From Marinitoga piezophila KA3 (lineage in GTDB: Bacteria > Thermotogota > Thermotogae > Petrotogales > Petrotogaceae): a DNA stretch of 64,000 nucleotides. This document shows, one piece after another, positions 1 through 64,000 of the stretch (the first letter of the stretch is position 1; the number at the start of each line of letters is the position of its first letter). The stretch is taken from positions 1,426,001 through 1,490,000 of the forward strand of contig NC_016751.1 of assembly GCF_000255135.1 (NCBI RefSeq). The letters are read 5' to 3'. The position numbers and the translations under genes were made by a program. A model generated the notes under the pieces. That model had not been told where the DNA came from and ran no database searches. It worked only from the letters and a program-made list of their open reading frames with translations.

Positions 1-318
1 TCTAAAAAAGTAGCGGAAGAAATAAATGAGATGCTTTTGAAAATAAAAAATGGAAAAGATTTATCCGATGCATTTAAAGACAGCTCTTTTGGTGAATTAA
101 TATATGCACTATCTTTATCAAATGATATTGGAAATATGAAAAAGCCATTGGAGATAATGGAAACCCATCTTAATCTGGAAATAGGTACTTATGTTCAAAA
201 ATTAAAAAAGATATTTGAACCAATTTTAATATCAATATTGTCCGTTATAATTTTAGAAATTGTATATACCTTTTATAATGGGATGTTTAATGCTATTAAT
301 ATGTTTGAGGGGATATAG
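1..318 (+). CDS. Type II secretion / type IV pilus inner-membrane protein GspF/PilC, C-terminal part
   Basis: This gene enters from the left edge, so only its last 105 codons are present. Frame 1 is open from base 1. The visible part has the GspF-type stretch with EEINEMLLKIKNGKDLSDAF-like residues, then a Gly-Asn turn and a C-terminal membrane segment (IFEPILISILSVIILEIVYTFY). GspF/PilC proteins form the inner-membrane platform of type II secretion and type IV pilus machines. The stop directly abuts a pseudopilin gene, which fits this role. Which of the two machines it serves cannot be told here. Confidence 0.85.
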   Translation, partial: SKKVAEEINEMLLKIKNGKDLSDAFKDSSFGELIYALSLSNDIGNMKKPLEIMETHLNLEIGTYVQKLKKIFEPILISILSVIILEIVYTFYNGMFNAINMFEGI

Positions 319-729
319 ATGAAGTCAAAAAAAGGATTTATACTTTTTGAAGTGATTGTTGTACTGTTAATAGAAAGTATTTTAATATTAGTTGCTCCTA
401 TAATTATAAAACATACATTTTTTGAAGACATAAAAAAGAGAATAGATTTTGTGTATATGATGGATACTTTTGTGCAGGCAAAGTATCATTCTATAGATTT
501 TAAAAAGAAGAATTCAAGGGTTATAGTAGCAGGTAAAATATATTTTATTGGTAATATATTTCTTCAGCTTCCATACACCCAGTATAAAAATTATGCTCAT
601 GTATATCAATTTTTTAATTTTATGATGCAGGGGCCTGGAGGAACTATATATATAAACGATAATGTATATTTAAGATTTTCAATACTTCCTGTAACTTCGG
701 CCTTTTCATGGGGAGGGATAAAGTGGTAA
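319..729 (+). CDS. Type IV pseudopilin-like protein
   Basis: The 136-residue protein starts MKSKKGFILFEVIVVLLIES, a class III (prepilin) signal: a short basic leader, Gly6, Phe at +1 and Glu at +5 of the mature protein, then a hydrophobic helix. Prepilin peptidase would cut after Gly6. Pseudopilins assemble a short periplasmic pilus in type II secretion systems. The rest of the protein is not recognisable beyond a few aromatic, strand-like stretches. It starts at the base after the GspF stop and is part of the same operon. Minor pilin of a type IV pilus is the alternative. Confidence 0.8.
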   Translation: MKSKKGFILFEVIVVLLIESILILVAPIIIKHTFFEDIKKRIDFVYMMDTFVQAKYHSIDFKKKNSRVIVAGKIYFIGNIFLQLPYTQYKNYAHVYQFFNFMMQGPGGTIYINDNVYLRFSILPVTSAFSWGGIKW

Positions 730-1241
730 AAAAGTATTATTATAACAATAAATATCTTTTTAAAGAAAAGATAAAAGAGAAATCTTTTTTTGGAGAAAAG
801 AGAATAAATATTGTTCATAATTACGGAATTATAAAAAAATTCAGTGATAAAGATGAATTAAACATGTATATTATAAATAATGCAAGAGATTACGAGAGTT
901 CAAAGGAAAAGGTTGGTGTTATAGATTTAGGAGAAAATATGTATTATTTATATTTGAAAAAATCTATGTTTAAATACAGATTTTCAATTAAATATGATTA
1001 CTATATACCAATAAATTTATTATTATGGAAACACCTTTCTAATAATGATTTTTCAAAATATAAAACAATAGTATTTGAAATTCAGGAAAGAAAAATTCTT
1101 TATTATAGAGAAAAAGAGTTTTTTGAGTATGGAATATATATAAATAATGTGTCAGAAGATATTTATTGTGTAAATCTGGATTGTGAAAAAATAAAAAAAA
1201 TAATATTAGAAGGTGATTTTAAAAATGTTGTGGGGGTTTGA
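723..1241 (+). CDS. Uncharacterised protein of the secretion/pilus operon (GspL/PilM position)
   Basis: I do not recognise this ~172-residue protein by sequence. A GTG at 723 is the likely start, because GGGAGG at 711-716 lies about 6 bases before it; an in-frame ATG at 708 sits upstream of that site. It overlaps the pseudopilin gene by 7 bases. It is rich in Tyr, Lys and Ile and has no signal peptide or obvious membrane segment. Its place between a pseudopilin and a single-helix PilN/GspM-like gene is where PilM or the cytoplasmic half of GspL usually sits. That role is inferred from position only. Confidence 0.6.
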   Translation: MVKKYYYNNKYLFKEKIKEKSFFGEKRINIVHNYGIIKKFSDKDELNMYIINNARDYESSKEKVGVIDLGENMYYLYLKKSMFKYRFSIKYDYYIPINLLLWKHLSNNDFSKYKTIVFEIQERKILYYREKEFFEYGIYINNVSEDIYCVNLDCEKIKKIILEGDFKNVVGV

Positions 1242-1641
1242 ATCTCGATTGAGAAAATATTTAAATATATTTTCCTATGTGATATTATCAATTTCAATAA
1301 TATTTATGGGATTTTCTATATATTACTACAATAATAAAATTTATGAAATTAAACTCAATTATATTGATAATAGAGAAAAGATGTTTCAGGAATACAAAAA
1401 AAGAATAGAATTAGCCAGAAAGACTAATGAAGAATTTTTTAATTTTTTAAAATTTCTTGAGAAACTTGAAACTGAAGTTCGTATATTATCTCTGAAATAT
1501 TCTGCTAATACAACACTGGAAGCGACAATAGCAGTATCTATTAAAGATTCGGTTGAAATAGTGGCACCATTTGAAATTGAAGAAAAGGGAGATATAGATC
1601 TGGTATACAAGCAATATAAAATACTGGAGTTGAGAAAATGA
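1225..1641 (+). CDS. PilN/GspM-like bitopic assembly protein
   Basis: A 138-residue protein with a short cytoplasmic N-terminus (LWGFESRLRKYL), one membrane helix around residues 12-35, a charged helical region that could be a coiled coil (residues ~40-85) and a small C-terminal domain. This is the shape of PilN or GspM/GspL periplasmic parts. The ATG at 1225 is preferred over a GTG at 1213 because AGAAGGTGAT (1208-1217) is well placed for it. It overlaps the preceding gene by 17 bases. Sequence similarity to known families is weak, so the assignment rests on topology and neighbours. Confidence 0.6.
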   Translation: MLWGFESRLRKYLNIFSYVILSISIIFMGFSIYYYNNKIYEIKLNYIDNREKMFQEYKKRIELARKTNEEFFNFLKFLEKLETEVRILSLKYSANTTLEATIAVSIKDSVEIVAPFEIEEKGDIDLVYKQYKILELRK

Positions 1642-2225
1642 TATATAGATACGCTCTTTCAATAATAATTATTATAATTTCTTTGTTTATTATGAATAAA
1701 ACACAGGTAAATATCCCGAAAAAAAGTGTGGAAATTCCTCAGTATAAGATAGCATGTTCTGAAAACCCGATAATAAAAAAAAATCTATCCTCAATTGAAA
1801 TATCCAGTATAATATCTAAATTGGAAAATGAAAATGGAGTAATAATAGACAAATTATTTTTGAGAAAAAAAGATATTTTTGATAATAGTTATGATATATA
1901 TATTGAAAGACAAATTCCTGAAAATGTTAAAGTTATAAATATTCAGTTAGAGAAACAAAATAAGTATAAAAATTTCTTTCAAGGGATAGATTTTGATGTA
2001 GATGAACTCTGGAAAGAAAAAAATTTTTTACCTGAATCTGAAATATTAAAATTTGCAGGTGTTGTAGAAAATGAAGGTAATTTGATAGGATATGTATATA
2101 TAGGAAATCAATTAATAAAATTGAAAAATGGAGAAATAAAAAACGATAAACGGGTTATAAAAATATTTAAAGATGGTATATTGTTATATGACAATAACAA
2201 AAAAAGATTTGAGGTGTTGAGATGA
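1638..2225 (+). CDS. GspC/PilP-like secretion protein
   Basis: A 195-residue protein with an N-terminal signal-anchor (ALSIIIIIISLFIM) and a small C-terminal beta-rich domain with the pattern GVVENEGNLIGYVYIGNQ, then GEIKNDKRVIKI. That pattern resembles the homology region of GspC and PilP, which links the inner-membrane platform to the secretin. It starts in a 4-base ATGA overlap with the previous gene and overlaps the secretin start by another ATGA, so the genes are translationally coupled. The family call is by domain shape and position. Confidence 0.6.
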   Translation: MIYRYALSIIIIIISLFIMNKTQVNIPKKSVEIPQYKIACSENPIIKKNLSSIEISSIISKLENENGVIIDKLFLRKKDIFDNSYDIYIERQIPENVKVINIQLEKQNKYKNFFQGIDFDVDELWKEKNFLPESEILKFAGVVENEGNLIGYVYIGNQLIKLKNGEIKNDKRVIKIFKDGILLYDNNKKRFEVLR

Positions 2226-4420
2226 AAAAATTATACATACCATTTATTCTTTTTTTGATGATGTATATAAATTTATTTTCATATAAAATAATTATTGATC
2301 AAGTGGAAAATACAACAATTATTAAAATTACCAATATTTTAACATCTCTTGAGATGTTTAACAGAGAAAATATATATAAATGCATATTTTCAGATAATAT
2401 AAAATTTGAGGATAAAACTATGGAGATTTATCGTGGGCCTGTAAAAAAAATTCATACATATAATAATATTATTGAATTTGAAACGATATTTCCTGTTAAT
2501 AAGGGAGATATAAAAATCAATAAACTGGATAATAAAAATTTGGAAATAATTGTAAAAGGATTTGGTGAAATAGGAGATAAAGATTATTATTTTAAAAAGA
2601 TATTGATAAAGGATATTCTTGAAATGGTATTGGATGAAGTAAAGTTGAATAGGTATTATATAGATCCAGTTCCAGAAAAGTATATTTCTTTAACACTGAA
2701 AAAGTTTTATCCAGAAGATATTTTCAGAATATTAATTCAAAAAAGCGGATTAAAGTATTTTTATATAGATGAAAATAACATACTTTTTTCAAAGTTAAAT
2801 ATTGAAAAAACAGCTTTTCCAATAATTGTTCGCGAAAATAATGCGAATACCAAAAAGGAAGAGTATATTTATAGCTTAATAGAATCTAACATACCTGATT
2901 TTTTGGGATTAATCAGGTTTATGGGAATAAAAGGAATTAAAGTAAATGAAAATGTATATCTTATATACGCAACAAACGAAAAAACAGAACAGATAAAAAA
3001 AATAAATCATGCAATAGAAGTGATATATCCTGAAAAGAATGGAGAGATACATTTAAAAAAAGTTGAAAAAAATGGAGAAAACTCCGCAAAAATGCAGAAA
3101 TCAGACGAAATATATAAAGTTGATATAATAAAAAGCAATTATGATTTGAGAAAATTAGAAGCTTTTTTTGATGTGGAAATTTCGCAAATTGCAACAACAT
3201 TATATCTGGTTAAAGGGGAAAAAATAGAAAAACTTAAAGAAATACTGAAAAAAATAGAAAATATTAATATTAATTATAATAATAAAAAAAGTAATAATAT
3301 AAATAATAAAAATAACATTAAAATTGAAATAATAGAGTCAAAATTAGATTTATTACCTTTTAATAAAATTTTTAAAGATACTATAATTCAAAAGATAGAA
3401 AAAAATTATATAATAAGAGGGAAAGAAGAAGATATAGGCATTATAAAAGATTATATAGAAAAATTCGAAAATGAAGAAGAGATTTCCGATGAATCAGATG
3501 AAGCGACAGATGTAAAAGCAGATATTTCATTACTGAAACAGGGTATAATTAATAAAAATAAAGAAAAAAATGAAACAATTTCTCTGTATAAAATTATTGA
3601 AAAATTTGCAAAAGAAAAAAATTACAGTTTGATAAATAATGATGATTTAAAAGCTATTTCGGTGTATAATTATAATGTAGATTATTCAAATAAAAAAAAT
3701 ATTGAATATCTTTTAAATGAATATAATTATATATTGGAAGATAAAGAAGGGATTTTGATAATAAAAAGCAAAATCCCAGAGGTTATATCAATAGAAATAT
3801 CTATAATCGATTCTTCGATTTTAGAAGAAACAATAAGGAAAATAGAGAACAGGTTTAATTCTAAAGATATAGTGGCATCTTTAAATAATGGAATAATTAC
3901 ACCACAGTTATATGCTGAAATTATTGAGGCGGTATTTGATGTAAAAAACATTAACTCAAAATCAAATTCGCAACTATTATCTAAACCCAAAATAATAGTA
4001 AAATCTGGAAGTAAAGCTATGTTTAAATCTGTTTATAGAGTACCTATAGTAAATGAGTCTTCTATACAGTATATAGAAAGTGGATTGTTTCTTGAAATAG
4101 AACCGAGATATAATAAATATCAGGATTTAATAGATTTAGATTTATCTTTAAAAGTCAGTGAACCGGAAAAATCTTCAATATCTAAATATAATGCGGAAAC
4201 ATCACGCGAATTAAAAACAAAGATGTTAATAAAAAATGGTTATGTTGGAGTTATTGGTGGATTAAAATTATTAAAAAAGGAAAAATTAAATACCGGAGTC
4301 CCGTTTTTAAAAGATATCCCTTTTTTGGGCGAATTGTTTAAAACAACAGAAGAGAGAAATCGAGAATATAATTTGACATTGTTTATTTGGCCAAAACTAA
4401 CAGGATATGGAGGCGAATAA
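2222..4420 (+). CDS. Secretin (GspD/PilQ family outer-membrane channel)
   Basis: A 732-residue protein with a signal peptide (KKLYIPFILFLMMYINLFSY), several N-terminal ring-like repeats, low-complexity Asn/Lys linkers near residues 345-360, and a C-terminal secretin domain. The secretin domain is clear: SQLLSKPKIIVKSGSKA, then GVPFLKDIPFLGELF followed by a beta-strand end LTLFIWPKL. Secretins form the multimeric outer-membrane gate of type II secretion and type IV pili. It is the last machine gene before the housekeeping run. The N-terminal half is very divergent and rich in Lys, Asn and Ile, in keeping with the AT-rich genome. Confidence 0.92.
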   Translation: MKKLYIPFILFLMMYINLFSYKIIIDQVENTTIIKITNILTSLEMFNRENIYKCIFSDNIKFEDKTMEIYRGPVKKIHTYNNIIEFETIFPVNKGDIKINKLDNKNLEIIVKGFGEIGDKDYYFKKILIKDILEMVLDEVKLNRYYIDPVPEKYISLTLKKFYPEDIFRILIQKSGLKYFYIDENNILFSKLNIEKTAFPIIVRENNANTKKEEYIYSLIESNIPDFLGLIRFMGIKGIKVNENVYLIYATNEKTEQIKKINHAIEVIYPEKNGEIHLKKVEKNGENSAKMQKSDEIYKVDIIKSNYDLRKLEAFFDVEISQIATTLYLVKGEKIEKLKEILKKIENININYNNKKSNNINNKNNIKIEIIESKLDLLPFNKIFKDTIIQKIEKNYIIRGKEEDIGIIKDYIEKFENEEEISDESDEATDVKADISLLKQGIINKNKEKNETISLYKIIEKFAKEKNYSLINNDDLKAISVYNYNVDYSNKKNIEYLLNEYNYILEDKEGILIIKSKIPEVISIEISIIDSSILEETIRKIENRFNSKDIVASLNNGIITPQLYAEIIEAVFDVKNINSKSNSQLLSKPKIIVKSGSKAMFKSVYRVPIVNESSIQYIESGLFLEIEPRYNKYQDLIDLDLSLKVSEPEKSSISKYNAETSRELKTKMLIKNGYVGVIGGLKLLKKEKLNTGVPFLKDIPFLGELFKTTEERNREYNLTLFIWPKLTGYGGE

Positions 4421-4421
4421 A

Positions 4422-5228
4422 ATGAGATATCCTGTAGTGGCTGGAACATTTTATCCTGCTGATTATGAAGAATTAAAAAAACAAATTTCATCTTTTTTTG
4501 AAAGATTTGAAGAGATTGAAATACCTGAAAAATCAATTGACTTAACGGGATTAATTGTTCCGCATGCTGGTTATGTTTTTTCAGGACAAACAGCGGCATA
4601 TGGATATTATGAATTGATGAAAAAAGGAAAAGTAAAAACAGCAATAATTATTGGACCTAATCATACAGGTGTAGGTCCATCTTTGTCGGTATATCCAGAA
4701 GGTTCATGGTTAACCCCGTTTGGAACCATAGATGTGGATACGGAAATTTCTAATTTTATATTATCTGAATTGAGAATCAAAGGAGATATTATAGCTCATG
4801 AATATGAGCATTCTATAGAAGTGCAATTGCCGTTTTTGCAATATTTATATGGAAATGATTTTAAAATAGTTCCTATAATAATGGGAGTTCAAACATTAGA
4901 AATGTCGAAAAAGTTAAGTAAAGTTATAAAAAAATTTGCTAAAGATGGTGTGGTTATAATTGCATCAAGTGATTTAAATCATTATGAAAATCATGAAGTA
5001 ACCCTGGAAAAGGGAAATTTTATTATAGAAGCCTTAAAAGAAAAATCGCCTGAAAAGGTATATGAGTATATAAAAAAATATAATATAACAGCATGTGGAT
5101 TTGGAGCAATAAATACATTATTATATACAGGATTTGAAAATGTAAGAATATTACATCATACAACAAGTGGAGAAATATTTGGAGATTATGAAAGAACCGT
5201 TGGATATCTTTCGGCTATACTCGAATAA
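4422..5228 (+). CDS. MEMO1 / AmmeMemoRadiSam system protein B family protein
   Basis: A 268-residue protein of the MEMO family, close to the usual family length. Motifs seen are VVAGTFYPAD at the N-terminus, LIVPHAGYVFSGQTAAYG (residues ~45-62), IIIGPNHTG and SSDLNHYE. MEMO proteins share the fold of extradiol dioxygenases with conserved His residues; their bacterial function is unsettled. The partners usually found with it (AMMECR1 domain and a radical SAM protein) are not adjacent here. ATG 4422 is chosen over ATG 4407 because GGAGG (4409-4413) is placed for it. The gene follows the secretin stop by one base. Confidence 0.9.
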   Translation: MRYPVVAGTFYPADYEELKKQISSFFERFEEIEIPEKSIDLTGLIVPHAGYVFSGQTAAYGYYELMKKGKVKTAIIIGPNHTGVGPSLSVYPEGSWLTPFGTIDVDTEISNFILSELRIKGDIIAHEYEHSIEVQLPFLQYLYGNDFKIVPIIMGVQTLEMSKKLSKVIKKFAKDGVVIIASSDLNHYENHEVTLEKGNFIIEALKEKSPEKVYEYIKKYNITACGFGAINTLLYTGFENVRILHHTTSGEIFGDYERTVGYLSAILE

Positions 5229-5252
5229 ATAAAAATAACGGAGGTGTTATTT

Positions 5253-5594
5253 ATGATTATAGAAACAGATCTCGGAACAGTGACCATAAAACCGGAAGTA
5301 TTTAATGAAATAGTATATAGAGCAGCACTTGAATCATATGGTACTGTAGATATTGGAAAAGGTGGTTTATTAAATAAATTGGCATCTGTATTACAAAAGC
5401 CACAGGAAAAAGGTGTAGAAGTAATTGAAGAGGATAATAAGGTAACTGTAAATCTTTATATTTATATGGAATATGGTCTTCCTTTAAAAAGGGTTGCTGC
5501 TAATGCCCAGGAAAATGTCTATCATCGTATAAAGGAAGCTCTGGGGGATGTAGACGTAACAGTAAATGTAAAAGTAGTAGGAATAAAAATTTAA
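5253..5594 (+). CDS. Asp23/Gls24 family protein
   Basis: A 113-residue Asp23/Gls24 (YloU-like) protein. The family pattern GTVTIKPEVFNEIVYRAALE near the N-terminus and KEALGDVDVTVNVKVVGIKI at the C-terminus is visible. In Firmicutes these proteins are tied to envelope homeostasis, and yloU typically sits beside the fakA-like yloV, exactly as here. ATG 5253 is preferred to GTG 5244 because GGAGG at 5240-5244 fits it. The exact role in this lineage is not known. Confidence 0.9.
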   Translation: MIIETDLGTVTIKPEVFNEIVYRAALESYGTVDIGKGGLLNKLASVLQKPQEKGVEVIEEDNKVTVNLYIYMEYGLPLKRVAANAQENVYHRIKEALGDVDVTVNVKVVGIKI

Positions 5595-5606
5595 AGAGGT
5601 GAAAAC

Positions 5607-7271
5607 ATGAAGGAATTACATGCAAAGGATTTTTATATAGCATTTAAAAAAGCAGCAGAAACCCTTATAGTGAAAAAAGATGAAATAAATGCATTAAATG
5701 TATTTCCTGTTCCGGACGGGGATACAGGTTCAAATATGTCATCGGGTATGCTTGAAGCATGTGAATGGCTTGATAAGACTAAGAATAAAAATAAAATGAA
5801 AGATATAATGAAAAATATGAGAGATGGATTGTTAATGGGAGCCAGAGGAAACTCTGGAGTTATCTTATCTCAAATCTTTAGAGGTTTTACAGAAACCCTT
5901 GAAGATAAAGAAGTTGTAACTACAAAAGATTTTATAGAAGCTTTGAAAAAAGCGAAAGAGGTTGCATATCATGCGGTTATTAAGCCTGTTGAAGGTACAA
6001 TGCTAACATTGATTAGAAAACTCGCAGAAAGAGCAGAAGAAGAATTATCTGATATAGAAGATTTTGAAGAGTTTATAAACAGATTATATGAAATTTCAGA
6101 AGAAATAGTAGAAGAAACTCCAAAATACTTAAAAAAATTAAGAGAAGCTAATGTTGTAGATGCTGGTGCAAAAGGGCTTAGCTATATAATAAAAGGTTTT
6201 AGAGATGCTATAAATGGAGATACTGAAGTAGATTTAAAGAATATAGAAAGTGCTTCAGCTGAAGAGATTAAAGAAATTGCATACGAAGAAATAAAATTCC
6301 AGTATTGTACAGAATGTGTTTTGAAATTAAATGATCCGGATATTTCAAAGGAAGAATTGGATAAAATAAGAGCATTTCTTGAAGAATTAGGTGACTCTAT
6401 AGTGCTGGTTCATCAGGGAGATTTCTTAAAAACACATGTACATACAAATCATCCTGGAAAGGTTTTTGAAGAATTTTTATTATATGGAGAACTATATAAG
6501 GTAAAAGTTGATAATATGAAGGTACAACATGAACATGTAACTGAAACATATACTGCCGAAAATACTACAGATAATACAGAAGAACAAAATGAAGTTTTTG
6601 AAACAAATAATGAAAATTGGGGAATAATAACCGTTTCTCCGGGAGACGGATTGACTCAGATATTTAAGAGTTTAGGTGTTGATATGGTAATATTTGGTGG
6701 CCAAACAATGAATCCAAGTGTAAAGGATTTCATGGAAGCCATAGAAAAATTGCCACAAAAGAAGATATTAATATTGCCAAATAATCCAAATATTATACTT
6801 ACAGCAGAAAAAGTTGCAGATATGGTTGAAGATAAAGAAGTATTGGTTGTAAAAACAAAGTATATTCAGGAAGGCGTAGCTGCAATGCTTGCATTTGATG
6901 ATACAATGGAAAAGGACGAATTAAAAGAGGCAATTGAGTCTGAAATCTCAGCAGTTGTTCCTATTCAAGTAACATATGCAGTTAGAGATTCTGAAATAGC
7001 AGGAGAAAGCATTAAAAAAGATGAATATCTGGTATTTGTGGGAAAAGAATTAAAAGCACATGGATTTGATTTAAATGAAGCTGTTTTAAAGGTATTAAGA
7101 GAAAAATTGGCTGAAGGATTTGAAATAATGACAATATTCTATGGTCAGGATATAGAACAAAAAACAGCAGAATTAATAGCAAATGAATTAATGGAAGAAT
7201 TTTCAGATTTAGAGGTTGAAATACACAATGGCGGACAACCTCATTATCCGCTGTTAATTTCACTTGAATAA
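5607..7271 (+). CDS. FakA/YloV-like DhaL-domain kinase (fatty acid kinase family)
   Basis: A 554-residue protein with an N-terminal DhaL (DAK phosphatase) domain: [16 protein letters not shown] holds the Asp residues (D37, D39) that bind Mg-ATP, followed by [19 protein letters not shown] central region with CTECVLKL and a C-terminal region of the FakA type ([20 protein letters not shown]) complete the architecture. FakA phosphorylates fatty acids held by a DegV-type FakB protein. No FakB gene is visible in the window. It starts 12 bases after the Asp23 gene with GAGGTGA as ribosome binding site. Confidence 0.9.
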
Positions 7272-7285
7272 AGGAGGAACTGACA

Positions 7286-8143
7286 TTGTATATTCAGGAT
7301 TTAATATTAAAATTAGATAAATTCTGGTCTGAATATGGTTGTGTAATAGAACAACCTTACGATATGGAGATGGGTGCAGGAACTTATCACCCATCAACAT
7401 TTTTTAGAACATTAGGTGAAAAACCATTTAATGTTGCATTTGTTCAACCGAGTAGAAGACCAACAGATGGAAGATATGGTGAAAATCCAAATAGAATGCA
7501 AAGGTTTCATCAATATCAGGTAATATTAAAACCGTCACCAAAGGAATCCCAGGAAATTTATATAGAATCTTTAAAGGCGATAGGAATTAATCCAGATGAA
7601 CATGATATACGTTTTGTAGAAGATAACTGGGAATCACCTACACTTGGTGCCTGGGGAGTAGGTTGGGAAGTATGGTTAGATGGAATGGAAATTACGCAAT
7701 TCACATATTTCCAACAAATGGGTGGAGTTTCATTAAAACCTATTTCACTTGAAATTACATATGGAATAGAAAGACTTGCTATGTATTTGCAGGGAAAAGA
7801 GAATGTATATGAAACAATGTGGAATAAGTATGTGAAATATGGAGAAATGTTCAAAGAAAATGAAAGACAGTTCTCAATCTTTAATTTTGAAAAAGCAAAT
7901 ATAGAAGTGTTGTATAATCTTTTTGAAACATATAAAAACGAATTTGAGTATCTTATTGAAAATAAATTATATTTACCTGCATATGATTATCTTGTAAAAG
8001 CAGCGCATGCGTTTAATTTACTTGATGCAAGAAATGCAATAAGTGTAAATGAAAGACAGAAATATATACTTTTAATTAGAGACATGGCAAGAAAGACAGC
8101 ACAAACATACCTCGAAGCAATTGGAGGAGAGAATGATGAATAA
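7286..8143 (+). CDS. glyQ: Glycyl-tRNA synthetase alpha subunit
   Basis: The 285-residue catalytic subunit of bacterial alpha2beta2 glycyl-tRNA synthetase, which charges tRNA-Gly. Family signatures are plain: [20 protein letters not shown] at the N-terminus, [36 protein letters not shown], and [18 protein letters not shown]. The length is normal. Translation starts at a TTG (7286) directly behind AAGGAGGA (7271-7278). The 3' end overlaps glyS by 8 bases. Confidence 0.98.
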
Positions 8144-10172
8144 AAAGTCATTACTTGAAATAGGCGTTGAAGAATTACCTTCAAGTGAATATGAAAATAT
8201 AATTACTCAGTTATATCAAAATATGGAAGAAGAATTAAAAAAACATAATATATCTTATACAAAGCTGGAAGTTTTCATTGCCCCAAGAAGATTTGGTGTT
8301 TATCTTGAAGGTTTACCAGAAAAAGAACCAGACATGATAATGGAAAGAAAAGGACCTGCTAAAAAGGTTTCATTTGATGAAGACGGAAATCCAACAAAAC
8401 CATATCAGGGTTTTTTAAGATCTCTTGAAGGAACAGAGTATGAAATTGAAGAGAAAGAATTAAAAGGCAATATATATTTATTTGCAAAGATAAAAAAAGC
8501 AGGTAGACCTATTTCCGAATCCCTTGCAGAAATATATCCAGCTGTAATAAAAAAATTGAGATTTAAAAAACCAATGAGATGGTCAAATGGTGAATATGAA
8601 TTTGTTAGACCGGTGCATTGGATAATGGCGTTATTAGATTATGATATAATAGATTTTGAATTGTTCGGAATTAACTCTTCAAGAAGAACTTTCGGGCATA
8701 GATTTATGAGTAAAGGCGAAGTATTTATTTCCAGACCTGATGAGTACTTTGACATATTAAGAGAAAATTTTGTAATTGCTAATTACTCAGAAAGAAAAGA
8801 AAGAATTAAAGAAGAGTTAGAAAAGGTTGCTGTAAATAATGAATTGGAAATAGAAATGGATGAAGAATTAATAAATGAAATTGCTCAATTAACAGAATAT
8901 CCGGCAGCTGTTGTGGGAACATTTAACGAAGAATATTTAATGCTTCCAGAGGAAGTAATAAAAATAACAGTTAAACATCATCAAAGAAGTTTTGTTGCAA
9001 GAAAAAATGGTAAGATTTCAAATAATTATATAGCATTTCAGGATGGATTAAGTGAAGAAAAAAATGTTGTAAACGGTTATTCGAGGGTTATTAACGCAAG
9101 ACTTGACGATGCAAAATTCTATTATGATGAAGATTTAAATACACCTGTTGAGGTGTATTTAAAGAAATTAAATCAAATTACATATCAGGCTGGTCTAGGA
9201 ACATATTTAAATAAAATAAATATAATGATGAAAATTTCAGAATTAATAGCAAAATCATTGGATTATAAAAACGAAAATCTCATAAAAGCAACAGAACTTT
9301 CAAAAATAGACATACCTTCACATATAGTTTATGAATTCCCGGAATTACAGGGAGCAATGGGAAGGATATATTTAAAACATCATAATTATTCTGAAGATGT
9401 ATATATTGTTGCTGAAGAACATTATAAACCAGTTGAAGAAACCGATACTTTGCCTTTGGAACTTAATTCTTTAATAGTTTCTATGGCAGATAAACTTTAT
9501 GATATAGTTGGATTCTTTGGAATAAATAAAATTCCAACAGGTTCAAAAGACCCATTTGCTTTAAGAAGAAAGGCATATGGTGTATTAAGAATAATAATAG
9601 AAAACAACTGGGATATAGATCTTGAAGAACTAATGAGAAAAATTTCAGAATTAATAGGTGTTGAATATAAGGAAAATGAAATTTCCGAATTCTTTAAAAA
9701 TAGGTTTGAAACTTATTTATCAAGAAAGAAAATCTCTTCAGAGGTTATAAATACAGTTTTGGTAAATTGGAATAAACCATTAAGAGCATATCTTGCAGCA
9801 GAAGCTTTAAATGAAGTTGCAAATTCCGAAGAATTTAAGGTATTTATAAAAACATTCCAGAGGGTTCAGAATATATCTAAAAAGCATAATTCATTGAAAT
9901 ATGAAGGAAGATTATTTAAAGAAGAAGCAGAAAAGCAATTGTTTGAAAAATACCTTGAAACCAAAGGAAAGATAGAAGAAAAATTAGAAAGATTAAGCTA
10001 CAAAGAAGCAATAGATGAATTATTAACCATGAAAGATAGTATTGACAATTATTTTGATAATGTATTTGTTATGGATAAAGATGAGAGTATTAGAATGAAT
10101 AGATTGGGATTTTTGAAAAATATAGCCAATCTATTCCTTGAATTTGGAGATATATCCAAGTTATACAGTTAA
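8136..10172 (+). CDS. glyS: Glycyl-tRNA synthetase beta subunit
   Basis: The ~678-residue beta subunit, needed for tRNA binding by the GlyQS enzyme. It begins [18 protein letters not shown], the usual GlyS N-terminus, and has [38 protein letters not shown] and SKDPFALRR, all typical of the family. Two adjacent ATGs (8133 and 8136) are possible; GGAGG at 8123-8127 is better spaced for 8136. The start lies inside the last codons of glyQ, so the subunits are translationally coupled. Confidence 0.98.
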
Positions 10173-10198
10173 TAAAATAAAAAGTTGGAGCTGAAAAA

Positions 10199-11311
10199 AT
10201 GGATTTGTTAAATTATCAAAATATAAAAAAATGTCCGTATTTTGTTTCAAGTTATAAAAGGCCGGGGAAATACTTTGATATAGAATTAAATGGAGTAAAA
10301 ATTACAGCCAATTATGATGATTATGATAAAAGACGTAAGGTAATAAGGATATCGAGAGAATCAAGAAAATTAAAACTAAGTCATATATTTCATATAATTA
10401 GCGTATATCTTTACTTTAAAAAAAAGGGTAAAGAAGTACGCGGAGTTGAAATAACCTTAGAAAGCAAAATGCATTATTTTTCAGAAAGATGGATTATAAA
10501 AAAGCTTCCAACTTTTGAAAAAGAAATAGAAACCTTTAAACGATTAAATGAAAAAAATCCCGGCAATTATTGTAAATTCTGTAAATTAAAAAGCAGATGT
10601 CACAAAGAATTGCTTGAAAAAGGCAATCTAAATATAGTGCCAGGTATTTCAAAAAGTTACCTGAATCTTTTAAAGGATCTGGGAATTAATCCTTTAAAAA
10701 CAGTTGAAAAAAATAGAATTGAGCAGGTTCCTCCGCAGTTCAGGAAACCATTATATAACTTAAAATCATTAATGGAAAATAAACCTATAATAATAAATAA
10801 ATTTGATATTCCTGAGAAATACATAGTATATGATGTGGAAACTTATAAAGAACTTGATTTTCTTCATGGAATATTATATCAGGGAAAATATAAACCATTT
10901 TTAAATGTTCAGAATACAGATGATAACCTTGAAAAATTTTTGAAATTTTTAAAAGGAACAAAAGAGATAATTGTGCATTATGATGTATATGATATAAAAA
11001 GATTGCAATTAATTACCAAGAATCGTTCTCATTTATATAAATATCTCGATAAAATTGAAAACAGGTCATATGATTTATATGAAAAGATTCAAAAGAATGT
11101 GGCATTACCTGTAACTTCATACTCTTTAAAGGATATCAGTCGTTTCTTTGGATTTAAATGGAGAACAGACCTCAATGGATATGCAATATTTATTGAGTAT
11201 AAAAACTTTCTGCGTGGAAATAAGGAAAGTCTGGATAAAATAATTACATATAATGAAGATGATTGCAGAGCTACTGAAAAAATAATGAAAAGCTTAAAGG
11301 AGCTGATGTAA
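10199..11311 (+). CDS. TM0106-type RecB-like / RNase H-fold putative nuclease
   Basis: A 370-residue protein. The N-terminal half has KKCPYF (residues 11-16) and later YCKFCKLKSRC, a Cys pattern like the Fe-S cluster cysteines of RecB/Cas4-type nucleases. The C-terminal half looks like a DEDD RNase H-fold exonuclease: IVYDVET supplies Asp and Glu, HYDVYDIKRL another Asp, and TYNEDDCRAT the last Asp. The combination matches the TM0106/YprB-like family. Substrate and role are unknown. The gene follows glyS by 26 bases and overlaps era by one base (TAATG), so it is co-expressed with housekeeping genes. Confidence 0.75.
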   Translation: MDLLNYQNIKKCPYFVSSYKRPGKYFDIELNGVKITANYDDYDKRRKVIRISRESRKLKLSHIFHIISVYLYFKKKGKEVRGVEITLESKMHYFSERWIIKKLPTFEKEIETFKRLNEKNPGNYCKFCKLKSRCHKELLEKGNLNIVPGISKSYLNLLKDLGINPLKTVEKNRIEQVPPQFRKPLYNLKSLMENKPIIINKFDIPEKYIVYDVETYKELDFLHGILYQGKYKPFLNVQNTDDNLEKFLKFLKGTKEIIVHYDVYDIKRLQLITKNRSHLYKYLDKIENRSYDLYEKIQKNVALPVTSYSLKDISRFFGFKWRTDLNGYAIFIEYKNFLRGNKESLDKIITYNEDDCRATEKIMKSLKELM

Positions 11312-12213
11312 TGAAAAGCGGATTTGTTGCTGTAGCGGGAAAGCCTAATGTTGGGAAATCGACATTAATAAATGCATTAATGAAGAAAAAGGTTGTAATA
11401 GTTTCTGATAAACCACAGACTACAAGAAATAGGGTAAACTGTATCTTAAATACTGAAAATGCACAAATAGTATTGGTAGATACTCCGGGTATTCATAAAC
11501 CCTTGCATAAATTTGGGGAATATATGGTAAAGATAGCGGTTAATGCCTTAAAAAGCCAGGATATGGTTTTATTCCTTGTTGATCCTATTGATCAGGTGAG
11601 GGAATCAGATATTAATATAGCTAAAATAATAAAAGAATCAAATATCCCAACAATATTGGTAATAAATAAAATTGATGCAGCAACACCAGAGCAGGTTCAG
11701 GAAGCAGAAACAAGAATAAAAGAAGCTTTTGAAAATGCAAAAAATTTAATAGAAATAATAAAAATTTCAGCATTAACAGGTGAAAATCTTGAAGTCCTTA
11801 TGGATAAGATAATAGAAAATTTACCAGAAGGTCCACAATATTATCCAGAAGATATGGCAACAGACAGACCTCTTGCTTTTATGATTTCTGAATTAATCAG
11901 GGAGAAAATCTTCCATTTAACTTCAGAGGAAATTCCACATTCAACAGCTGTTGTTGTTGAGGAAATTACAGATAAAGAGGATCTGGTATATATTAGAGCT
12001 GAAATATATGTTGAAAGAAAGTCTCAAAAAGGTATTATAATAGGCCAAAATGGGCGTATGATAAAGAAGATAGGTATGCTTGCAAGGAAGGACATAGAAG
12101 CTTTATTAGACGATAAGGTATATCTTGATTTATATGTAAAAGTAAAAGAAAAATGGAGAAAAAAAGACTCGATAATCTTAAACACAATAGGATTAAAAGA
12201 TGATTTAGAATAA
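11311..12213 (+). CDS. era: GTPase Era
   Basis: A 300-residue GTPase of normal length that binds 16S rRNA and helps 30S subunit maturation. G1 is GKPNVGKST (residues 10-18), G3 is DTPG (57-60), G4 is NKID (119-122), and the C-terminal KH RNA-binding domain is marked by GIIIGQNGRMIKKIG. It starts on the last base of the preceding stop codon (TAATG). Confidence 0.98.
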   Translation: MKSGFVAVAGKPNVGKSTLINALMKKKVVIVSDKPQTTRNRVNCILNTENAQIVLVDTPGIHKPLHKFGEYMVKIAVNALKSQDMVLFLVDPIDQVRESDINIAKIIKESNIPTILVINKIDAATPEQVQEAETRIKEAFENAKNLIEIIKISALTGENLEVLMDKIIENLPEGPQYYPEDMATDRPLAFMISELIREKIFHLTSEEIPHSTAVVVEEITDKEDLVYIRAEIYVERKSQKGIIIGQNGRMIKKIGMLARKDIEALLDDKVYLDLYVKVKEKWRKKDSIILNTIGLKDDLE

Positions 12214-12248
12214 TTGTTTATTATATATATTTGACTGGGGGGGAAAAT

Positions 12249-13169
12249 GTGAAAAGAAAGATAATCCTTGACTGTGATCCTGGACACGATGATGCAGTGG
12301 CAATATTACTTGCAGGTATTTCAGAAAAAATAGATTTATTGGGAATAGTGTCTGTTGCAGGTAATTCATATGTAGAAAATACTACACGAAATGCATTAAT
12401 ACTTACGGAAATGGGAAAAATAAATGTTCCTGTCTTTCAGGGTTCTGCGAAACCTTTAATAAGAGATCAAATAGTGGCACCGGATATTCATGGAGAAAGT
12501 GGTCTGGAAGGAGCAAACCTTCCTTTACCTACAAAAAAGGTTGAAGAGAAAAATTACTTAGAATTTATGGCTGAAAAGGTAAAGGAAAATCCTGGCAAAA
12601 TAACCTTTGTTGCTGTGGGTCCTTTAACAAATATCGCCAAATTTGCTCTGAATTATCCGGAATTAGTTTCACAGGTAGAAGAACTGGTAATAATGGGTGG
12701 AGGAATAGAATTTGGAAATGTGAAACCGCGTGCGGAATTTAATATATATGCGGATCCAGAAGCAGCGCAAATAGTTTTTAATGCTGGTTTTAACCTTACA
12801 GTATTTCCACTTGATGTTACACATCAGGCAAAGATACATATGAATGAAATAAAAGAAATGCAAAAATTCAGTTCTGAGATAGTATCAAAGATGGGAATTT
12901 TATTGGAATTTTTTCACCAGACATATTATGATGTTTTTAAAATAGAAGGAGCACCTTTACATGATCCATGTACAATAGCTTATTTAATAAAACCGGAGTT
13001 ATTTGAATTCAAAGAATATTATGCTCAGGTTGAGGTAAAAGGCGAATTGACATATGGAGAAACAGTAGTTGATTACTGGCAATTTGAAAAACCAAATTCA
13101 AAGTGGGCATTGAAGGTAAATAGAGAAGAATTTATAAAATTATTATTTGAAGAATTAAAAAAATATTAG
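12249..13169 (+). CDS. Inosine-uridine preferring nucleoside hydrolase
   Basis: A ~306-residue nucleoside N-ribohydrolase that splits ribonucleosides into base and ribose. The Ca-binding N-terminal motif DCDPGHDDA (residues 8-16) is intact, as are GPLTNIA, VIMGGG, and the C-terminal HDPCTIAYLI. The start is taken at GTG 12249 behind a G-run (12237-12243); a TTG at 12231 lies upstream of that site and is less likely. It is the last gene of the long plus-strand run and is followed by a terminator. Confidence 0.93.
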   Translation: MKRKIILDCDPGHDDAVAILLAGISEKIDLLGIVSVAGNSYVENTTRNALILTEMGKINVPVFQGSAKPLIRDQIVAPDIHGESGLEGANLPLPTKKVEEKNYLEFMAEKVKENPGKITFVAVGPLTNIAKFALNYPELVSQVEELVIMGGGIEFGNVKPRAEFNIYADPEAAQIVFNAGFNLTVFPLDVTHQAKIHMNEIKEMQKFSSEIVSKMGILLEFFHQTYYDVFKIEGAPLHDPCTIAYLIKPELFEFKEYYAQVEVKGELTYGETVVDYWQFEKPNSKWALKVNREEFIKLLFEELKKY

Positions 13170-13180
13170 TAAATATAATA

Positions 13181-13217
13181 AAAAACAACAAAAGCCTATA
13201 TGGCTTTTGTTGTTTTT
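13181..13217. terminator. Bidirectional intrinsic terminator
   Basis: Inverted repeat AACAACAAAAGCC / GGCTTTTGTTGTT with a short loop, with an A-run on the left and a T-run on the right. It lies between the convergent nucleoside hydrolase gene and the MacB-like permease gene and can stop transcription from both sides. Confidence 0.9.
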
Positions 13218-13219
13218 TA

Positions 13220-14398
13220 TTATTCATATCTTAAAGAATCAACCGGGTTAAGTTTAGAAGCTTTTACAGCAGGAGACACTCCAAAAAATAGGCCTATACT
13301 CATAGAAATAAGAACAGTCATTATTATCTGATTAATATCAAAGAACGGAGTAATCTTTATTAATATACCAATACCTTTTGATACGTATAATCCTATAATA
13401 AGTCCAATTATTCCAGCCACTGTTGTTAAAAAGATTGATTCTGTTAAAAATTGCATAAGTATATTAGCGTTTGTAGCACCAATAGCTTTTTTTATACCAA
13501 TTTCACGAGTTCGTTCAGTAACAGAAACAAGCATTATATTCATAATACCTATACCGCCAACAAGCAATGAAATTCCAGCCACAATACCAAAAACAAGATT
13601 TAACATATTTGTTATTTCATTAACAGTTCCCAGCATCTCTGTTTGACTGTATATTTCAAAGTATTTTTTATCTTTTATCTTGTTTTTTAGAAAAAATTGA
13701 ATTTCTGCTTTTGCCTGTTCAATAACTGCTCCATTTTTGGCTTTGGCAAAAAATTCATTTATAGCATTGGTTTTTAAAATTCGTTCAATTAATGTAGTAT
13801 AAGGTATAAAGATACTATTAGCGACATTGAGGAACATGTTAATGTCTTTTTTCTTTAAAACGCCTACAACTTTTAATTTTATAACTCTGTCTTTAATTTT
13901 TAATTTTATATATTTTCCTATTGGGAATTCATGTTTAAACAATTTTTGAGCTATATTTTCTCCTATCATAGCAACCATTAAACGTGCTTTATTATCGGCG
14001 TCATTTATTAATCGCCCTTGTAATATTTCCAATTTATATAATTTTATAAAATCATTTGTTGTTCCAAATGTTTGACCGGGAAATTTGTTTTTTCTGTATG
14101 ATGCTTCTGCAAAACTTGATATATTAGGAGTTATTTCGGAAATATATTGAGAATTTTTTTTGAAAGTCTCTAATTCTTTTATAGTAATTTTTTCTTTAGG
14201 AGAATAAGCATATGCGATAATTATATTGGATCCAATGGATTCAATATCTTTTTTTACTGAATATGTAGCTCCATTTCCAAGAGATAATACAACTATAACA
14301 GCCATTACACCTATTATTATTCCAAGCATTGATAAAAATGATCGCATTTTATTTCCAAATAATGATCTGAAAGCTTCTTTTATCATTTCTATAATCAT
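13220..14398 (-). CDS. MacB/FtsX-type ABC transporter permease
   Basis: A 392-residue permease of the MacB type without a fused ATPase. It has one N-terminal membrane helix (residues ~20-42), a large extracytoplasmic MacB core domain, and three C-terminal helices, with VTERTREIGIKKAIGAT in the usual place before the last two. These permeases work with a separate ATPase as mechanotransmission exporters, coupling ATP use to extrusion through a periplasmic adaptor and TolC. It overlaps the upstream ATPase gene by 4 bases (ATGA). Confidence 0.92.
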   Translation of the reverse strand: MIIEMIKEAFRSLFGNKMRSFLSMLGIIIGVMAVIVVLSLGNGATYSVKKDIESIGSNIIIAYAYSPKEKITIKELETFKKNSQYISEITPNISSFAEASYRKNKFPGQTFGTTNDFIKLYKLEILQGRLINDADNKARLMVAMIGENIAQKLFKHEFPIGKYIKLKIKDRVIKLKVVGVLKKKDINMFLNVANSIFIPYTTLIERILKTNAINEFFAKAKNGAVIEQAKAEIQFFLKNKIKDKKYFEIYSQTEMLGTVNEITNMLNLVFGIVAGISLLVGGIGIMNIMLVSVTERTREIGIKKAIGATNANILMQFLTESIFLTTVAGIIGLIIGLYVSKGIGILIKITPFFDINQIIMTVLISMSIGLFFGVSPAVKASKLNPVDSLRYE

Positions 14399-15081
14399 TT
14401 GAAACTCTCCTTTTGTATTAATCCGTCTTTCAAATAAATATTATGTGTTCCAAGACTTTCTAAATCAGGATCGTGTGTAACAATAATTACAGTCATTCCA
14501 GATTTATTGAGATCTTTTAATATATTTATAATATCTTCACCGCTTTTTGAATCCAGATTTCCTGTGGGTTCATCTGCCAGTATATATTGTGGGTCATTTG
14601 CAAGTGCTCTTGCAATTGCAACTCTTTGCATTTGTCCTCCAGAAAGTTGCGAGGGTTTATGATGAATTCTATCACCTAATCCAACCATTTCCAATAATTC
14701 TTTGGCTTTTTTTCGTCTTTTAGAAGATGGAAGTCCTTTATAAATCATTGGTAATTCAACATTTTCCAATGCAGTAAGTTTTGGTAATAAATTAAATTGT
14801 TGAAATACAAAGCCTATTTTTTCTCGCCTGATACGGGCTAATTTTTTTTCTGAAAGATTACTTACATCCATATTGTCTACATATACTTTTCCAGAGGTTG
14901 GAGTATCAAGACACCCTATTATATGAAGAGTTGTAGATTTTCCAGAGCCAGAAGGTCCCATAATTATAACAAACTCTCCAGCTTTTATCTTAAAATTAAT
15001 CCCATCAAGTGCATTTACATTAACTTCTCCCATTTTATAGACCTTTTTAACATCTTTTACTTCAAAAATCACCTTTTCCAT
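14395..15081 (-). CDS. ABC transporter ATP-binding protein (MacB/LolD type)
   Basis: A 228-residue ATPase with Walker A GPSGSGKST (residues 42-50), signature LSGGQMQRVAIARAL, Walker B YILADEPTG and the switch His in IIVTHD. It is of the size and type that pairs with MacB/LolCDE permeases. It sits between the adaptor and the permease genes and overlaps the latter by ATGA. AGAAGGTGA precedes its ATG. Confidence 0.95.
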   Translation of the reverse strand: MEKVIFEVKDVKKVYKMGEVNVNALDGINFKIKAGEFVIIMGPSGSGKSTTLHIIGCLDTPTSGKVYVDNMDVSNLSEKKLARIRREKIGFVFQQFNLLPKLTALENVELPMIYKGLPSSKRRKKAKELLEMVGLGDRIHHKPSQLSGGQMQRVAIARALANDPQYILADEPTGNLDSKSGEDIINILKDLNKSGMTVIIVTHDPDLESLGTHNIYLKDGLIQKESFK

Positions 15082-15092
15082 TATTTCACCTT

Positions 15093-16073
15093 CTAAAAAA
15101 TGGAAAGATTTTTATCTGCAGCTTTAATCATTATTGTATCACCATCTTTTAATCCTTCTTTTACTTCTATAAAATCATCAGTAATTAATCCTATTTTTAT
15201 TTCTTTCTTTTCAATTTTTGGATTTCCATTTTCATCAACACCATTTTTGATTTTTACATAGGTTTTTTCATTTTCAAAAATTACAGCATCTGATGGAATT
15301 TTTATTATATCTGTAAGATTTAACGTTGTAATTTCACCTTCTGCAGTTGCTCCAAAGTAAATCTTTTTGTGTTTATCGCTATTTTTAGTAATGATTTTCG
15401 CTTTTATTTTCACTTTATCAGATGAACCTTTTTCAACAGTTCCTGGCGAAATATAGGAAATTACTCCCTCAAAATATTCCCCGGAAAGTCCATTGATTTT
15501 TAATTTTATTTTTTGATTTAATTTAATTTTATTATAGTCAAAAATGTCAATATATCCAATAAATTCTAATGTTGAATCATCTGCTATTATGCATAATTTT
15601 TGTTGAGAAGGCAAAATATCTCCTTTTCTTACATTTAATCCAAATATTATACCGTTGATAGGAGCTTTTATAAGCGTATTTTCATAATTTAGTTTAGCTT
15701 TTTCATAAGATAATTTTTTAATTTTTTCTTCCAATGTATTTGTACCCTTCACTTCTTCATAAGCTAATTGAGCATTTAACATGGAAATCTTATAGTCAAG
15801 ATCGTCCACTTTCAAAATTTTATCCCCTTTTCTTAGATACTGCCCGTTTTTAGTAAATATTTCCTTTACTTCTCCGCCTATTTTTGAGTATATTATATAG
15901 AAATTTTCAGGATATACATATCCGTCTACATTAATAAATTCCGTTAAATCCCCTTTTTTTACAACATATTCTATTTCATTATTTATATTTGAAAAAGCTT
16001 TATTTGCATTACAGGATATTAATATCATAATAAGAGCTAAAATAATAGAGATAACAATTATTTTTCTTTTCAT
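15093..16073 (-). CDS. MacA/HlyD-like periplasmic adaptor lipoprotein
   Basis: A 326-residue membrane fusion protein. The N-terminus carries a lipobox (ILISC, Cys21), so it is probably anchored as a lipoprotein. It contains a biotinyl-lipoyl-like half motif (GEVKEIFTKNGQYLRKGDKIL), a short helical hairpin of about 50 residues (shorter than in most adaptors), then LIKAPINGIIFGLNVRKGD, a beta-barrel and a membrane-proximal domain ending with IKEGLKDGD-like residues. It bridges the MacB-type permease and a TolC channel. It overlaps the upstream TolC-like gene by ATGA. Confidence 0.88.
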   Translation of the reverse strand: MKRKIIVISIILALIMILISCNANKAFSNINNEIEYVVKKGDLTEFINVDGYVYPENFYIIYSKIGGEVKEIFTKNGQYLRKGDKILKVDDLDYKISMLNAQLAYEEVKGTNTLEEKIKKLSYEKAKLNYENTLIKAPINGIIFGLNVRKGDILPSQQKLCIIADDSTLEFIGYIDIFDYNKIKLNQKIKLKINGLSGEYFEGVISYISPGTVEKGSSDKVKIKAKIITKNSDKHKKIYFGATAEGEITTLNLTDIIKIPSDAVIFENEKTYVKIKNGVDENGNPKIEKKEIKIGLITDDFIEVKEGLKDGDTIMIKAADKNLSIF

Positions 16074-17368
16074 CTATTTAATTCCTCCTCAAAAATACTT
16101 ATAATATCATATCCAAGGACATTATATAATGTAAGTTTATCAAATAACAGTTCAGCTTTTATTCTTTCATATTCAAAATGTGTTTTTAACATATTTATTT
16201 TTTCAAGTTTTAATTCATTTAAACTCAAATATCCTTTCTCGTATTGTTTTTTTGCAGTTTCATAATTGATTTCAGAAATCTGCTTTTCAAGATCAATACT
16301 TTTAAGCTGTAATTCGTCGTTATTTATTTTCTCCTGGATGTTTTTTATTTCGGTGAAAATAGCATTTAATTTGTTCTTATATTTTTTTAATGAAATAATA
16401 TAATCCATATCCATGCTTTTTTTCGTATTTTGTCGATAGTTGTTATCAAATATATTGTATGAAAAATTTAAAAATATTGTTGTATCTGTTTTATAGCTAT
16501 TGGTTAAATCGTTTTTATTATAATTCATTAAAATTCCCATATTTATATCAGGAAGATCATAAACAAATTTTCTTTTGAGCTTTGCTTTGTTTTTTTCAAC
16601 TTCAAGAAGAGCAGCTCTTATATCTTCTCTATTTAATGGAATTTCCGTTATTGTTGAGGGCATAGAGAGTTCAATTAATATAACATCGGGGATATTATAT
16701 TCTTTAATTTTATTAATAGATATCTGCAGATTATTAATAGATATCTTTTCATTTAAATAATTTTTTTGAAGAGTTAGATATTCTATTTTTCCAATAATGC
16801 CTTTTACATACTTCTTTTTAGCCTCATAGAACAATTGTTTCCTTATTTCAAAAGCTTCTTTTTGAAGATTTAATAAATTACTATAATAATTATAATAATA
16901 AGCGTTTTTTAAAGTATTTATAAATAGAGAATTTTTTAAATTTTTTAATTCCCATTTTGTGGATAATAATAAAATCTTTTTATCTATATTATTTAAATCA
17001 TCAAAAGAAAATAATTTTTTAGAAATGCTAACAGAGTAAGAATTATTATTGTTGTTAAAATCAGACGTATATTTGAGGGTTCCAATAATATCAAAACCAT
17101 AAATTTTCATATTTAAAGATAAAGGAATTTCAAGTTGCTTAAAATTATTGTTGTCGTAAAATCTGCTTGTAAATACACCTTCATTGATACCTATATTTTT
17201 TAAGATAGATTCTTCCATTTTTAGATTATTCAAAGCATTATTATAAGAATTTAAAGCCATTAAATATTGAGTATCATTTTCTATTTTTTCAACTATTTTA
17301 TCAACGAAATTTGCAAATATTGTAAGGGTCAATAATGTCCAGAATAAAATTAAAAAGCTTTTTTTCAT
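16070..17368 (-). CDS. TolC-family outer-membrane efflux protein
   Basis: A 432-residue protein with a signal peptide (KKSFLILFWTLLTLTIFA) and long alternating helical regions in two similar halves, as in TolC/OEP proteins. Features seen are YYNYYSNLLNLQKEAFEIRK, KKKYVKGIIGKIEYLTLQ and, in the second half, AKKQYEKGYLSLNELKLEK, the classical OEP pattern where a Gly precedes the loop. TolC proteins form the outer-membrane exit duct. The position directly upstream of the adaptor gene supports a role in this exporter. Confidence 0.85.
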   Translation of the reverse strand: MKKSFLILFWTLLTLTIFANFVDKIVEKIENDTQYLMALNSYNNALNNLKMEESILKNIGINEGVFTSRFYDNNNFKQLEIPLSLNMKIYGFDIIGTLKYTSDFNNNNNSYSVSISKKLFSFDDLNNIDKKILLLSTKWELKNLKNSLFINTLKNAYYYNYYSNLLNLQKEAFEIRKQLFYEAKKKYVKGIIGKIEYLTLQKNYLNEKISINNLQISINKIKEYNIPDVILIELSMPSTITEIPLNREDIRAALLEVEKNKAKLKRKFVYDLPDINMGILMNYNKNDLTNSYKTDTTIFLNFSYNIFDNNYRQNTKKSMDMDYIISLKKYKNKLNAIFTEIKNIQEKINNDELQLKSIDLEKQISEINYETAKKQYEKGYLSLNELKLEKINMLKTHFEYERIKAELLFDKLTLYNVLGYDIISIFEEELNR

Positions 17369-17381
17369 AATCTACACCTCA

Positions 17382-18407
17382 TTAATTTAAAGAGATGATT
17401 TCTTCAATACAACTCTCAAAATCGCTTCCTTCTAAGGATATAAGATCTATATAAACTGAAACAACTTCATTATATTTTAAGGTTATTTGATTTAATGTGG
17501 AAAGATAATCAATCTTTAATTGATTATACTGTGTTTTTTCAATAAGTCCATTTTTTAATTTCATTTCAGCATTTTTTAATTGTAATTTGATATATTCCTG
17601 TTGAAGTTTATTTATTCTAATTTCATTCAGCAAACTGTTAAATCTGTTTATTAAGTCATTTATTTGTTTTTCTTTTAAATTTTTAACTTTTAAAAGATTA
17701 TATTGCCCTTTTTTAAATTCTATTTCTTTCTTTTTTAGTTCAAATCCGCTTAGAATATCTTTTGTGGCATTAAATTCTTCTTCCAGAATTTCATAATTTA
17801 GCATTTGCCTTTTTAAATCAATATCATTATTCATTAATGATTTAATATCAAAGTGTTTTTTGGTTATTTTATCCTCATTTACAACAATATTATTTAAATT
17901 TATTTGCGAAATTCCACAAAACTTTTTGAATTCATCTATTATATTGTTATATTTTTCATTTATCGTATCATATATGTACTTAGCGTTTTTTAGTTGATAT
18001 TCAGCATTTAATAATTCTATTTTGCTTATGAGATTTTTATTGTATAATTTTTGAGATTTTTCATAGTTATATTTAGCATTTTCGTAGTTTAATTTTTTAA
18101 TATTTAAATCTCTTGCAGTTACATCAAGATTGAATAGATAATTTAAAAATCTTTTGTATAAATCCTTTTGTGTATTTAAATAATACCCGGTTTTATCTAA
18201 ATGCATTATTTCACTTTTTATTAATGCTATAGTACTATCTGCTGTGATTCTGGCATTTTCATATTCCATAAGTTGTTCTTCCCTGCTTAACTCATTTAAC
18301 AGATAATCCACGTTATTTTCTTTGAAAGAAGAGATATAATCTTTAATTCCTTCTGCATAAACAATAACGGTACCAATTAAAAGTAAAATAACAAAAAACT
18401 TTTTCAC
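17382..18407 (-). CDS. TolC-like outer-membrane protein, second copy, short
   Basis: A 341-residue protein with a signal peptide (KKFFVILLLIGTVIVYAEG) and coiled helical repeats such as YNKNLISKIELLNAEYQLK and MKLKNGLIEKTQYNQLK, typical of the TolC family. It is shorter than most TolC proteins and appears poor in beta-strand insertions, so it may be a partner rather than a full channel. GTG 18407 is chosen because AAGGAG (18420-18415) precedes it and because the likely promoter (18484-18457) lies downstream of the more distal in-frame start at 18488. Confidence 0.75.
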   Translation of the reverse strand: MKKFFVILLLIGTVIVYAEGIKDYISSFKENNVDYLLNELSREEQLMEYENARITADSTIALIKSEIMHLDKTGYYLNTQKDLYKRFLNYLFNLDVTARDLNIKKLNYENAKYNYEKSQKLYNKNLISKIELLNAEYQLKNAKYIYDTINEKYNNIIDEFKKFCGISQINLNNIVVNEDKITKKHFDIKSLMNNDIDLKRQMLNYEILEEEFNATKDILSGFELKKKEIEFKKGQYNLLKVKNLKEKQINDLINRFNSLLNEIRINKLQQEYIKLQLKNAEMKLKNGLIEKTQYNQLKIDYLSTLNQITLKYNEVVSVYIDLISLEGSDFESCIEEIISLN

Positions 18408-18456
18408 AATCCCACTCCTTTCATAATGTGAATAAATTCTTTTTTCTCGATATAAT

Positions 18457-18484
18457 ATTATATCATTTTTTTCTATGGTTTCAA
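18457..18484 (-). promoter_or_regulatory. Promoter of the TolC/MacAB operon
   Basis: TTGAAA (18484-18479), 16-base spacer, TATAAT (18462-18457) on the minus strand, about 40 bases before the proposed GTG start at 18407. It would drive the two TolC-like genes, adaptor, ATPase and permease as one unit. Confidence 0.6.
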
Positions 18485-18616
18485 CCATAAAAATAAAATT
18501 TAACTGAAAATTAACAAAAAAATTTAAAAATAATCTTGTAATTTACTTTTTATCGTATTATATGAATTTGTCAATATTAGTGTTTTTTAAATAAAGTAAA
18601 ATTGAAACAGAATAAT

Positions 18617-18649
18617 AAAAAGCCTGATTCATAATGAATCAGGCTTTTT
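18617..18649 (-). terminator. Intrinsic terminator after the phosphate butyryltransferase gene
   Basis: Perfect inverted repeat AAAAAGCCTGATTC / GAATCAGGCTTTTT with a 5-base loop, located just past the stop of the minus-strand gene ending at 18668. Read on the minus strand it ends in a T-run. Confidence 0.9.
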
Positions 18650-18667
18650 GTTTATTAAACTTATAAA

Positions 18668-19558
18668 TTATTTTTCTGATTTTAATACAGCAAGTGCAAG
18701 TGATGCAAGTTTTGACTCGGCTGTGTCAGCTCTTGATACAATAACTATAGGAGCTTTTGCACCTAAAACAAGACCAGCTATTTTACCGTTTGCCAGGTAA
18801 ACAGCAGCTTTTCCAAGAACATTACCAGCATGAATATCTGGTACAACAAGGATATCTGCATGACCAGCAACATCGCTTTTAATCTTTTTGATTTTTGCTG
18901 CCATTTCGCTCAATGCATTGTCCAATGCCAAAGGTCCGTCAACTGTACAGCCTTTAATTTGACCTCTTTTGTTCATTTGTGTGATAATTGCTGCATCCAT
19001 TGTCTCTGGCATATCTGGATTTACAACTTCAACAGCGGCTAATAATGCAACCTTTGGATTTTCAATTCCCATTGAATGAGCTAATTCAACAGCGTTATTG
19101 ATTATAGCAACCTTTTGATCTAATGTAGGTTTTATTATCATTCCACCGTCTGTTACTAATTTTAATGAATCAAGTGCATCTGTTTCAACTATTGCTACAT
19201 GGCTTAATACGCTTCCTGTTCTAAGACCCCATTCTTTATTTAATACAGCTTTTAATAATTTTGATGTTTTTATTAAACCTTTCATTACAATATCTGCTGC
19301 ACCTGAAGAAACTAATCTAACTCCCTGTTCTGCGGCTTCTTCTTCTGTTTTTGCGTCGATTATATCGAATTCTTTTCCTAATTCCTTTAAATTTTCTTCA
19401 ATAATTTCTTTGTTACCAACTAATACAGGTTCTACAAAACCTTCGTCGTATGCGGCAGAAACAGCCTTTAAAGCTTCTTTATCTTCTGCACCAACTACTA
19501 CAACCCTTTTTTTGTTTACTGTTTTTGCTTTTTCAATAACATCTTTTAAAGTTCTCAA
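18668..19558 (-). CDS. Phosphate butyryltransferase / phosphate acyltransferase
   Basis: A ~296-residue enzyme of the phosphate acetyl/butyryltransferase family, which moves acyl groups between CoA and phosphate. Typical stretches are VLVGN near residue 45, SSGAADIVMKGLIKTSKLLKAVL, LSHVAIVE, VTDGGMIIKPTLDQKV, LLAAVEVVNPDMPET, and the C-terminal ADILVVPDIHAGNVLGKA. A TTG at 19558 is taken as start, with GGGGG (19572-19568) upstream; an ATG at 19597 would overlap the upstream gene and adds residues the family lacks. No butyrate kinase gene lies next to it, so the physiological substrate is open. Confidence 0.88.
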   Translation of the reverse strand: MRTLKDVIEKAKTVNKKRVVVVGAEDKEALKAVSAAYDEGFVEPVLVGNKEIIEENLKELGKEFDIIDAKTEEEAAEQGVRLVSSGAADIVMKGLIKTSKLLKAVLNKEWGLRTGSVLSHVAIVETDALDSLKLVTDGGMIIKPTLDQKVAIINNAVELAHSMGIENPKVALLAAVEVVNPDMPETMDAAIITQMNKRGQIKGCTVDGPLALDNALSEMAAKIKKIKSDVAGHADILVVPDIHAGNVLGKAAVYLANGKIAGLVLGAKAPIVIVSRADTAESKLASLALAVLKSEK

Positions 19559-19586
19559 CCTGAATTCCCCCTTTATATAAGAGTTT

Positions 19587-20435
19587 TTATTGATCACCTA
19601 TTGAAATATTAATTTGAACGGTGGCAGGTTCTAATTCAATATATCTTGCAAGATAGTAAGAATATCCCAGATCAGGATCATTCTCGTAATAAAAAGTAGC
19701 ATTACTTTTTGCGACACCGATATTATAAACTCCTGGTCCAAGTTTTATTTTATTAAACTTAAAATATCCATCTTTATTGGTAATTGTTGAATATAATACA
19801 GTTGAATTATCTGTTGGAAGTATTAAAACAACTCTTCCAGGTTTTGGGGTTGCCAGTTCTCCTAAGTCTGAATTGTCATATACATGTCCTTCTATAGTTC
19901 TATAATCTGCTTCGGTATCTGCAACAGTCCATGCCCGTATTATTGGCGAAAACTCTTCAAGCGATGAATTATATGAATTTCCAATATCAAAATCAATGAT
20001 TAGGTTATAAGTTCTTCCGGCACTTATAGAATCAATATTAACTGTAATATCCATTTCAGTTGATGAAATAGATATGTTCTTTGTTTTATCTTCTTCTACA
20101 ATTGTTGCTGTTGGTGAAAGAATTACAGAAATTTTAGCGTTTTTTAAGTCTTTTTCGTTAATATTAAATTCTTTGATCTTTTCAAGAGTTCCAGCAAGTG
20201 TAAGAAAATTTTTTTCATAATTGCTTAATAATTCAATATTGGTGGAATCAGAGGTTAATTTCATTGATGCGACCTTTAAAGTTGCTTCTGAAATGCTTTC
20301 ATCTGGTGCATCGGTTAGATAAACAATTATTTTGGTTAATTCTTCTGAGGTTTGGGGTTTTGGTTTAACGCATCCGGTTAATGAGAAAAGGAAAATAATG
20401 AGTATCATTGTGGTTATAAATACTTTTTTTAGCAA
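19587..20435 (-). CDS. DUF4382-like lipoprotein with carboxypeptidase-regulatory-like domain
   Basis: A 282-residue predicted lipoprotein: signal with lipobox LTGC (Cys22). Residues ~35-165 (KIIVYLTDAPDESISEATLKV, then an immunoglobulin-like strand series) resemble DUF4382. Residues ~180-280 (RTIEGHVYDNSD, GYFKFNKIKLGPGVYNIG) look like a carboxypeptidase regulatory-like beta-sandwich. It starts at a TTG behind GAGGTGA. Function unknown; likely a surface or periplasmic protein. It lies between lnt and the acyltransferase gene. Confidence 0.7.
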   Translation of the reverse strand: MLKKVFITTMILIIFLFSLTGCVKPKPQTSEELTKIIVYLTDAPDESISEATLKVASMKLTSDSTNIELLSNYEKNFLTLAGTLEKIKEFNINEKDLKNAKISVILSPTATIVEEDKTKNISISSTEMDITVNIDSISAGRTYNLIIDFDIGNSYNSSLEEFSPIIRAWTVADTEADYRTIEGHVYDNSDLGELATPKPGRVVLILPTDNSTVLYSTITNKDGYFKFNKIKLGPGVYNIGVAKSNATFYYENDPDLGYSYYLARYIELEPATVQINISIGDQ

Positions 20436-20460
20436 AATTTTTCACCTCTTTTTATTTTAT

Positions 20461-21939
20461 TTATATAAGACTAAAGATTATTGCTAAAATAAGGATAATT
20501 ACAATTATGATATTTGCATATTTTGTATAGAATGTAATTTCGTTATTTAATGGAACTGAAAATTGAGCACCTTTATATGTATGTGTTGGTAATGTGTTTA
20601 TTATTCTTCCGTATTTATCTACTATTCCGGTAATACCGGTATTTGAAACCTGTATAAATGTTCTTCTGTTTTCTGCCGCTCGTAAAACAGATTTGGAAAA
20701 ATGTTGTAGTAGAGCTGTTTTATGAGAAAACCATCCATCATTACTTATGGCGACTAAGAATTGAGCACCGTTTTTTGTGAAGTTTCTTGAAAGTTCTGGA
20801 AAATATGTTTCAAAACAGATTTGAACACTGAATTTTTTGCCATTTAAGTTGAGTATAGAGTATTCATCACCTGGTGTGTAAAAGCTTACTAACTTAAAGA
20901 AAGAAAATAAGCTGAAGACGCTTTTATATGGTAGAAACTCTGCAAAAGGCATTAATCTAATTTTGTTATATATATTTTCTATTTCACCATTTTTGTTTAT
21001 GTATATAGCGCTGTTATAATATTCACGTTTTTCATAATCAACAGTGGGAAAACCCATGAGCCAGTTTTTATCTGATAACTTAATGGCTTCTTTAATGACT
21101 TTGAATATTTCATCGTTTCTTATGTCTTTTATAAATACAGCTTCTGGCAGGATTAATAGTTCAGAATTATCCTTGCTTTTTTCTATGTATTTTGATATTT
21201 CAACATATGATTTCCACATGTCATTTGAGTATTTTACTTCCTGAGGAACATTTGTCTGGAATACACTGATTTTAACGGAATTTTCTGAGGTGTTTATCAT
21301 AGGTAATTTTTCTGAGATTGTAAAGTTTATTATATATAGTATGCCTATAATAAAAATACCGATTTTAAGTCTTTCGCGTTCAGGTGAAAATGCAATATAT
21401 GCATTAACGAATAATATTAATATGGTAAGTCCAATACTACCTGTAAAAGGGAGTATTTGTAGAAATCCTGTGTGCATGTAAAGCGCATCGGATAAGTTTG
21501 CACCTGTAAATGCAAGGTCTCCAAATTGTTTTAAAATTTCAGCTGCTGCATATGAGAATACAGAAAATAGTATTAAAGATGTTTTGTTTATAACGCGCGA
21601 TTTTCTGAAATATAATTCTCCTAAAATCCATATAATATAATATGGAATTGTAAGTATTAGAATCATAAGCAGATATGAGAAAAAGCCTATATATCCCGGG
21701 AATGTTTTTATTACCTCGGGAATGTTTTTGGTTAAAACAGGTACTTCCCACCATAATGTGGTTACCATTAACGAATAACTATATAAAAAGACTTTTATCA
21801 GTCTTTCTAATGTTTTTTTTGAGTTTACAAATGAATATATAAATGGAGCAACAGAAAACCAGACGAGAAATGAAGATAAATTTCCCGGCATTGATAATCC
21901 AGTTAAAATTCCTGAAATCAAAGGCAAAATATAGTTCAA
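20461..21939 (-). CDS. lnt: Apolipoprotein N-acyltransferase
   Basis: A 492-residue membrane enzyme that adds the third acyl chain to the N-terminal Cys of lipoproteins. About seven hydrophobic helices occupy residues 1-210 plus one at the C-terminus. The nitrilase-like domain has the expected triad: Glu266 (LLILPEAVF), Lys326 (YNKIRLMPFAEFLPY) and Cys375 (VQICFE). A TTG start behind AGGAGGG is likely. It fits the many lipobox proteins in this window and implies an outer membrane to which lipoproteins are sorted. Confidence 0.95.
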   Translation of the reverse strand: MNYILPLISGILTGLSMPGNLSSFLVWFSVAPFIYSFVNSKKTLERLIKVFLYSYSLMVTTLWWEVPVLTKNIPEVIKTFPGYIGFFSYLLMILILTIPYYIIWILGELYFRKSRVINKTSLILFSVFSYAAAEILKQFGDLAFTGANLSDALYMHTGFLQILPFTGSIGLTILILFVNAYIAFSPERERLKIGIFIIGILYIINFTISEKLPMINTSENSVKISVFQTNVPQEVKYSNDMWKSYVEISKYIEKSKDNSELLILPEAVFIKDIRNDEIFKVIKEAIKLSDKNWLMGFPTVDYEKREYYNSAIYINKNGEIENIYNKIRLMPFAEFLPYKSVFSLFSFFKLVSFYTPGDEYSILNLNGKKFSVQICFETYFPELSRNFTKNGAQFLVAISNDGWFSHKTALLQHFSKSVLRAAENRRTFIQVSNTGITGIVDKYGRIINTLPTHTYKGAQFSVPLNNEITFYTKYANIIIVIILILAIIFSLI

Positions 21940-21955
21940 AATATCCCTCCTGAAA

Positions 21956-22943
21956 TTATTTCATGTATTCAAAATCTACTACATGGAATGTTGCAAGTCT
22001 TTCGTTTTTACTTTTTTTCCATTCTATTTCTATTGGTGCAGCAAATTCTGGTTGTAATCTTCCTTTGTCTACCCAATATTTTGATTCTTTATGGTTAAAT
22101 ATACCAGGATTTACGCTTATTGTTAATTTTATAGGCTTGTTTACAATATAGACTTCATCAATGCTTTTTTCTGAATTTAAGATATCTATAATTTCATTGT
22201 ATATTTCCTCAGGTGGATATGGTTTTATGTTTATTAAAGCAATATTTTTTGATAAAGGACCTATTATTTTTACATTAGCAATTTCTCTTTTGTAGTTATA
22301 TTTGTCTAAAATGTCATGTATTATTTCATTTGCAAAAGAAACAGCTCTTCCGTGATAATTCATGTTTATTAATAATTTTAAGAGATGTTTTAATTTACAA
22401 CCTTCTCTATGGGCATTTTCTCCAACTTTTCTGATTTTAATGTTATATATTTTAATAATTTCCCTTAATTCTTCTTTTGTTAAGCCAATAATGGGTGAAT
22501 AGAGATTGTTCATTACTTTTATTTCTGTTTTTCCCCATGAGTCCGATTGATTTGCACCTGTTGCAACAAGTTTATCTCCTGCAACAGACTTTACTCCTGA
22601 CATTTTAAGTTTTCTAGTACATTGATTACAGTTTGGTCCTTTTTTCATTATTTTGTATTGTGCCATGTGCTTGTCAGTAAATATAATTTCAAGATCCAAA
22701 TCCTCAGCGGTTCTTAAAACAGATTCTATACTTTTTGAATAAGCAAATGGACCAAATAATACGTTTACTAATTTTACGCGGTTTTTCCCCAAAGCTTCTT
22801 TTGCTAAAAATGCTGTTACTGTGCTATCCATGCCGCCAGAAAAGGCTACGTATAATATGTCGTCTTTTACTAAATCCTTTATTTCTGCTTTGATCTGTTC
22901 AACCTTTTTTTCTATATTTTCTGGAATTTCAAAGATACTTCAT
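21956..22943 (-). CDS. LarE/TtuA-like PP-loop sulfur transferase, probably expressed by +1 frameshift or unusual start
   Basis: A PP-loop ATP pyrophosphatase resembling LarE, which donates sulfur in nickel-pincer cofactor synthesis, or TtuA-type tRNA thiolases. The ATP-binding motif AFSGGMDST spans the first in-frame ATG (22831), so translation must begin upstream; yet the 35 upstream codons in this frame hold no ATG, GTG or TTG. On the minus strand GGGAGTGAT (22950-22942) precedes ATG AAG TAT CTT TGA (from 22943); a +1 slip at CTT TGA joins exactly the PP-loop frame, giving MKYLEIPENIEKK. Counting from 22831, CNQC (68-71) and Cys145 could hold a three-Cys [4Fe-4S] cluster; TGANQSD is the second ATP motif. 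The 5' end overlaps the phosphoesterase gene by 32 bases. Confidence 0.75.
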
Positions 22944-23379
22944 CACTCCCTATTTCCAATATTGCATAACTGTTTTCACAAAATGCACCTGGATTTATGC
23001 ATCTAATATTATTTATTATTCTGTCATCAGGTCTGTGCGTATGTCCGTATATCATAATATCAATATTGCTGAATCTTTTTATAAGACGCTCAGGGTCTCC
23101 CCATCCTGCCTGATGTCCGTGTATAATTCCAATTTTTTTGCCTTCAATATTTATAATACGTTTTTCAGGTAATGAATATTTTACATCATAATAATCTGCA
23201 TTTCCATATACGCCAATAAACTCAGGTGACTGAGCTTTAAAATAAAAAATAACCTCTTCTTCTATAAAATCACCTGAGGCTATAATATAATCATATTTTG
23301 AATAATCAATTTTTTCCAATTGCAAATACGTGCTGCGTGTTGGAATATGAATATCTGAAATTAAGAGTATTTTTTTCAT
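22912..23379 (-). CDS. YfcE/MJ0936-family metallophosphoesterase
   Basis: A ~155-residue phosphodiesterase of the calcineurin-like fold. Metal ligands are visible: SDIHIP (Asp-x-His), ASGDF, GNADY, GIIHGHQAG and YGHTHRPD. The family cleaves small phosphodiesters; the physiological substrate is not known. ATG 23379 is chosen over GTG 23388, which overlaps the region expected for the ribosome binding site. The 3' end overlaps the LarE-like reading frame. Confidence 0.9.
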   Translation of the reverse strand: MKKILLISDIHIPTRSTYLQLEKIDYSKYDYIIASGDFIEEEVIFYFKAQSPEFIGVYGNADYYDVKYSLPEKRIINIEGKKIGIIHGHQAGWGDPERLIKRFSNIDIMIYGHTHRPDDRIINNIRCINPGAFCENSYAILEIGSDEVSLKFQKI

Positions 23380-23396
23380 ATATATCACCCACTTTT

Positions 23397-23405
23397 ATTA
23401 TACCA
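23397..23405 (-). promoter_or_regulatory. Possible extended -10 promoter of the phosphoesterase operon
   Basis: TGGTATAAT on the minus strand (23405-23397) fits an extended -10 element. No convincing -35 is seen. The implied leader to ATG 23379 would be very short (about 10 bases). Confidence 0.4.
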
Positions 23406-23487
23406 GATTTTTTATAAACTTCTTATTAAATTTCTATTGTTCAATGAGAAAATAGAATACAGTATGCAAAAATTTTCTTTTTATCAC

Positions 23488-23516
23488 TTGATTAAATTCG
23501 ATTTTTACAGTATAAT
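23488..23516 (+). promoter_or_regulatory. Promoter of tRNA-Arg and spoVS
   Basis: TTGATT (23488-23493), a 17-base spacer and TATAAT (23511-23516), ending 15 bases before the tRNA. It is well placed to drive tRNA-Arg and spoVS as one transcript. Confidence 0.7.
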
Positions 23517-23531
23517 ATATAAGGAAGTCTT

Positions 23532-23608
23532 GCACCTGTAGCTCAATTGGATAGAGCGTCGGACTTCGGATCCGCAGGTTGGGGGTTCGAATCCCTCCAG
23601 GTGCGCCA
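23532..23608 (+). tRNA. tRNA-Arg (anticodon TCG)
   Basis: A 77-base cloverleaf with encoded CCA. Acceptor GCACCTG pairs with CAGGTGC, D stem GCTC/GAGC, anticodon loop CTTCGGA giving TCG (reads CGA), T arm GGGGG-TTCGAAT-CCCTC. The top pair of the anticodon stem (T27 opposite C43) is mismatched, while the other four pairs are good. Confidence 0.95.
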
Positions 23609-23659
23609 TTACACGCCAATAATCGCAGAAATAGTATTAAAAAAAGGGAGGTAAGATTT

Positions 23660-23932
23660 ATGGCAGAAGTAGAAGTATTAAAAGTTGCTGCAAACTCAAA
23701 ACCTATTGCTATCGCTGGCGCATTAGCTGCAATTATAAGGGAAAAGGGGAAAGCTGAAATCCAGGCTATTGGAGCAGGTGCTGTTAATCAGGCTGTAAAA
23801 GCAGTTGCTATTGCACGTGGTTATGTAGCACCAAGCGGGATTGATCTTGTATGTATTCCAGCATTTGTTGATGTAAAAATCGATTCAGAAGAAAGAACAG
23901 CTATAAAGTTCGTTGTTCAACCAAGAAAATAA
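23660..23932 (+). CDS. Stage V sporulation protein S family (SpoVS)
   Basis: A 90-residue SpoVS protein: [40 protein letters not shown] and [16 protein letters not shown] are the family's conserved blocks. It is a small Alba-like protein thought to bind nucleic acid. It is found in many bacteria that do not form spores, including this lineage as inferred, so the name does not imply sporulation. ATG 23660 follows GGGAGGTAAG (23646-23655). It lies 51 bases past tRNA-Arg and probably shares its transcript. Confidence 0.95.
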
Positions 23933-23958
23933 AAAGGGCTTAACGCCCTTTTTATTTT
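23931..23958. terminator. Bidirectional terminator between spoVS and the HAD hydrolase
   Basis: AAAAAGGGC-TTAAC-GCCCTTTTT followed by a T-rich run. It overlaps the spoVS stop and lies just before the end of the convergent minus-strand gene. Confidence 0.85.
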
Positions 23959-23960
23959 TT

Positions 23961-24614
23961 TTATATTGTATTATAAGCACTTTCTATTATTTTATTTTTT
24001 ATTGTTAAAAGTTCTTTTATGTCATATATTATAAAATCTGCATCTTTTACTTCTTCCAGTGCATAGCCATATGTACAACCCACAGATAATATTCCATTCT
24101 TCTTTGCTGCATCTACGTCTTTATGTCTATCTCCAATCATAACAAAATCTTTCTTCCCGTTGGTTATTAGTTTTAATACATAATCCTTTTCTGCCCAGTT
24201 ATACATTTCAGAACAATGTGGGAAATCTATGTATTTATTTAATTCTTTTTCCAACAATGCGTTTAAATATTTTTTGTTGCAATTGGAAAGTATATATAAT
24301 GTGTGATTTTCGTTTTTTAATGTTTTTAGTACTTCGATTGCGCCGTCAAAAAAGATTTCATTTTTAGGAAGTTTTTCTATTATTTCAATTTCGTATTTAT
24401 CAAGCAATTTTATGGCTTTTTCTATAATTTCGGGGTCTTTTGTGTTTAAAAGACCATAAAAGATGTCATCTATTGTATAACCTATGTATTGTAAGATTTC
24501 TTCTTTTTCAATGTTAGGATTATATCCAAGATCTTTTAATAATTGTCTTATTGCAGGTATTGCAATGTTTTCTGTATTGATTAATGTTCCATCGAGGTCA
24601 AATATAAAATTCAC
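23961..24614 (-). CDS. HAD-family phosphatase (phosphoglycolate phosphatase-like)
   Basis: A 217-residue HAD hydrolase. Motif I is FDLDGTL (residues 4-10), motif II LSNCNK, and motif IV MIGDRHKDVDAAKKNG. A helical cap follows motif I, as in PGP/beta-PGM type enzymes. The start is GTG (24614) behind GGCGGTGA. The substrate cannot be assigned. It is the last gene of the minus-strand run with PBP2 and MreBCD. Confidence 0.9.
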   Translation of the reverse strand: MNFIFDLDGTLINTENIAIPAIRQLLKDLGYNPNIEKEEILQYIGYTIDDIFYGLLNTKDPEIIEKAIKLLDKYEIEIIEKLPKNEIFFDGAIEVLKTLKNENHTLYILSNCNKKYLNALLEKELNKYIDFPHCSEMYNWAEKDYVLKLITNGKKDFVMIGDRHKDVDAAKKNGILSVGCTYGYALEEVKDADFIIYDIKELLTIKNKIIESAYNTI

Positions 24615-24629
24615 TTTTTCACCGCCATT

Positions 24630-25880
24630 TTAGTAACTCATTATATTTTCTTTTAATTTTAATTCTATGAATCCTTTATCTTTAATCACTCCAAATAATT
24701 CGATATAATCCCCAAAAACCTTTTTCTCAATATTATTTAAATTGGATTTTATATTTTCAAGGTTTACAGAATATCCGGTTATTTTGATTTTGAATTTTTT
24801 AGTTGTAGTAGAGCTGTTTGTTAGATTTATCCTGTATGTTTTTTCAATGTAATCTTTTGTTCTGTATTCATTTAAAAGTATTATATCGGCTTTTACATTC
24901 CAGCCTTTTCCAAGATTTATTTCAGCATAGTCATTTATGGAAGTTTTTGTAAGCTTTGAAACTTTGTTTATAAATTCTGTTTTTCCATTTTTTGTGTATA
25001 TTCTAAAATCTCCTGAAATAAGAGGAACACCTAAACCGTTTTCTTTTGAATTTAAGAACCTTCTTAAAACATCGAGGTATCTATTTTTTATTGAACCAGA
25101 ATAAAAATCAAATGTGAGATACTGTATGTCTTCGTATTTCTTTATTTTACCAAGTGAAACTACTTTATTGAAATCTCCATTAAAAGGCAATATTTTTCCA
25201 ATGTTTATTATTGTGGATTCATTAATTAATTGAGGTATATCATAGTTTTCTACAGGTCTTTCCATTGCAAGTGATTTTGAGTAATAATTTTCTTTAATTT
25301 GTGGTTTTGCAGTTTGTGTAAAGTTTTCATTTATTAGTATTGTATCGTATTCCTGGTTTAATCTTCCGGATATTTTATATGTTGCATATAATGTTCCGTC
25401 ATCTTTCATATCATATACTATATCCCATTTCATAGGGGTGGATATTAATATTAATCCTTTAATCTTTTTTGCAGTTAGAATTTTATTATTAAAGAGTTTA
25501 TTGAGATTTTCTTTTTCTGTTTTACACCACATTTTTAGATTATTATCAAAGTAATAGATAAATGCCGGATTAAATGTATCTTCTATTATAAGAGGATTTT
25601 GGTTTAATATTTTTACCCTGCCATTTATAGCTTCATGAAGTTTTTCATTGTTTCCTATTATTCTAAAAGCTACGTCCTCAGGAGCCGGGAAGGATATACT
25701 GTAATATTCGGCATTTTCTATGAAGATTACAGATTGGTCTTTTTCCAGAGAAAACTTAAAATTTTCTGTCCATGGCAATTCTTTGCTTATAATTCCAGTA
25801 TTTCTAAATATCAGTAATTTATCTCCAAAAACTGAAAATGCAAACAGAATTAACAATGATAAAATTAAAATTTTTTTCAT
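24630..25880 (-). CDS. DUF4139-like secreted protein
   Basis: A 416-residue protein with a signal peptide (KKILILSLLILFAFSVFG). The C-terminal half shows features of DUF4139: LGVPLISGDFRIYTKNG, YAEINLGKGWNVKADI, and KTYRINLTNSSTTTKKFKI. The N-terminal third is beta-rich and unassigned. It starts in a 4-base ATGA overlap with the PBP2 gene, so it is probably made together with the cell-wall elongation proteins. Function unknown. Confidence 0.65.
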   Translation of the reverse strand: MKKILILSLLILFAFSVFGDKLLIFRNTGIISKELPWTENFKFSLEKDQSVIFIENAEYYSISFPAPEDVAFRIIGNNEKLHEAINGRVKILNQNPLIIEDTFNPAFIYYFDNNLKMWCKTEKENLNKLFNNKILTAKKIKGLILISTPMKWDIVYDMKDDGTLYATYKISGRLNQEYDTILINENFTQTAKPQIKENYYSKSLAMERPVENYDIPQLINESTIINIGKILPFNGDFNKVVSLGKIKKYEDIQYLTFDFYSGSIKNRYLDVLRRFLNSKENGLGVPLISGDFRIYTKNGKTEFINKVSKLTKTSINDYAEINLGKGWNVKADIILLNEYRTKDYIEKTYRINLTNSSTTTKKFKIKITGYSVNLENIKSNLNNIEKKVFGDYIELFGVIKDKGFIELKLKENIMSY

Positions 25881-27589
25881 TTTTTGTTTTCCCCCTTTAA
25901 ATAAAGATATTTTTCTAAAGCTTTTCGTGCTATTGGAGCAGCCACTGCGGAACCGTAGCCACCATTTTCAATAAAGGATACAATGGATACTTCTGGCGAG
26001 TTTGCAGGCATAAATCCGGCAAACCATGAATGAGGCGATTTTCCTCCCATTACTTCTGCTGTTCCAGTTTTACCAGCAACTAATTCTTTGAAGTCCTTAA
26101 AAACATGATATGCCGTTCCGCCGTTTGAACTATCACCGGGATATGTTGTAACTTCAACTAATCCCTTTAATATATTAAAATAATTAAATTCATTTATTGG
26201 ATGATAAAAATCAAGATGCTTTTCAAAATTTTTAAAATTTCCTGTTATATTTGTTATATATTTGTCCATTACATGAAATCTATAGTATTTTCCCTGTGTG
26301 CTTAATATATTATATAATCGCAAAATACTTATTGGAGTAAATTGCATATATCCCTGACCTATTGAAGTTAAAACAGTTTCCCCAATATACCAGTCCTGAT
26401 GGAATTTTTCCTGTTTCCATGTTCTACTTGGAAATATTGAATTGACTTCTCCTGTTAAATCTATATTTGTTTTTTTGGATAATTTAAATGCACTGGCGTA
26501 TGAACTCATTGTATCAATACCGAGTTTTAGACCAAGTTCATAATAATATAAATTACATGATACACGTAAGGATTTTACAAGGTTTGTTATACCATGACCA
26601 AATATATTCCAATCATAATATTCAGCTATAATTTTTCCTGAAGAATTTTTTAGTTCAAACTTTCCATCACACATTATTGTGGATTCCGGAGAAATTCCCT
26701 CTTCCAATCCAACCAGCGCAAAAAAAGGTTTTATAACAGAACCCGGAGCATAAGTGGTAGAAATAGCCCTGTTAACCAATGGTTGCTTTGTGTCGTATAA
26801 AATTTTCTTCCATTCCCTTATTGTTAGTCCTGAAGAGAATAGATTGGGTTCTACAGAAGGATAACTTACCAACGCCAGAATATCCCCATTATTTGGGTTT
26901 GACATTATTACTGCGCCGGGTTTTTTATATTTTTCTATTTCATCATATATAAACTTTTGAAGTCTATAATCAATTGTAAGATATATATCTTTTCCTTTTA
27001 TAGGCGATACTTCTTCGAGAACTTTTTTTACACGACCGCCTGGGGTTATTTTAGCTATTTGATATCCGGGTTTTCCTTCAAGAATATCATTATAAACTTT
27101 TTCTATTCCATATAATGGTTTTCCATCTGAGTTTACATAACCAACAATAGGATATATAGATTTGTCTTTATATTTCCTTACGTATTTTTCAGATATTCTA
27201 AAACCTTTAAGATTATTTAGTGTTTTAATACCAGCAGGTGTTAATTTTACAGTAATCTTTTTTTGAAATAGCAGTTTATCAATATATGTTTCAGGAGAAT
27301 CACTGATTTCTGAGAATACTTTTCTTAATTTTTCATATGTTTCTTCAGAAAATGATTCATTGAAATTTTCAATTACATACTCCTTTTCATTCCAGGCCAA
27401 TAAGATTCCGTTTTTATCGTATATATTTCCTCTAATTGCGTTGAGAGTGATAATTCTTGTACTTAGTTCATCAACATCACGGGCATATTTTTTATGGTTT
27501 ATTATTTGCAAATATCCACTTCTCATTATTAAAAAAGCAAAGGAGATAAATATTACATAGATTATACTTCTAAAGCGTGATTCTTTCAT
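25877..27589 (-). CDS. mrdA: Penicillin-binding protein 2 (elongasome transpeptidase)
   Basis: A ~570-residue class B penicillin-binding protein that cross-links peptidoglycan during rod elongation. One N-terminal membrane helix (residues ~8-30), dimerisation domain with RGNIYDKNG, then the transpeptidase domain: SVIK (Ser284), SCN (344-346) and KTGT (507-510) are all intact. ATG 27589 is favoured over TTG 27598 by the spacing from GGAAGGG. It overlaps mreD by 20 bases and closes the mreBCD set. Confidence 0.95.
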   Translation of the reverse strand: MKESRFRSIIYVIFISFAFLIMRSGYLQIINHKKYARDVDELSTRIITLNAIRGNIYDKNGILLAWNEKEYVIENFNESFSEETYEKLRKVFSEISDSPETYIDKLLFQKKITVKLTPAGIKTLNNLKGFRISEKYVRKYKDKSIYPIVGYVNSDGKPLYGIEKVYNDILEGKPGYQIAKITPGGRVKKVLEEVSPIKGKDIYLTIDYRLQKFIYDEIEKYKKPGAVIMSNPNNGDILALVSYPSVEPNLFSSGLTIREWKKILYDTKQPLVNRAISTTYAPGSVIKPFFALVGLEEGISPESTIMCDGKFELKNSSGKIIAEYYDWNIFGHGITNLVKSLRVSCNLYYYELGLKLGIDTMSSYASAFKLSKKTNIDLTGEVNSIFPSRTWKQEKFHQDWYIGETVLTSIGQGYMQFTPISILRLYNILSTQGKYYRFHVMDKYITNITGNFKNFEKHLDFYHPINEFNYFNILKGLVEVTTYPGDSSNGGTAYHVFKDFKELVAGKTGTAEVMGGKSPHSWFAGFMPANSPEVSIVSFIENGGYGSAVAAPIARKALEKYLYLKGENKK

Positions 27590-27980
27590 TTTTTCCAACC
27601 CTTCCGGTTATAATAAAATGGGCTATGGCTATTAGTATATAAGAGATTATAAGTGTATAGAAATTTTTGTTTAATAATGCCAGAAAAAATAGAGGAGGAA
27701 GTGTGCTTATTATACTTCTAAAAAAACTTTTTTCTAAAAATTCCAAGAGTTTTCCAGAAGCAATTGTGATTAAAAAGAATATAATTGTCATTCCTCCAAT
27801 ATCATATTTGGAGGAAAAGTATATTATTGAGTATAAAAATGAGAAGAATATCAGCTTTTCGGGTTTTGTATATTGAACAATTAAAAAAACTATACCAAAG
27901 GTAAAGAAAAGTATGTCTCCAAACCATCTATCCCAGGAAACGGAAATTAATGTCATTAGTGTTATATATAAAATATCCAT
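27570..27980 (-). CDS. mreD: MreD-like rod-shape membrane protein
   Basis: A 136-residue, very hydrophobic protein with about five membrane helices. Its sequence is weakly conserved, as MreD usually is, and it is slightly short for the family. The call rests on the order mreB-mreC-mreD-PBP2, membrane topology and tight coupling: it starts in TAATG overlap with mreC and overlaps the PBP2 gene by 20 bases. Confidence 0.75.
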   Translation of the reverse strand: MDILYITLMTLISVSWDRWFGDILFFTFGIVFLIVQYTKPEKLIFFSFLYSIIYFSSKYDIGGMTIIFFLITIASGKLLEFLEKSFFRSIISTLPPLFFLALLNKNFYTLIISYILIAIAHFIITGRVGKNERITL

Positions 27981-28660
27981 TATTCCACCTCTAATTCTGA
28001 AAATAGGAATATATCCGCTTGTGGAATGTCATTTTTAAAGAAATAAGAAGTATTTGATTTTATATATGCGGTCCCTTTAATATAAACTTTTGATTGAAGC
28101 CAGTTTTTATATGAAATTAAAATCTTATAATTTTTGCCATTTTCAAAAAGTTTTATGCCTTCTGGAATATGAATAATAAGATTTCCATTTCCTGTTTCCT
28201 TTATTAAAATATCGTATCCATCATATCTTCCGAAAAATTCTCGTTTTCCCCAGCCGAGCTTTTGAACAACAATTTCACCTCTTAAATTTTCTTCCACAAA
28301 TCCTGAAATAATATTTTCTTTTGAAAAACATATACTGTTTTTTCTGACGTTTTTTGAACTTTTTATATATATATATCGTTCATCTTCATTTATATATATT
28401 CCAGGGGTTAAAGATAAAGATATGTTAGTTTCTTTAGTTTTTATGGAATAGCTTTTCGTGGATTCTACTATTTTATTTTCTAAAATATTTAAATAATCTC
28501 TATTTTTTATAGTTAAAAGATAATTATTTCGCAGGTCAACAAAAACAATATCCAGAGGGTAATTTACTCTGGATATAATAAAATTTATATGAGGGTATAT
28601 AGTTGATATAACAGATAAAAGTATTAAAGAAATTAAGTAATACAAAAACTTTCTATTCAT
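27980..28660 (-). CDS. mreC: MreC-like rod-shape protein
   Basis: A 226-residue bitopic protein: an N-terminal signal-anchor (residues ~5-25), a short helical stretch (DYLNILENKIVES) and a beta-rich periplasmic region ending in IPQADIFLFSELEVE. It is shorter and more diverged than typical MreC, but its place right after mreB and before mreD is diagnostic. It starts 2 bases past the mreB stop with no clear ribosome binding site, so its translation probably depends on ribosomes finishing mreB. Confidence 0.8.
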   Translation of the reverse strand: MNRKFLYYLISLILLSVISTIYPHINFIISRVNYPLDIVFVDLRNNYLLTIKNRDYLNILENKIVESTKSYSIKTKETNISLSLTPGIYINEDERYIYIKSSKNVRKNSICFSKENIISGFVEENLRGEIVVQKLGWGKREFFGRYDGYDILIKETGNGNLIIHIPEGIKLFENGKNYKILISYKNWLQSKVYIKGTAYIKSNTSYFFKNDIPQADIFLFSELEVE

Positions 28661-28662
28661 AA

Positions 28663-29673
28663 TTATTTATGAAGTTTTGAAAGATTATCCAGTATTTTAA
28701 CCTTATCCAACACCATTCCCGCACCTCTGGCAACAGCAGTAAGCGGATCTTCAGCAACAACAACATTAATTTTTGTTTCATGCTCAATAAGTTCTTTAAG
28801 TCCTTTTAATAAAGCACCACCACCTGAAAGGTAAATACCTTTCATAACAATATCTGTTAATAATTCAGGTGGAGTTTCTTCTACAGTTAATTTTATCTGT
28901 TCTACAATTTTTGATACAGGATTGCTTATAGCTTCCCTGATTTCATAGCCTTTTAATACAATATTTCTTGGTAATCCTGATAAAATATCCCTTCCTATAA
29001 TTTCAACTTCTTCATTATCGTATTCGTCATTTGGCCAGGTATTTCCAATTTTTTTCTTGATTCTTTCAGCGGTTCTTTCTCCGATAAGAAGTCCGCTTTT
29101 TTCTTTTACATAATTTATTATTGCTTCATCTAATTCATCTCCAGCAATTCTAACGGATTTTGATAGAACAATACTTCCAAGGGAAATTACAGCAATTTCT
29201 GTTGTTCCACCGCCTATATCTACAACCATATTACCGGAAGCTTCTTCAACATTTAATCCTACACCAATAGCAGTTGCCATAGCTTCTTCTATAAGAAAAG
29301 CTTTTCCAGCACCAGCGTCCAGTGTAGCCTTATGTAAAGCATTTCTTTCAACCTCTGTTGCATCTGTTGGAATACCAACAACAACTATGGGTTTTAAAAA
29401 TGTAAATGAACCAACAGAAGCATCTATGAAATATTTTAACATTGCAAGTGCTGTATTGTAATCAGCAATAACGCCATCTTTCAAAGGCCTTATGGCAATA
29501 ATATTTGCAGGTGTTTTTCCTATCATTTTTTTTGCTTCTTTTCCAACAGTTAAGATTTCCCTTGTATCCTTTTCTATAGCAATAACAGATGGTTCGTTAA
29601 CAACAATTCCCTTTCCTTTTACATAGACCAATGTATTTGCAGTTCCTAAATCTATTCCTATATTAGCTCTCAT
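28663..29673 (-). CDS. mreB: Rod-shape actin MreB
   Basis: A 336-residue actin homologue of normal length that guides lateral wall synthesis. The ATPase motifs are clear: [19 protein letters not shown] at the N-terminus (phosphate 1), [17 protein letters not shown] (phosphate 2), and [15 protein letters not shown] (adenosine). A strong GGGAGGA site precedes the ATG. Confidence 0.98.
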
Positions 29674-29704
29674 TTTATTTCCTCCCGAAATTCATGTTTT
29701 TAAT

Positions 29705-29733
29705 ATTATATCATATTTTCTTAAAAACGTCTA
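29705..29733 (-). promoter_or_regulatory. Likely promoter of the mreBCD-PBP2 operon
   Basis: Minus strand: TAGACG (29733-29728), 17-base spacer, TATAAT (29710-29705). The -35 part lies inside the 3' end of ruvC. It would allow the cell-shape genes to be transcribed separately from ruvC. Confidence 0.5.
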
Positions 29734-30194
29734 TAATTTCCGTGACAAAAGGCAATTGCAATGGCATCTGCTGCATCATCAGGGGTTGGTGTTTTTTTTA
29801 GGTTAAATATTGTTTTTAACATTCTCTGTATCTGTCCTTTTTCAGCACGTCCATAACCGGTTATTGCCTGTTTTACCTGATAAGGCGTATACTCAGCAAT
29901 AACAAGTCCAGCTTGCTGAAGAGTCAGCAGTATTACTCCTCTTGCTTCTCCAACCTGAATGGCAGTTTTTACATTTTTAAAGAAAAAAAGACTTTCAACA
30001 GCAGCTTCATCAGGATTATATTTATTTATTAACTCATTCATTTTTTCATATATTTCCAGTAATCTTTTGTTTAAATCTGCATTTTTATCTGTTTCTATTA
30101 CTCCAAAGTCTATTAGTTTAAAGGTGTTTCCAATCTTATCAATAACTCCAAAACCAATCCTTCCATATCCAGGATCTATTCCTAATATTCTCAT
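29721..30194 (-). CDS. ruvC: Holliday junction resolvase RuvC
   Basis: A 157-residue endonuclease that cuts Holliday junctions in recombination. Catalytic acidic residues are in place: Asp7 (GIDPGYG), Glu67 (AVESLFF), Asp140 and Asp143 (PDDAADAIAIAFCH). Normal length. AAGGAG precedes the ATG at 30194. Confidence 0.97.
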   Translation of the reverse strand: MRILGIDPGYGRIGFGVIDKIGNTFKLIDFGVIETDKNADLNKRLLEIYEKMNELINKYNPDEAAVESLFFFKNVKTAIQVGEARGVILLTLQQAGLVIAEYTPYQVKQAITGYGRAEKGQIQRMLKTIFNLKKTPTPDDAADAIAIAFCHGNYRRF

Positions 30195-30263
30195 ATTCTA
30201 CTCCTTTAAATATAATATTTTTTCATTCAGATTATAACATAAAATCAATTATTTTTATTTAAT

Positions 30264-30292
30264 TTGCTTTAATTCAAGAATAAGAGTATAAT
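30264..30292 (+). promoter_or_regulatory. Candidate promoter of the gene at 30383
   Basis: TTGCTT (30264-30269), 17-base spacer, TATAAT (30287-30292), in the space divergent to ruvC. The -10 is perfect, the -35 weak. Confidence 0.45.
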
Positions 30293-30382
30293 CATAATAC
30301 ATACATTAAAAAAATATTCAAATATTATTAACTTTAAATATAGTGGCATCGCATAATAAAATAAAGGAAATGAGGTGTATTT

Positions 30383-30853
30383 ATGAAAAAAATGGTATTT
30401 ATGTTATTGGTTATAGGTGTTTTTTCAGGGATTATGTTAGGTTTTGAAATCTCAGGAAGTTATTTAAAAGAATTGTCTGGATATGAAAGAGCTTTTGTGG
30501 GTGGAAGTGTAACTATTGGTGATAAGGATATATTTGGATTGGAAATAGGTGTTTTTTCCCCGGAGGATATTATAAATACAGGTGAAATAACATATCTGCA
30601 ACCAACTATCTTTTTTTTAGTCCAGATTCCAACTAAAAGAATAAAGGTATTTTCGGGAATAAGTCCAATTATTCAATATTACAATGGAGAATTTTCAATT
30701 TATTCCTATACAATGTATCTTACAAAAGCAGGAATTTCAATATATTTAGGGCCTTTTGTTATTACAGGTGGTGTTAATACAGTTTTTGACCTGTCATTTC
30801 AACAGACATTTGGAATATTTGGAGTATATGGTGAATTTGGACTAAGATTTTAA
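30383..30853 (+). CDS. Small secreted beta-barrel-like envelope protein, unrecognised
   Basis: A 156-residue protein with a signal peptide (MKKMVFMLLVIGVFSGIMLG) and then alternating hydrophobic, Gly- and Tyr-rich strands, ending in GEFGLRF. A terminal Phe after beta-strands is the usual signature of an outer-membrane barrel, so a small barrel is possible. I do not recognise the family. A GAGGTG site precedes the ATG. It is 20 bases upstream of a lipoprotein gene and probably co-transcribed. Confidence 0.6.
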   Translation: MKKMVFMLLVIGVFSGIMLGFEISGSYLKELSGYERAFVGGSVTIGDKDIFGLEIGVFSPEDIINTGEITYLQPTIFFLVQIPTKRIKVFSGISPIIQYYNGEFSIYSYTMYLTKAGISIYLGPFVITGGVNTVFDLSFQQTFGIFGVYGEFGLRF

Positions 30854-30873
30854 AATTAATGGAGGGAAAAATT

Positions 30874-32214
30874 ATGAAAAGAAAAATAATTATTATAATA
30901 GGTTTAATAACCATATTTTTGTTTTTTTCATGTCAAAAAGTTGATCCGATAATGGAAAATGGAGATGTTGATGGATATGCAAATTTAAGTGATAATGTGG
31001 ATAATAGCAATATTAAAGTATCAATAGAAGGTTTAGAGGCAACAGGAAATGGATTTAGTCCAGTTGATACTATAAGTACCTTAAATAAAACTAAAACAAT
31101 TGAAGATGGTTATTTTTCATTGGAGAATATTCCAGAAGGGAAATATATAATAAAGGCCGAAAAGGATGGGTATTTTCCAACAAAAAAATTTATAGATATA
31201 AAAAATAATGAAAAAACGACTTTAGGAGCATCTCTGGTGTTATATCCGTTAGGAGATTATGGTACTTTAAATGGAAAAGTTAAATATATTGATAAATCAG
31301 ACCAAACAGGTATTTTGTTAGAAATTAGAACGCCAGAAGGAGAACCTTTGCCCGGGATGTACACATTTTCAGACAAAAATGGAAACTATTCATTTGATTT
31401 TGTTCCTGTGGGTAATTATATAGTGTATGCAAGAGATGTCGAAGAAAACTCTGAATATTCGGCAGATGCAGCACCAATTGTTATAGAAAACGGAAAAAAT
31501 ACAGTGGCACCGGATTTGATATTACGTAAAGCGGCAAAACATGTTGTTATTTTTAAAGATGTAGATGCCTGGTCAGAACCAAGTGCTGTTACGGATATTT
31601 TAGATAATATAGGTTTCTCTGAAGGTAGTGGTATAAAACAATATGAAATAAAAAGTTCTGAAGATATTAATAATTTAAATTCATTTGATTCAAGTTGGGC
31701 TATAATTATCGAGGGTGATCAGACAGGTAATTTTTATGATATATATAAAACCAATATGGATAAATTTAATACTTTTGTAAGTAATGGTGGAACGTTATTC
31801 TGGATTGCCTGCGACAATGGCTGGAATGGAGGAGATTTTACAGGAACTCTTCCTGGCGGTGTAACCTGGAGAGATTATTATGATAGTTATAATGAAATAA
31901 CAAATAGAACACATCCATTATTGGCAGGCTTTCCTGAAGAATCTTTAGTGGGTAATTATGCAAGTCACGGAGGTTTTGATAATTTAAGTTCGGCAGATAT
32001 AATTAACCCTGTGGTATTTATAAAAGAATATTCTACAAATGAAAAATATCCAACATATATTGAATATAGATATGGAAATGGAAGGGTAATCGCTTCGACT
32101 TCTCCTCTGGAATATTATATTGGAAATTTAGCAGGGGATAGCGAATGGTATATTTTATTACTTAAGCGATCAATAGAATATACCTTTAACCTGCCTCTTA
32201 CCCCAGTTGAATAA
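30874..32214 (+). CDS. Lipoprotein with carboxypeptidase-regulatory-like repeats and a GATase-like C-terminal domain
   Basis: A 446-residue predicted lipoprotein (lipobox FFSC, Cys18). Residues ~27-100 and ~115-210 are two beta-sandwich repeats of the carboxypeptidase regulatory type (DGYFSLENIPEGKYIIKAEKDG and NYSFDFVPVGNYIVYAR). The remaining ~230 residues (HVVIFKDVDAW, FVSNGGTLFWIACDNGW, THPLLAGFPEESLV, YGNGRVIASTSPLEYY) resemble the class I glutamine-amidotransferase-like fold used by ThuA-type and surface proteins. The ATG at 30874 is chosen by GGAGGG (30861-30866). Function unknown. Confidence 0.7.
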   Translation: MKRKIIIIIGLITIFLFFSCQKVDPIMENGDVDGYANLSDNVDNSNIKVSIEGLEATGNGFSPVDTISTLNKTKTIEDGYFSLENIPEGKYIIKAEKDGYFPTKKFIDIKNNEKTTLGASLVLYPLGDYGTLNGKVKYIDKSDQTGILLEIRTPEGEPLPGMYTFSDKNGNYSFDFVPVGNYIVYARDVEENSEYSADAAPIVIENGKNTVAPDLILRKAAKHVVIFKDVDAWSEPSAVTDILDNIGFSEGSGIKQYEIKSSEDINNLNSFDSSWAIIIEGDQTGNFYDIYKTNMDKFNTFVSNGGTLFWIACDNGWNGGDFTGTLPGGVTWRDYYDSYNEITNRTHPLLAGFPEESLVGNYASHGGFDNLSSADIINPVVFIKEYSTNEKYPTYIEYRYGNGRVIASTSPLEYYIGNLAGDSEWYILLLKRSIEYTFNLPLTPVE

Positions 32215-32227
32215 AAAATAAAATAAA

Positions 32228-32257
32228 ATAAAAACAAAGCCGTCAGGCTTTGTTTTT
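32228..32257 (+). terminator. Intrinsic terminator
   Basis: AAAAACAAAGCC-GTCA-GGCTTTGTTTTT hairpin followed by a T-rich stretch, after the lipoprotein gene ending at 32214. Confidence 0.9.
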
Positions 32258-32286
32258 ATTTTATACTTTTATATCAAAAATTTTTT

Positions 32287-32295
32287 TGATATAAT
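32287..32295 (+). promoter_or_regulatory. Extended -10 promoter upstream of the secA operon
   Basis: TGATATAAT (32287-32295) matches an extended -10 element; no strong -35 is seen. It sits between the preceding terminator and the start of the gene at 32325 and would drive that gene, secA and prfB. Confidence 0.5.
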
Positions 32296-32324
32296 TGATT
32301 TATCAAAATTTAGAGGTGATTGTG

Positions 32325-33665
32325 TTGAAGAAAATCCTGATAATTATATTGATTTTTATTAATATAACCATATTTTCAATAGGGTTTGATATATCTTTTT
32401 ACTGGAAATCTCCTGGAAGATTTTATTCCAGCGTATATCAGAATATACCATTTTTTAGATATTTGTATTCTAAAGAAGGTGCGGGACAGGAACAATTATA
32501 TTCTTTTCTGGAAAAAAATATAGATAAAAGTCTTAAAAATGATGTTTTAAAGTTTATTAATTCGGATTTTTTATTTTTAACCAATGATACATTATCTCTG
32601 GAGAATATGTTCTGGATAATTCCTATACAGGATAGTATTAAATTTATATCTAATTTTAATGGATATATAATAACAGATTATAATGATATAGAAAAATTAA
32701 TTTATTTGATAAAAAATCTTTTTAGTTATGAGGTAGAATATAATAATGGAAAATATAATATAAAACAGTTAAATTTAAAATTCCAATTAATAGCAGATCA
32801 TATAATATTTTATAATGGAAAAGCAATAGACTTAACAGAAATTTTTGGGCTTTTAGATTATTTTAACGAGTTAAAATTACAGGTAACCACAAATGTATAT
32901 ATCCATTTTAAAAATCACAAATTTAATTTTTTTGTTGAACCTTTGCAGGAAAAATATATTCAAAAATATCCGGATACTTCTGAGGGAACAGTAACAGTTC
33001 AATATGAAAATAAAAATATCATATTTAATATTGATACAAATTTCAAAGTATTAAAAAGTACCTCGCTGAAAAAAGATTATAAAATTTTTGGTGATTCTGT
33101 TGTATATTTAAATATAGAAAAAAAAGAAAATATTTTAAATATCGCAAAGAGAATTTTTACACCAGATGACGATTATTCGCTTAATGTATTAAGATATATT
33201 CTTGAAAGCGTAAAAAATGTAGATTCAGTATATATAAGCGAATATTTTTCGAGAAAGGGTGATGGGATATCCATAATTATACCAGGTGAAGTTAACGTCG
33301 AAAAATTGGAAGAAAAATTTTCTCATTGGAACATCAAAAGTAAAAAATTGGGGAATTATACTTATTATACTATTTATTATAAAAATATTGGAGATCCGGT
33401 ATATCTTTATTTAAACGAAAAACAGTTAATTATATCTTCAAATTCTCCATCTTTAATGAAATATATTATAGTAAGTTCTAAAAAGATATCAAATTTAGGA
33501 GTATTTAAAAATATTGATAATCTGGAAAATAATGTATTATATTTCTGGTATATAAATATAAATTCTTTTTTCGAGGAGTATATAGGCGATTCAGTTCCCG
33601 GTGAAGTTTTAATTTTAAATTCTGAAGAGGATAATAGATTTAAAGAGTTAATAATATTAAGGTAG
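32325..33665 (+). CDS. Unrecognised secreted protein upstream of secA
   Basis: A ~446-residue protein with an N-terminal signal or anchor ([19 protein letters not shown]) and a long beta/alpha extracytoplasmic part. I do not recognise its family. Repeated themes such as [15 protein letters not shown] and [20 protein letters not shown] suggest two similar halves, as seen in DUF3352-like proteins, but this is only an impression. TTG 32325 or GTG 32322 is the start; GAGGTGAT (32313-32320) favours TTG. It ends 8 bases before secA. Confidence 0.6.
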
Positions 33666-33673
33666 GTGAAAGG

Positions 33674-36124
33674 ATGAGTATTTTATCAAAAATATTTGAT
33701 AAAAATAAAAGAACATTAAACAGATATAGAAAAACGGTGGAAAAAATAAATAAAATAGAACCGGAATATGAGAAATTATCAGATGAAGCGTTAAAGGCAA
33801 AAACTGAAGAATTTAAAAAGAGATTGGAAAATGGAGAAACGCTTGATGATTTATTAGTTGAAGCGTTTGCTACAGTAAGGGAAACGTCTAAAAGAGTATT
33901 AAATATGAGGCATTTTGATGTGCAATTAATGGGTGGTATTGCTCTACACGAAGGAAATATAGCAGAAATGAAAACAGGTGAAGGTAAGACTCTTGTTGCC
34001 ACGCTTGCTGTTTATTTAAATGCATTAACAGGAAAAGGAGTACATCTTGCCACGCATAATGATTATCTTGCTAAAAGGGATGCTCAATGGATGGGGCCAA
34101 TATATGAATTTCTTGGTCTCAGCGTAGGTTTTATTCAGGCAGGAATGGAGACAGCCGATAGAAAAAAAGCTTATCAATGCGATATTACATATGGAACAGC
34201 AAATGAATTTGGTTTTGATTATTTGAGGGATAATCTTGTATATGATCTTGAAGATAAAGTTCAAAGAGGACATCATTATGCAATAGTTGACGAAGCAGAT
34301 AGTATTTTAATTGATGAAGCCAGAACACCGCTTATTATTTCAGGTCCTTCTGATACACCTTCACATTTATATACAAAATTTGCAGGAATTGCAAGAAAGT
34401 TGAAAAAAGACGAAGATTTTACCTTAGATGAAAAGGGTAAAGCGGTAATATTAACCGATGAAGGTATATCAAAACTTGAAAAGATGCTGGGAATTGATAA
34501 CCTTTATGATCCAAAAAATATACACTTTTTATTCCATACATTAAATGCATTAAAAGCTTTATATTACTTTAGAAGAGATAAAGATTATATAATTCAGGAT
34601 GGAGAAGTTATTATTGTTGATGAATTTACAGGAAGGCTTATGCATGGAAGACGTTATAGTGAAGGGCTTCATCAGGCAATTGAAGCAAAAGAAGGTGTAA
34701 AGGTTAAAGAAGAATCATTAACCTATGCAACAATTACATTCCAGAACTATTTTAGAATGTATGAAAAACTTGCTGGTATGACAGGTACTGCAAAAACAGA
34801 AGAAGATGAATTTAAACAGATATACAACTGTGATGTTGTGGTTATTCCAACAAATAAACCTGTTATAAGAAAGGATCAAAATGATTTAATATTTAGAACA
34901 CAAAAGGAAAAATGGAATGCAGTTGTTTCTGAAATAAAAGAACGATATAAAAAAGGGCAACCAATGCTCGTTGGTACAACGTCAATTGAAACAAGTGAAT
35001 TGCTCAGTAGCATGTTGAAAAAAGAAGGAATACCACATAATGTATTAAATGCGAAGTATCACGAAAAAGAAGCAGAAATAGTTGCACAAGCCGGTCAAAA
35101 AGGAATGATTACCATTGCAACAAATATGGCAGGTAGGGGTACAGATATAAAACTCGGTGAAGGTGTTGTAGAGCTTGGTGGTTTATATGTAATTGGTACT
35201 GAAAGGCATGAAAGTAGAAGGATTGATAATCAGCTCATAGGTAGGTCTGGAAGGCAGGGAGATCCTGGAGAATCAAGATTCTTCCTTTCATTTGAAGATG
35301 ATCTATTAAGACTCTTTGGTGGTGAAAAGTTAAAGAGTATAATGGGTGCTTTAAAGATACAGGATGGAGAGCCTATAGAGCATGGATTGCTTAGTAAAAT
35401 AATAAAAGATGCTCAAAAAAGGGTAGAAGGAATACATTTTTCCATAAGAAAAAGATTATTTGAATTGGATTCTATAATGGATTATCAGCGTTCTTCTATA
35501 TATGCTCATAGGGATTGGATTTTATCTCAGGGTGATTATGATGATCACCTAAAGGAAATATTTGAAGATGTTGTGGATAGAATAATTGAATCTTCAATAA
35601 CTGATGAAGAAACTATAGATAAAGAAGAATTAAAGAAAAAACTATTATCATATGGAATAGTTGAAAATATAGAATTTGATACAGTTGAAGAATGCAAAGA
35701 TAAAATCTTTAAAATATTATGGGATAAATACAAGTCCAAGAAAGAAGAATTTGGGGAAGACTTTAAGAAAATAGCTAAATTTATAATGTTAAGAATAATT
35801 GATGAAAGATGGAGAAAACATTTAGAAGCTATAGAACATTTAAAAGAGGCTGTAAGTTTAAGAGCCTATGGTCAAAAAGATCCTACAATGGAATTTAAGA
35901 AAGAATCGTATATTATGTTTGAGGAATTAATAAACAATATATATGATGATACAGTATCGTATCTATTAAGAATAGTAAAGGTAGATACTTCAAAAGAAGA
36001 GGAAGAAACAAAGAAGAAGATACATCAATTAAACTTTGTGCATAATGATGGTAGCGTTATTAATAGAGAAGAAAAAAGAAAGCAAAATAAAAAATCCCAC
36101 AAAAGAATTAGAGTGAAGAGGTGA
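33674..36124 (+). CDS. secA: Preprotein translocase ATPase SecA
   Basis: The 816-residue motor of Sec export. Walker A is TGEGKT (residues 101-106), helicase motifs include [26 protein letters not shown] (DEAD-like), [31 protein letters not shown] and [13 protein letters not shown]. The C-terminus ends [10 protein letters not shown] and lacks the Cys-rich zinc-binding tail that in many bacteria binds SecB. Length is slightly short for this reason. It starts at ATG 33674 and is followed 7 bases later by prfB. Confidence 0.98.
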
Positions 36125-36131
36125 AACGACG

Positions 36132-37238
36132 ATGCTCGATTATGAAGTAAAAGTGAAAATAGACGAGCTTAAGGAGAAGTTTGAAAATCTAAAGAATCTT
36201 TTTAATATTGAAAAAACAACTGCTAGAATATCTGAATTAGAGAATAAAATGACAGATCCTGATTTCTGGAATGATCAAAAAAAGGCAGAAAAAATTTCTC
36301 GTGAATTGCAACATTTAAAACATGAAATGGAAGAGTTCAATAATTTATCTTCATTGTTTGATGATTTAGCGGTTGCTATAGAATTTGGCGAAGAGGATCC
36401 TTCAATGAAAGAACAGGCAATGGAGATATTAGGAGAGATAGAAAAAAAGGTTAAGGATTTTGAATTGGCAATGCTACTTTCTGGCAAATACGATTCAAAC
36501 AATGTTTATCTTACAATTCATCCTGGTGCAGGTGGAACAGAATCTCAGGATTGGGCTGATATGTTGCTTAGAATGTATACCAGATGGGCAGAAAAAAACA
36601 ATTACAAATTGGAAATTATAGACTATCTACCTGGTGATGAAGCAGGTATAAAAAGTGTAACTGTAAAAATTAGCGGTCCATTTGCATATGGTAAATTAAA
36701 ATATGAGTCTGGTGTTCATAGGTTGGTAAGAGTTTCGCCATTTGATGCGGCAAATAGGAGACATACATCTTTTGCTTCTGTTTCTGTGACACCTGAAATA
36801 GATGAAGAAATAGATATTGAAATAAGGCCAGATGATTTGAAAATAGATACATATAGGGCTGGAGGTGCTGGTGGGCAGCACGTTAACAAGACAGACTCTG
36901 CAGTTAGAATTACTCATTTACCTACAGGTATTGTTGTTGCATGTCAAAATGAAAGATCGCAGCATCAAAATAAGGCAACAGCCATGCAGATTTTAAAGGC
37001 AAGATTATATGAATTGGAAATGCAGAAGAAAATGGAAGAAAAGATGAAATTAATGGGAGATGTTAAGGATATTTCATGGGGTAATCAAATTAGATCTTAT
37101 GTGCTTTATCCATATAAAATGGTAAAGGATCATAGAACTAATTATGAAACATCAAATTCAGATGCGGTTTTAGATGGAGAACTTGACGGATTTATAGAAG
37201 CAGAACTTTTATACTTTGCACAATTGAATAAAGAATAA
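36132..37238 (+). CDS. prfB: Peptide chain release factor 2
   Basis: A 368-residue release factor that recognises UAA and UGA stop codons. The stop-reading tripeptide SPF (residues 202-204) identifies it as RF2, and the catalytic GGQ is at 247-249. The reading frame is open from the ATG with no internal TGA, so the autoregulatory +1 frameshift found in prfB of many bacteria is absent here. GAGGTG (36118-36123) lies over the secA stop. Confidence 0.98.
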   Translation: MLDYEVKVKIDELKEKFENLKNLFNIEKTTARISELENKMTDPDFWNDQKKAEKISRELQHLKHEMEEFNNLSSLFDDLAVAIEFGEEDPSMKEQAMEILGEIEKKVKDFELAMLLSGKYDSNNVYLTIHPGAGGTESQDWADMLLRMYTRWAEKNNYKLEIIDYLPGDEAGIKSVTVKISGPFAYGKLKYESGVHRLVRVSPFDAANRRHTSFASVSVTPEIDEEIDIEIRPDDLKIDTYRAGGAGGQHVNKTDSAVRITHLPTGIVVACQNERSQHQNKATAMQILKARLYELEMQKKMEEKMKLMGDVKDISWGNQIRSYVLYPYKMVKDHRTNYETSNSDAVLDGELDGFIEAELLYFAQLNKE

Positions 37239-37242
37239 TATA

Positions 37243-37272
37243 AAAAATGCCCGATTTTTTCGGGCATTTTGT
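37243..37272. terminator. Bidirectional terminator between prfB and the MATE gene
   Basis: AAAATGCCCGA-TTTTT-TCGGGCATTTT hairpin between convergent genes, with A-rich left and T-rich right flanks. Confidence 0.9.
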
Positions 37273-37273
37273 T

Positions 37274-38644
37274 TTATATAATGCTTTTTCGCCAGTTTCC
37301 AAATTTAACGAAAAGCCATGCTAATATCATGGCAAGTATATTGCTTATAATCATAGCATAGAATAAACCTAAAAACCCCCATTTTTGAGACATTAAAGCA
37401 ATGAGCGGTATTCTAATTCCCCATAATCTGGTAATATTTATTATCATTGACTGCCCTGTTTTTCCAGCGCCTACAAGGGTATTTACAAAAACACTCATAG
37501 ATGCAAAAAACGGAAGTGAAAAAGAAACATACTTAAAGAATATGTCCCCTATTTTTATAACCTCAGGTTCATTTATAAAGAACTTTGTTAAATGACCGCC
37601 AAAGAAAAATGTAAATGTACTCAATACTGTAATTATTAAAAAGTTAGTTATAAAAGCAGTTTTTACAGTTTTTTCAGCATTTTCTATTTCATTAGCCCCT
37701 AAAAATTGACCAACCATTGTGGTAACAGCGGAGCCAATACCAAAGGAGATCATGGTTATTAAATTTATTATTCTGTTTCCTATTCCATAAGCGCTTACTA
37801 TAACAGGTCCAAATGAAGATACAAATTTCATAATAACAGCAAATCCAATTGAAGTGATAGTATAACTTAAAGAACCCGGGAAACCTATAAATAATATTTT
37901 CTTTATAATCTCAATATCAGGTTTTAAATCTTCTATATTAATTTTAAATCCTCTTTCTCCCTTGAATACAAGGTAGGATGAAACAACACCTGTAATAAAC
38001 CTTGAAATTGTTGTTGCCCATGCAGCACCAGCAACGCCCATTTCCGGTATTAACCAGAATCCAAATATAAATATAGGGTCAAGTATTATATTAATAATAG
38101 TAGAGTAGAACATCATGTGCATTGAAAATTTTGAATCGCCCCAACCTCTTAATATAGAAGAAGAAATATTAAATAAAAATCCAAATGGCATACCAATCAT
38201 AATTATATTAAAATATCTTATGGCATATGGAATAACTTCAGCACTTTTTTCACCTGTTATTGCATGTATTATTTGATTTGAAAACAGAATCCCAATTGTG
38301 GACAGGATTAATCCAAGGATTATTGATACAACATAAGCCTGTCCCGCAGTTTTTTGTGACATCTTTTTATTTTTTGCGCCGGTATATTGCGAAACAAGGG
38401 TTACAGTAGCATTTGAAAATCCTATTGTAAAAGAAATAAATACAAATACCAGAGGCCATGTGATGGTGGTTGCTGAAAATTCTACTTTTCCTAACTTGCC
38501 AAGAAAATATGCATCAACTATGTTATATAGTGTTTGCATTAAATTGGAAACAATCATTGGCCATGACAATAAAAATAAAGAACTTAATATGGATCTCGAG
38601 AATATATCAACCCTGTGATTTTTTTTAATAGTAGCTTTAGACAA
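37274..38644 (-). CDS. MATE-family efflux transporter
   Basis: A ~456-residue membrane protein with about 12 helices in two homologous halves, of normal MATE length. Typical pieces are LLSLSWPMIVSNLMQTLYNIVDAYFLGKLG-like sequence near the N-terminus, VTLVSQYTGA, GWGDSKFSMHMMFYSTIINIILDP and, in the second half, TTMVGQFLGANEIENAEKT. MATE proteins export cationic compounds using Na+ or H+ gradients. TTG 38644 is chosen because GGAGG (38657-38653) is 8 bases away; the TTG at 38650 is too close. Confidence 0.92.
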   Translation of the reverse strand: MSKATIKKNHRVDIFSRSILSSLFLLSWPMIVSNLMQTLYNIVDAYFLGKLGKVEFSATTITWPLVFVFISFTIGFSNATVTLVSQYTGAKNKKMSQKTAGQAYVVSIILGLILSTIGILFSNQIIHAITGEKSAEVIPYAIRYFNIIMIGMPFGFLFNISSSILRGWGDSKFSMHMMFYSTIINIILDPIFIFGFWLIPEMGVAGAAWATTISRFITGVVSSYLVFKGERGFKINIEDLKPDIEIIKKILFIGFPGSLSYTITSIGFAVIMKFVSSFGPVIVSAYGIGNRIINLITMISFGIGSAVTTMVGQFLGANEIENAEKTVKTAFITNFLIITVLSTFTFFFGGHLTKFFINEPEVIKIGDIFFKYVSFSLPFFASMSVFVNTLVGAGKTGQSMIINITRLWGIRIPLIALMSQKWGFLGLFYAMIISNILAMILAWLFVKFGNWRKSII

Positions 38645-38682
38645 TTTCAAAACCTCCAGACAAACAGTTAGTCTTACGAACT

Positions 38683-38711
38683 ATTATATCAGAATAATTT
38701 TTATTTGTCAA
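38683..38711 (-). promoter_or_regulatory. Consensus promoter of the MATE gene
   Basis: Minus strand TTGACA (38711-38706), exactly 17 bases, TATAAT (38688-38683): a perfect sigma-70-type promoter. The -35 hexamer overlaps the stop region of the upstream laccase-domain gene, giving the transporter its own strong start. Confidence 0.8.
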
Positions 38712-39468
38712 TTAATCCCATTATTGCAGCCATTCTTCCGGAGGTTTTTTCTTTTCTATATGAGAAAAACAAGTCTGCTCTTTTATATGTATCAAGATTA
38801 GAAGATTCAATATTATTTTCTGGAATACCAGATTCAATAAGCTGGTATTTTATAGTCTTCCATATATCGATGTATATTTTGCCGGATTTTCTTATTATAA
38901 TGTCGTTATAGTTAAATTCCTTTTCAAATAATGATTTTACATCGTCTTTTACTTCAAAGGATTCTGGTCCTATTGAGGGACCAATACCAACTAATATATC
39001 TGAAGGGTTGGAATTGAAATTAGTTACCATGGTGTTTATAGTTTTTTGTGCAATTCTTTTTAGGGTTCCTTTCCAGCCAGAATGAGCCAATGCGATTATT
39101 TCTTTTTTATAATCGTAGAAATATATTGGAGTGCAATCTGCATAATATGTAACTAAGAAGATGTTTTTTTCATTGGTTATTAATCCATCTATTTCTTTTA
39201 TGGAATCACTATTTTGGGTTATTATTTTTATTTTATTGTCATGAACCTGATCTGAAAAGACTAAGTTTTCTGGAGGGATATTGAATATTCTGCACAGCGT
39301 TGAATAGTTGTTTTTTATTTGTATATCTGAATCTAATAGTCTTTTGTTGAGATTAAAATCATTGGTGTTTTTGTATATTCTTGTTGTGAATAGATGAAAG
39401 AGGTTGTTGAATTTTTCGAAATGAGAGAATGTAAGGAATTTAAGGCCTTCTTTTTCTTTTAATAACAT
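38701..39468 (-). CDS. Laccase-domain (YfiH/PgeF-like) protein
   Basis: A 255-residue YfiH-family protein. The zinc-binding site is visible: DQVHDNKI (His), TYYADCTPIYFYD (Cys) and ALAHSGWKGTLKRIA (His), plus the C-terminal FFSYRKEKTSGRMAAIMGL. Members act as polyphenol oxidase-like purine nucleoside phosphorylases or edit peptidoglycan precursors. The start is ATG 39468 behind AAGGAG. No partner gene adjoins it. Confidence 0.92.
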   Translation of the reverse strand: MLLKEKEGLKFLTFSHFEKFNNLFHLFTTRIYKNTNDFNLNKRLLDSDIQIKNNYSTLCRIFNIPPENLVFSDQVHDNKIKIITQNSDSIKEIDGLITNEKNIFLVTYYADCTPIYFYDYKKEIIALAHSGWKGTLKRIAQKTINTMVTNFNSNPSDILVGIGPSIGPESFEVKDDVKSLFEKEFNYNDIIIRKSGKIYIDIWKTIKYQLIESGIPENNIESSNLDTYKRADLFFSYRKEKTSGRMAAIMGLIDK

Positions 39469-39640
39469 ATATAATCAGCTCCTTAATGCTATTTTTTACT
39501 ATTATAATAGCATATTCCTACCGAGCGTTGCAAACTCACGGTTATGATTGTTCTTTTTGTGTTTGATTGAAAAAAATAAAAATAATGTTCATTCAAACGG
39601 CAAGAATTTCTGATCCTTGCTCCATTTGAAAATTCTTTGT

Positions 39641-39832
39641 GTTGGAAAAAATAAAAGCTTGTTCAGGCGACTTGAGTGCTGATCTTCGAAAATTGTTCGT
39701 TCTCAGGGGTCGTTGCAGACTCACATCCATGTTCGTCTTCACTCAAAATCACATCCGTGTGATTTTGACCCCTTCCACTCACAATTTTCTCAGGCACTCT
39801 GCGAGCCTTCACTCGCTTTTATTTTTTCCAAC
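39641..39832. repeat. Large imperfect inverted repeat 1 (nested hairpins)
   Basis: Outer arms GTTGGAAAAAATAAAAGC (39641-39658) and its exact complement (39815-39832), 18 bp without mismatch. Nested inside are GAAAATTGT (39688-39696)/ACAATTTTC (39781-39789), AGGGGTC (39705-39711)/GACCCCT (39767-39773), and the apical hairpin CAAAATCACA-TCCG-TGTGATTTTG (39744-39767). The ordered nesting suggests a folded RNA or a foldback DNA element. No T-run follows, so it is not a simple terminator. Confidence 0.8.
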
Positions 39833-39882
39833 TATTCTGTAATCCCCGCTGCGGGAAATTCTTAGTCTTCGTTCATATTATT
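39795..39882. repeat. Direct repeat unit, copy 1
   Basis: An 88-base unit with about five substitutions relative to 39909-39996 and no indels (constant offset of 114 bases). It contains GCGAGCCTTCACTCGC, itself a small hairpin, and a CCCG-CTG-CGGG hairpin. Read on the minus strand, its outer half resembles 39566-39697. Confidence 0.85.
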
Positions 39883-39908
39883 TTTCTACTTTCTTTTATA
39901 TAATCCAA

Positions 39909-39996
39909 CACTTTGCGAGCCTTCACTCGCTTTTATTTTTTCCAACTATCCTGTAATCCCCGCTTCGGGAAATTCTTAGTCTTCACTCATATTATT
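39909..39996. repeat. Direct repeat unit, copy 2
   Basis: Second copy of the 88-base unit. The differences from copy 1 include the loop of the CCCG-CTT-CGGG hairpin, while its stem is unchanged. It also carries the GCTTTTATTTTTTCCAAC arm (39929-39946), so either copy could pair with 39641-39658. Confidence 0.85.
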
Positions 39997-40053
39997 ATTT
40001 TTATTTTCTTTATTAGATTATATTAAAATAAGTAAAACATAAAAGAAAATTGA

Positions 40054-40231
40054 ATAAAAAGATGAACGAATGCTCGAAGATTGCCCGAAAAAACTGCGAA
40101 TGAAGAGGGACAAAAAAAACAGGATGTTTTTTTGAGCGAAGCTTCCCCAGGGATGGGGAATCTGAGCGCCCCAGCGTATATGAGCAGTTTTTGAGGATTA
40201 GCAATCGAGTCGCATGAGTGAATCTTTTTAT
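40054..40231. repeat. Large imperfect inverted repeat 2 (branched hairpin)
   Basis: Outer arms ATAAAAAGAT (40054-40063)/ATCTTTTTAT (40222-40231), then GATTGC (40079-40084)/GCAATC (40201-40206), then AAAAACTGC (40089-40097)/GCAGTTTTT (40184-40192). Inside lie two further hairpins: ACA/TGT flanked by A- and T-runs (40111-40134), and TTCCCCA-GGGA-TGGGGAA (40143-40160). The size (~180 bases), branching and higher GC suggest a structured RNA or a foldback element. It matches none of the common RNAs I can recognise (tmRNA, RNase P, SRP, 6S). Confidence 0.75.
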
Positions 40232-40315
40232 GAAGTTTTCTACAATAAATATTTTTAAGGAATTTTTGTTTTTTTATTTAGTTTGTGAAAAAGTGGAAGT
40301 TGTGATTTTTAAGTC

Positions 40316-40344
40316 TTTACTCATGAGTATTATAATGGTATAAT
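40316..40344 (+). promoter_or_regulatory. Promoter of the NAD synthetase operon
   Basis: TTTACT (40316-40321), 17-base spacer, TATAAT (40339-40344), about 40 bases before ATG 40385. A second TATAAT-like stretch at 40330-40335 lies just upstream. Confidence 0.55.
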
Positions 40345-40384
40345 AAAATTAATAAATTAAATAATTATAAAAGAGGTGTATGTT

Positions 40385-42118
40385 ATGAGGTTGAGAATAG
40401 GATTGGCACAATTAAATGCCCATGTGGGAAATTTAAAAGGGAATCTTGATAAGGCTAAGAATGCTCTTGATATCGCACAGGAAAATAAGGCTGATATACT
40501 TGTTTTTCCAGAATTGTTTCTTGTTGGTTATCCACCTGAAGATCTTGTTTTAAAAACAGGATTTTTAGACGACACAAAAAAATCACTAAATGATTTTATT
40601 TCATATTCTAAAGGTAAAGAAACAATTTCTGTAATTGGTAATCTTGATTTTGATGTGGATGCATATAATTCAGCATATGTTGTGTATAATGGAAAAGAAT
40701 CAGCAAAGTATCATAAAATATATTTGCCAAATTATTCTGTTTTCGATGAGAAAAGATATTTTTCACCCGGGCATAGCCCTTTAATGATAGAACTTGAAAA
40801 TAAATTAAAAATAGGGGTTACTGTTTGTGAAGATATATGGGTACCAAATGGTCCTGCTGTTGATCTTGCTGAAATGGGGGCACATGTAATAGTAAATATT
40901 TCAGCATCTCCATATACAAAAGGAAAACCAGAAAGTAGATTGGAAATGCTTAAAACAAGAGCAGCAGAATTATCTACATGGTTAGTATATGTAAACCTTG
41001 TTGGAGGTCAGGATGAAATAGTATTTGATGGCGGTAGCGTGGTAATAAATCCATTTGGGGAAGTTGTACATTCATTACCATTATTTGAAGAAAAAATAGA
41101 GTTTATTGATATTGATCCTATTTCTTCAACAAGAGCTAATTTAAGAGAAGCTAAAAGAAGACATTTAATATATGAAAATCACAATGTTGAAGTTATTAAA
41201 ATAAATAAAACAATAGAAAAGAAGGACAACGTTTATAAAGGAAACAAAAAGGTATTATTACTTGAAAGATATGAAGAGATATACAATGCTTTAAAACTTG
41301 GATTAAAAGATTATATTCATAAAAATGGTTTTAGCAAAGTGGTTTTAGGATTAAGTGGAGGTATGGATTCAGCATTTGTTGCAGCATTGGCAGCAGATGC
41401 ATTGGGTGCTGAGAATGTTCTTGGCATTTTAATGCCTTCACAGTATTCTTCAAGAGGAAGTATAAAGGATTCATATGATCTTGCAAAAAATCTCGGTATA
41501 AAAACGCATACAATTCCAATTAGAAGAACATTTGAAAGTTTATTAAAAGAATTAGATGCAGCTTTTAGTGGATTACCAATGAATGTAGCTGAGGAAAATA
41601 TTCAGGCAAGGATTAGAGGAACTATTGTTATGGCTTTTTCAAATAAATTTGGCCATATTGCCCTTGCAACTGGAAATAAAAGTGAAGTTGCAACAGGTTA
41701 TGCAACATTATATGGAGATATGGCTGGTGGATTATCGCCAATAAAAGATGTATATAAAACCGAAGTATATAAGTTAGCGGAATATTTTAATAGAATAAAG
41801 GGAAGTTGGGTTATACCTGAAAATGTATTTATTAAAGCGCCATCAGCTGAATTGAGACCTGATCAAACAGATCAGGATAAATTACCACCATATGAGATAT
41901 TAGATGCAATTCTTGAAAGGTATATTGAATATGAAATGAGTATAGATGAAATAACAGAAGATGGGTTTGATGTTGAAACTGTAAAGTACGTTGTTAAATT
42001 AGTTGATATTAATGAATATAAAAGACGTCAGGGAGCGCCTGGTATAAAAGTAACTCAAAGAGCATTTGGAAAGGATAGAAGAATGCCAATAACAAATGGA
42101 TATAAGGTATGGTGGTAA
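40385..42118 (+). CDS. nadE: Glutamine-dependent NAD+ synthetase
   Basis: A 577-residue two-domain enzyme making NAD from deamido-NAD with glutamine as nitrogen source. The N-terminal nitrilase domain has Glu43 (VFPELFLVGYPPEDL), Lys111 (YHKIYLPN) and Cys148 (TVCEDIW). The C-terminal ATP-pyrophosphatase domain has SGGMDS (324-329) and GNKSEVATGYATLYGDMAGG. The length is that of the larger NadE type. ATG 40385 is favoured over GTG 40376 by GAGG placement. Confidence 0.97.
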   Translation: MRLRIGLAQLNAHVGNLKGNLDKAKNALDIAQENKADILVFPELFLVGYPPEDLVLKTGFLDDTKKSLNDFISYSKGKETISVIGNLDFDVDAYNSAYVVYNGKESAKYHKIYLPNYSVFDEKRYFSPGHSPLMIELENKLKIGVTVCEDIWVPNGPAVDLAEMGAHVIVNISASPYTKGKPESRLEMLKTRAAELSTWLVYVNLVGGQDEIVFDGGSVVINPFGEVVHSLPLFEEKIEFIDIDPISSTRANLREAKRRHLIYENHNVEVIKINKTIEKKDNVYKGNKKVLLLERYEEIYNALKLGLKDYIHKNGFSKVVLGLSGGMDSAFVAALAADALGAENVLGILMPSQYSSRGSIKDSYDLAKNLGIKTHTIPIRRTFESLLKELDAAFSGLPMNVAEENIQARIRGTIVMAFSNKFGHIALATGNKSEVATGYATLYGDMAGGLSPIKDVYKTEVYKLAEYFNRIKGSWVIPENVFIKAPSAELRPDQTDQDKLPPYEILDAILERYIEYEMSIDEITEDGFDVETVKYVVKLVDINEYKRRQGAPGIKVTQRAFGKDRRMPITNGYKVWW

Positions 42119-42122
42119 TAGA

Positions 42123-42830
42123 ATGAGATTACCAAACAATGAAAAGAAAAAGAATTTTAAATCATTTTTATTTATATTTGGGATTTTATTTGCTGTATAT
42201 TTTGTTATATGGTTTGTCTGGGATGAATTTGAATATGTAATTAATGAATTTACAATTTTACCTCATTTAAGATTGGCTAAAAAAGATTGGGATGAAATGT
42301 ATTTTGATGAGGGGTATATAGAAACCAATGATGGTAATATTGAAATTATAAAAAGGGGCGATACCACTTTTTTAATAAAATATAAAAATCTGGAATTGGA
42401 AGAAAGAGGATTTAAATATTTTAATGTTAGATATATAGAAAATGGAGTATTACTATCTTTTCCGGCTTTTTATATTAGAGGAATAAAAAATATCTATTTT
42501 TATAATAATAAAATATATGAATTTTATAAAGTGCCTATTGATTTGATAGATTGTTATGATGAACTTTTTACAAAGTTTCTGCTTGGGCAATATAAAAAGA
42601 TAAATGAAAATGATTTACCTGAAGAGTTAAAAAATGGTTTAAAAGAAAATGTAATTTATATCAGTTCTAAGTATACCAATTTCGTAATTGAAAATATTGA
42701 AAACATCTATAAAATAGATGATTATAAATACCTATTCGAAAAGGAAACAGAGCTTTTCAAAGAATATTATATTATAAATATAGAACATAAAAACTATATT
42801 TTGAGGATATATTTAGTGGAAAAAAGGTGA
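42123..42830 (+). CDS. Unrecognised bitopic membrane protein
   Basis: A ~235-residue protein with one N-terminal membrane helix (residues ~14-36, FLFIFGILFAVYFVIWFVW) and a charged extracytoplasmic domain rich in Tyr, Ile and Asn. I do not recognise a family. The start (ATG 42123) comes 4 bases after nadE with only a weak GGTGGT upstream. It is followed 6 bases later by the DNA methylase gene, so the three form one transcript. Confidence 0.6.
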   Translation: MRLPNNEKKKNFKSFLFIFGILFAVYFVIWFVWDEFEYVINEFTILPHLRLAKKDWDEMYFDEGYIETNDGNIEIIKRGDTTFLIKYKNLELEERGFKYFNVRYIENGVLLSFPAFYIRGIKNIYFYNNKIYEFYKVPIDLIDCYDELFTKFLLGQYKKINENDLPEELKNGLKENVIYISSKYTNFVIENIENIYKIDDYKYLFEKETELFKEYYIINIEHKNYILRIYLVEKR

Positions 42831-42836
42831 AATAGT

Positions 42837-45728
42837 ATGTATAAAAACCTGAAAAACAGCGTTTTAGAATCAAAAAAAACGCTAAAGGAGTTTATTATTA
42901 AAAACATAGAAAATTTTAAAAAGGAAAATTTAATAATCAGGGAATTTTTAGCAAAGGATAATAATAAAGAAAAATTTATAAATGAAATAACCTTCAACAT
43001 ATTAAGTAAGATTATATCTTCAAAATTATTATATAAAAAAGGCATATTAAAAAATGCGTATGATTACAATGAATTAAAACGATATATACCAGAATTATTT
43101 GATGAATTATATAATATAAAAATTGAAGAAAAATTATTAAAAAAAATACATAATAATTTTAGTAGTGTAGAAGATTGGGATAAAGATGATATTCTGGGAT
43201 GGGCATATCAATATTACAATCTTGATGAAAATATTCCGAAGATACATAAACAATCTCAATTTTATACACCTGAGTGGATAATAGAATATCTTGTTGACAA
43301 TACATTGACAAAATATTATTGCGAAATCTATGATGATTCTGAAATAGCTAATAAATACAAAATACAATATAAGAAACAAGAAAGAGAAATAAAACTTGAA
43401 AATATAAAAATTATAGATCCCGCTTGTGGAAGCGGACATTTTTTAATAAAAGTATATAACCGCTTAAAAGAATTTTATGAAAAACAGGGATATAAGAAAG
43501 AAGAATATATAAAGTTTATACTGGAAAAAAATATTTATGGTATAGATATAGATGAAAAAGGTGTTGAAATAGCAAAGACAATTCTGAAAATAAAAGCACT
43601 GGAAGATGGATATATTAAACCAATAAATTTTAATATAGTTTCTACAAACTTTGATATTGTAAAAGAAGAAGATATTGAAGATATAGAGTTTAAGGAGATA
43701 TTAAAATCTATAAAAAATGAAATTTCTGGATATAAAGAATTAGGGAGTTTAATAACTCTTTCAAAAGAAAATAGAGAAAAGATAATAAAAAAATATGAAA
43801 AATATTCATTATTTACAGAAAAAACAGTTTTAGAAAAACATTATGCAGAAAAAATGAAAAAATATTTGATAATATTATCTCTAAACTATGATATAGTTAT
43901 ATCCAATCCTCCTTATGCAGATTCTCATGATTATACGCCAGAATTGAGAAAACTTATAAGAGAAAGATACTTTGATTTTAGAAAAAACCTGTATTCGTGC
44001 TTTATAAAAAGAAATTATGATTTTTTAAGAGATGGCGGATTGCTTGGTATGATAACCCCACAAACCTTTATGTTTATTAGCAGTTATGAAGATTTAAGAA
44101 AGTTTATAATAAAAAATATGCATATAGAATCTCTTGTTCATTTTGGTCTTGGAGGCGTATTTGAAGATGCACTTGTTGATACCGCCATGTATATTCTTAG
44201 AAAAGAAAAAGGGAATAAAGAAAATAAAAGTTTATTTATAGATTTAAGGGATATAGATTATAACAAAAAGAAGGAAGTATTAGATAACATAATAAAAAAA
44301 GGAAAAGAAAGAAAATATATATATTATGAAAATCAAAACGAATTTAAAAAAATACCGGGCTATCCATTTGTATATTGGATAAATGAAGAAGTAAAAAAAA
44401 TCTTTGAATATGAGAAATTAATAAATTTTGCTGATGTTAGGCAGGGAATTGCAACAGGTGACAATAAAAGATTTTTAAGATATCATTGGGAAGTTCCTCG
44501 TGAAGAGATAAGTTTTAACCACAAAAAAGATGGTAAAAAATGGGTTCCGTATGCAAAAGGAGGACCTTATAATAAATGGTATGGGAATTTATGGTGGGTA
44601 ATAGCCTTTGATGAAGAGAATTATAAACTTTTAAAAAAAATGGGAAATCATTTACCTAACAGACAATACTATTTTAAATCAGGAATAACCTATTCTATGA
44701 CAACATCAAAAGGGCCAACATTCAGATTATTACCTGAAAATTTTTTATTCGATTGTAAAGGAAGTAGCATATTTACTGATAATGAAAATTTTAAATTTGC
44801 ATTACTGGGATTTTTAAATAGCAAATTAGCTTTTTATATATATAGATTTATAGCAGGAAGTGTAGATCTTGAAGTTGGAGATCTGAAAAATATTCCTATT
44901 GCTCCAGGATTATATAAAAATTCAAAAAAAGAAAAAATGCTCATTAAAGCTGTAAAATTAATAATAGCAATAAAAAAACAATTAATTGAAACATCTCCTC
45001 TTGAACTTCATTATATAGAATCACCTCTTCATTCAATAAAGGAAATGCAAAATTTTGAAAATAAAGTAATAAAATACACAAAGCAAAAATATTTGCTGGA
45101 ATTATATATTACAATACTTGAAGGGTTTATAGAAAAAACAATCTTTCAAATATATGGAATAAAGAAAAAAACAATAGAAGAAATATTAAATCAAGAAGGT
45201 ATTCCTGAAATATGGATTGGTCATATAGAAGATGAAATATCTTTTGATATTTCAATTTTAAAAAATAAGTATTTAAATGAATTCAATATAAAAGAGCAGG
45301 ATATACTTATGCTTCAAAAAGAAATAAATAGATTCTTAAAAACAAGAAAAGATAAAAATAAAAAAATAGAAAGAAAAGAATTTGAAGAAGTTTATCTTTC
45401 TAAAAATAGAAAAAATAATGAAGGAAAAATAAAAAGACTTTCGAGGGTATTGAATACAAATCCATTAATAGTGTATAATAATATTAATAATCAATTAATA
45501 TTAAAAGAAAAAGAATATATAAGAGAGCTTATATTCCTTGCCATAAATCATGAATATATAAAAGAAAAAGGGAATATTGAATATATAAAAGAAAAAATCA
45601 ACAGTCTTGGAATTACAGAAGAAATACTAAAAAAATATTCGAAAATTAAAGATTTAGAAGAATATATTAGCGAAAAAATACTTTTAGATCAAAAAAAATA
45701 TTTTAAAAAAAGAGTTCCGTATATATGA
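42837..45728 (+). CDS. PglX-like / type IIG-like adenine-specific DNA methyltransferase
   Basis: A 963-residue protein with an N6-adenine methyltransferase core: SQFYTPEW (140-147), SAM-binding DPACGSG (194-200), GIDIDEKGVEIAK, and catalytic NPPY (357-360). A target-recognition part follows, with VPYAKGGPYNKWYGNLWWV and TYSMTTSKGPTFRLLPENF, a style typical of BREX PglX and some type IIG enzymes. The C-terminal third is helical and Lys-rich. No nuclease motif is clear to me. No PglZ, BrxC or other BREX genes are near, so it is an orphan. It is more AT-rich than its neighbours by eye, in keeping with an acquired gene. Confidence 0.82.
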   Translation: MYKNLKNSVLESKKTLKEFIIKNIENFKKENLIIREFLAKDNNKEKFINEITFNILSKIISSKLLYKKGILKNAYDYNELKRYIPELFDELYNIKIEEKLLKKIHNNFSSVEDWDKDDILGWAYQYYNLDENIPKIHKQSQFYTPEWIIEYLVDNTLTKYYCEIYDDSEIANKYKIQYKKQEREIKLENIKIIDPACGSGHFLIKVYNRLKEFYEKQGYKKEEYIKFILEKNIYGIDIDEKGVEIAKTILKIKALEDGYIKPINFNIVSTNFDIVKEEDIEDIEFKEILKSIKNEISGYKELGSLITLSKENREKIIKKYEKYSLFTEKTVLEKHYAEKMKKYLIILSLNYDIVISNPPYADSHDYTPELRKLIRERYFDFRKNLYSCFIKRNYDFLRDGGLLGMITPQTFMFISSYEDLRKFIIKNMHIESLVHFGLGGVFEDALVDTAMYILRKEKGNKENKSLFIDLRDIDYNKKKEVLDNIIKKGKERKYIYYENQNEFKKIPGYPFVYWINEEVKKIFEYEKLINFADVRQGIATGDNKRFLRYHWEVPREEISFNHKKDGKKWVPYAKGGPYNKWYGNLWWVIAFDEENYKLLKKMGNHLPNRQYYFKSGITYSMTTSKGPTFRLLPENFLFDCKGSSIFTDNENFKFALLGFLNSKLAFYIYRFIAGSVDLEVGDLKNIPIAPGLYKNSKKEKMLIKAVKLIIAIKKQLIETSPLELHYIESPLHSIKEMQNFENKVIKYTKQKYLLELYITILEGFIEKTIFQIYGIKKKTIEEILNQEGIPEIWIGHIEDEISFDISILKNKYLNEFNIKEQDILMLQKEINRFLKTRKDKNKKIERKEFEEVYLSKNRKNNEGKIKRLSRVLNTNPLIVYNNINNQLILKEKEYIRELIFLAINHEYIKEKGNIEYIKEKINSLGITEEILKKYSKIKDLEEYISEKILLDQKKYFKKRVPYI

Positions 45729-45744
45729 ACATGGAGGGGAGGAA

Positions 45745-46770
45745 ATGGAAGAATATAAGAAATTTTTCAGGCAAATAACAGTATCAATAGCAATTATAAT
45801 GATAATATTTGTAATAGGGATAATAGGTTTTATGATACTTGAAAAGTGGAGTTTCTTTGATGCTTTTTATGTAACAGCAATAACCCTCTCCACAGTGGGA
45901 TATGAAATGCCGTATAAAATATCCAATGTAACAAAGGTTTTTGATGCGTTGTTAATATTTTCAGGTATATCTGTAGTATTATATTTAATATCCTCTCTAA
46001 CAGCGTTATTTGTAGAAGGAGACTTTAAAAAAATATTGGGGGTTTTGAAAATGATGAAAAGATTGGAAAATATTTCTGATCACTATATTGTTGTTGGTGG
46101 TGGAAAAACTGGAGAATATATAATTGATGATTTTATGAAAAACGGTGTTCCGCATGTAGTAATAGAAGATGATGAAAAAAAGATAGAAAAACTATTGTCT
46201 CGTGATGAATATAAAGATCTAAATTACATAATAGGAGATGCCAAAGAAGAAGATGTGCTAATCAAGGCAAATATATTTGATGCAAAAGGATTATTGCTTA
46301 CATTACCAAGTGATATAGATAACCTGTATATTGCACTTACTGCGAAAACATTAAATCCAGCATTATATGTTGTTTCAAGAGCAAATGACGCAGAAGAATT
46401 AAGAAAATTATTATATGCCGGTGTAGATAATGTAATATTGCCACCTGAAATAACAGGAAAAAGAATGTCATCCATGGTGTTAAGACCTAATGTATTATCA
46501 TTCTTCGAAAGTTTTCAGATGGATTTTGGAGAAAACTTCAATTTTGAAGAAGTAAAAATACCGGATAATAGCTGGATGATAGGAAAAAAATTAAGAGAAT
46601 TGGAAATTCCTAAAAAAATAGATCTGGTTGTTATAGCAGTAAGAAATAATAGGAAAACACAGTTTAATCCGAAATCAGAGTTAGTTATAAAAAAAGGTGA
46701 TTCGTTGGTTGTAATTGGTGATAAGGAAAAAATAGAAAAATTAAAACATTATGTTATAATGCAGGAATAA
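45745..46770 (+). CDS. TrkA-domain potassium channel protein
   Basis: A 341-residue channel: two membrane helices (residues ~14-32 and ~66-88) flank a pore loop, followed by an RCK/TrkA-N domain (HYIVVGGGKTGEYIIDDF, residues ~112-130) and a TrkA-C domain (GENFNFEEVKIPDNSWMIGKKL). The selectivity filter reads TVGYEM instead of the usual TVGYGD (Glu at 54). The RCK domain would bind nucleotides or ions to gate the pore. It is the last gene before the rrn operon; ribosome binding site GGGGAGGA. Confidence 0.88.
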   Translation: MEEYKKFFRQITVSIAIIMIIFVIGIIGFMILEKWSFFDAFYVTAITLSTVGYEMPYKISNVTKVFDALLIFSGISVVLYLISSLTALFVEGDFKKILGVLKMMKRLENISDHYIVVGGGKTGEYIIDDFMKNGVPHVVIEDDEKKIEKLLSRDEYKDLNYIIGDAKEEDVLIKANIFDAKGLLLTLPSDIDNLYIALTAKTLNPALYVVSRANDAEELRKLLYAGVDNVILPPEITGKRMSSMVLRPNVLSFFESFQMDFGENFNFEEVKIPDNSWMIGKKLRELEIPKKIDLVVIAVRNNRKTQFNPKSELVIKKGDSLVVIGDKEKIEKLKHYVIMQE

Positions 46771-46999
46771 AGCTTATTATAGAAAACAAACAACGAAAAA
46801 AAGAAATCAATTCACTAACGCTTAACGAAATTAACAGATTTGTAAGTTGACAAATGGGAAGAAAGGTGGTAATATATATACTCGGACGCGGGTGAGAGCG
46901 TCTGGAAGAAAAAGAGAAGAGGAAGAGAAGCTCCTTGACAAGTGAACAGAGACACCCAGCGGAAGTAGATTCAAAGAGTTAAGATCGAACTCGAAATCT
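46771..46999 (+). other. rRNA operon leader with processing-stem arm
   Basis: No gene. It holds the rrn promoter, and TGAACAGAGACACCC at 46943-46957, which is perfectly complementary to 48560-48574 behind 16S and would form the RNase III stem that releases 16S. The 10-base word TTGACAAGTG occurs at 46934-46943 and again after tRNA-Ile at 48672-48681, each time just before a processing arm. Confidence 0.75.
46857..46885 (+). promoter_or_regulatory. rRNA operon promoter
   Basis: TTGACA (46857-46862), 17-base spacer, TAATAT (46880-46885). Consensus -35 and good -10 about 115 bases before 16S. Confidence 0.75.
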
Positions 47000-48541
<1,542 letters not shown>

Positions 48542-48589
48542 TAAGGAGAAAAAAGAAAAGGGTGTCTCTGTTCAGTAGTGAAGGAGTTT

Positions 48590-48666
48590 GGGCTCGTAGC
48601 TCAGGTGGTCAGAGCGCACGCCTGATAAGCGTGAGGTCGGTGGTTCGAGTCCACCCGGGCCCACCA
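48590..48666 (+). tRNA. tRNA-Ile (anticodon GAT)
   Basis: A 77-base tRNA in the 16S-23S spacer with encoded CCA. Acceptor GGGCTCG/CGGGCCC (with one G-T pair), anticodon loop CTGATAA (GAT), T arm GGTGG-TTCGAGT-CCACC. It is the only tRNA in the spacer; no tRNA-Ala follows. Confidence 0.97.
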
Positions 48667-48695
48667 GCTCATTGACAAGTGCATAGTGAAAGATA

Positions 48696-51617
<2,922 letters not shown>

Positions 51618-51648
51618 TGAGTAACTATGCACATGTGAATGAGAGATT

Positions 51649-51763
51649 GAGGGGTGCAGATACCGGATATGGGAACACGCGGACCCATCCCGAACCCGAC
51701 CGTTAAGCATATCCGGGCCGATGGTAGTATGGCTTGTCCATGCGAGAGTAGGTAGCGCCCCTC
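51649..51763 (+). rRNA. 5S ribosomal RNA
   Basis: ~115 bases closed by GAGGGGTGC/GCGCCCCTC, with ACCCATCCCGAACCCG and the GATGGTAGTATGG region characteristic of 5S. It follows 23S by about 30 bases. Confidence 0.95.
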
Positions 51764-51774
51764 TTTTTATTTTT

Positions 51775-51801
51775 CCCCCAGTCAAAAGACTGGGGGTTTT
51801 T
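51775..51801 (+). terminator. rRNA operon terminator
   Basis: CCCCCAGTC-AAAA-GACTGGGGG followed by TTTTTG, just after 5S: a textbook intrinsic terminator. Confidence 0.95.
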
Positions 51802-51871
51802 GTTTATGTTAAATTATATATTTTTTTAGACGATTTATTATTCGAATATGTATTTTTAACTAAAAATTTGT

Positions 51872-51877
51872 TATAAT
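51872..51877 (+). promoter_or_regulatory. Possible -10 element of the surface lipoprotein operon
   Basis: TATAAT 41 bases before the ATG at 51918. No good -35 is seen 16-18 bases upstream, so this is tentative. Confidence 0.35.
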
Positions 51878-51917
51878 AGTATTATGAAGATAAAATGATA
51901 AAATCGGAGGGATGTGT

Positions 51918-54900
51918 ATGAGGAGGTATTTCTTTTTTTTAATTTTAATTTTTTCTTTGTTTTTATTTTCTAGTTGTAATCTATCCTTGCCTTTTTTTAC
52001 AAAACCTGATAATGGACCTGTTGTTAATAATAATATTGATAATTCTGCTATGGTTGCTGAAGATGAAAAGAATAAAGTTGAATTTTTAGCTCCTCAGATT
52101 ATAGATTTATTATCAATTGACGTTGATAATAAATTGTTTGGATCTTTTTTATCTTATGATAATCTTTTTTATTATCACGATATTGATACGTTATATATTT
52201 ACTCTTTAAAGGATAAAAAAATTATATACAGTGAAAGATTTAATTCTACATTATTTAGTAATTTTATTATTTCTCATGATAATAATTTAATTTTTTCCAA
52301 TGGCTCTGTTTTATATAAATATTCTTTTAAAGGGAAAAAACTTTTTGAATATGATTTTAATGAGAGCATTAAATCTATAGCCATTACCCCATTTAATGAA
52401 ATATATGTTTTGTCAGATGTTGGCACATTATTTAAATTAAAGGATAAAGAAGTTCAATGGAGTAAGAGGTTAAATGCAACTATTACATCTAATTTGATTA
52501 TTAGTTATAATAATAGAATATTTTTTGGCGATGCTAATGGTAATATATATATATATGATTCCAACGGTAACCGTTTAGGGGTTTCAAAGATAAGTGGTAG
52601 TGCCGTTGGAAATTTTGCCACTGATAATACAGGAAAGATTTATGTTTTAAGCAGTAATAAGTATTTATATGTTATTGATAATAATGGTGAAATTTTATGG
52701 ACTAACGAATATGATGAAGTGCTTTTAAACGTATTGGTTGATGATAATTTGAATTATTATCTTGCAACAGATGAGAATATATATGTATATAATAAGGATT
52801 TTGAAGAAATAGGAAAATATGAAATTGGAAAAATCTTTACGCAGATAATATATGCTAAGGATAAAATATTGTTTGGCACAAAGGATAAATTGTTAAATGT
52901 GTTGGATTTAAAGGAGAAAAAGGTATATAGATATAAGCTTTCCGAGAATATTTTATTGGATTATATCTACTTTGATGGAAAGAATATCTTTATTCCTTTA
53001 AAAGATAAAGTAGTTTATACAAAATTAGATGTTGATTATAATGCTTTATTCTGGACACAATCTTATGGATATTTAAACAGAGGATATATGAATTTACCTC
53101 CTCAGAAGCCTATGCTGGTTTATCCTAAAAACAATACTTCTGTTGTTGTTGAAAAAGCCCTTAAATTAATATGGAAATCATATGATTTAAATAATGAGGG
53201 TTTAACCTATAATGTATATTATGGGACAAATAAAAATTCTTTAAGTTTAGCGGCAAAAAATCTTGTTAAGCCTACTTTCGAATTAAAAAATTTAAGAGGG
53301 AAAAGAACATATTATGTTAAAATTACAGCATTTGATAGTGTTAATGCTGTGGATAGTGATGTTTATGCCTTTAGAATTTTGTATAAACCTGAAAGACCTG
53401 TAGCTGTTCAACCTTTAAATGAAGAGAAAAATATATCTTTAAATCCTGTTTTAAAATGGGAAGCCAGAGATAAAGATAGTACAAGATTAAAATATAATCT
53501 GTATTTTGGCGAAGATAAAGATAATCTTTCTCCTGTTGCAACTAATCTCACATTAAATACATTTGATTTAAAACAGAAATTAAAGCCTTCTTTTAAGTAT
53601 TATTGGAAGGTAGAGGTTATTGATGATAATAATAATAAGAATATTAGTAATGTTTTTGAATTTGTTACTTCAAATCCGCCATCTACACCTGTTATATTGG
53701 AACCTGACCTTTCTCAGGAAATTTCCTATGATGCAACATTTGTATGGGAGTCAAAAGATGAGGATAACGATAATTTATCCTATGATTTATATTTGGGATA
53801 TGATGATGGTGAAATGAAAAAGATTATTGAAGATTATAAAAAGAATGAAATAGTTATTTCATATTTATCTCCTGGTAAGAGTTATAGGTTTAAAATAGGG
53901 GTTAGAGATGGTAAGGGAAATTATGTGGAAAGTAAGGTATATATTATAAAGGTAAAGTTTTCTCCTATTTTACAATGGAAATTTATTATGGATGACAAAG
54001 TTGAAGGTAATCCTGCATTGGATAATGAAGGGAATATTTATGTTGGAGATAATAGCGGTTATTTCTATAAAATAAATTCTAAAGGCATTTTATTATGGAG
54101 ATTTAAAACAGAGGATAAAATCTGGTCCAGCCCAACTTATTATAATGGCCTGGTTTATTTTGGAAGCAATGATGGTTATTTATATGTATTAAATAGCAAA
54201 GGTGAATTAATCTGGAAATTTAAAACGCAAGATATAATAACCTCTTCTCCTTTAATAGATATAGATGGGACAATATATGTGGGAAGCTGGGATGGATTTT
54301 TGTATGCGATAAACCCGGATGGAACTTTAAAATGGAAGTTTAAGACTAATAATTCTATTAGCGGAAGTCCTGTAATGGGAAGAGATGGAACAATATATAT
54401 AGGTAGCTGGGATGGATTTTTGTATGCGATAAATCCAGATGGTACTTTAAAATGGAAATTTAAAACAGAAAATAGAATATCCCAGACAGCAGCACTTGAT
54501 AGGGAAGAAAATATCTATATTGGCAGTGAAGATGGAAATCTTTATGTTTTAAACTTTGAAGGGGAATTAAAATGGAAGTTTAAGACAGAAAGTTATATAA
54601 AATCTTCACCTGTTATTGATAGGAATGGTGTGGTATATATTGGAGGTTGGGATAACTATTTTTATGCAATAAATCCTGACGGTTCTTTAAAATGGAAATA
54701 TAAGACAGAGTATGTATTGTTGTCTTCGCCGGTAATAGGTAATTTGGGAAATATATATATGGCAGGTTACGATCATTTTATTTACTGTTTTGATGAGGAA
54801 GGATCTTTGAAGTGGAAACGTGAAATGAATGATATGATAGGAACTAATCTCATACTTTCTAATAATAAGCTTATTTTTGCAGATGTAAAAGGATTTCTTT

Positions 54901-56300
54901 ATGTTTTAAATGTTCAGGATAAAAATCTGGATTCTCTTGCACATTGGCCTGCATTTAAAAGGGATAACTTTAATATGGGTAAGCTGGTAACTGTAAGAAA
55001 TTCTTTGCCGTTGGGACCTGATAATCCTTATCCAGAGGATAATCAAAAGGATGTTTCGCTGTATACAAAGTTAAAATGGCAGGCTTATGATATGGATGGA
55101 GATAAAATAGTATATGATTTATATTTTGGTACAGAAAAGGATAAATTGAAAAAGATTGTGGAAAATTCACCGGTATCTGAATATACGCCTGAACATATAT
55201 TATCTCCAAAAACGGTATATTACTGGAAGGTTGTTGTAAAAGATGTTAGAAATGGAGTAAAGGAAGGGCCAGTGTGGTCATTTAAAACAATAAATCCATA
55301 TGGAAAGATAAAATGGAATTTTAAAACATTGGGCTGGGTTGAAAATACACCTTTGATAGTGGGAAATAGCATATATTTTGGTAGTTATGATAAATATTTC
55401 TATGCATTAACTACAAATGGTAATTTAAAATGGAAATTCCTTGCAAATTCAGAAATTATTGCTTCTCCGAATACAGAGGATAATAACATAATATATTTTG
55501 GAGATGTTTCTGGAAGATTATATTCAATTACCAGAGATGGAACGTTAATCTGGACATTGAAATTAGATGGTGATATTATCTCTACACCTCTTGTAAAAAA
55601 TGGTAAAATATATATAGGAACATCTAATGGAATATTATATGCAATAGATAAAAATGGTGAAATTTTATGGACATTTAAAACAGGAGATTATATTGCGTCT
55701 ATGCCTTCTTATTATGATGGAAATATAATCTTTGGAAGTTCCGATTCATATGTTTATTCTATTAATGAAAAGGGAGAGTTAAACTGGAAGTTTAGAACAA
55801 GTGGTGCTGTAAAATCGTCGCCGTCTATAGATAATGAAGGAAATATATATATTGGAAGCGATGATAATTATCTATATAAACTGACAAAGGATGGAATACT
55901 GGTATTTAAATTTAAAACAAATAGTTCTATTCAGACAAAGGCAAGTATTGATTCAAATGGAAATATTTATTTTGGAAGTTTAGATCATTATCTATATATT
56001 ATAAACAAAGAAGGAAAGCTTATTACCAGATTTAAAACAGATGGACCAATTATTTCAACGCCGACATTTGATGATAAAGGATATATATATTTTGCAAGCC
56101 TTGATTCTAAAGTATATGCGTTGAATAAAGATTATAAGATTGATTGGATATTTAAGAGCGGATATGGGATATCTTCAAGTCCAATAGTAAAGGATGGTAT
56201 ATTGTATATTTCAAGTAAAGATGGATATATGTATGCTCTTCAAATTGAAGGTGAAAATACTCCAGAAAACTATATTATAAAAAATTATTATAATAAATAA
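51918..56300 (+). CDS. Giant lipoprotein with PQQ-like beta-propellers and FnIII-type domains
   Basis: A 1460-residue predicted lipoprotein (lipobox LFSSC, Cys near residue 19). Architecture by eye: a first propeller-like region (~55-380); three FnIII-like domains (~395-690, each starting near PP/RP with motifs such as LIWKSYDLNNEGLTYNVYYG); a second propeller of PQQ-type blades (~690-1015, repeats of GTIYIGSWDGFLYAINPDG and LKWKFKT); a fourth FnIII-like domain (~1025-1120); and a third propeller (~1125-1450). Such blades usually act in binding or scaffolding, not catalysis. GGAGGG (51906-51911) selects ATG 51918. It heads a four-gene lipoprotein operon; function unknown. Confidence 0.85.
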   Translation: MRRYFFFLILIFSLFLFSSCNLSLPFFTKPDNGPVVNNNIDNSAMVAEDEKNKVEFLAPQIIDLLSIDVDNKLFGSFLSYDNLFYYHDIDTLYIYSLKDKKIIYSERFNSTLFSNFIISHDNNLIFSNGSVLYKYSFKGKKLFEYDFNESIKSIAITPFNEIYVLSDVGTLFKLKDKEVQWSKRLNATITSNLIISYNNRIFFGDANGNIYIYDSNGNRLGVSKISGSAVGNFATDNTGKIYVLSSNKYLYVIDNNGEILWTNEYDEVLLNVLVDDNLNYYLATDENIYVYNKDFEEIGKYEIGKIFTQIIYAKDKILFGTKDKLLNVLDLKEKKVYRYKLSENILLDYIYFDGKNIFIPLKDKVVYTKLDVDYNALFWTQSYGYLNRGYMNLPPQKPMLVYPKNNTSVVVEKALKLIWKSYDLNNEGLTYNVYYGTNKNSLSLAAKNLVKPTFELKNLRGKRTYYVKITAFDSVNAVDSDVYAFRILYKPERPVAVQPLNEEKNISLNPVLKWEARDKDSTRLKYNLYFGEDKDNLSPVATNLTLNTFDLKQKLKPSFKYYWKVEVIDDNNNKNISNVFEFVTSNPPSTPVILEPDLSQEISYDATFVWESKDEDNDNLSYDLYLGYDDGEMKKIIEDYKKNEIVISYLSPGKSYRFKIGVRDGKGNYVESKVYIIKVKFSPILQWKFIMDDKVEGNPALDNEGNIYVGDNSGYFYKINSKGILLWRFKTEDKIWSSPTYYNGLVYFGSNDGYLYVLNSKGELIWKFKTQDIITSSPLIDIDGTIYVGSWDGFLYAINPDGTLKWKFKTNNSISGSPVMGRDGTIYIGSWDGFLYAINPDGTLKWKFKTENRISQTAALDREENIYIGSEDGNLYVLNFEGELKWKFKTESYIKSSPVIDRNGVVYIGGWDNYFYAINPDGSLKWKYKTEYVLLSSPVIGNLGNIYMAGYDHFIYCFDEEGSLKWKREMNDMIGTNLILSNNKLIFADVKGFLYVLNVQDKNLDSLAHWPAFKRDNFNMGKLVTVRNSLPLGPDNPYPEDNQKDVSLYTKLKWQAYDMDGDKIVYDLYFGTEKDKLKKIVENSPVSEYTPEHILSPKTVYYWKVVVKDVRNGVKEGPVWSFKTINPYGKIKWNFKTLGWVENTPLIVGNSIYFGSYDKYFYALTTNGNLKWKFLANSEIIASPNTEDNNIIYFGDVSGRLYSITRDGTLIWTLKLDGDIISTPLVKNGKIYIGTSNGILYAIDKNGEILWTFKTGDYIASMPSYYDGNIIFGSSDSYVYSINEKGELNWKFRTSGAVKSSPSIDNEGNIYIGSDDNYLYKLTKDGILVFKFKTNSSIQTKASIDSNGNIYFGSLDHYLYIINKEGKLITRFKTDGPIISTPTFDDKGYIYFASLDSKVYALNKDYKIDWIFKSGYGISSSPIVKDGILYISSKDGYMYALQIEGENTPENYIIKNYYNK
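54262..54466 (+). repeat. Near-identical tandem propeller-blade repeats inside the giant lipoprotein gene
   Basis: Two units offset by exactly 120 bases (about 40 codons) share a long almost unchanged core including AGCTGGGATGGATTTTTG and ATGCGATAAA. Other blades of the same gene are clearly more diverged, so this pair arose from a recent duplication or gene conversion. Confidence 0.85.
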
Positions 56301-56320
56301 CTTTGAAGGGGGCTGGATTA

Positions 56321-58069
56321 ATGAAGAAGTTATTACTGATACTTTTGGTAGGAATGATGATGATTTTAAGCAGTTGTGGTCCATTGGCGTTTTTAAATCC
56401 TTTTGGAGGTAAAAAAAATAATGTGTCCACTACTTCACAAACAAAGAATTTATCAAGAGCAGAAGCTTTCTGGGATCAGCAAAAGATTTTTGTTGATAAT
56501 TCCACCAATTACCTTTTAAAGGCAGCTGTTATACCGGGTACAGAAGGAAAGAAGATATTGGAAATTTATGATGAATCAATTTCAGAAAATCCAAGGGTAG
56601 AGATAGAAATACCTTCTGTATTTACAGATTTCAACATTGATTATATTTTAAGAATCTCTGCAGGAAATTATTATTTAATAGGTAATTTTTCCATATCTAT
56701 TGGTAAAAGCAGCGGAAAGATATGGAAAATAGTATTATTAAAAAATGCCAATACAAATCCTATTTTGAGAATTCCAGATGCAGAAGCAGAAAATATAAAT
56801 TTAAAAATCAATGTTTTAACTTCAAGAAATGAAAAATTCCCTGGTTCATGGCAACCAATTCAAATGGATAATACAGGATGGTTGTATTTCATAAATACAG
56901 CTAATGCAGGATTATATGCATTTGACTATGAAACAGGTGATTATTATAGATTGGTTGATAAAGAAAATAAGACACTGGATAAATTTTCTGCAAATGATTA
57001 TTATCAGATAATAAATAATTTTATTGTATATTCATCAGGAAATAAAATTTATGTTGGTAAATTAGGGGTTACGGCAACTCTTGAAGAAGGACAGAAGATA
57101 AAAACTGTTACAGGGGTTAAAGAATTATATGATTTATCAAATAAGGTTTCATATCCAATTGCTATGTCAAATTCCGGATATATTGTTTATCTTGATAATA
57201 CCGAAAATATATCCAAGCTAAAATATCTTAATTTAAACGCAAGTAGTTCAAAACCAACAGAATTAAAGCTCTTTACTGATATAGAACAGAATTCTGATGT
57301 AAAACTTGGAGGAAGCGTTAAGTTAACTAATAAAGATGTGGCAATAAAAATAAACAATATTGAAAGTGCTATATATAGCGATGGGAAAACATATATTTTA
57401 TTTTCAGATTTAACAATAAAGTATAAGGTTCAAATAATTTTAGATTATAAGGTTCAAATTCCACTGGATGATCAAAACGAAGCAAGTTATTATGCTGTGT
57501 TGGTTGTTCCTCATAACAGGGATAATTATCCATTATTCACCAAAAAGGTAATTTATTTATTTGAAAAACCACAAAATGAAAATAACGGAGTAAAAAAGAT
57601 TTTAAATAAACATTTCTTTGCTATAGTTCCAGCAGATCCACACAAAACTCTTGAAGATGGATCATATATTAAAAGATTTGATTTAACAAGTTCAACAGAA
57701 TATAAAATAGAATTTAAAAAGGTTCAGGAAGAACAGGTTAAAGATGCTGCAGATATTAATCTCATTATAAAAGGTAATAAAATGCAAGTTAGATTAATGA
57801 CACCTGTAAATCTTGATTTTGAAAAATTAAAGAATTTAGCTGTAAGAAATAATATTCCATATAAATTTAAAACAATAAATTCAAAATTTGCTGATGACTT
57901 TGGAATATATATGTATTTTGAAGGTACAGATCTTGAAAATAAACCTATTTATGGGATATTGGATTTAACAAAAATAAATAATGAAAAGATGGAAGTAATA
58001 AGGGTTTTAAATAATGTTGATGTTGAATCGTTAAAGAGAGAAGCAGTAAAAAATATGATTACAAAGTGA
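56321..58069 (+). CDS. Large lipoprotein, unrecognised
   Basis: A 582-residue predicted lipoprotein (lipobox LSSC, Cys19). The body is beta-rich with propeller-like stretches (SWQPIQMDNTGWLYFINTAN, then GLYAFDYETGDYY). I do not recognise the family. It resembles the next gene product in length and in several positions, so the two are probably paralogues. ATG 56321 follows AAGGGGG; a TTG at 56303 is too far upstream. It starts 20 bases after the giant lipoprotein gene. Confidence 0.7.
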   Translation: MKKLLLILLVGMMMILSSCGPLAFLNPFGGKKNNVSTTSQTKNLSRAEAFWDQQKIFVDNSTNYLLKAAVIPGTEGKKILEIYDESISENPRVEIEIPSVFTDFNIDYILRISAGNYYLIGNFSISIGKSSGKIWKIVLLKNANTNPILRIPDAEAENINLKINVLTSRNEKFPGSWQPIQMDNTGWLYFINTANAGLYAFDYETGDYYRLVDKENKTLDKFSANDYYQIINNFIVYSSGNKIYVGKLGVTATLEEGQKIKTVTGVKELYDLSNKVSYPIAMSNSGYIVYLDNTENISKLKYLNLNASSSKPTELKLFTDIEQNSDVKLGGSVKLTNKDVAIKINNIESAIYSDGKTYILFSDLTIKYKVQIILDYKVQIPLDDQNEASYYAVLVVPHNRDNYPLFTKKVIYLFEKPQNENNGVKKILNKHFFAIVPADPHKTLEDGSYIKRFDLTSSTEYKIEFKKVQEEQVKDAADINLIIKGNKMQVRLMTPVNLDFEKLKNLAVRNNIPYKFKTINSKFADDFGIYMYFEGTDLENKPIYGILDLTKINNEKMEVIRVLNNVDVESLKREAVKNMITK

Positions 58070-58079
58070 GGTGTGAAGA

Positions 58080-59702
58080 ATGAAAAAATTAATCTATATT
58101 TTTATATTAGTGATTATGTTAATGTTTGTTGGCTGTGTTACAAAAGAAAAGGTTGAATTTATAGAACCAACGTTTATTGAAAACCCAGATGTAAATTTAA
58201 TAAATTTAGATGAAAACAGATTATATGTAAGTTATGATAAAGATGGGAATCAGGTTGTTTCTGGATTAATCACAATAGATAAGGATAATAATTTATCCTA
58301 TTTAAGATTAACAGGCCTGGATAAGGTTTTATGGTATAGCGAAGTTTTAACAAAATTCAGCACCCAGAATATAAATACAGTTTTAATGGATGAAGAAAAT
58401 GGAAATGTTTATGTAAATGGAACTTTTGAATTTGGAGATAATGAAAAAAGAACAGTTTTGCTTTATCCTGCAGGAAAAGATTTACCAAATTCAATTTCTA
58501 CAGAAGAATTATATACTGAAAGAGTTGAGGCTAACGGAAAAACATGGTCTCCTTTGCAATTTGATTCAAATGGAAAACTTTTTGGATTTACTACAGATAA
58601 ATATGAATTATTGATGTTTGATAACAATGTAAAGATTTCAAAACAACCAACATCAATGCAGATTACATTGGATAAGGGTAATTTGTATTTTAAAGTATTA
58701 CCTGGAAATAAATTATTATGGAAAGAAAAAAGTGGAGATAAAATAGTTCTTAAAGTTGTTGGATATAATCCATCTACAGGTGCAACAAATGTTTCTGTAT
58801 CAGAGAAAACATTAATACCTGATTTATCAAATAAAAAAGGACCATTTTTATTAAACACGGATAAGTTATTATATGGTGAATTATCAAATTCAAAGATAGC
58901 AACACTTGTATCTATAAATAATTTAACCTCAACAGCTACAAGTGCCATAGATTTATTTCCTGAGGATATAGTAAAAGATACAGATATAGAACTTGTTGGA
59001 GCAAGTAATGCAGATATATCAGAATCACCTGTTTCAACAGCAACATTTGAAGGTATTTATGATGTATATTCAAAAGATAATTCTGCATATGCAGTATTTA
59101 AAAATTTCACACTTGAATCTACAATGGTTATTGAAGACTTAACAAGAGGGGCAACGAATGTAGTAATAGCAAATACCACAATTCCATTGTTTGTAGTGGA
59201 ATTTCCAGAAGAAGGTAATATAACCCAAACAGCAACAAAAAAAGTAAATATATATTATTTATCAGAAGAGTATAAGGATATTATTAACGATGAATCAGAT
59301 ATTTATATTTCACCGGAGAATTATATAATAATAAAGACAGGTAATAATCTATATAAAATAGATTTAAGATCAAGTATAGAATCTGATTTTGTGGTAAATT
59401 ATCAAACAGAAGACGAAAAATTGAGCTATAATGCAAAGTTTAAGTATTTTGCAAAGAAATACAAATTTAATGTATTGGATTTAAATTCAACAAGATTAGC
59501 AGGTTTGAATAATATTCAGGATATAGAATTTTATGATCAATATGGAAGATTTGCATATATTAAATATGGATCAAATAAAAATGTAGCTATATATGATACA
59601 TATAAAGATGAATTATATACAGGTGATGGAGAGCTTTCATTAAATATGAGCGTTGAAAAGTTTACACAGATCTATGAAGAAATAATTAAAAATGCAAAGT
59701 GA
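58080..59702 (+). CDS. Large lipoprotein, paralogue of the preceding one
   Basis: A 540-residue predicted lipoprotein (lipobox FVGC, Cys19), beta-rich, with TWSPLQFDSNGKLFGFTTDKYELLMFD at the position matching WQPIQMDNTGWLYFINTAN in its neighbour. The C-terminal DIEFYDQYGRFAYIKYG likewise resembles the FGIYMYFEG region there. Function unknown. GAGGTG precedes the ATG and overlaps the previous stop. Confidence 0.7.
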   Translation: MKKLIYIFILVIMLMFVGCVTKEKVEFIEPTFIENPDVNLINLDENRLYVSYDKDGNQVVSGLITIDKDNNLSYLRLTGLDKVLWYSEVLTKFSTQNINTVLMDEENGNVYVNGTFEFGDNEKRTVLLYPAGKDLPNSISTEELYTERVEANGKTWSPLQFDSNGKLFGFTTDKYELLMFDNNVKISKQPTSMQITLDKGNLYFKVLPGNKLLWKEKSGDKIVLKVVGYNPSTGATNVSVSEKTLIPDLSNKKGPFLLNTDKLLYGELSNSKIATLVSINNLTSTATSAIDLFPEDIVKDTDIELVGASNADISESPVSTATFEGIYDVYSKDNSAYAVFKNFTLESTMVIEDLTRGATNVVIANTTIPLFVVEFPEEGNITQTATKKVNIYYLSEEYKDIINDESDIYISPENYIIIKTGNNLYKIDLRSSIESDFVVNYQTEDEKLSYNAKFKYFAKKYKFNVLDLNSTRLAGLNNIQDIEFYDQYGRFAYIKYGSNKNVAIYDTYKDELYTGDGELSLNMSVEKFTQIYEEIIKNAK

Positions 59703-59712
59703 GGTGTGTGAA

Positions 59713-60081
59713 ATGAAAAAAATAGGAATATTTTTACTTCTAAGTATATTAATAATTTCAGTTTCATCATGTACGGATCTTGATGTTACTTCAATGTTTT
59801 CAGGTAAGGTAAATATAGCAGTTGTTAATAGTGTATATTATACAGATGGAAGCTCTACAACTATAAATTTAAAATTATATAAGGATAGTAAACCTGTTAA
59901 ATCATTAAATGTAGAAAGCGGAAAAAAGGTAGAAATAAAAGATCTAGATAAAGGTGATTATAAATTCGAAGCCAAGTTAGATAAAGATGAAAAAACATAT
60001 TCTGATACAATAAAAATTGATAAAGAAGTTACTATTGTAATAGAAAGCAAAGATGGAGTTCTTAAATTTGAAATAAAATAA
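59713..60081 (+). CDS. Small lipoprotein with one beta-sandwich-like domain
   Basis: A 122-residue predicted lipoprotein (lipobox VSSC, Cys20) followed by a ~95-residue beta-rich domain (TINLKLYKDSKPVKSLNVES, KKVEIKDLDKGDYKFEAKL) of the kind seen in PEGA or carboxypeptidase regulatory-like domains. The ATG at 59713 follows GAGGTG. It is the last gene of the lipoprotein operon and is followed by a strong terminator. Confidence 0.7.
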   Translation: MKKIGIFLLLSILIISVSSCTDLDVTSMFSGKVNIAVVNSVYYTDGSSTTINLKLYKDSKPVKSLNVESGKKVEIKDLDKGDYKFEAKLDKDEKTYSDTIKIDKEVTIVIESKDGVLKFEIK

Positions 60082-60107
60082 AAAAGCGAGCATTATGCTC
60101 GCTTTTT
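60081..60107. terminator. Bidirectional terminator
   Basis: AAAAAGCGAGCA-TTA-TGCTCGCTTTTT between the convergent small lipoprotein and histidine kinase genes. Confidence 0.92.
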
Positions 60108-60111
60108 ATTT

Positions 60112-62196
60112 TTATCTGGTTATTGCAGTTATTAATTCAGCAAACTCAAAAGGTTTATTTAGAATTAAAACATTGAATTTTTCAAGCTTCTCTCTAACTT
60201 CATCTGATAAATATCCTGTGATTACTACAATTTTAACATCTGGATTATATCTTCTAATATATTCTACGAGTTTATCCCCTGTTTCTTCAGGCATCATATA
60301 ATCTGTAATAACAATATCTATAATATCTTTAAATTTCTCATATAATTCAATTCCATTTTTTACACAATGGGCAGTATAAACTGTTGCTCCCATTTTTTCA
60401 AATTGTTTTTTTAAATTTTTTCTTATTCCAATTTCATCGTCTACAATTAATATATTTTTTCCTTTGAGATTTGTGGTTTCATATATTATATCCATTTCAT
60501 TAAATATAATTTTATCGGTGGTTGTTGGTAGATAGATTGAAAAAATGCTTCCTTTATTTGGAGAAGAAGAAACTTCTATTTTTCCATTATGATCTGATAT
60601 TATTTTGTTAACTATTGCAAGACCAAGTCCGGTGCCTTTTTTCCCTTTTGTAGTATAAAATGGATCAAATATTTTTTTAATATTTTCTTCTGGAATTCCT
60701 GTGCCATTATCTATTATCTGTAGCTTTATGAAATTATTATTTTCTATTATTTCTGTTGATATATTTATTATAATTTCAGGTTTTTCAACATTTTTTACAG
60801 CGTCACGAGCATTTGTAATTAGATTTAGTAATACCTGAGTTAGCTGATTTTGATCACCGAATATTTTAACATTATTATCTATGTTATTGTTTATGGATAA
60901 TTTTATATTTAATGGAATTCCTTTTCTCAGTAGCTTATATGTATTATTTATAAATTCATTGAAATTAAATGTTTCAAAGTTAACATCTCCTTTTTTTGAA
61001 AAAACAAGCATTTGCTTTATTATATTACTTGCCCTTTTTATTGATTCTTCAATATTTTCCAATGATTCATTTATTTCTTCGGGATCATCTGTATATTTCA
61101 TAAGTTCTACTTCTGTTTTTAAAACGGTGAGTATATTATTGAAATCATGAGCAAATCCACCGGCCATTAAACCCATTGTTTCCATTTTCTGGCTTTGCAT
61201 AAGTTCAAACTGTGTTTCTTTGAGTTGTTTAAGTGTTGTATTTACATTGTTCATAAGAGCTATAAATGCATTATTTATAAGATGATTTTCATTAAAATGA
61301 GTCTCTTTTTGCAGAATAATATCTCCTGGATTCCAATTTCTTCCCCATTGGGTAATTTGCTTCATTTCATGAATAAAACTTCTTTCAAGTGTATGGATTA
61401 TTATAAAGATTATTATTAGCATTAATAAAATTATTAGAAAAGATAGTTTTAAATAGAAAAGGCTATTTGAAAATTTTTCAAATGGAGTTATAAAATAAAT
61501 ATTACCGCTAAAAAAATCGAGTTTTTTTGAAGAGATTACGGCGTTTGCACCAAAAAATTGTTTAAGCTCTTCTTTGTTGTTTATTATTCTAATTTCATAC
61601 GGAGAATTATTTAAGAAAACAACATTTTTATTCATTGTGAATATAATGTATGTTTTTTCAGGAACGAATTTTAATATTTCTGATTTTATAAATTCATTAT
61701 CAAAGATAAAGATATAATACAGATTATTATCGTATTTTACAATTGCTGAGATTTCCGGAGAAGAGGATAAAGGTGAAAATACAAAAGGCAAAACCCTGTA
61801 TTCACCAACAACCATATTTTGACATGTGTTTTTATAATATTTTACTGAAAAATCTTTTTTTAGATGTTCTGAACCTTGTTTTAGAATATTTTTTATTTTA
61901 TAATGTTCATCAAAAGAATAAGCCCCTTTTATATATTCGAGGTGAAATAATTTTATATTAATATAATCAGGTGTTGTGTATAGATCAACTTTTATTACAT
62001 TCATCCATTGATCTATTAAGGTTTTTACGTTGTACTCTGTTAAATCCATTAATTTTTCCTGTTTTTCAAGCTCATTTTCTTTTAATGCTGACGTGGTTGT
62101 TTTTATTATAATAATGGAGATAATTGCGAATATTATAAATGTGAAGATGATAATATAATTAAAGTATTCAATGAAATTTCTTTTTTTATTAAGCAT
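60112..62196 (-). CDS. Membrane-bound hybrid sensor histidine kinase with C-terminal receiver domain
   Basis: A 694-residue sensor. Two membrane helices (residues ~12-32 and ~250-270) enclose a ~215-residue extracytoplasmic sensor domain with no family I can name. The kinase core has His350 (GGFAHDFNN), the N box (NLITNARDAV), DNGTG and GTGLGLAIV. A receiver domain at ~580-694 has Asp586/Asp587, phospho-acceptor Asp632 (ITDYMMP) and KP near the end. The H-box form is of the NtrB-like type. ATG 62196 is preferred to GTG 62205. The genes upstream are a binding protein and an HD-GYP protein. Confidence 0.92.
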   Translation of the reverse strand: MLNKKRNFIEYFNYIIIFTFIIFAIISIIIIKTTTSALKENELEKQEKLMDLTEYNVKTLIDQWMNVIKVDLYTTPDYINIKLFHLEYIKGAYSFDEHYKIKNILKQGSEHLKKDFSVKYYKNTCQNMVVGEYRVLPFVFSPLSSSPEISAIVKYDNNLYYIFIFDNEFIKSEILKFVPEKTYIIFTMNKNVVFLNNSPYEIRIINNKEELKQFFGANAVISSKKLDFFSGNIYFITPFEKFSNSLFYLKLSFLIILLMLIIIFIIIHTLERSFIHEMKQITQWGRNWNPGDIILQKETHFNENHLINNAFIALMNNVNTTLKQLKETQFELMQSQKMETMGLMAGGFAHDFNNILTVLKTEVELMKYTDDPEEINESLENIEESIKRASNIIKQMLVFSKKGDVNFETFNFNEFINNTYKLLRKGIPLNIKLSINNNIDNNVKIFGDQNQLTQVLLNLITNARDAVKNVEKPEIIINISTEIIENNNFIKLQIIDNGTGIPEENIKKIFDPFYTTKGKKGTGLGLAIVNKIISDHNGKIEVSSSPNKGSIFSIYLPTTTDKIIFNEMDIIYETTNLKGKNILIVDDEIGIRKNLKKQFEKMGATVYTAHCVKNGIELYEKFKDIIDIVITDYMMPEETGDKLVEYIRRYNPDVKIVVITGYLSDEVREKLEKFNVLILNKPFEFAELITAITR

Positions 62197-62213
62197 AGTT
62201 ATCACCGCTTAAT

Positions 62214-63293
62214 TTAATTGATTATTTCTACCCATTTATTTCCATCATAAATTCCAAAATACATATTTTTAGAGCTTTCGCCATATTTGTCGAATTTTAC
62301 ATTACCAAAAATAGTTTTAAATTCATGTTCTGTAATAAATTTTTCCATTTTTTCTGGTGTATTATTTCCTGATTTGTAAGATTCCCAGAAAATTTGCATA
62401 ATTTCATAACCTAAAAATGCATGTAAAGAAGGTTCTTCTTTTAAATCATTTATAAAATAATCATAGAAATCCTTTAATTTTCCTGTGTATTCATATGGAT
62501 AATGTGAAGGGACAATAACGTTTTTCAGATAATCTCCAGCAGCTATTTCAAGCCCTTTGCTTCGTACCCATGGAGTGGTTATAATATTTACATTTGAATT
62601 TGTTAATTTTAATTCCTGAATAACCATTCCAACTTCTCCAATTAAACCGGCAATAATATATACATTATTCTGGTTTTTATATGCATTTGTAATAAGGTCA
62701 ATATATCCATCTGTTTTAAAATTAACCTTCAAATGTTCAATATGTCCCTTAAAATAAGTTTTAAAATATTCATATGCTGCCTCAGTGTATACAGGGTTTG
62801 AGGAATCTACTATGACAAAGATATCTTTTATGTTTTTCTTATTAAGAAAATTAGCTATTTCTTTTTGTTCTTTTTCTGTATCGGGAATTGTTCTAATAAT
62901 TCTGTCGTCTATTCCCTTAAATTTAGGAGAAGTAGCAGAGATAACAAGACCTAAAATGTTGTCAGTTTTTAGTTTTTTATATACTCTATTTAATGAGCTT
63001 GAAGTGGTGCCAAAAATTATAAATCTGACACCTTCTTTTTTTAAACGATTATACTCTTTTTCTATCTTTTCCTGATCCCAGCTATCATCAGCAGGAATAA
63101 CGGTTATATTGCTTTCAAGGTTGTTTTCCCTGATATAAAGATTAATAGCTTCAATTAAGGATTTTCCTGAGGGCATTGCTCTGCCAGATAAGGCTGTAAT
63201 TACACCAACCTTAACAGGATTTTTTGAACATGAAATTATTAAAAATACAGAAATTAATAGAATAATAAAGATAAAGATAAATATTTTTTTCAT
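62214..63293 (-). CDS. Periplasmic-binding (branched-chain amino acid-type) lipoprotein
   Basis: A 359-residue predicted lipoprotein (lipobox IISC, Cys22) with a type I periplasmic-binding fold: PVKVGVITALSGRAMPSGKSL at the N-terminus, IPADDSWDQEKIEKEY, FIIFGTTSSSLNRVYK, and IRTIPDTEKEQKEIANF, as in LivJ-like proteins. No permease or ATPase genes are near. The adjacent sensor kinase suggests it senses a ligand rather than feeding a transporter. ATG 63293 follows a GGGGGGA site; an upstream ATG at 63380 lies within the HD-GYP gene. Confidence 0.85.
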   Translation of the reverse strand: MKKIFIFIFIILLISVFLIISCSKNPVKVGVITALSGRAMPSGKSLIEAINLYIRENNLESNITVIPADDSWDQEKIEKEYNRLKKEGVRFIIFGTTSSSLNRVYKKLKTDNILGLVISATSPKFKGIDDRIIRTIPDTEKEQKEIANFLNKKNIKDIFVIVDSSNPVYTEAAYEYFKTYFKGHIEHLKVNFKTDGYIDLITNAYKNQNNVYIIAGLIGEVGMVIQELKLTNSNVNIITTPWVRSKGLEIAAGDYLKNVIVPSHYPYEYTGKLKDFYDYFINDLKEEPSLHAFLGYEIMQIFWESYKSGNNTPEKMEKFITEHEFKTIFGNVKFDKYGESSKNMYFGIYDGNKWVEIIN

Positions 63294-63318
63294 AAAATCC
63301 CCCCTAAAATTTAATAAA

Positions 63319-64000
63319 TTAGTCGGTGAATTTTTCTCGTAACTGTTTAAAGAGATGTTGGATATTTTCAAAAGCTTCAACTATTTCTGGATCAAATTGT
63401 GTTCCTTTTCCAGCCAATATTTCATTAACTGCAAATTCATGACTTTGAGCATCTTTATAAACTCTTTTTGAAGTTATGGCATCATATGTGTCACATAACG
63501 ATACAATTCGTGCGGAAAGCGGTATTTGCTCTTCTTTTAATCCTTCAGGATAGCCTTTTCCATCCCAGCGCTCATGGTGATGAAGAACCACTTCATGGAT
63601 GGTTTTAAAGTATTCAAATGACATTGTTTCTTCAGAGATTTCGCTTAACATTCGTGCGCCATAGACAGTATGCATTTTCATTATTTCAAATTCATTTGCT
63701 GATAGAGGCCCGGGTTTTGATAAGATCTGTTCAGGAATAAGTAGTTTTCCAATATCGTGTAAAGGTGCTGCATGATGTAATTCATAGAGAAATGAGATAT
63801 CAGGTTCTTTGCCTATAAGATGAAAGTATTCTTTTGCAAGTAATACCGCAAATTTTTGAACTCTTTCTATATGTTTTCCAGTTTCAAAGGATTTAAATTC
63901 CGTCATTTTAGATAGCATTAAAATAAATGAATCTTTTATTTCCAGTGCATGATGTCTTTCTGCTGCTTTAAGGCGTGCCTTTAATTCATGAATTTCAAAT
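63319..64000 (-). CDS. HD-GYP domain protein (cyclic di-GMP phosphodiesterase type), 5' end cut off
   Basis: The frame stays open to the right edge, so the N-terminus is missing. Visible are a coiled linker (LKARLKAAERHHALEIKD), ETGKHIERV, the metal-binding HD in PLHDIGKL, HHERWDGKGYP (the GYP signature) and LCDTYDAITSKRVYKD. HD-GYP enzymes hydrolyse cyclic di-GMP. The coiled linker suggests an upstream sensor or receiver domain outside the window. It is followed by the binding lipoprotein and the histidine kinase with short gaps, so the three likely form one signalling operon. Confidence 0.93.
   Translation of the reverse strand, partial: FEIHELKARLKAAERHHALEIKDSFILMLSKMTEFKSFETGKHIERVQKFAVLLAKEYFHLIGKEPDISFLYELHHAAPLHDIGKLLIPEQILSKPGPLSANEFEIMKMHTVYGARMLSEISEETMSFEYFKTIHEVVLHHHERWDGKGYPEGLKEEQIPLSARIVSLCDTYDAITSKRVYKDAQSHEFAVNEILAGKGTQFDPEIVEAFENIQHLFKQLREKFTD

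What the first reader, a model, noticed from the sequence alone, without database searches (positions are those of the whole stretch)
39566..40231. Cluster of repeats and two ~180-190-base nested inverted repeats in one intergenic region: candidate structured RNAs or a foldback element
Seen directly: an 18-bp perfect outer stem (39641-39658/39815-39832) with three ordered inner stems; a second branched hairpin element (40054-40231) closed by 10 bp; and an 88-base direct repeat at a 114-base offset. The stretch 39566-39658 also resembles the reverse complement of the direct-repeat units, so one degenerate unit seems present three times, once inverted. The area is richer in G and C than nearby coding DNA, which in AT-rich thermophiles is a known mark of functional RNA. 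It matches no RNA family I can recognise. A MITE-like remnant is the main alternative.
Basis: partly seen in the sequence, partly recalled or inferred. Interest (0 to 1): 0.68.

Follow-up and report, generated by a model that had tools for sequence, protein, structure and literature searches.

The report
Mobile repeats carrying TwoAYGGAY-type RNA
The intergenic cluster is one of about 30 scattered copies, in this thermophile's genome, of a jumping hairpin element whose core is a conserved structured RNA with paired GGA loops of the kind bound by the global regulator CsrA, so a mobile element appears to be multiplying likely CsrA-binding sites around bacterial genomes.

Summary
The region is one of about 31 dispersed intergenic repeat loci in its genome. 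It carries two units: 39659-39814 (-) and 40064-40221 (+). Over 115 units from 7 genomes of the genus, a three-way-junction RNA structure has compensatory changes in 37 of 46 pairs, with 96% of cells paired against 75% shuffled. G·U exceeds A·C 62 to 18, which picks one strand; both apical loops show GGA (NCANGGAUGN) in 107 of 114 distinct units, a CsrA-type site. Rfam TwoAYGGAY (RF01731) passes its gathering score at sister copies but not at the window copies (38.7 and 37.2 bits, cut-off 43). In sister species units are ~190-200-bp MITE-like elements whose inverted ends match a DDE transposon, with 9-10-bp target duplications and empty sites. One insertion shared by two species keeps its structure through a compensatory change. 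CsrA is encoded. CsrA binding and sponging are inferred, not shown; no gene-orientation bias or own promoter was found.

The parts
39520..40265 (.). whole composite repeat element between two divergent genes (laccase-domain protein on -, NAD synthase on +)
   Evidence: coverage by other copies in the genome rises at about 39520 and falls at about 40265; genes
39659..39814 (-). unit A: TwoAYGGAY-like RNA core, RNA strand is the - strand
   Evidence: R1 171.3 bits (G000:C2:1465659-1465814 -); Rfam RF01731 37.2 bits at 39681-39796 (below gathering score 43)
39641..39658 (-). 3' strand of outer stem P1 of unit A (perfect 18 bp with 39815-39832)
39815..39832 (-). 5' strand of outer stem P1 of unit A
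39745..39766 (-). apical hairpin 1 of unit A, loop CACGGAUG
   Evidence: sequence position; loop conservation
39718..39737 (-). apical hairpin 2 of unit A, loop CAUGGAUG
   Evidence: sequence position; loop conservation
40064..40221 (+). unit B: TwoAYGGAY-like RNA core
   Evidence: R1 167.8 bits (G000:C2:1466064-1466221 +); Rfam RF01731 38.7 bits at 40072-40213 (below gathering score 43)
40054..40063 (+). 5' strand of outer stem of unit B (10 bp)
40222..40231 (+). 3' strand of outer stem of unit B
40112..40133 (+). apical hairpin 1 of unit B, ACAGGAUGU
40143..40160 (+). apical hairpin 2 of unit B, CCAGGGAUGG
39795..39899 (.). direct repeat copy 1 (arm of unit A plus an outer module arm)
39909..40013 (.). 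direct repeat copy 2 (duplicated arm)
39566..39640 (.). opposite arm of the outer nested module (AAAATAATGTTCATTCAAACGGCAAGAATTTCTGATCC...)
   Evidence: the same module recurs at many loci; matches inverted to the direct repeat units

Best explanation
The region is a composite, MITE-like mobile element. Its repeated cargo is a structured RNA of the TwoAYGGAY kind: a long stem with conserved internal loops (several readable as tandem G·A) that ends in a three-way junction of two hairpins, each showing a GGA loop. Shown here: the RNA structure by covariation; which strand is the RNA; the loop sequence; the dispersal; insertion with target duplication in sister species; and structure-preserving evolution of one insertion shared by two species. 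Inferred: when a copy lies in a transcribed strand, the paired NCANGGAUGN hairpins bind a CsrA dimer, so transcribed copies act as CsrA decoys or place nearby transcripts under CsrA control. Also inferred: the element spread by borrowing a DDE transposase acting on its terminal repeats, as the TGTCYAAAAAGT ends shared with a transposon in sister species suggest.
For: Covariation: 25 units of the own genome, 192 double-change cells against 65.5 in shuffles (0/500 as high), slid controls 30-48% paired against 96%; 115 units of 7 genomes, 37/46 pairs with compensatory change, 1086 double-change cells against 310. G·U 62 against A·C 18 on the RNA strand. GGA in both apical loops in 107/114 distinct units while stem letters vary, matching the CsrA SELEX consensus RUACARGGAUGU (PMC7652899). 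RF01731 over its gathering score in four genomes of the genus and in none of the 96 other Thermotogota searched. TwoAYGGAY was proposed on motif grounds to bind CsrA (PMC4333381). csrA in the own genome, with the N-terminal MLVL and the REE motif kept by eye. All 8 genomes of the order with R1 hits have csrA, and none of the 18 genomes without a csrA match has units. Mobility: flanking direct repeats mean 9.3 nt against 5.0 in mismatched controls, at least 7 nt in 85% against 13%; ends shared with a DDE_Tnp_1 transposon; empty sites. A shared insertion in G023 and G026 differs by 5 substitutions, read as one A-U to G-C double change, one G·U to G-C and two changes at the N of NGGA, in DNA whose flanks are 83% identical.
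Against: No gene-orientation bias (tandem sense 31, antisense 42), no clear promoter on the RNA strand, and copies behind a co-directional gene are no better preserved than others (p 0.23): many copies may never be transcribed on the RNA strand. Twelve genomes of the order have csrA but no units. G·U pairs are scarce for an RNA family. Inverted ends and target duplications of the window copy itself were not identified; in the own genome they were resolved only for the simple unit L049. The two window copies are below the Rfam gathering score. The transposon sharing the ends is absent from the own genome. No transcript or CsrA-binding data are available.
Confidence: 0.68

Rival explanations
1. 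A DNA-level foldback element: the hairpin is selected as single-stranded or cruciform DNA for transposition, and the GGA loops are part of a transposase or host-factor recognition signal. Arm-to-arm copying produces the paired changes.
For: Target duplications, inverted ends, no orientation bias and no promoter. Very few G·U intermediates in the own genome (8 cells).
Against: G·U exceeds A·C 62 to 18 on one strand only. GGA is 4.2 per unit on that strand against 0.9 on the other. Internal loops that are not self-complementary are kept while stems vary, which arm-to-arm copying would erase. A curated RNA family recognises the cores. The shared insertion keeps structure after insertion.
Confidence: 0.2
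2. Former mobile elements now inert: the structure reflects selection on active parent copies only, and the copies in this genome are neutral relics with no present function.
For: Own-genome copies are composite and partly truncated. No orientation effect on preservation. The transposon with matching ends is absent from the own genome and mostly degraded elsewhere.
Against: One shared insertion is conserved beyond its flanks with structure-neutral changes. Most units have zero broken pairs among the 38 scored (60-72%).
Confidence: 0.3
3. A cis-acting leader or terminator element controlling the neighbouring genes (Rfam files RF01731 as Cis-reg).
For: Units are intergenic and can lie upstream of genes; two short hairpins with T-runs in the region look like terminators.
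Against: Downstream gene co-directional in 56 and opposed in 56 of 112.
Confidence: 0.1

Closest known systems
TwoAYGGAY RNA (Rfam RF01731, clan CL00106; Weinberg 2010, PMC2864571)
   Same: Two apical hairpins with AYGGAY-type loops in a three-way junction on a long stem; same strand; score over the gathering threshold at sister copies; tandem G·A reported for the family (PMC4333381) and readable here.
   Different: Published range is human gut, Gammaproteobacteria and Clostridiales; here it is in Thermotogota, dispersed in up to 72 copies per genome, inside elements with inverted ends and target duplications. The papers found do not describe the family as mobile.
CsrB/RsmZ-type CsrA-sequestering sRNAs
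   Same: Paired GGA hairpin loops of the SELEX type.
   Different: No dedicated promoter or single sRNA gene was found; sites are spread over many mobile copies; binding untested.
MITEs and modular bacterial interspersed repeats (RUP/BOX, REP/BIME type)
   Same: Short, non-coding, intergenic, many copies, nested composites; inverted ends and target duplications in sister species.
   Different: The interior is not just relic sequence but a covarying RNA found in more than one genus.
Bacillaceae-1 RNA (RF01690), reverse strand
   Same: Also proposed as a CsrA-binding RNA with two GGA hairpins (PMC4333381).
   Different: No match to the window region; different family.

Membership tests
TwoAYGGAY RNA (RF01731) | Score at or above the curated gathering score (43 bits) | tested here: inconclusive
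   Window copies 38.7 and 37.2 bits, below; sister copies in the same genome 50.8, 48.0, 45.5 and 43.4 bits, above. The window copies belong by homology to those sisters.
TwoAYGGAY RNA (RF01731) | Two apical hairpins with AYGGAY-type loops | tested here: met
   Window loops CACGGAUG, CAUGGAUG, ACAGGAUGU and CCAGGGAUGG; GGA in both loops in 107/114 distinct units.
TwoAYGGAY RNA (RF01731) | Tandem G·A pairs in the stem | tested here: inconclusive
   GA opposite GA at several internal loops is visible by eye in the alignment and noted for the family (PMC4333381); the tools counted standard pairs only.
CsrA-binding RNA | GGA hairpin loops matching RUACARGGAUGU | tested here: met
   against PMC7652899.
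CsrA-binding RNA | Physical binding to CsrA | not testable with these tools
   Only presence of csrA was shown.
CsrA-sequestering sRNA gene | Expressed small RNA with its own promoter | tested here: inconclusive
   Promoter-like score upstream hardly above the opposite strand (8.48 against 8.23); no transcript data.
MITE | Terminal inverted repeats shared with a transposase-bearing element | tested here: met
   Met in sister species: TGTCYAAAAAGT ends shared with a ~1.0-kb DDE_Tnp_1 transposon. Not met in the own genome, which lacks that transposon.
MITE | Target-site duplication | tested here: met
   26 units with both TGTC ends: duplications of at least 7 nt in 85% against 13% in controls, including L049 of the own genome. 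Not identified for the window copy itself.
MITE | Empty site in related genomes | tested here: met
   Two loci of sister species. At the window locus synteny is broken, so it could not be tested there.
MITE | No coding capacity | tested here: met
   Only mechanical ORFs of 50-67 aa fall inside the window element.

The most novel reading that the evidence does not exclude
A transposable element whose conserved payload is a CsrA-binding RNA: by multiplying and inserting across genomes (Thermotogota and Gammaproteobacteria) it titrates, or rewires the network of, the host's global translational regulator, making TwoAYGGAY a mobile regulatory RNA rather than a fixed sRNA gene.
Probability: 0.4. 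Interest if true: 0.82.

Novelty: new variant of a known kind. Interest (0 to 1): 0.6.

Why it matters
TwoAYGGAY has been an RNA of unknown function since 2010. Showing that it sits inside mobile elements with target duplications, in up to 72 copies per genome, with near-invariant paired GGA loops, turns the CsrA hypothesis into something directly testable. If true, it is a case of a selfish element carrying decoy sites for a global regulator, outside the Gammaproteobacteria where CsrA sponges are mostly studied.

Tried and rejected
Default Rfam scan of the window: no hit in the region; the lower-threshold scan found TwoAYGGAY. An IS200/605-like or attC-like DNA hairpin was considered and set aside for lack of matching features (by eye only). 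Empty site at the window locus: synteny broken, not testable. Orientation or promoter support for an sRNA gene: none clear. Better preservation of copies behind a co-directional gene: no. Boundaries of the gammaproteobacterial copies: variable, left unresolved. Searches for papers joining MITEs with CsrA, or describing repeats in Marinitoga, found none on point.

Full report
What is there. The repeat-covered stretch is larger, about 39520-40265. It lies between two divergent genes, a laccase-domain protein gene on - (38701-39468) and an NAD synthase gene on + (from about 40376) (gene names by eye). The contig is 2,231,407 bases, which matches from memory the Marinitoga piezophila KA3 chromosome; no tool named the genome.

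It is a dispersed repeat. Searching the own genome with the region gave 105 matching pieces, which I grouped into about 31 loci of roughly 115-980 bp. They lie between genes, with few exceptions. Printed side by side, most are mosaics: nested palindromes in which the same modules recur in either orientation.

It is a structured RNA. From 25 complete units of the own genome I wrote one secondary structure: outer stem, short variable helices separated by conserved internal loops, a three-way junction and two apical hairpins. On that alignment 96.1% of cells pair; 192 cells and 23 of 46 pairs show double compensatory changes (shuffles 65.5 cells, none as high); sliding the partners by 1-3 columns drops pairing to 30-48%. 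A covariance model found units in all seven genomes of the genus held (own 36, others 40, 5, 26, 1, 72 and 1), weaker ones in one further genus of the family (6), and none in the remaining 30 genomes of the order. On 115 units of the seven genomes, 37 of 46 pairs have compensatory changes and 1086 double-change cells against 310 in shuffles. That alignment was fitted to the structure, so the own-genome MAFFT alignment is the cleaner test.

Which strand. In 38 well-aligned pairs G·U occurs 62 times and A·C 18 times on the strand that carries GAGGATTAG in its 3' arm (cells are not independent). GGA is 4.2 per unit on that strand and 0.9 on the other. The apical loops read NCANGGAUGN, with GGA in both loops in 107 of 114 distinct units, while the stem letters around them change. 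In the window the RNA strand is - for unit A and + for unit B. Several internal loops can be read as tandem G·A pairs; this is by eye.

What family. At lower threshold, Rfam TwoAYGGAY (RF01731) matches both window units at 38.7 and 37.2 bits, below the gathering score of 43. Sister copies in the same genome reach 50.8 bits, and four genomes of the genus pass the threshold, against none of the 96 other Thermotogota searched. A single pattern scan of the genome collection then hit the same unit repeatedly in two Oceanospirillaceae MAGs, with 23 and 7 RF01731 matches in the two genomes. In a sample of 369 genomes of that class 19 have it, several at the limit of seven candidates scored. High copy number is therefore not peculiar to Marinitoga.

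It is mobile. In sister species many units are simple elements of about 190-200 bp ending in TGTCYAAAAAGT. For 26 units with both TGTC ends the flanking direct repeats average 9.3 nt against 5.0 in mismatched controls, usually 9-10 nt lying about 5 nt outside TGTC. A degraded ~1.0-kb transposon in a sister species has the same ends and a DDE_Tnp_1 domain; its relatives occur in six genomes of the genus but not in the own genome. At one gene pair a unit is present in G026 and absent from the same spacer of G022 and G023. Upstream of a nuclease gene a unit is present in G023 and G026 and absent from five other genomes, including the own one. For the composite own-genome copies, the window copy included, I could not resolve inverted ends or duplications; L049 is the one own-genome unit that showed both.

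Constraint after insertion. The insertion shared by G023 and G026 has flanks about 83% identical, yet the unit differs by only 5 substitutions and 2 indels: an A-U to G-C double change, a G·U to G-C change and two changes at the N before GGA (base-pair reading by eye). G023 holds only five R1 units and the other three I read are of other types, which makes copying from a sister unit unlikely but not excluded.

How it may work. CsrA binds GGA in hairpin loops, consensus RUACARGGAUGU (PMC7652899), and acts as a dimer on paired sites; TwoAYGGAY was proposed as a CsrA-binding RNA from motif matches (PMC4333381). The own genome encodes one CsrA with the usual N-terminus and REE motif. Every genome of the order with units has csrA, but twelve csrA genomes lack units, and related genomes are not independent. 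I infer that transcribed copies bind CsrA. Against a simple sponge gene: no orientation bias, no clear promoter signal, no better preservation behind co-directional genes. Which copies, if any, are transcribed is open.

Noticed in passing
window 42837-45728 +: Large 963-aa gene with methylase motifs (DPACGSGHF, NPPY), probably a type II restriction-modification enzyme, upstream of the rRNA operon (47000-51763).
   Followed up: no
window 10196-11308 +: Ortholog of the nuclease gene whose upstream spacer carries a unit in G023 and G026; here that spacer is empty.
   Followed up: yes
L203-L208 and genomes G103, G104: TwoAYGGAY units are also dispersed in two Oceanospirillaceae MAGs, with longer conserved flanks; element ends not resolved.
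   Followed up: partly
L056, L122, L164: Locus with two oppositely oriented units in G000 and G022 and at least one in G024, between a GTPase gene and an acetyltransferase gene: possible old shared insertion.
   Followed up: partly
L034, L037, L038, L040, L048, L051, L056, L057 and others: Recurrent fusion junction GTTGCAGACTCACGTCCATGTTCGTC-CTTTTGTGTTGTTGATTGA: composite nested units seem to have spread as such in the own genome (by eye).
   Followed up: no
L070, L076, L082, L088: A neighbouring genus (G021) has weaker units with quite different outer stems (GAAATATAAAAA ends) but the same GGA loops.
   Followed up: partly
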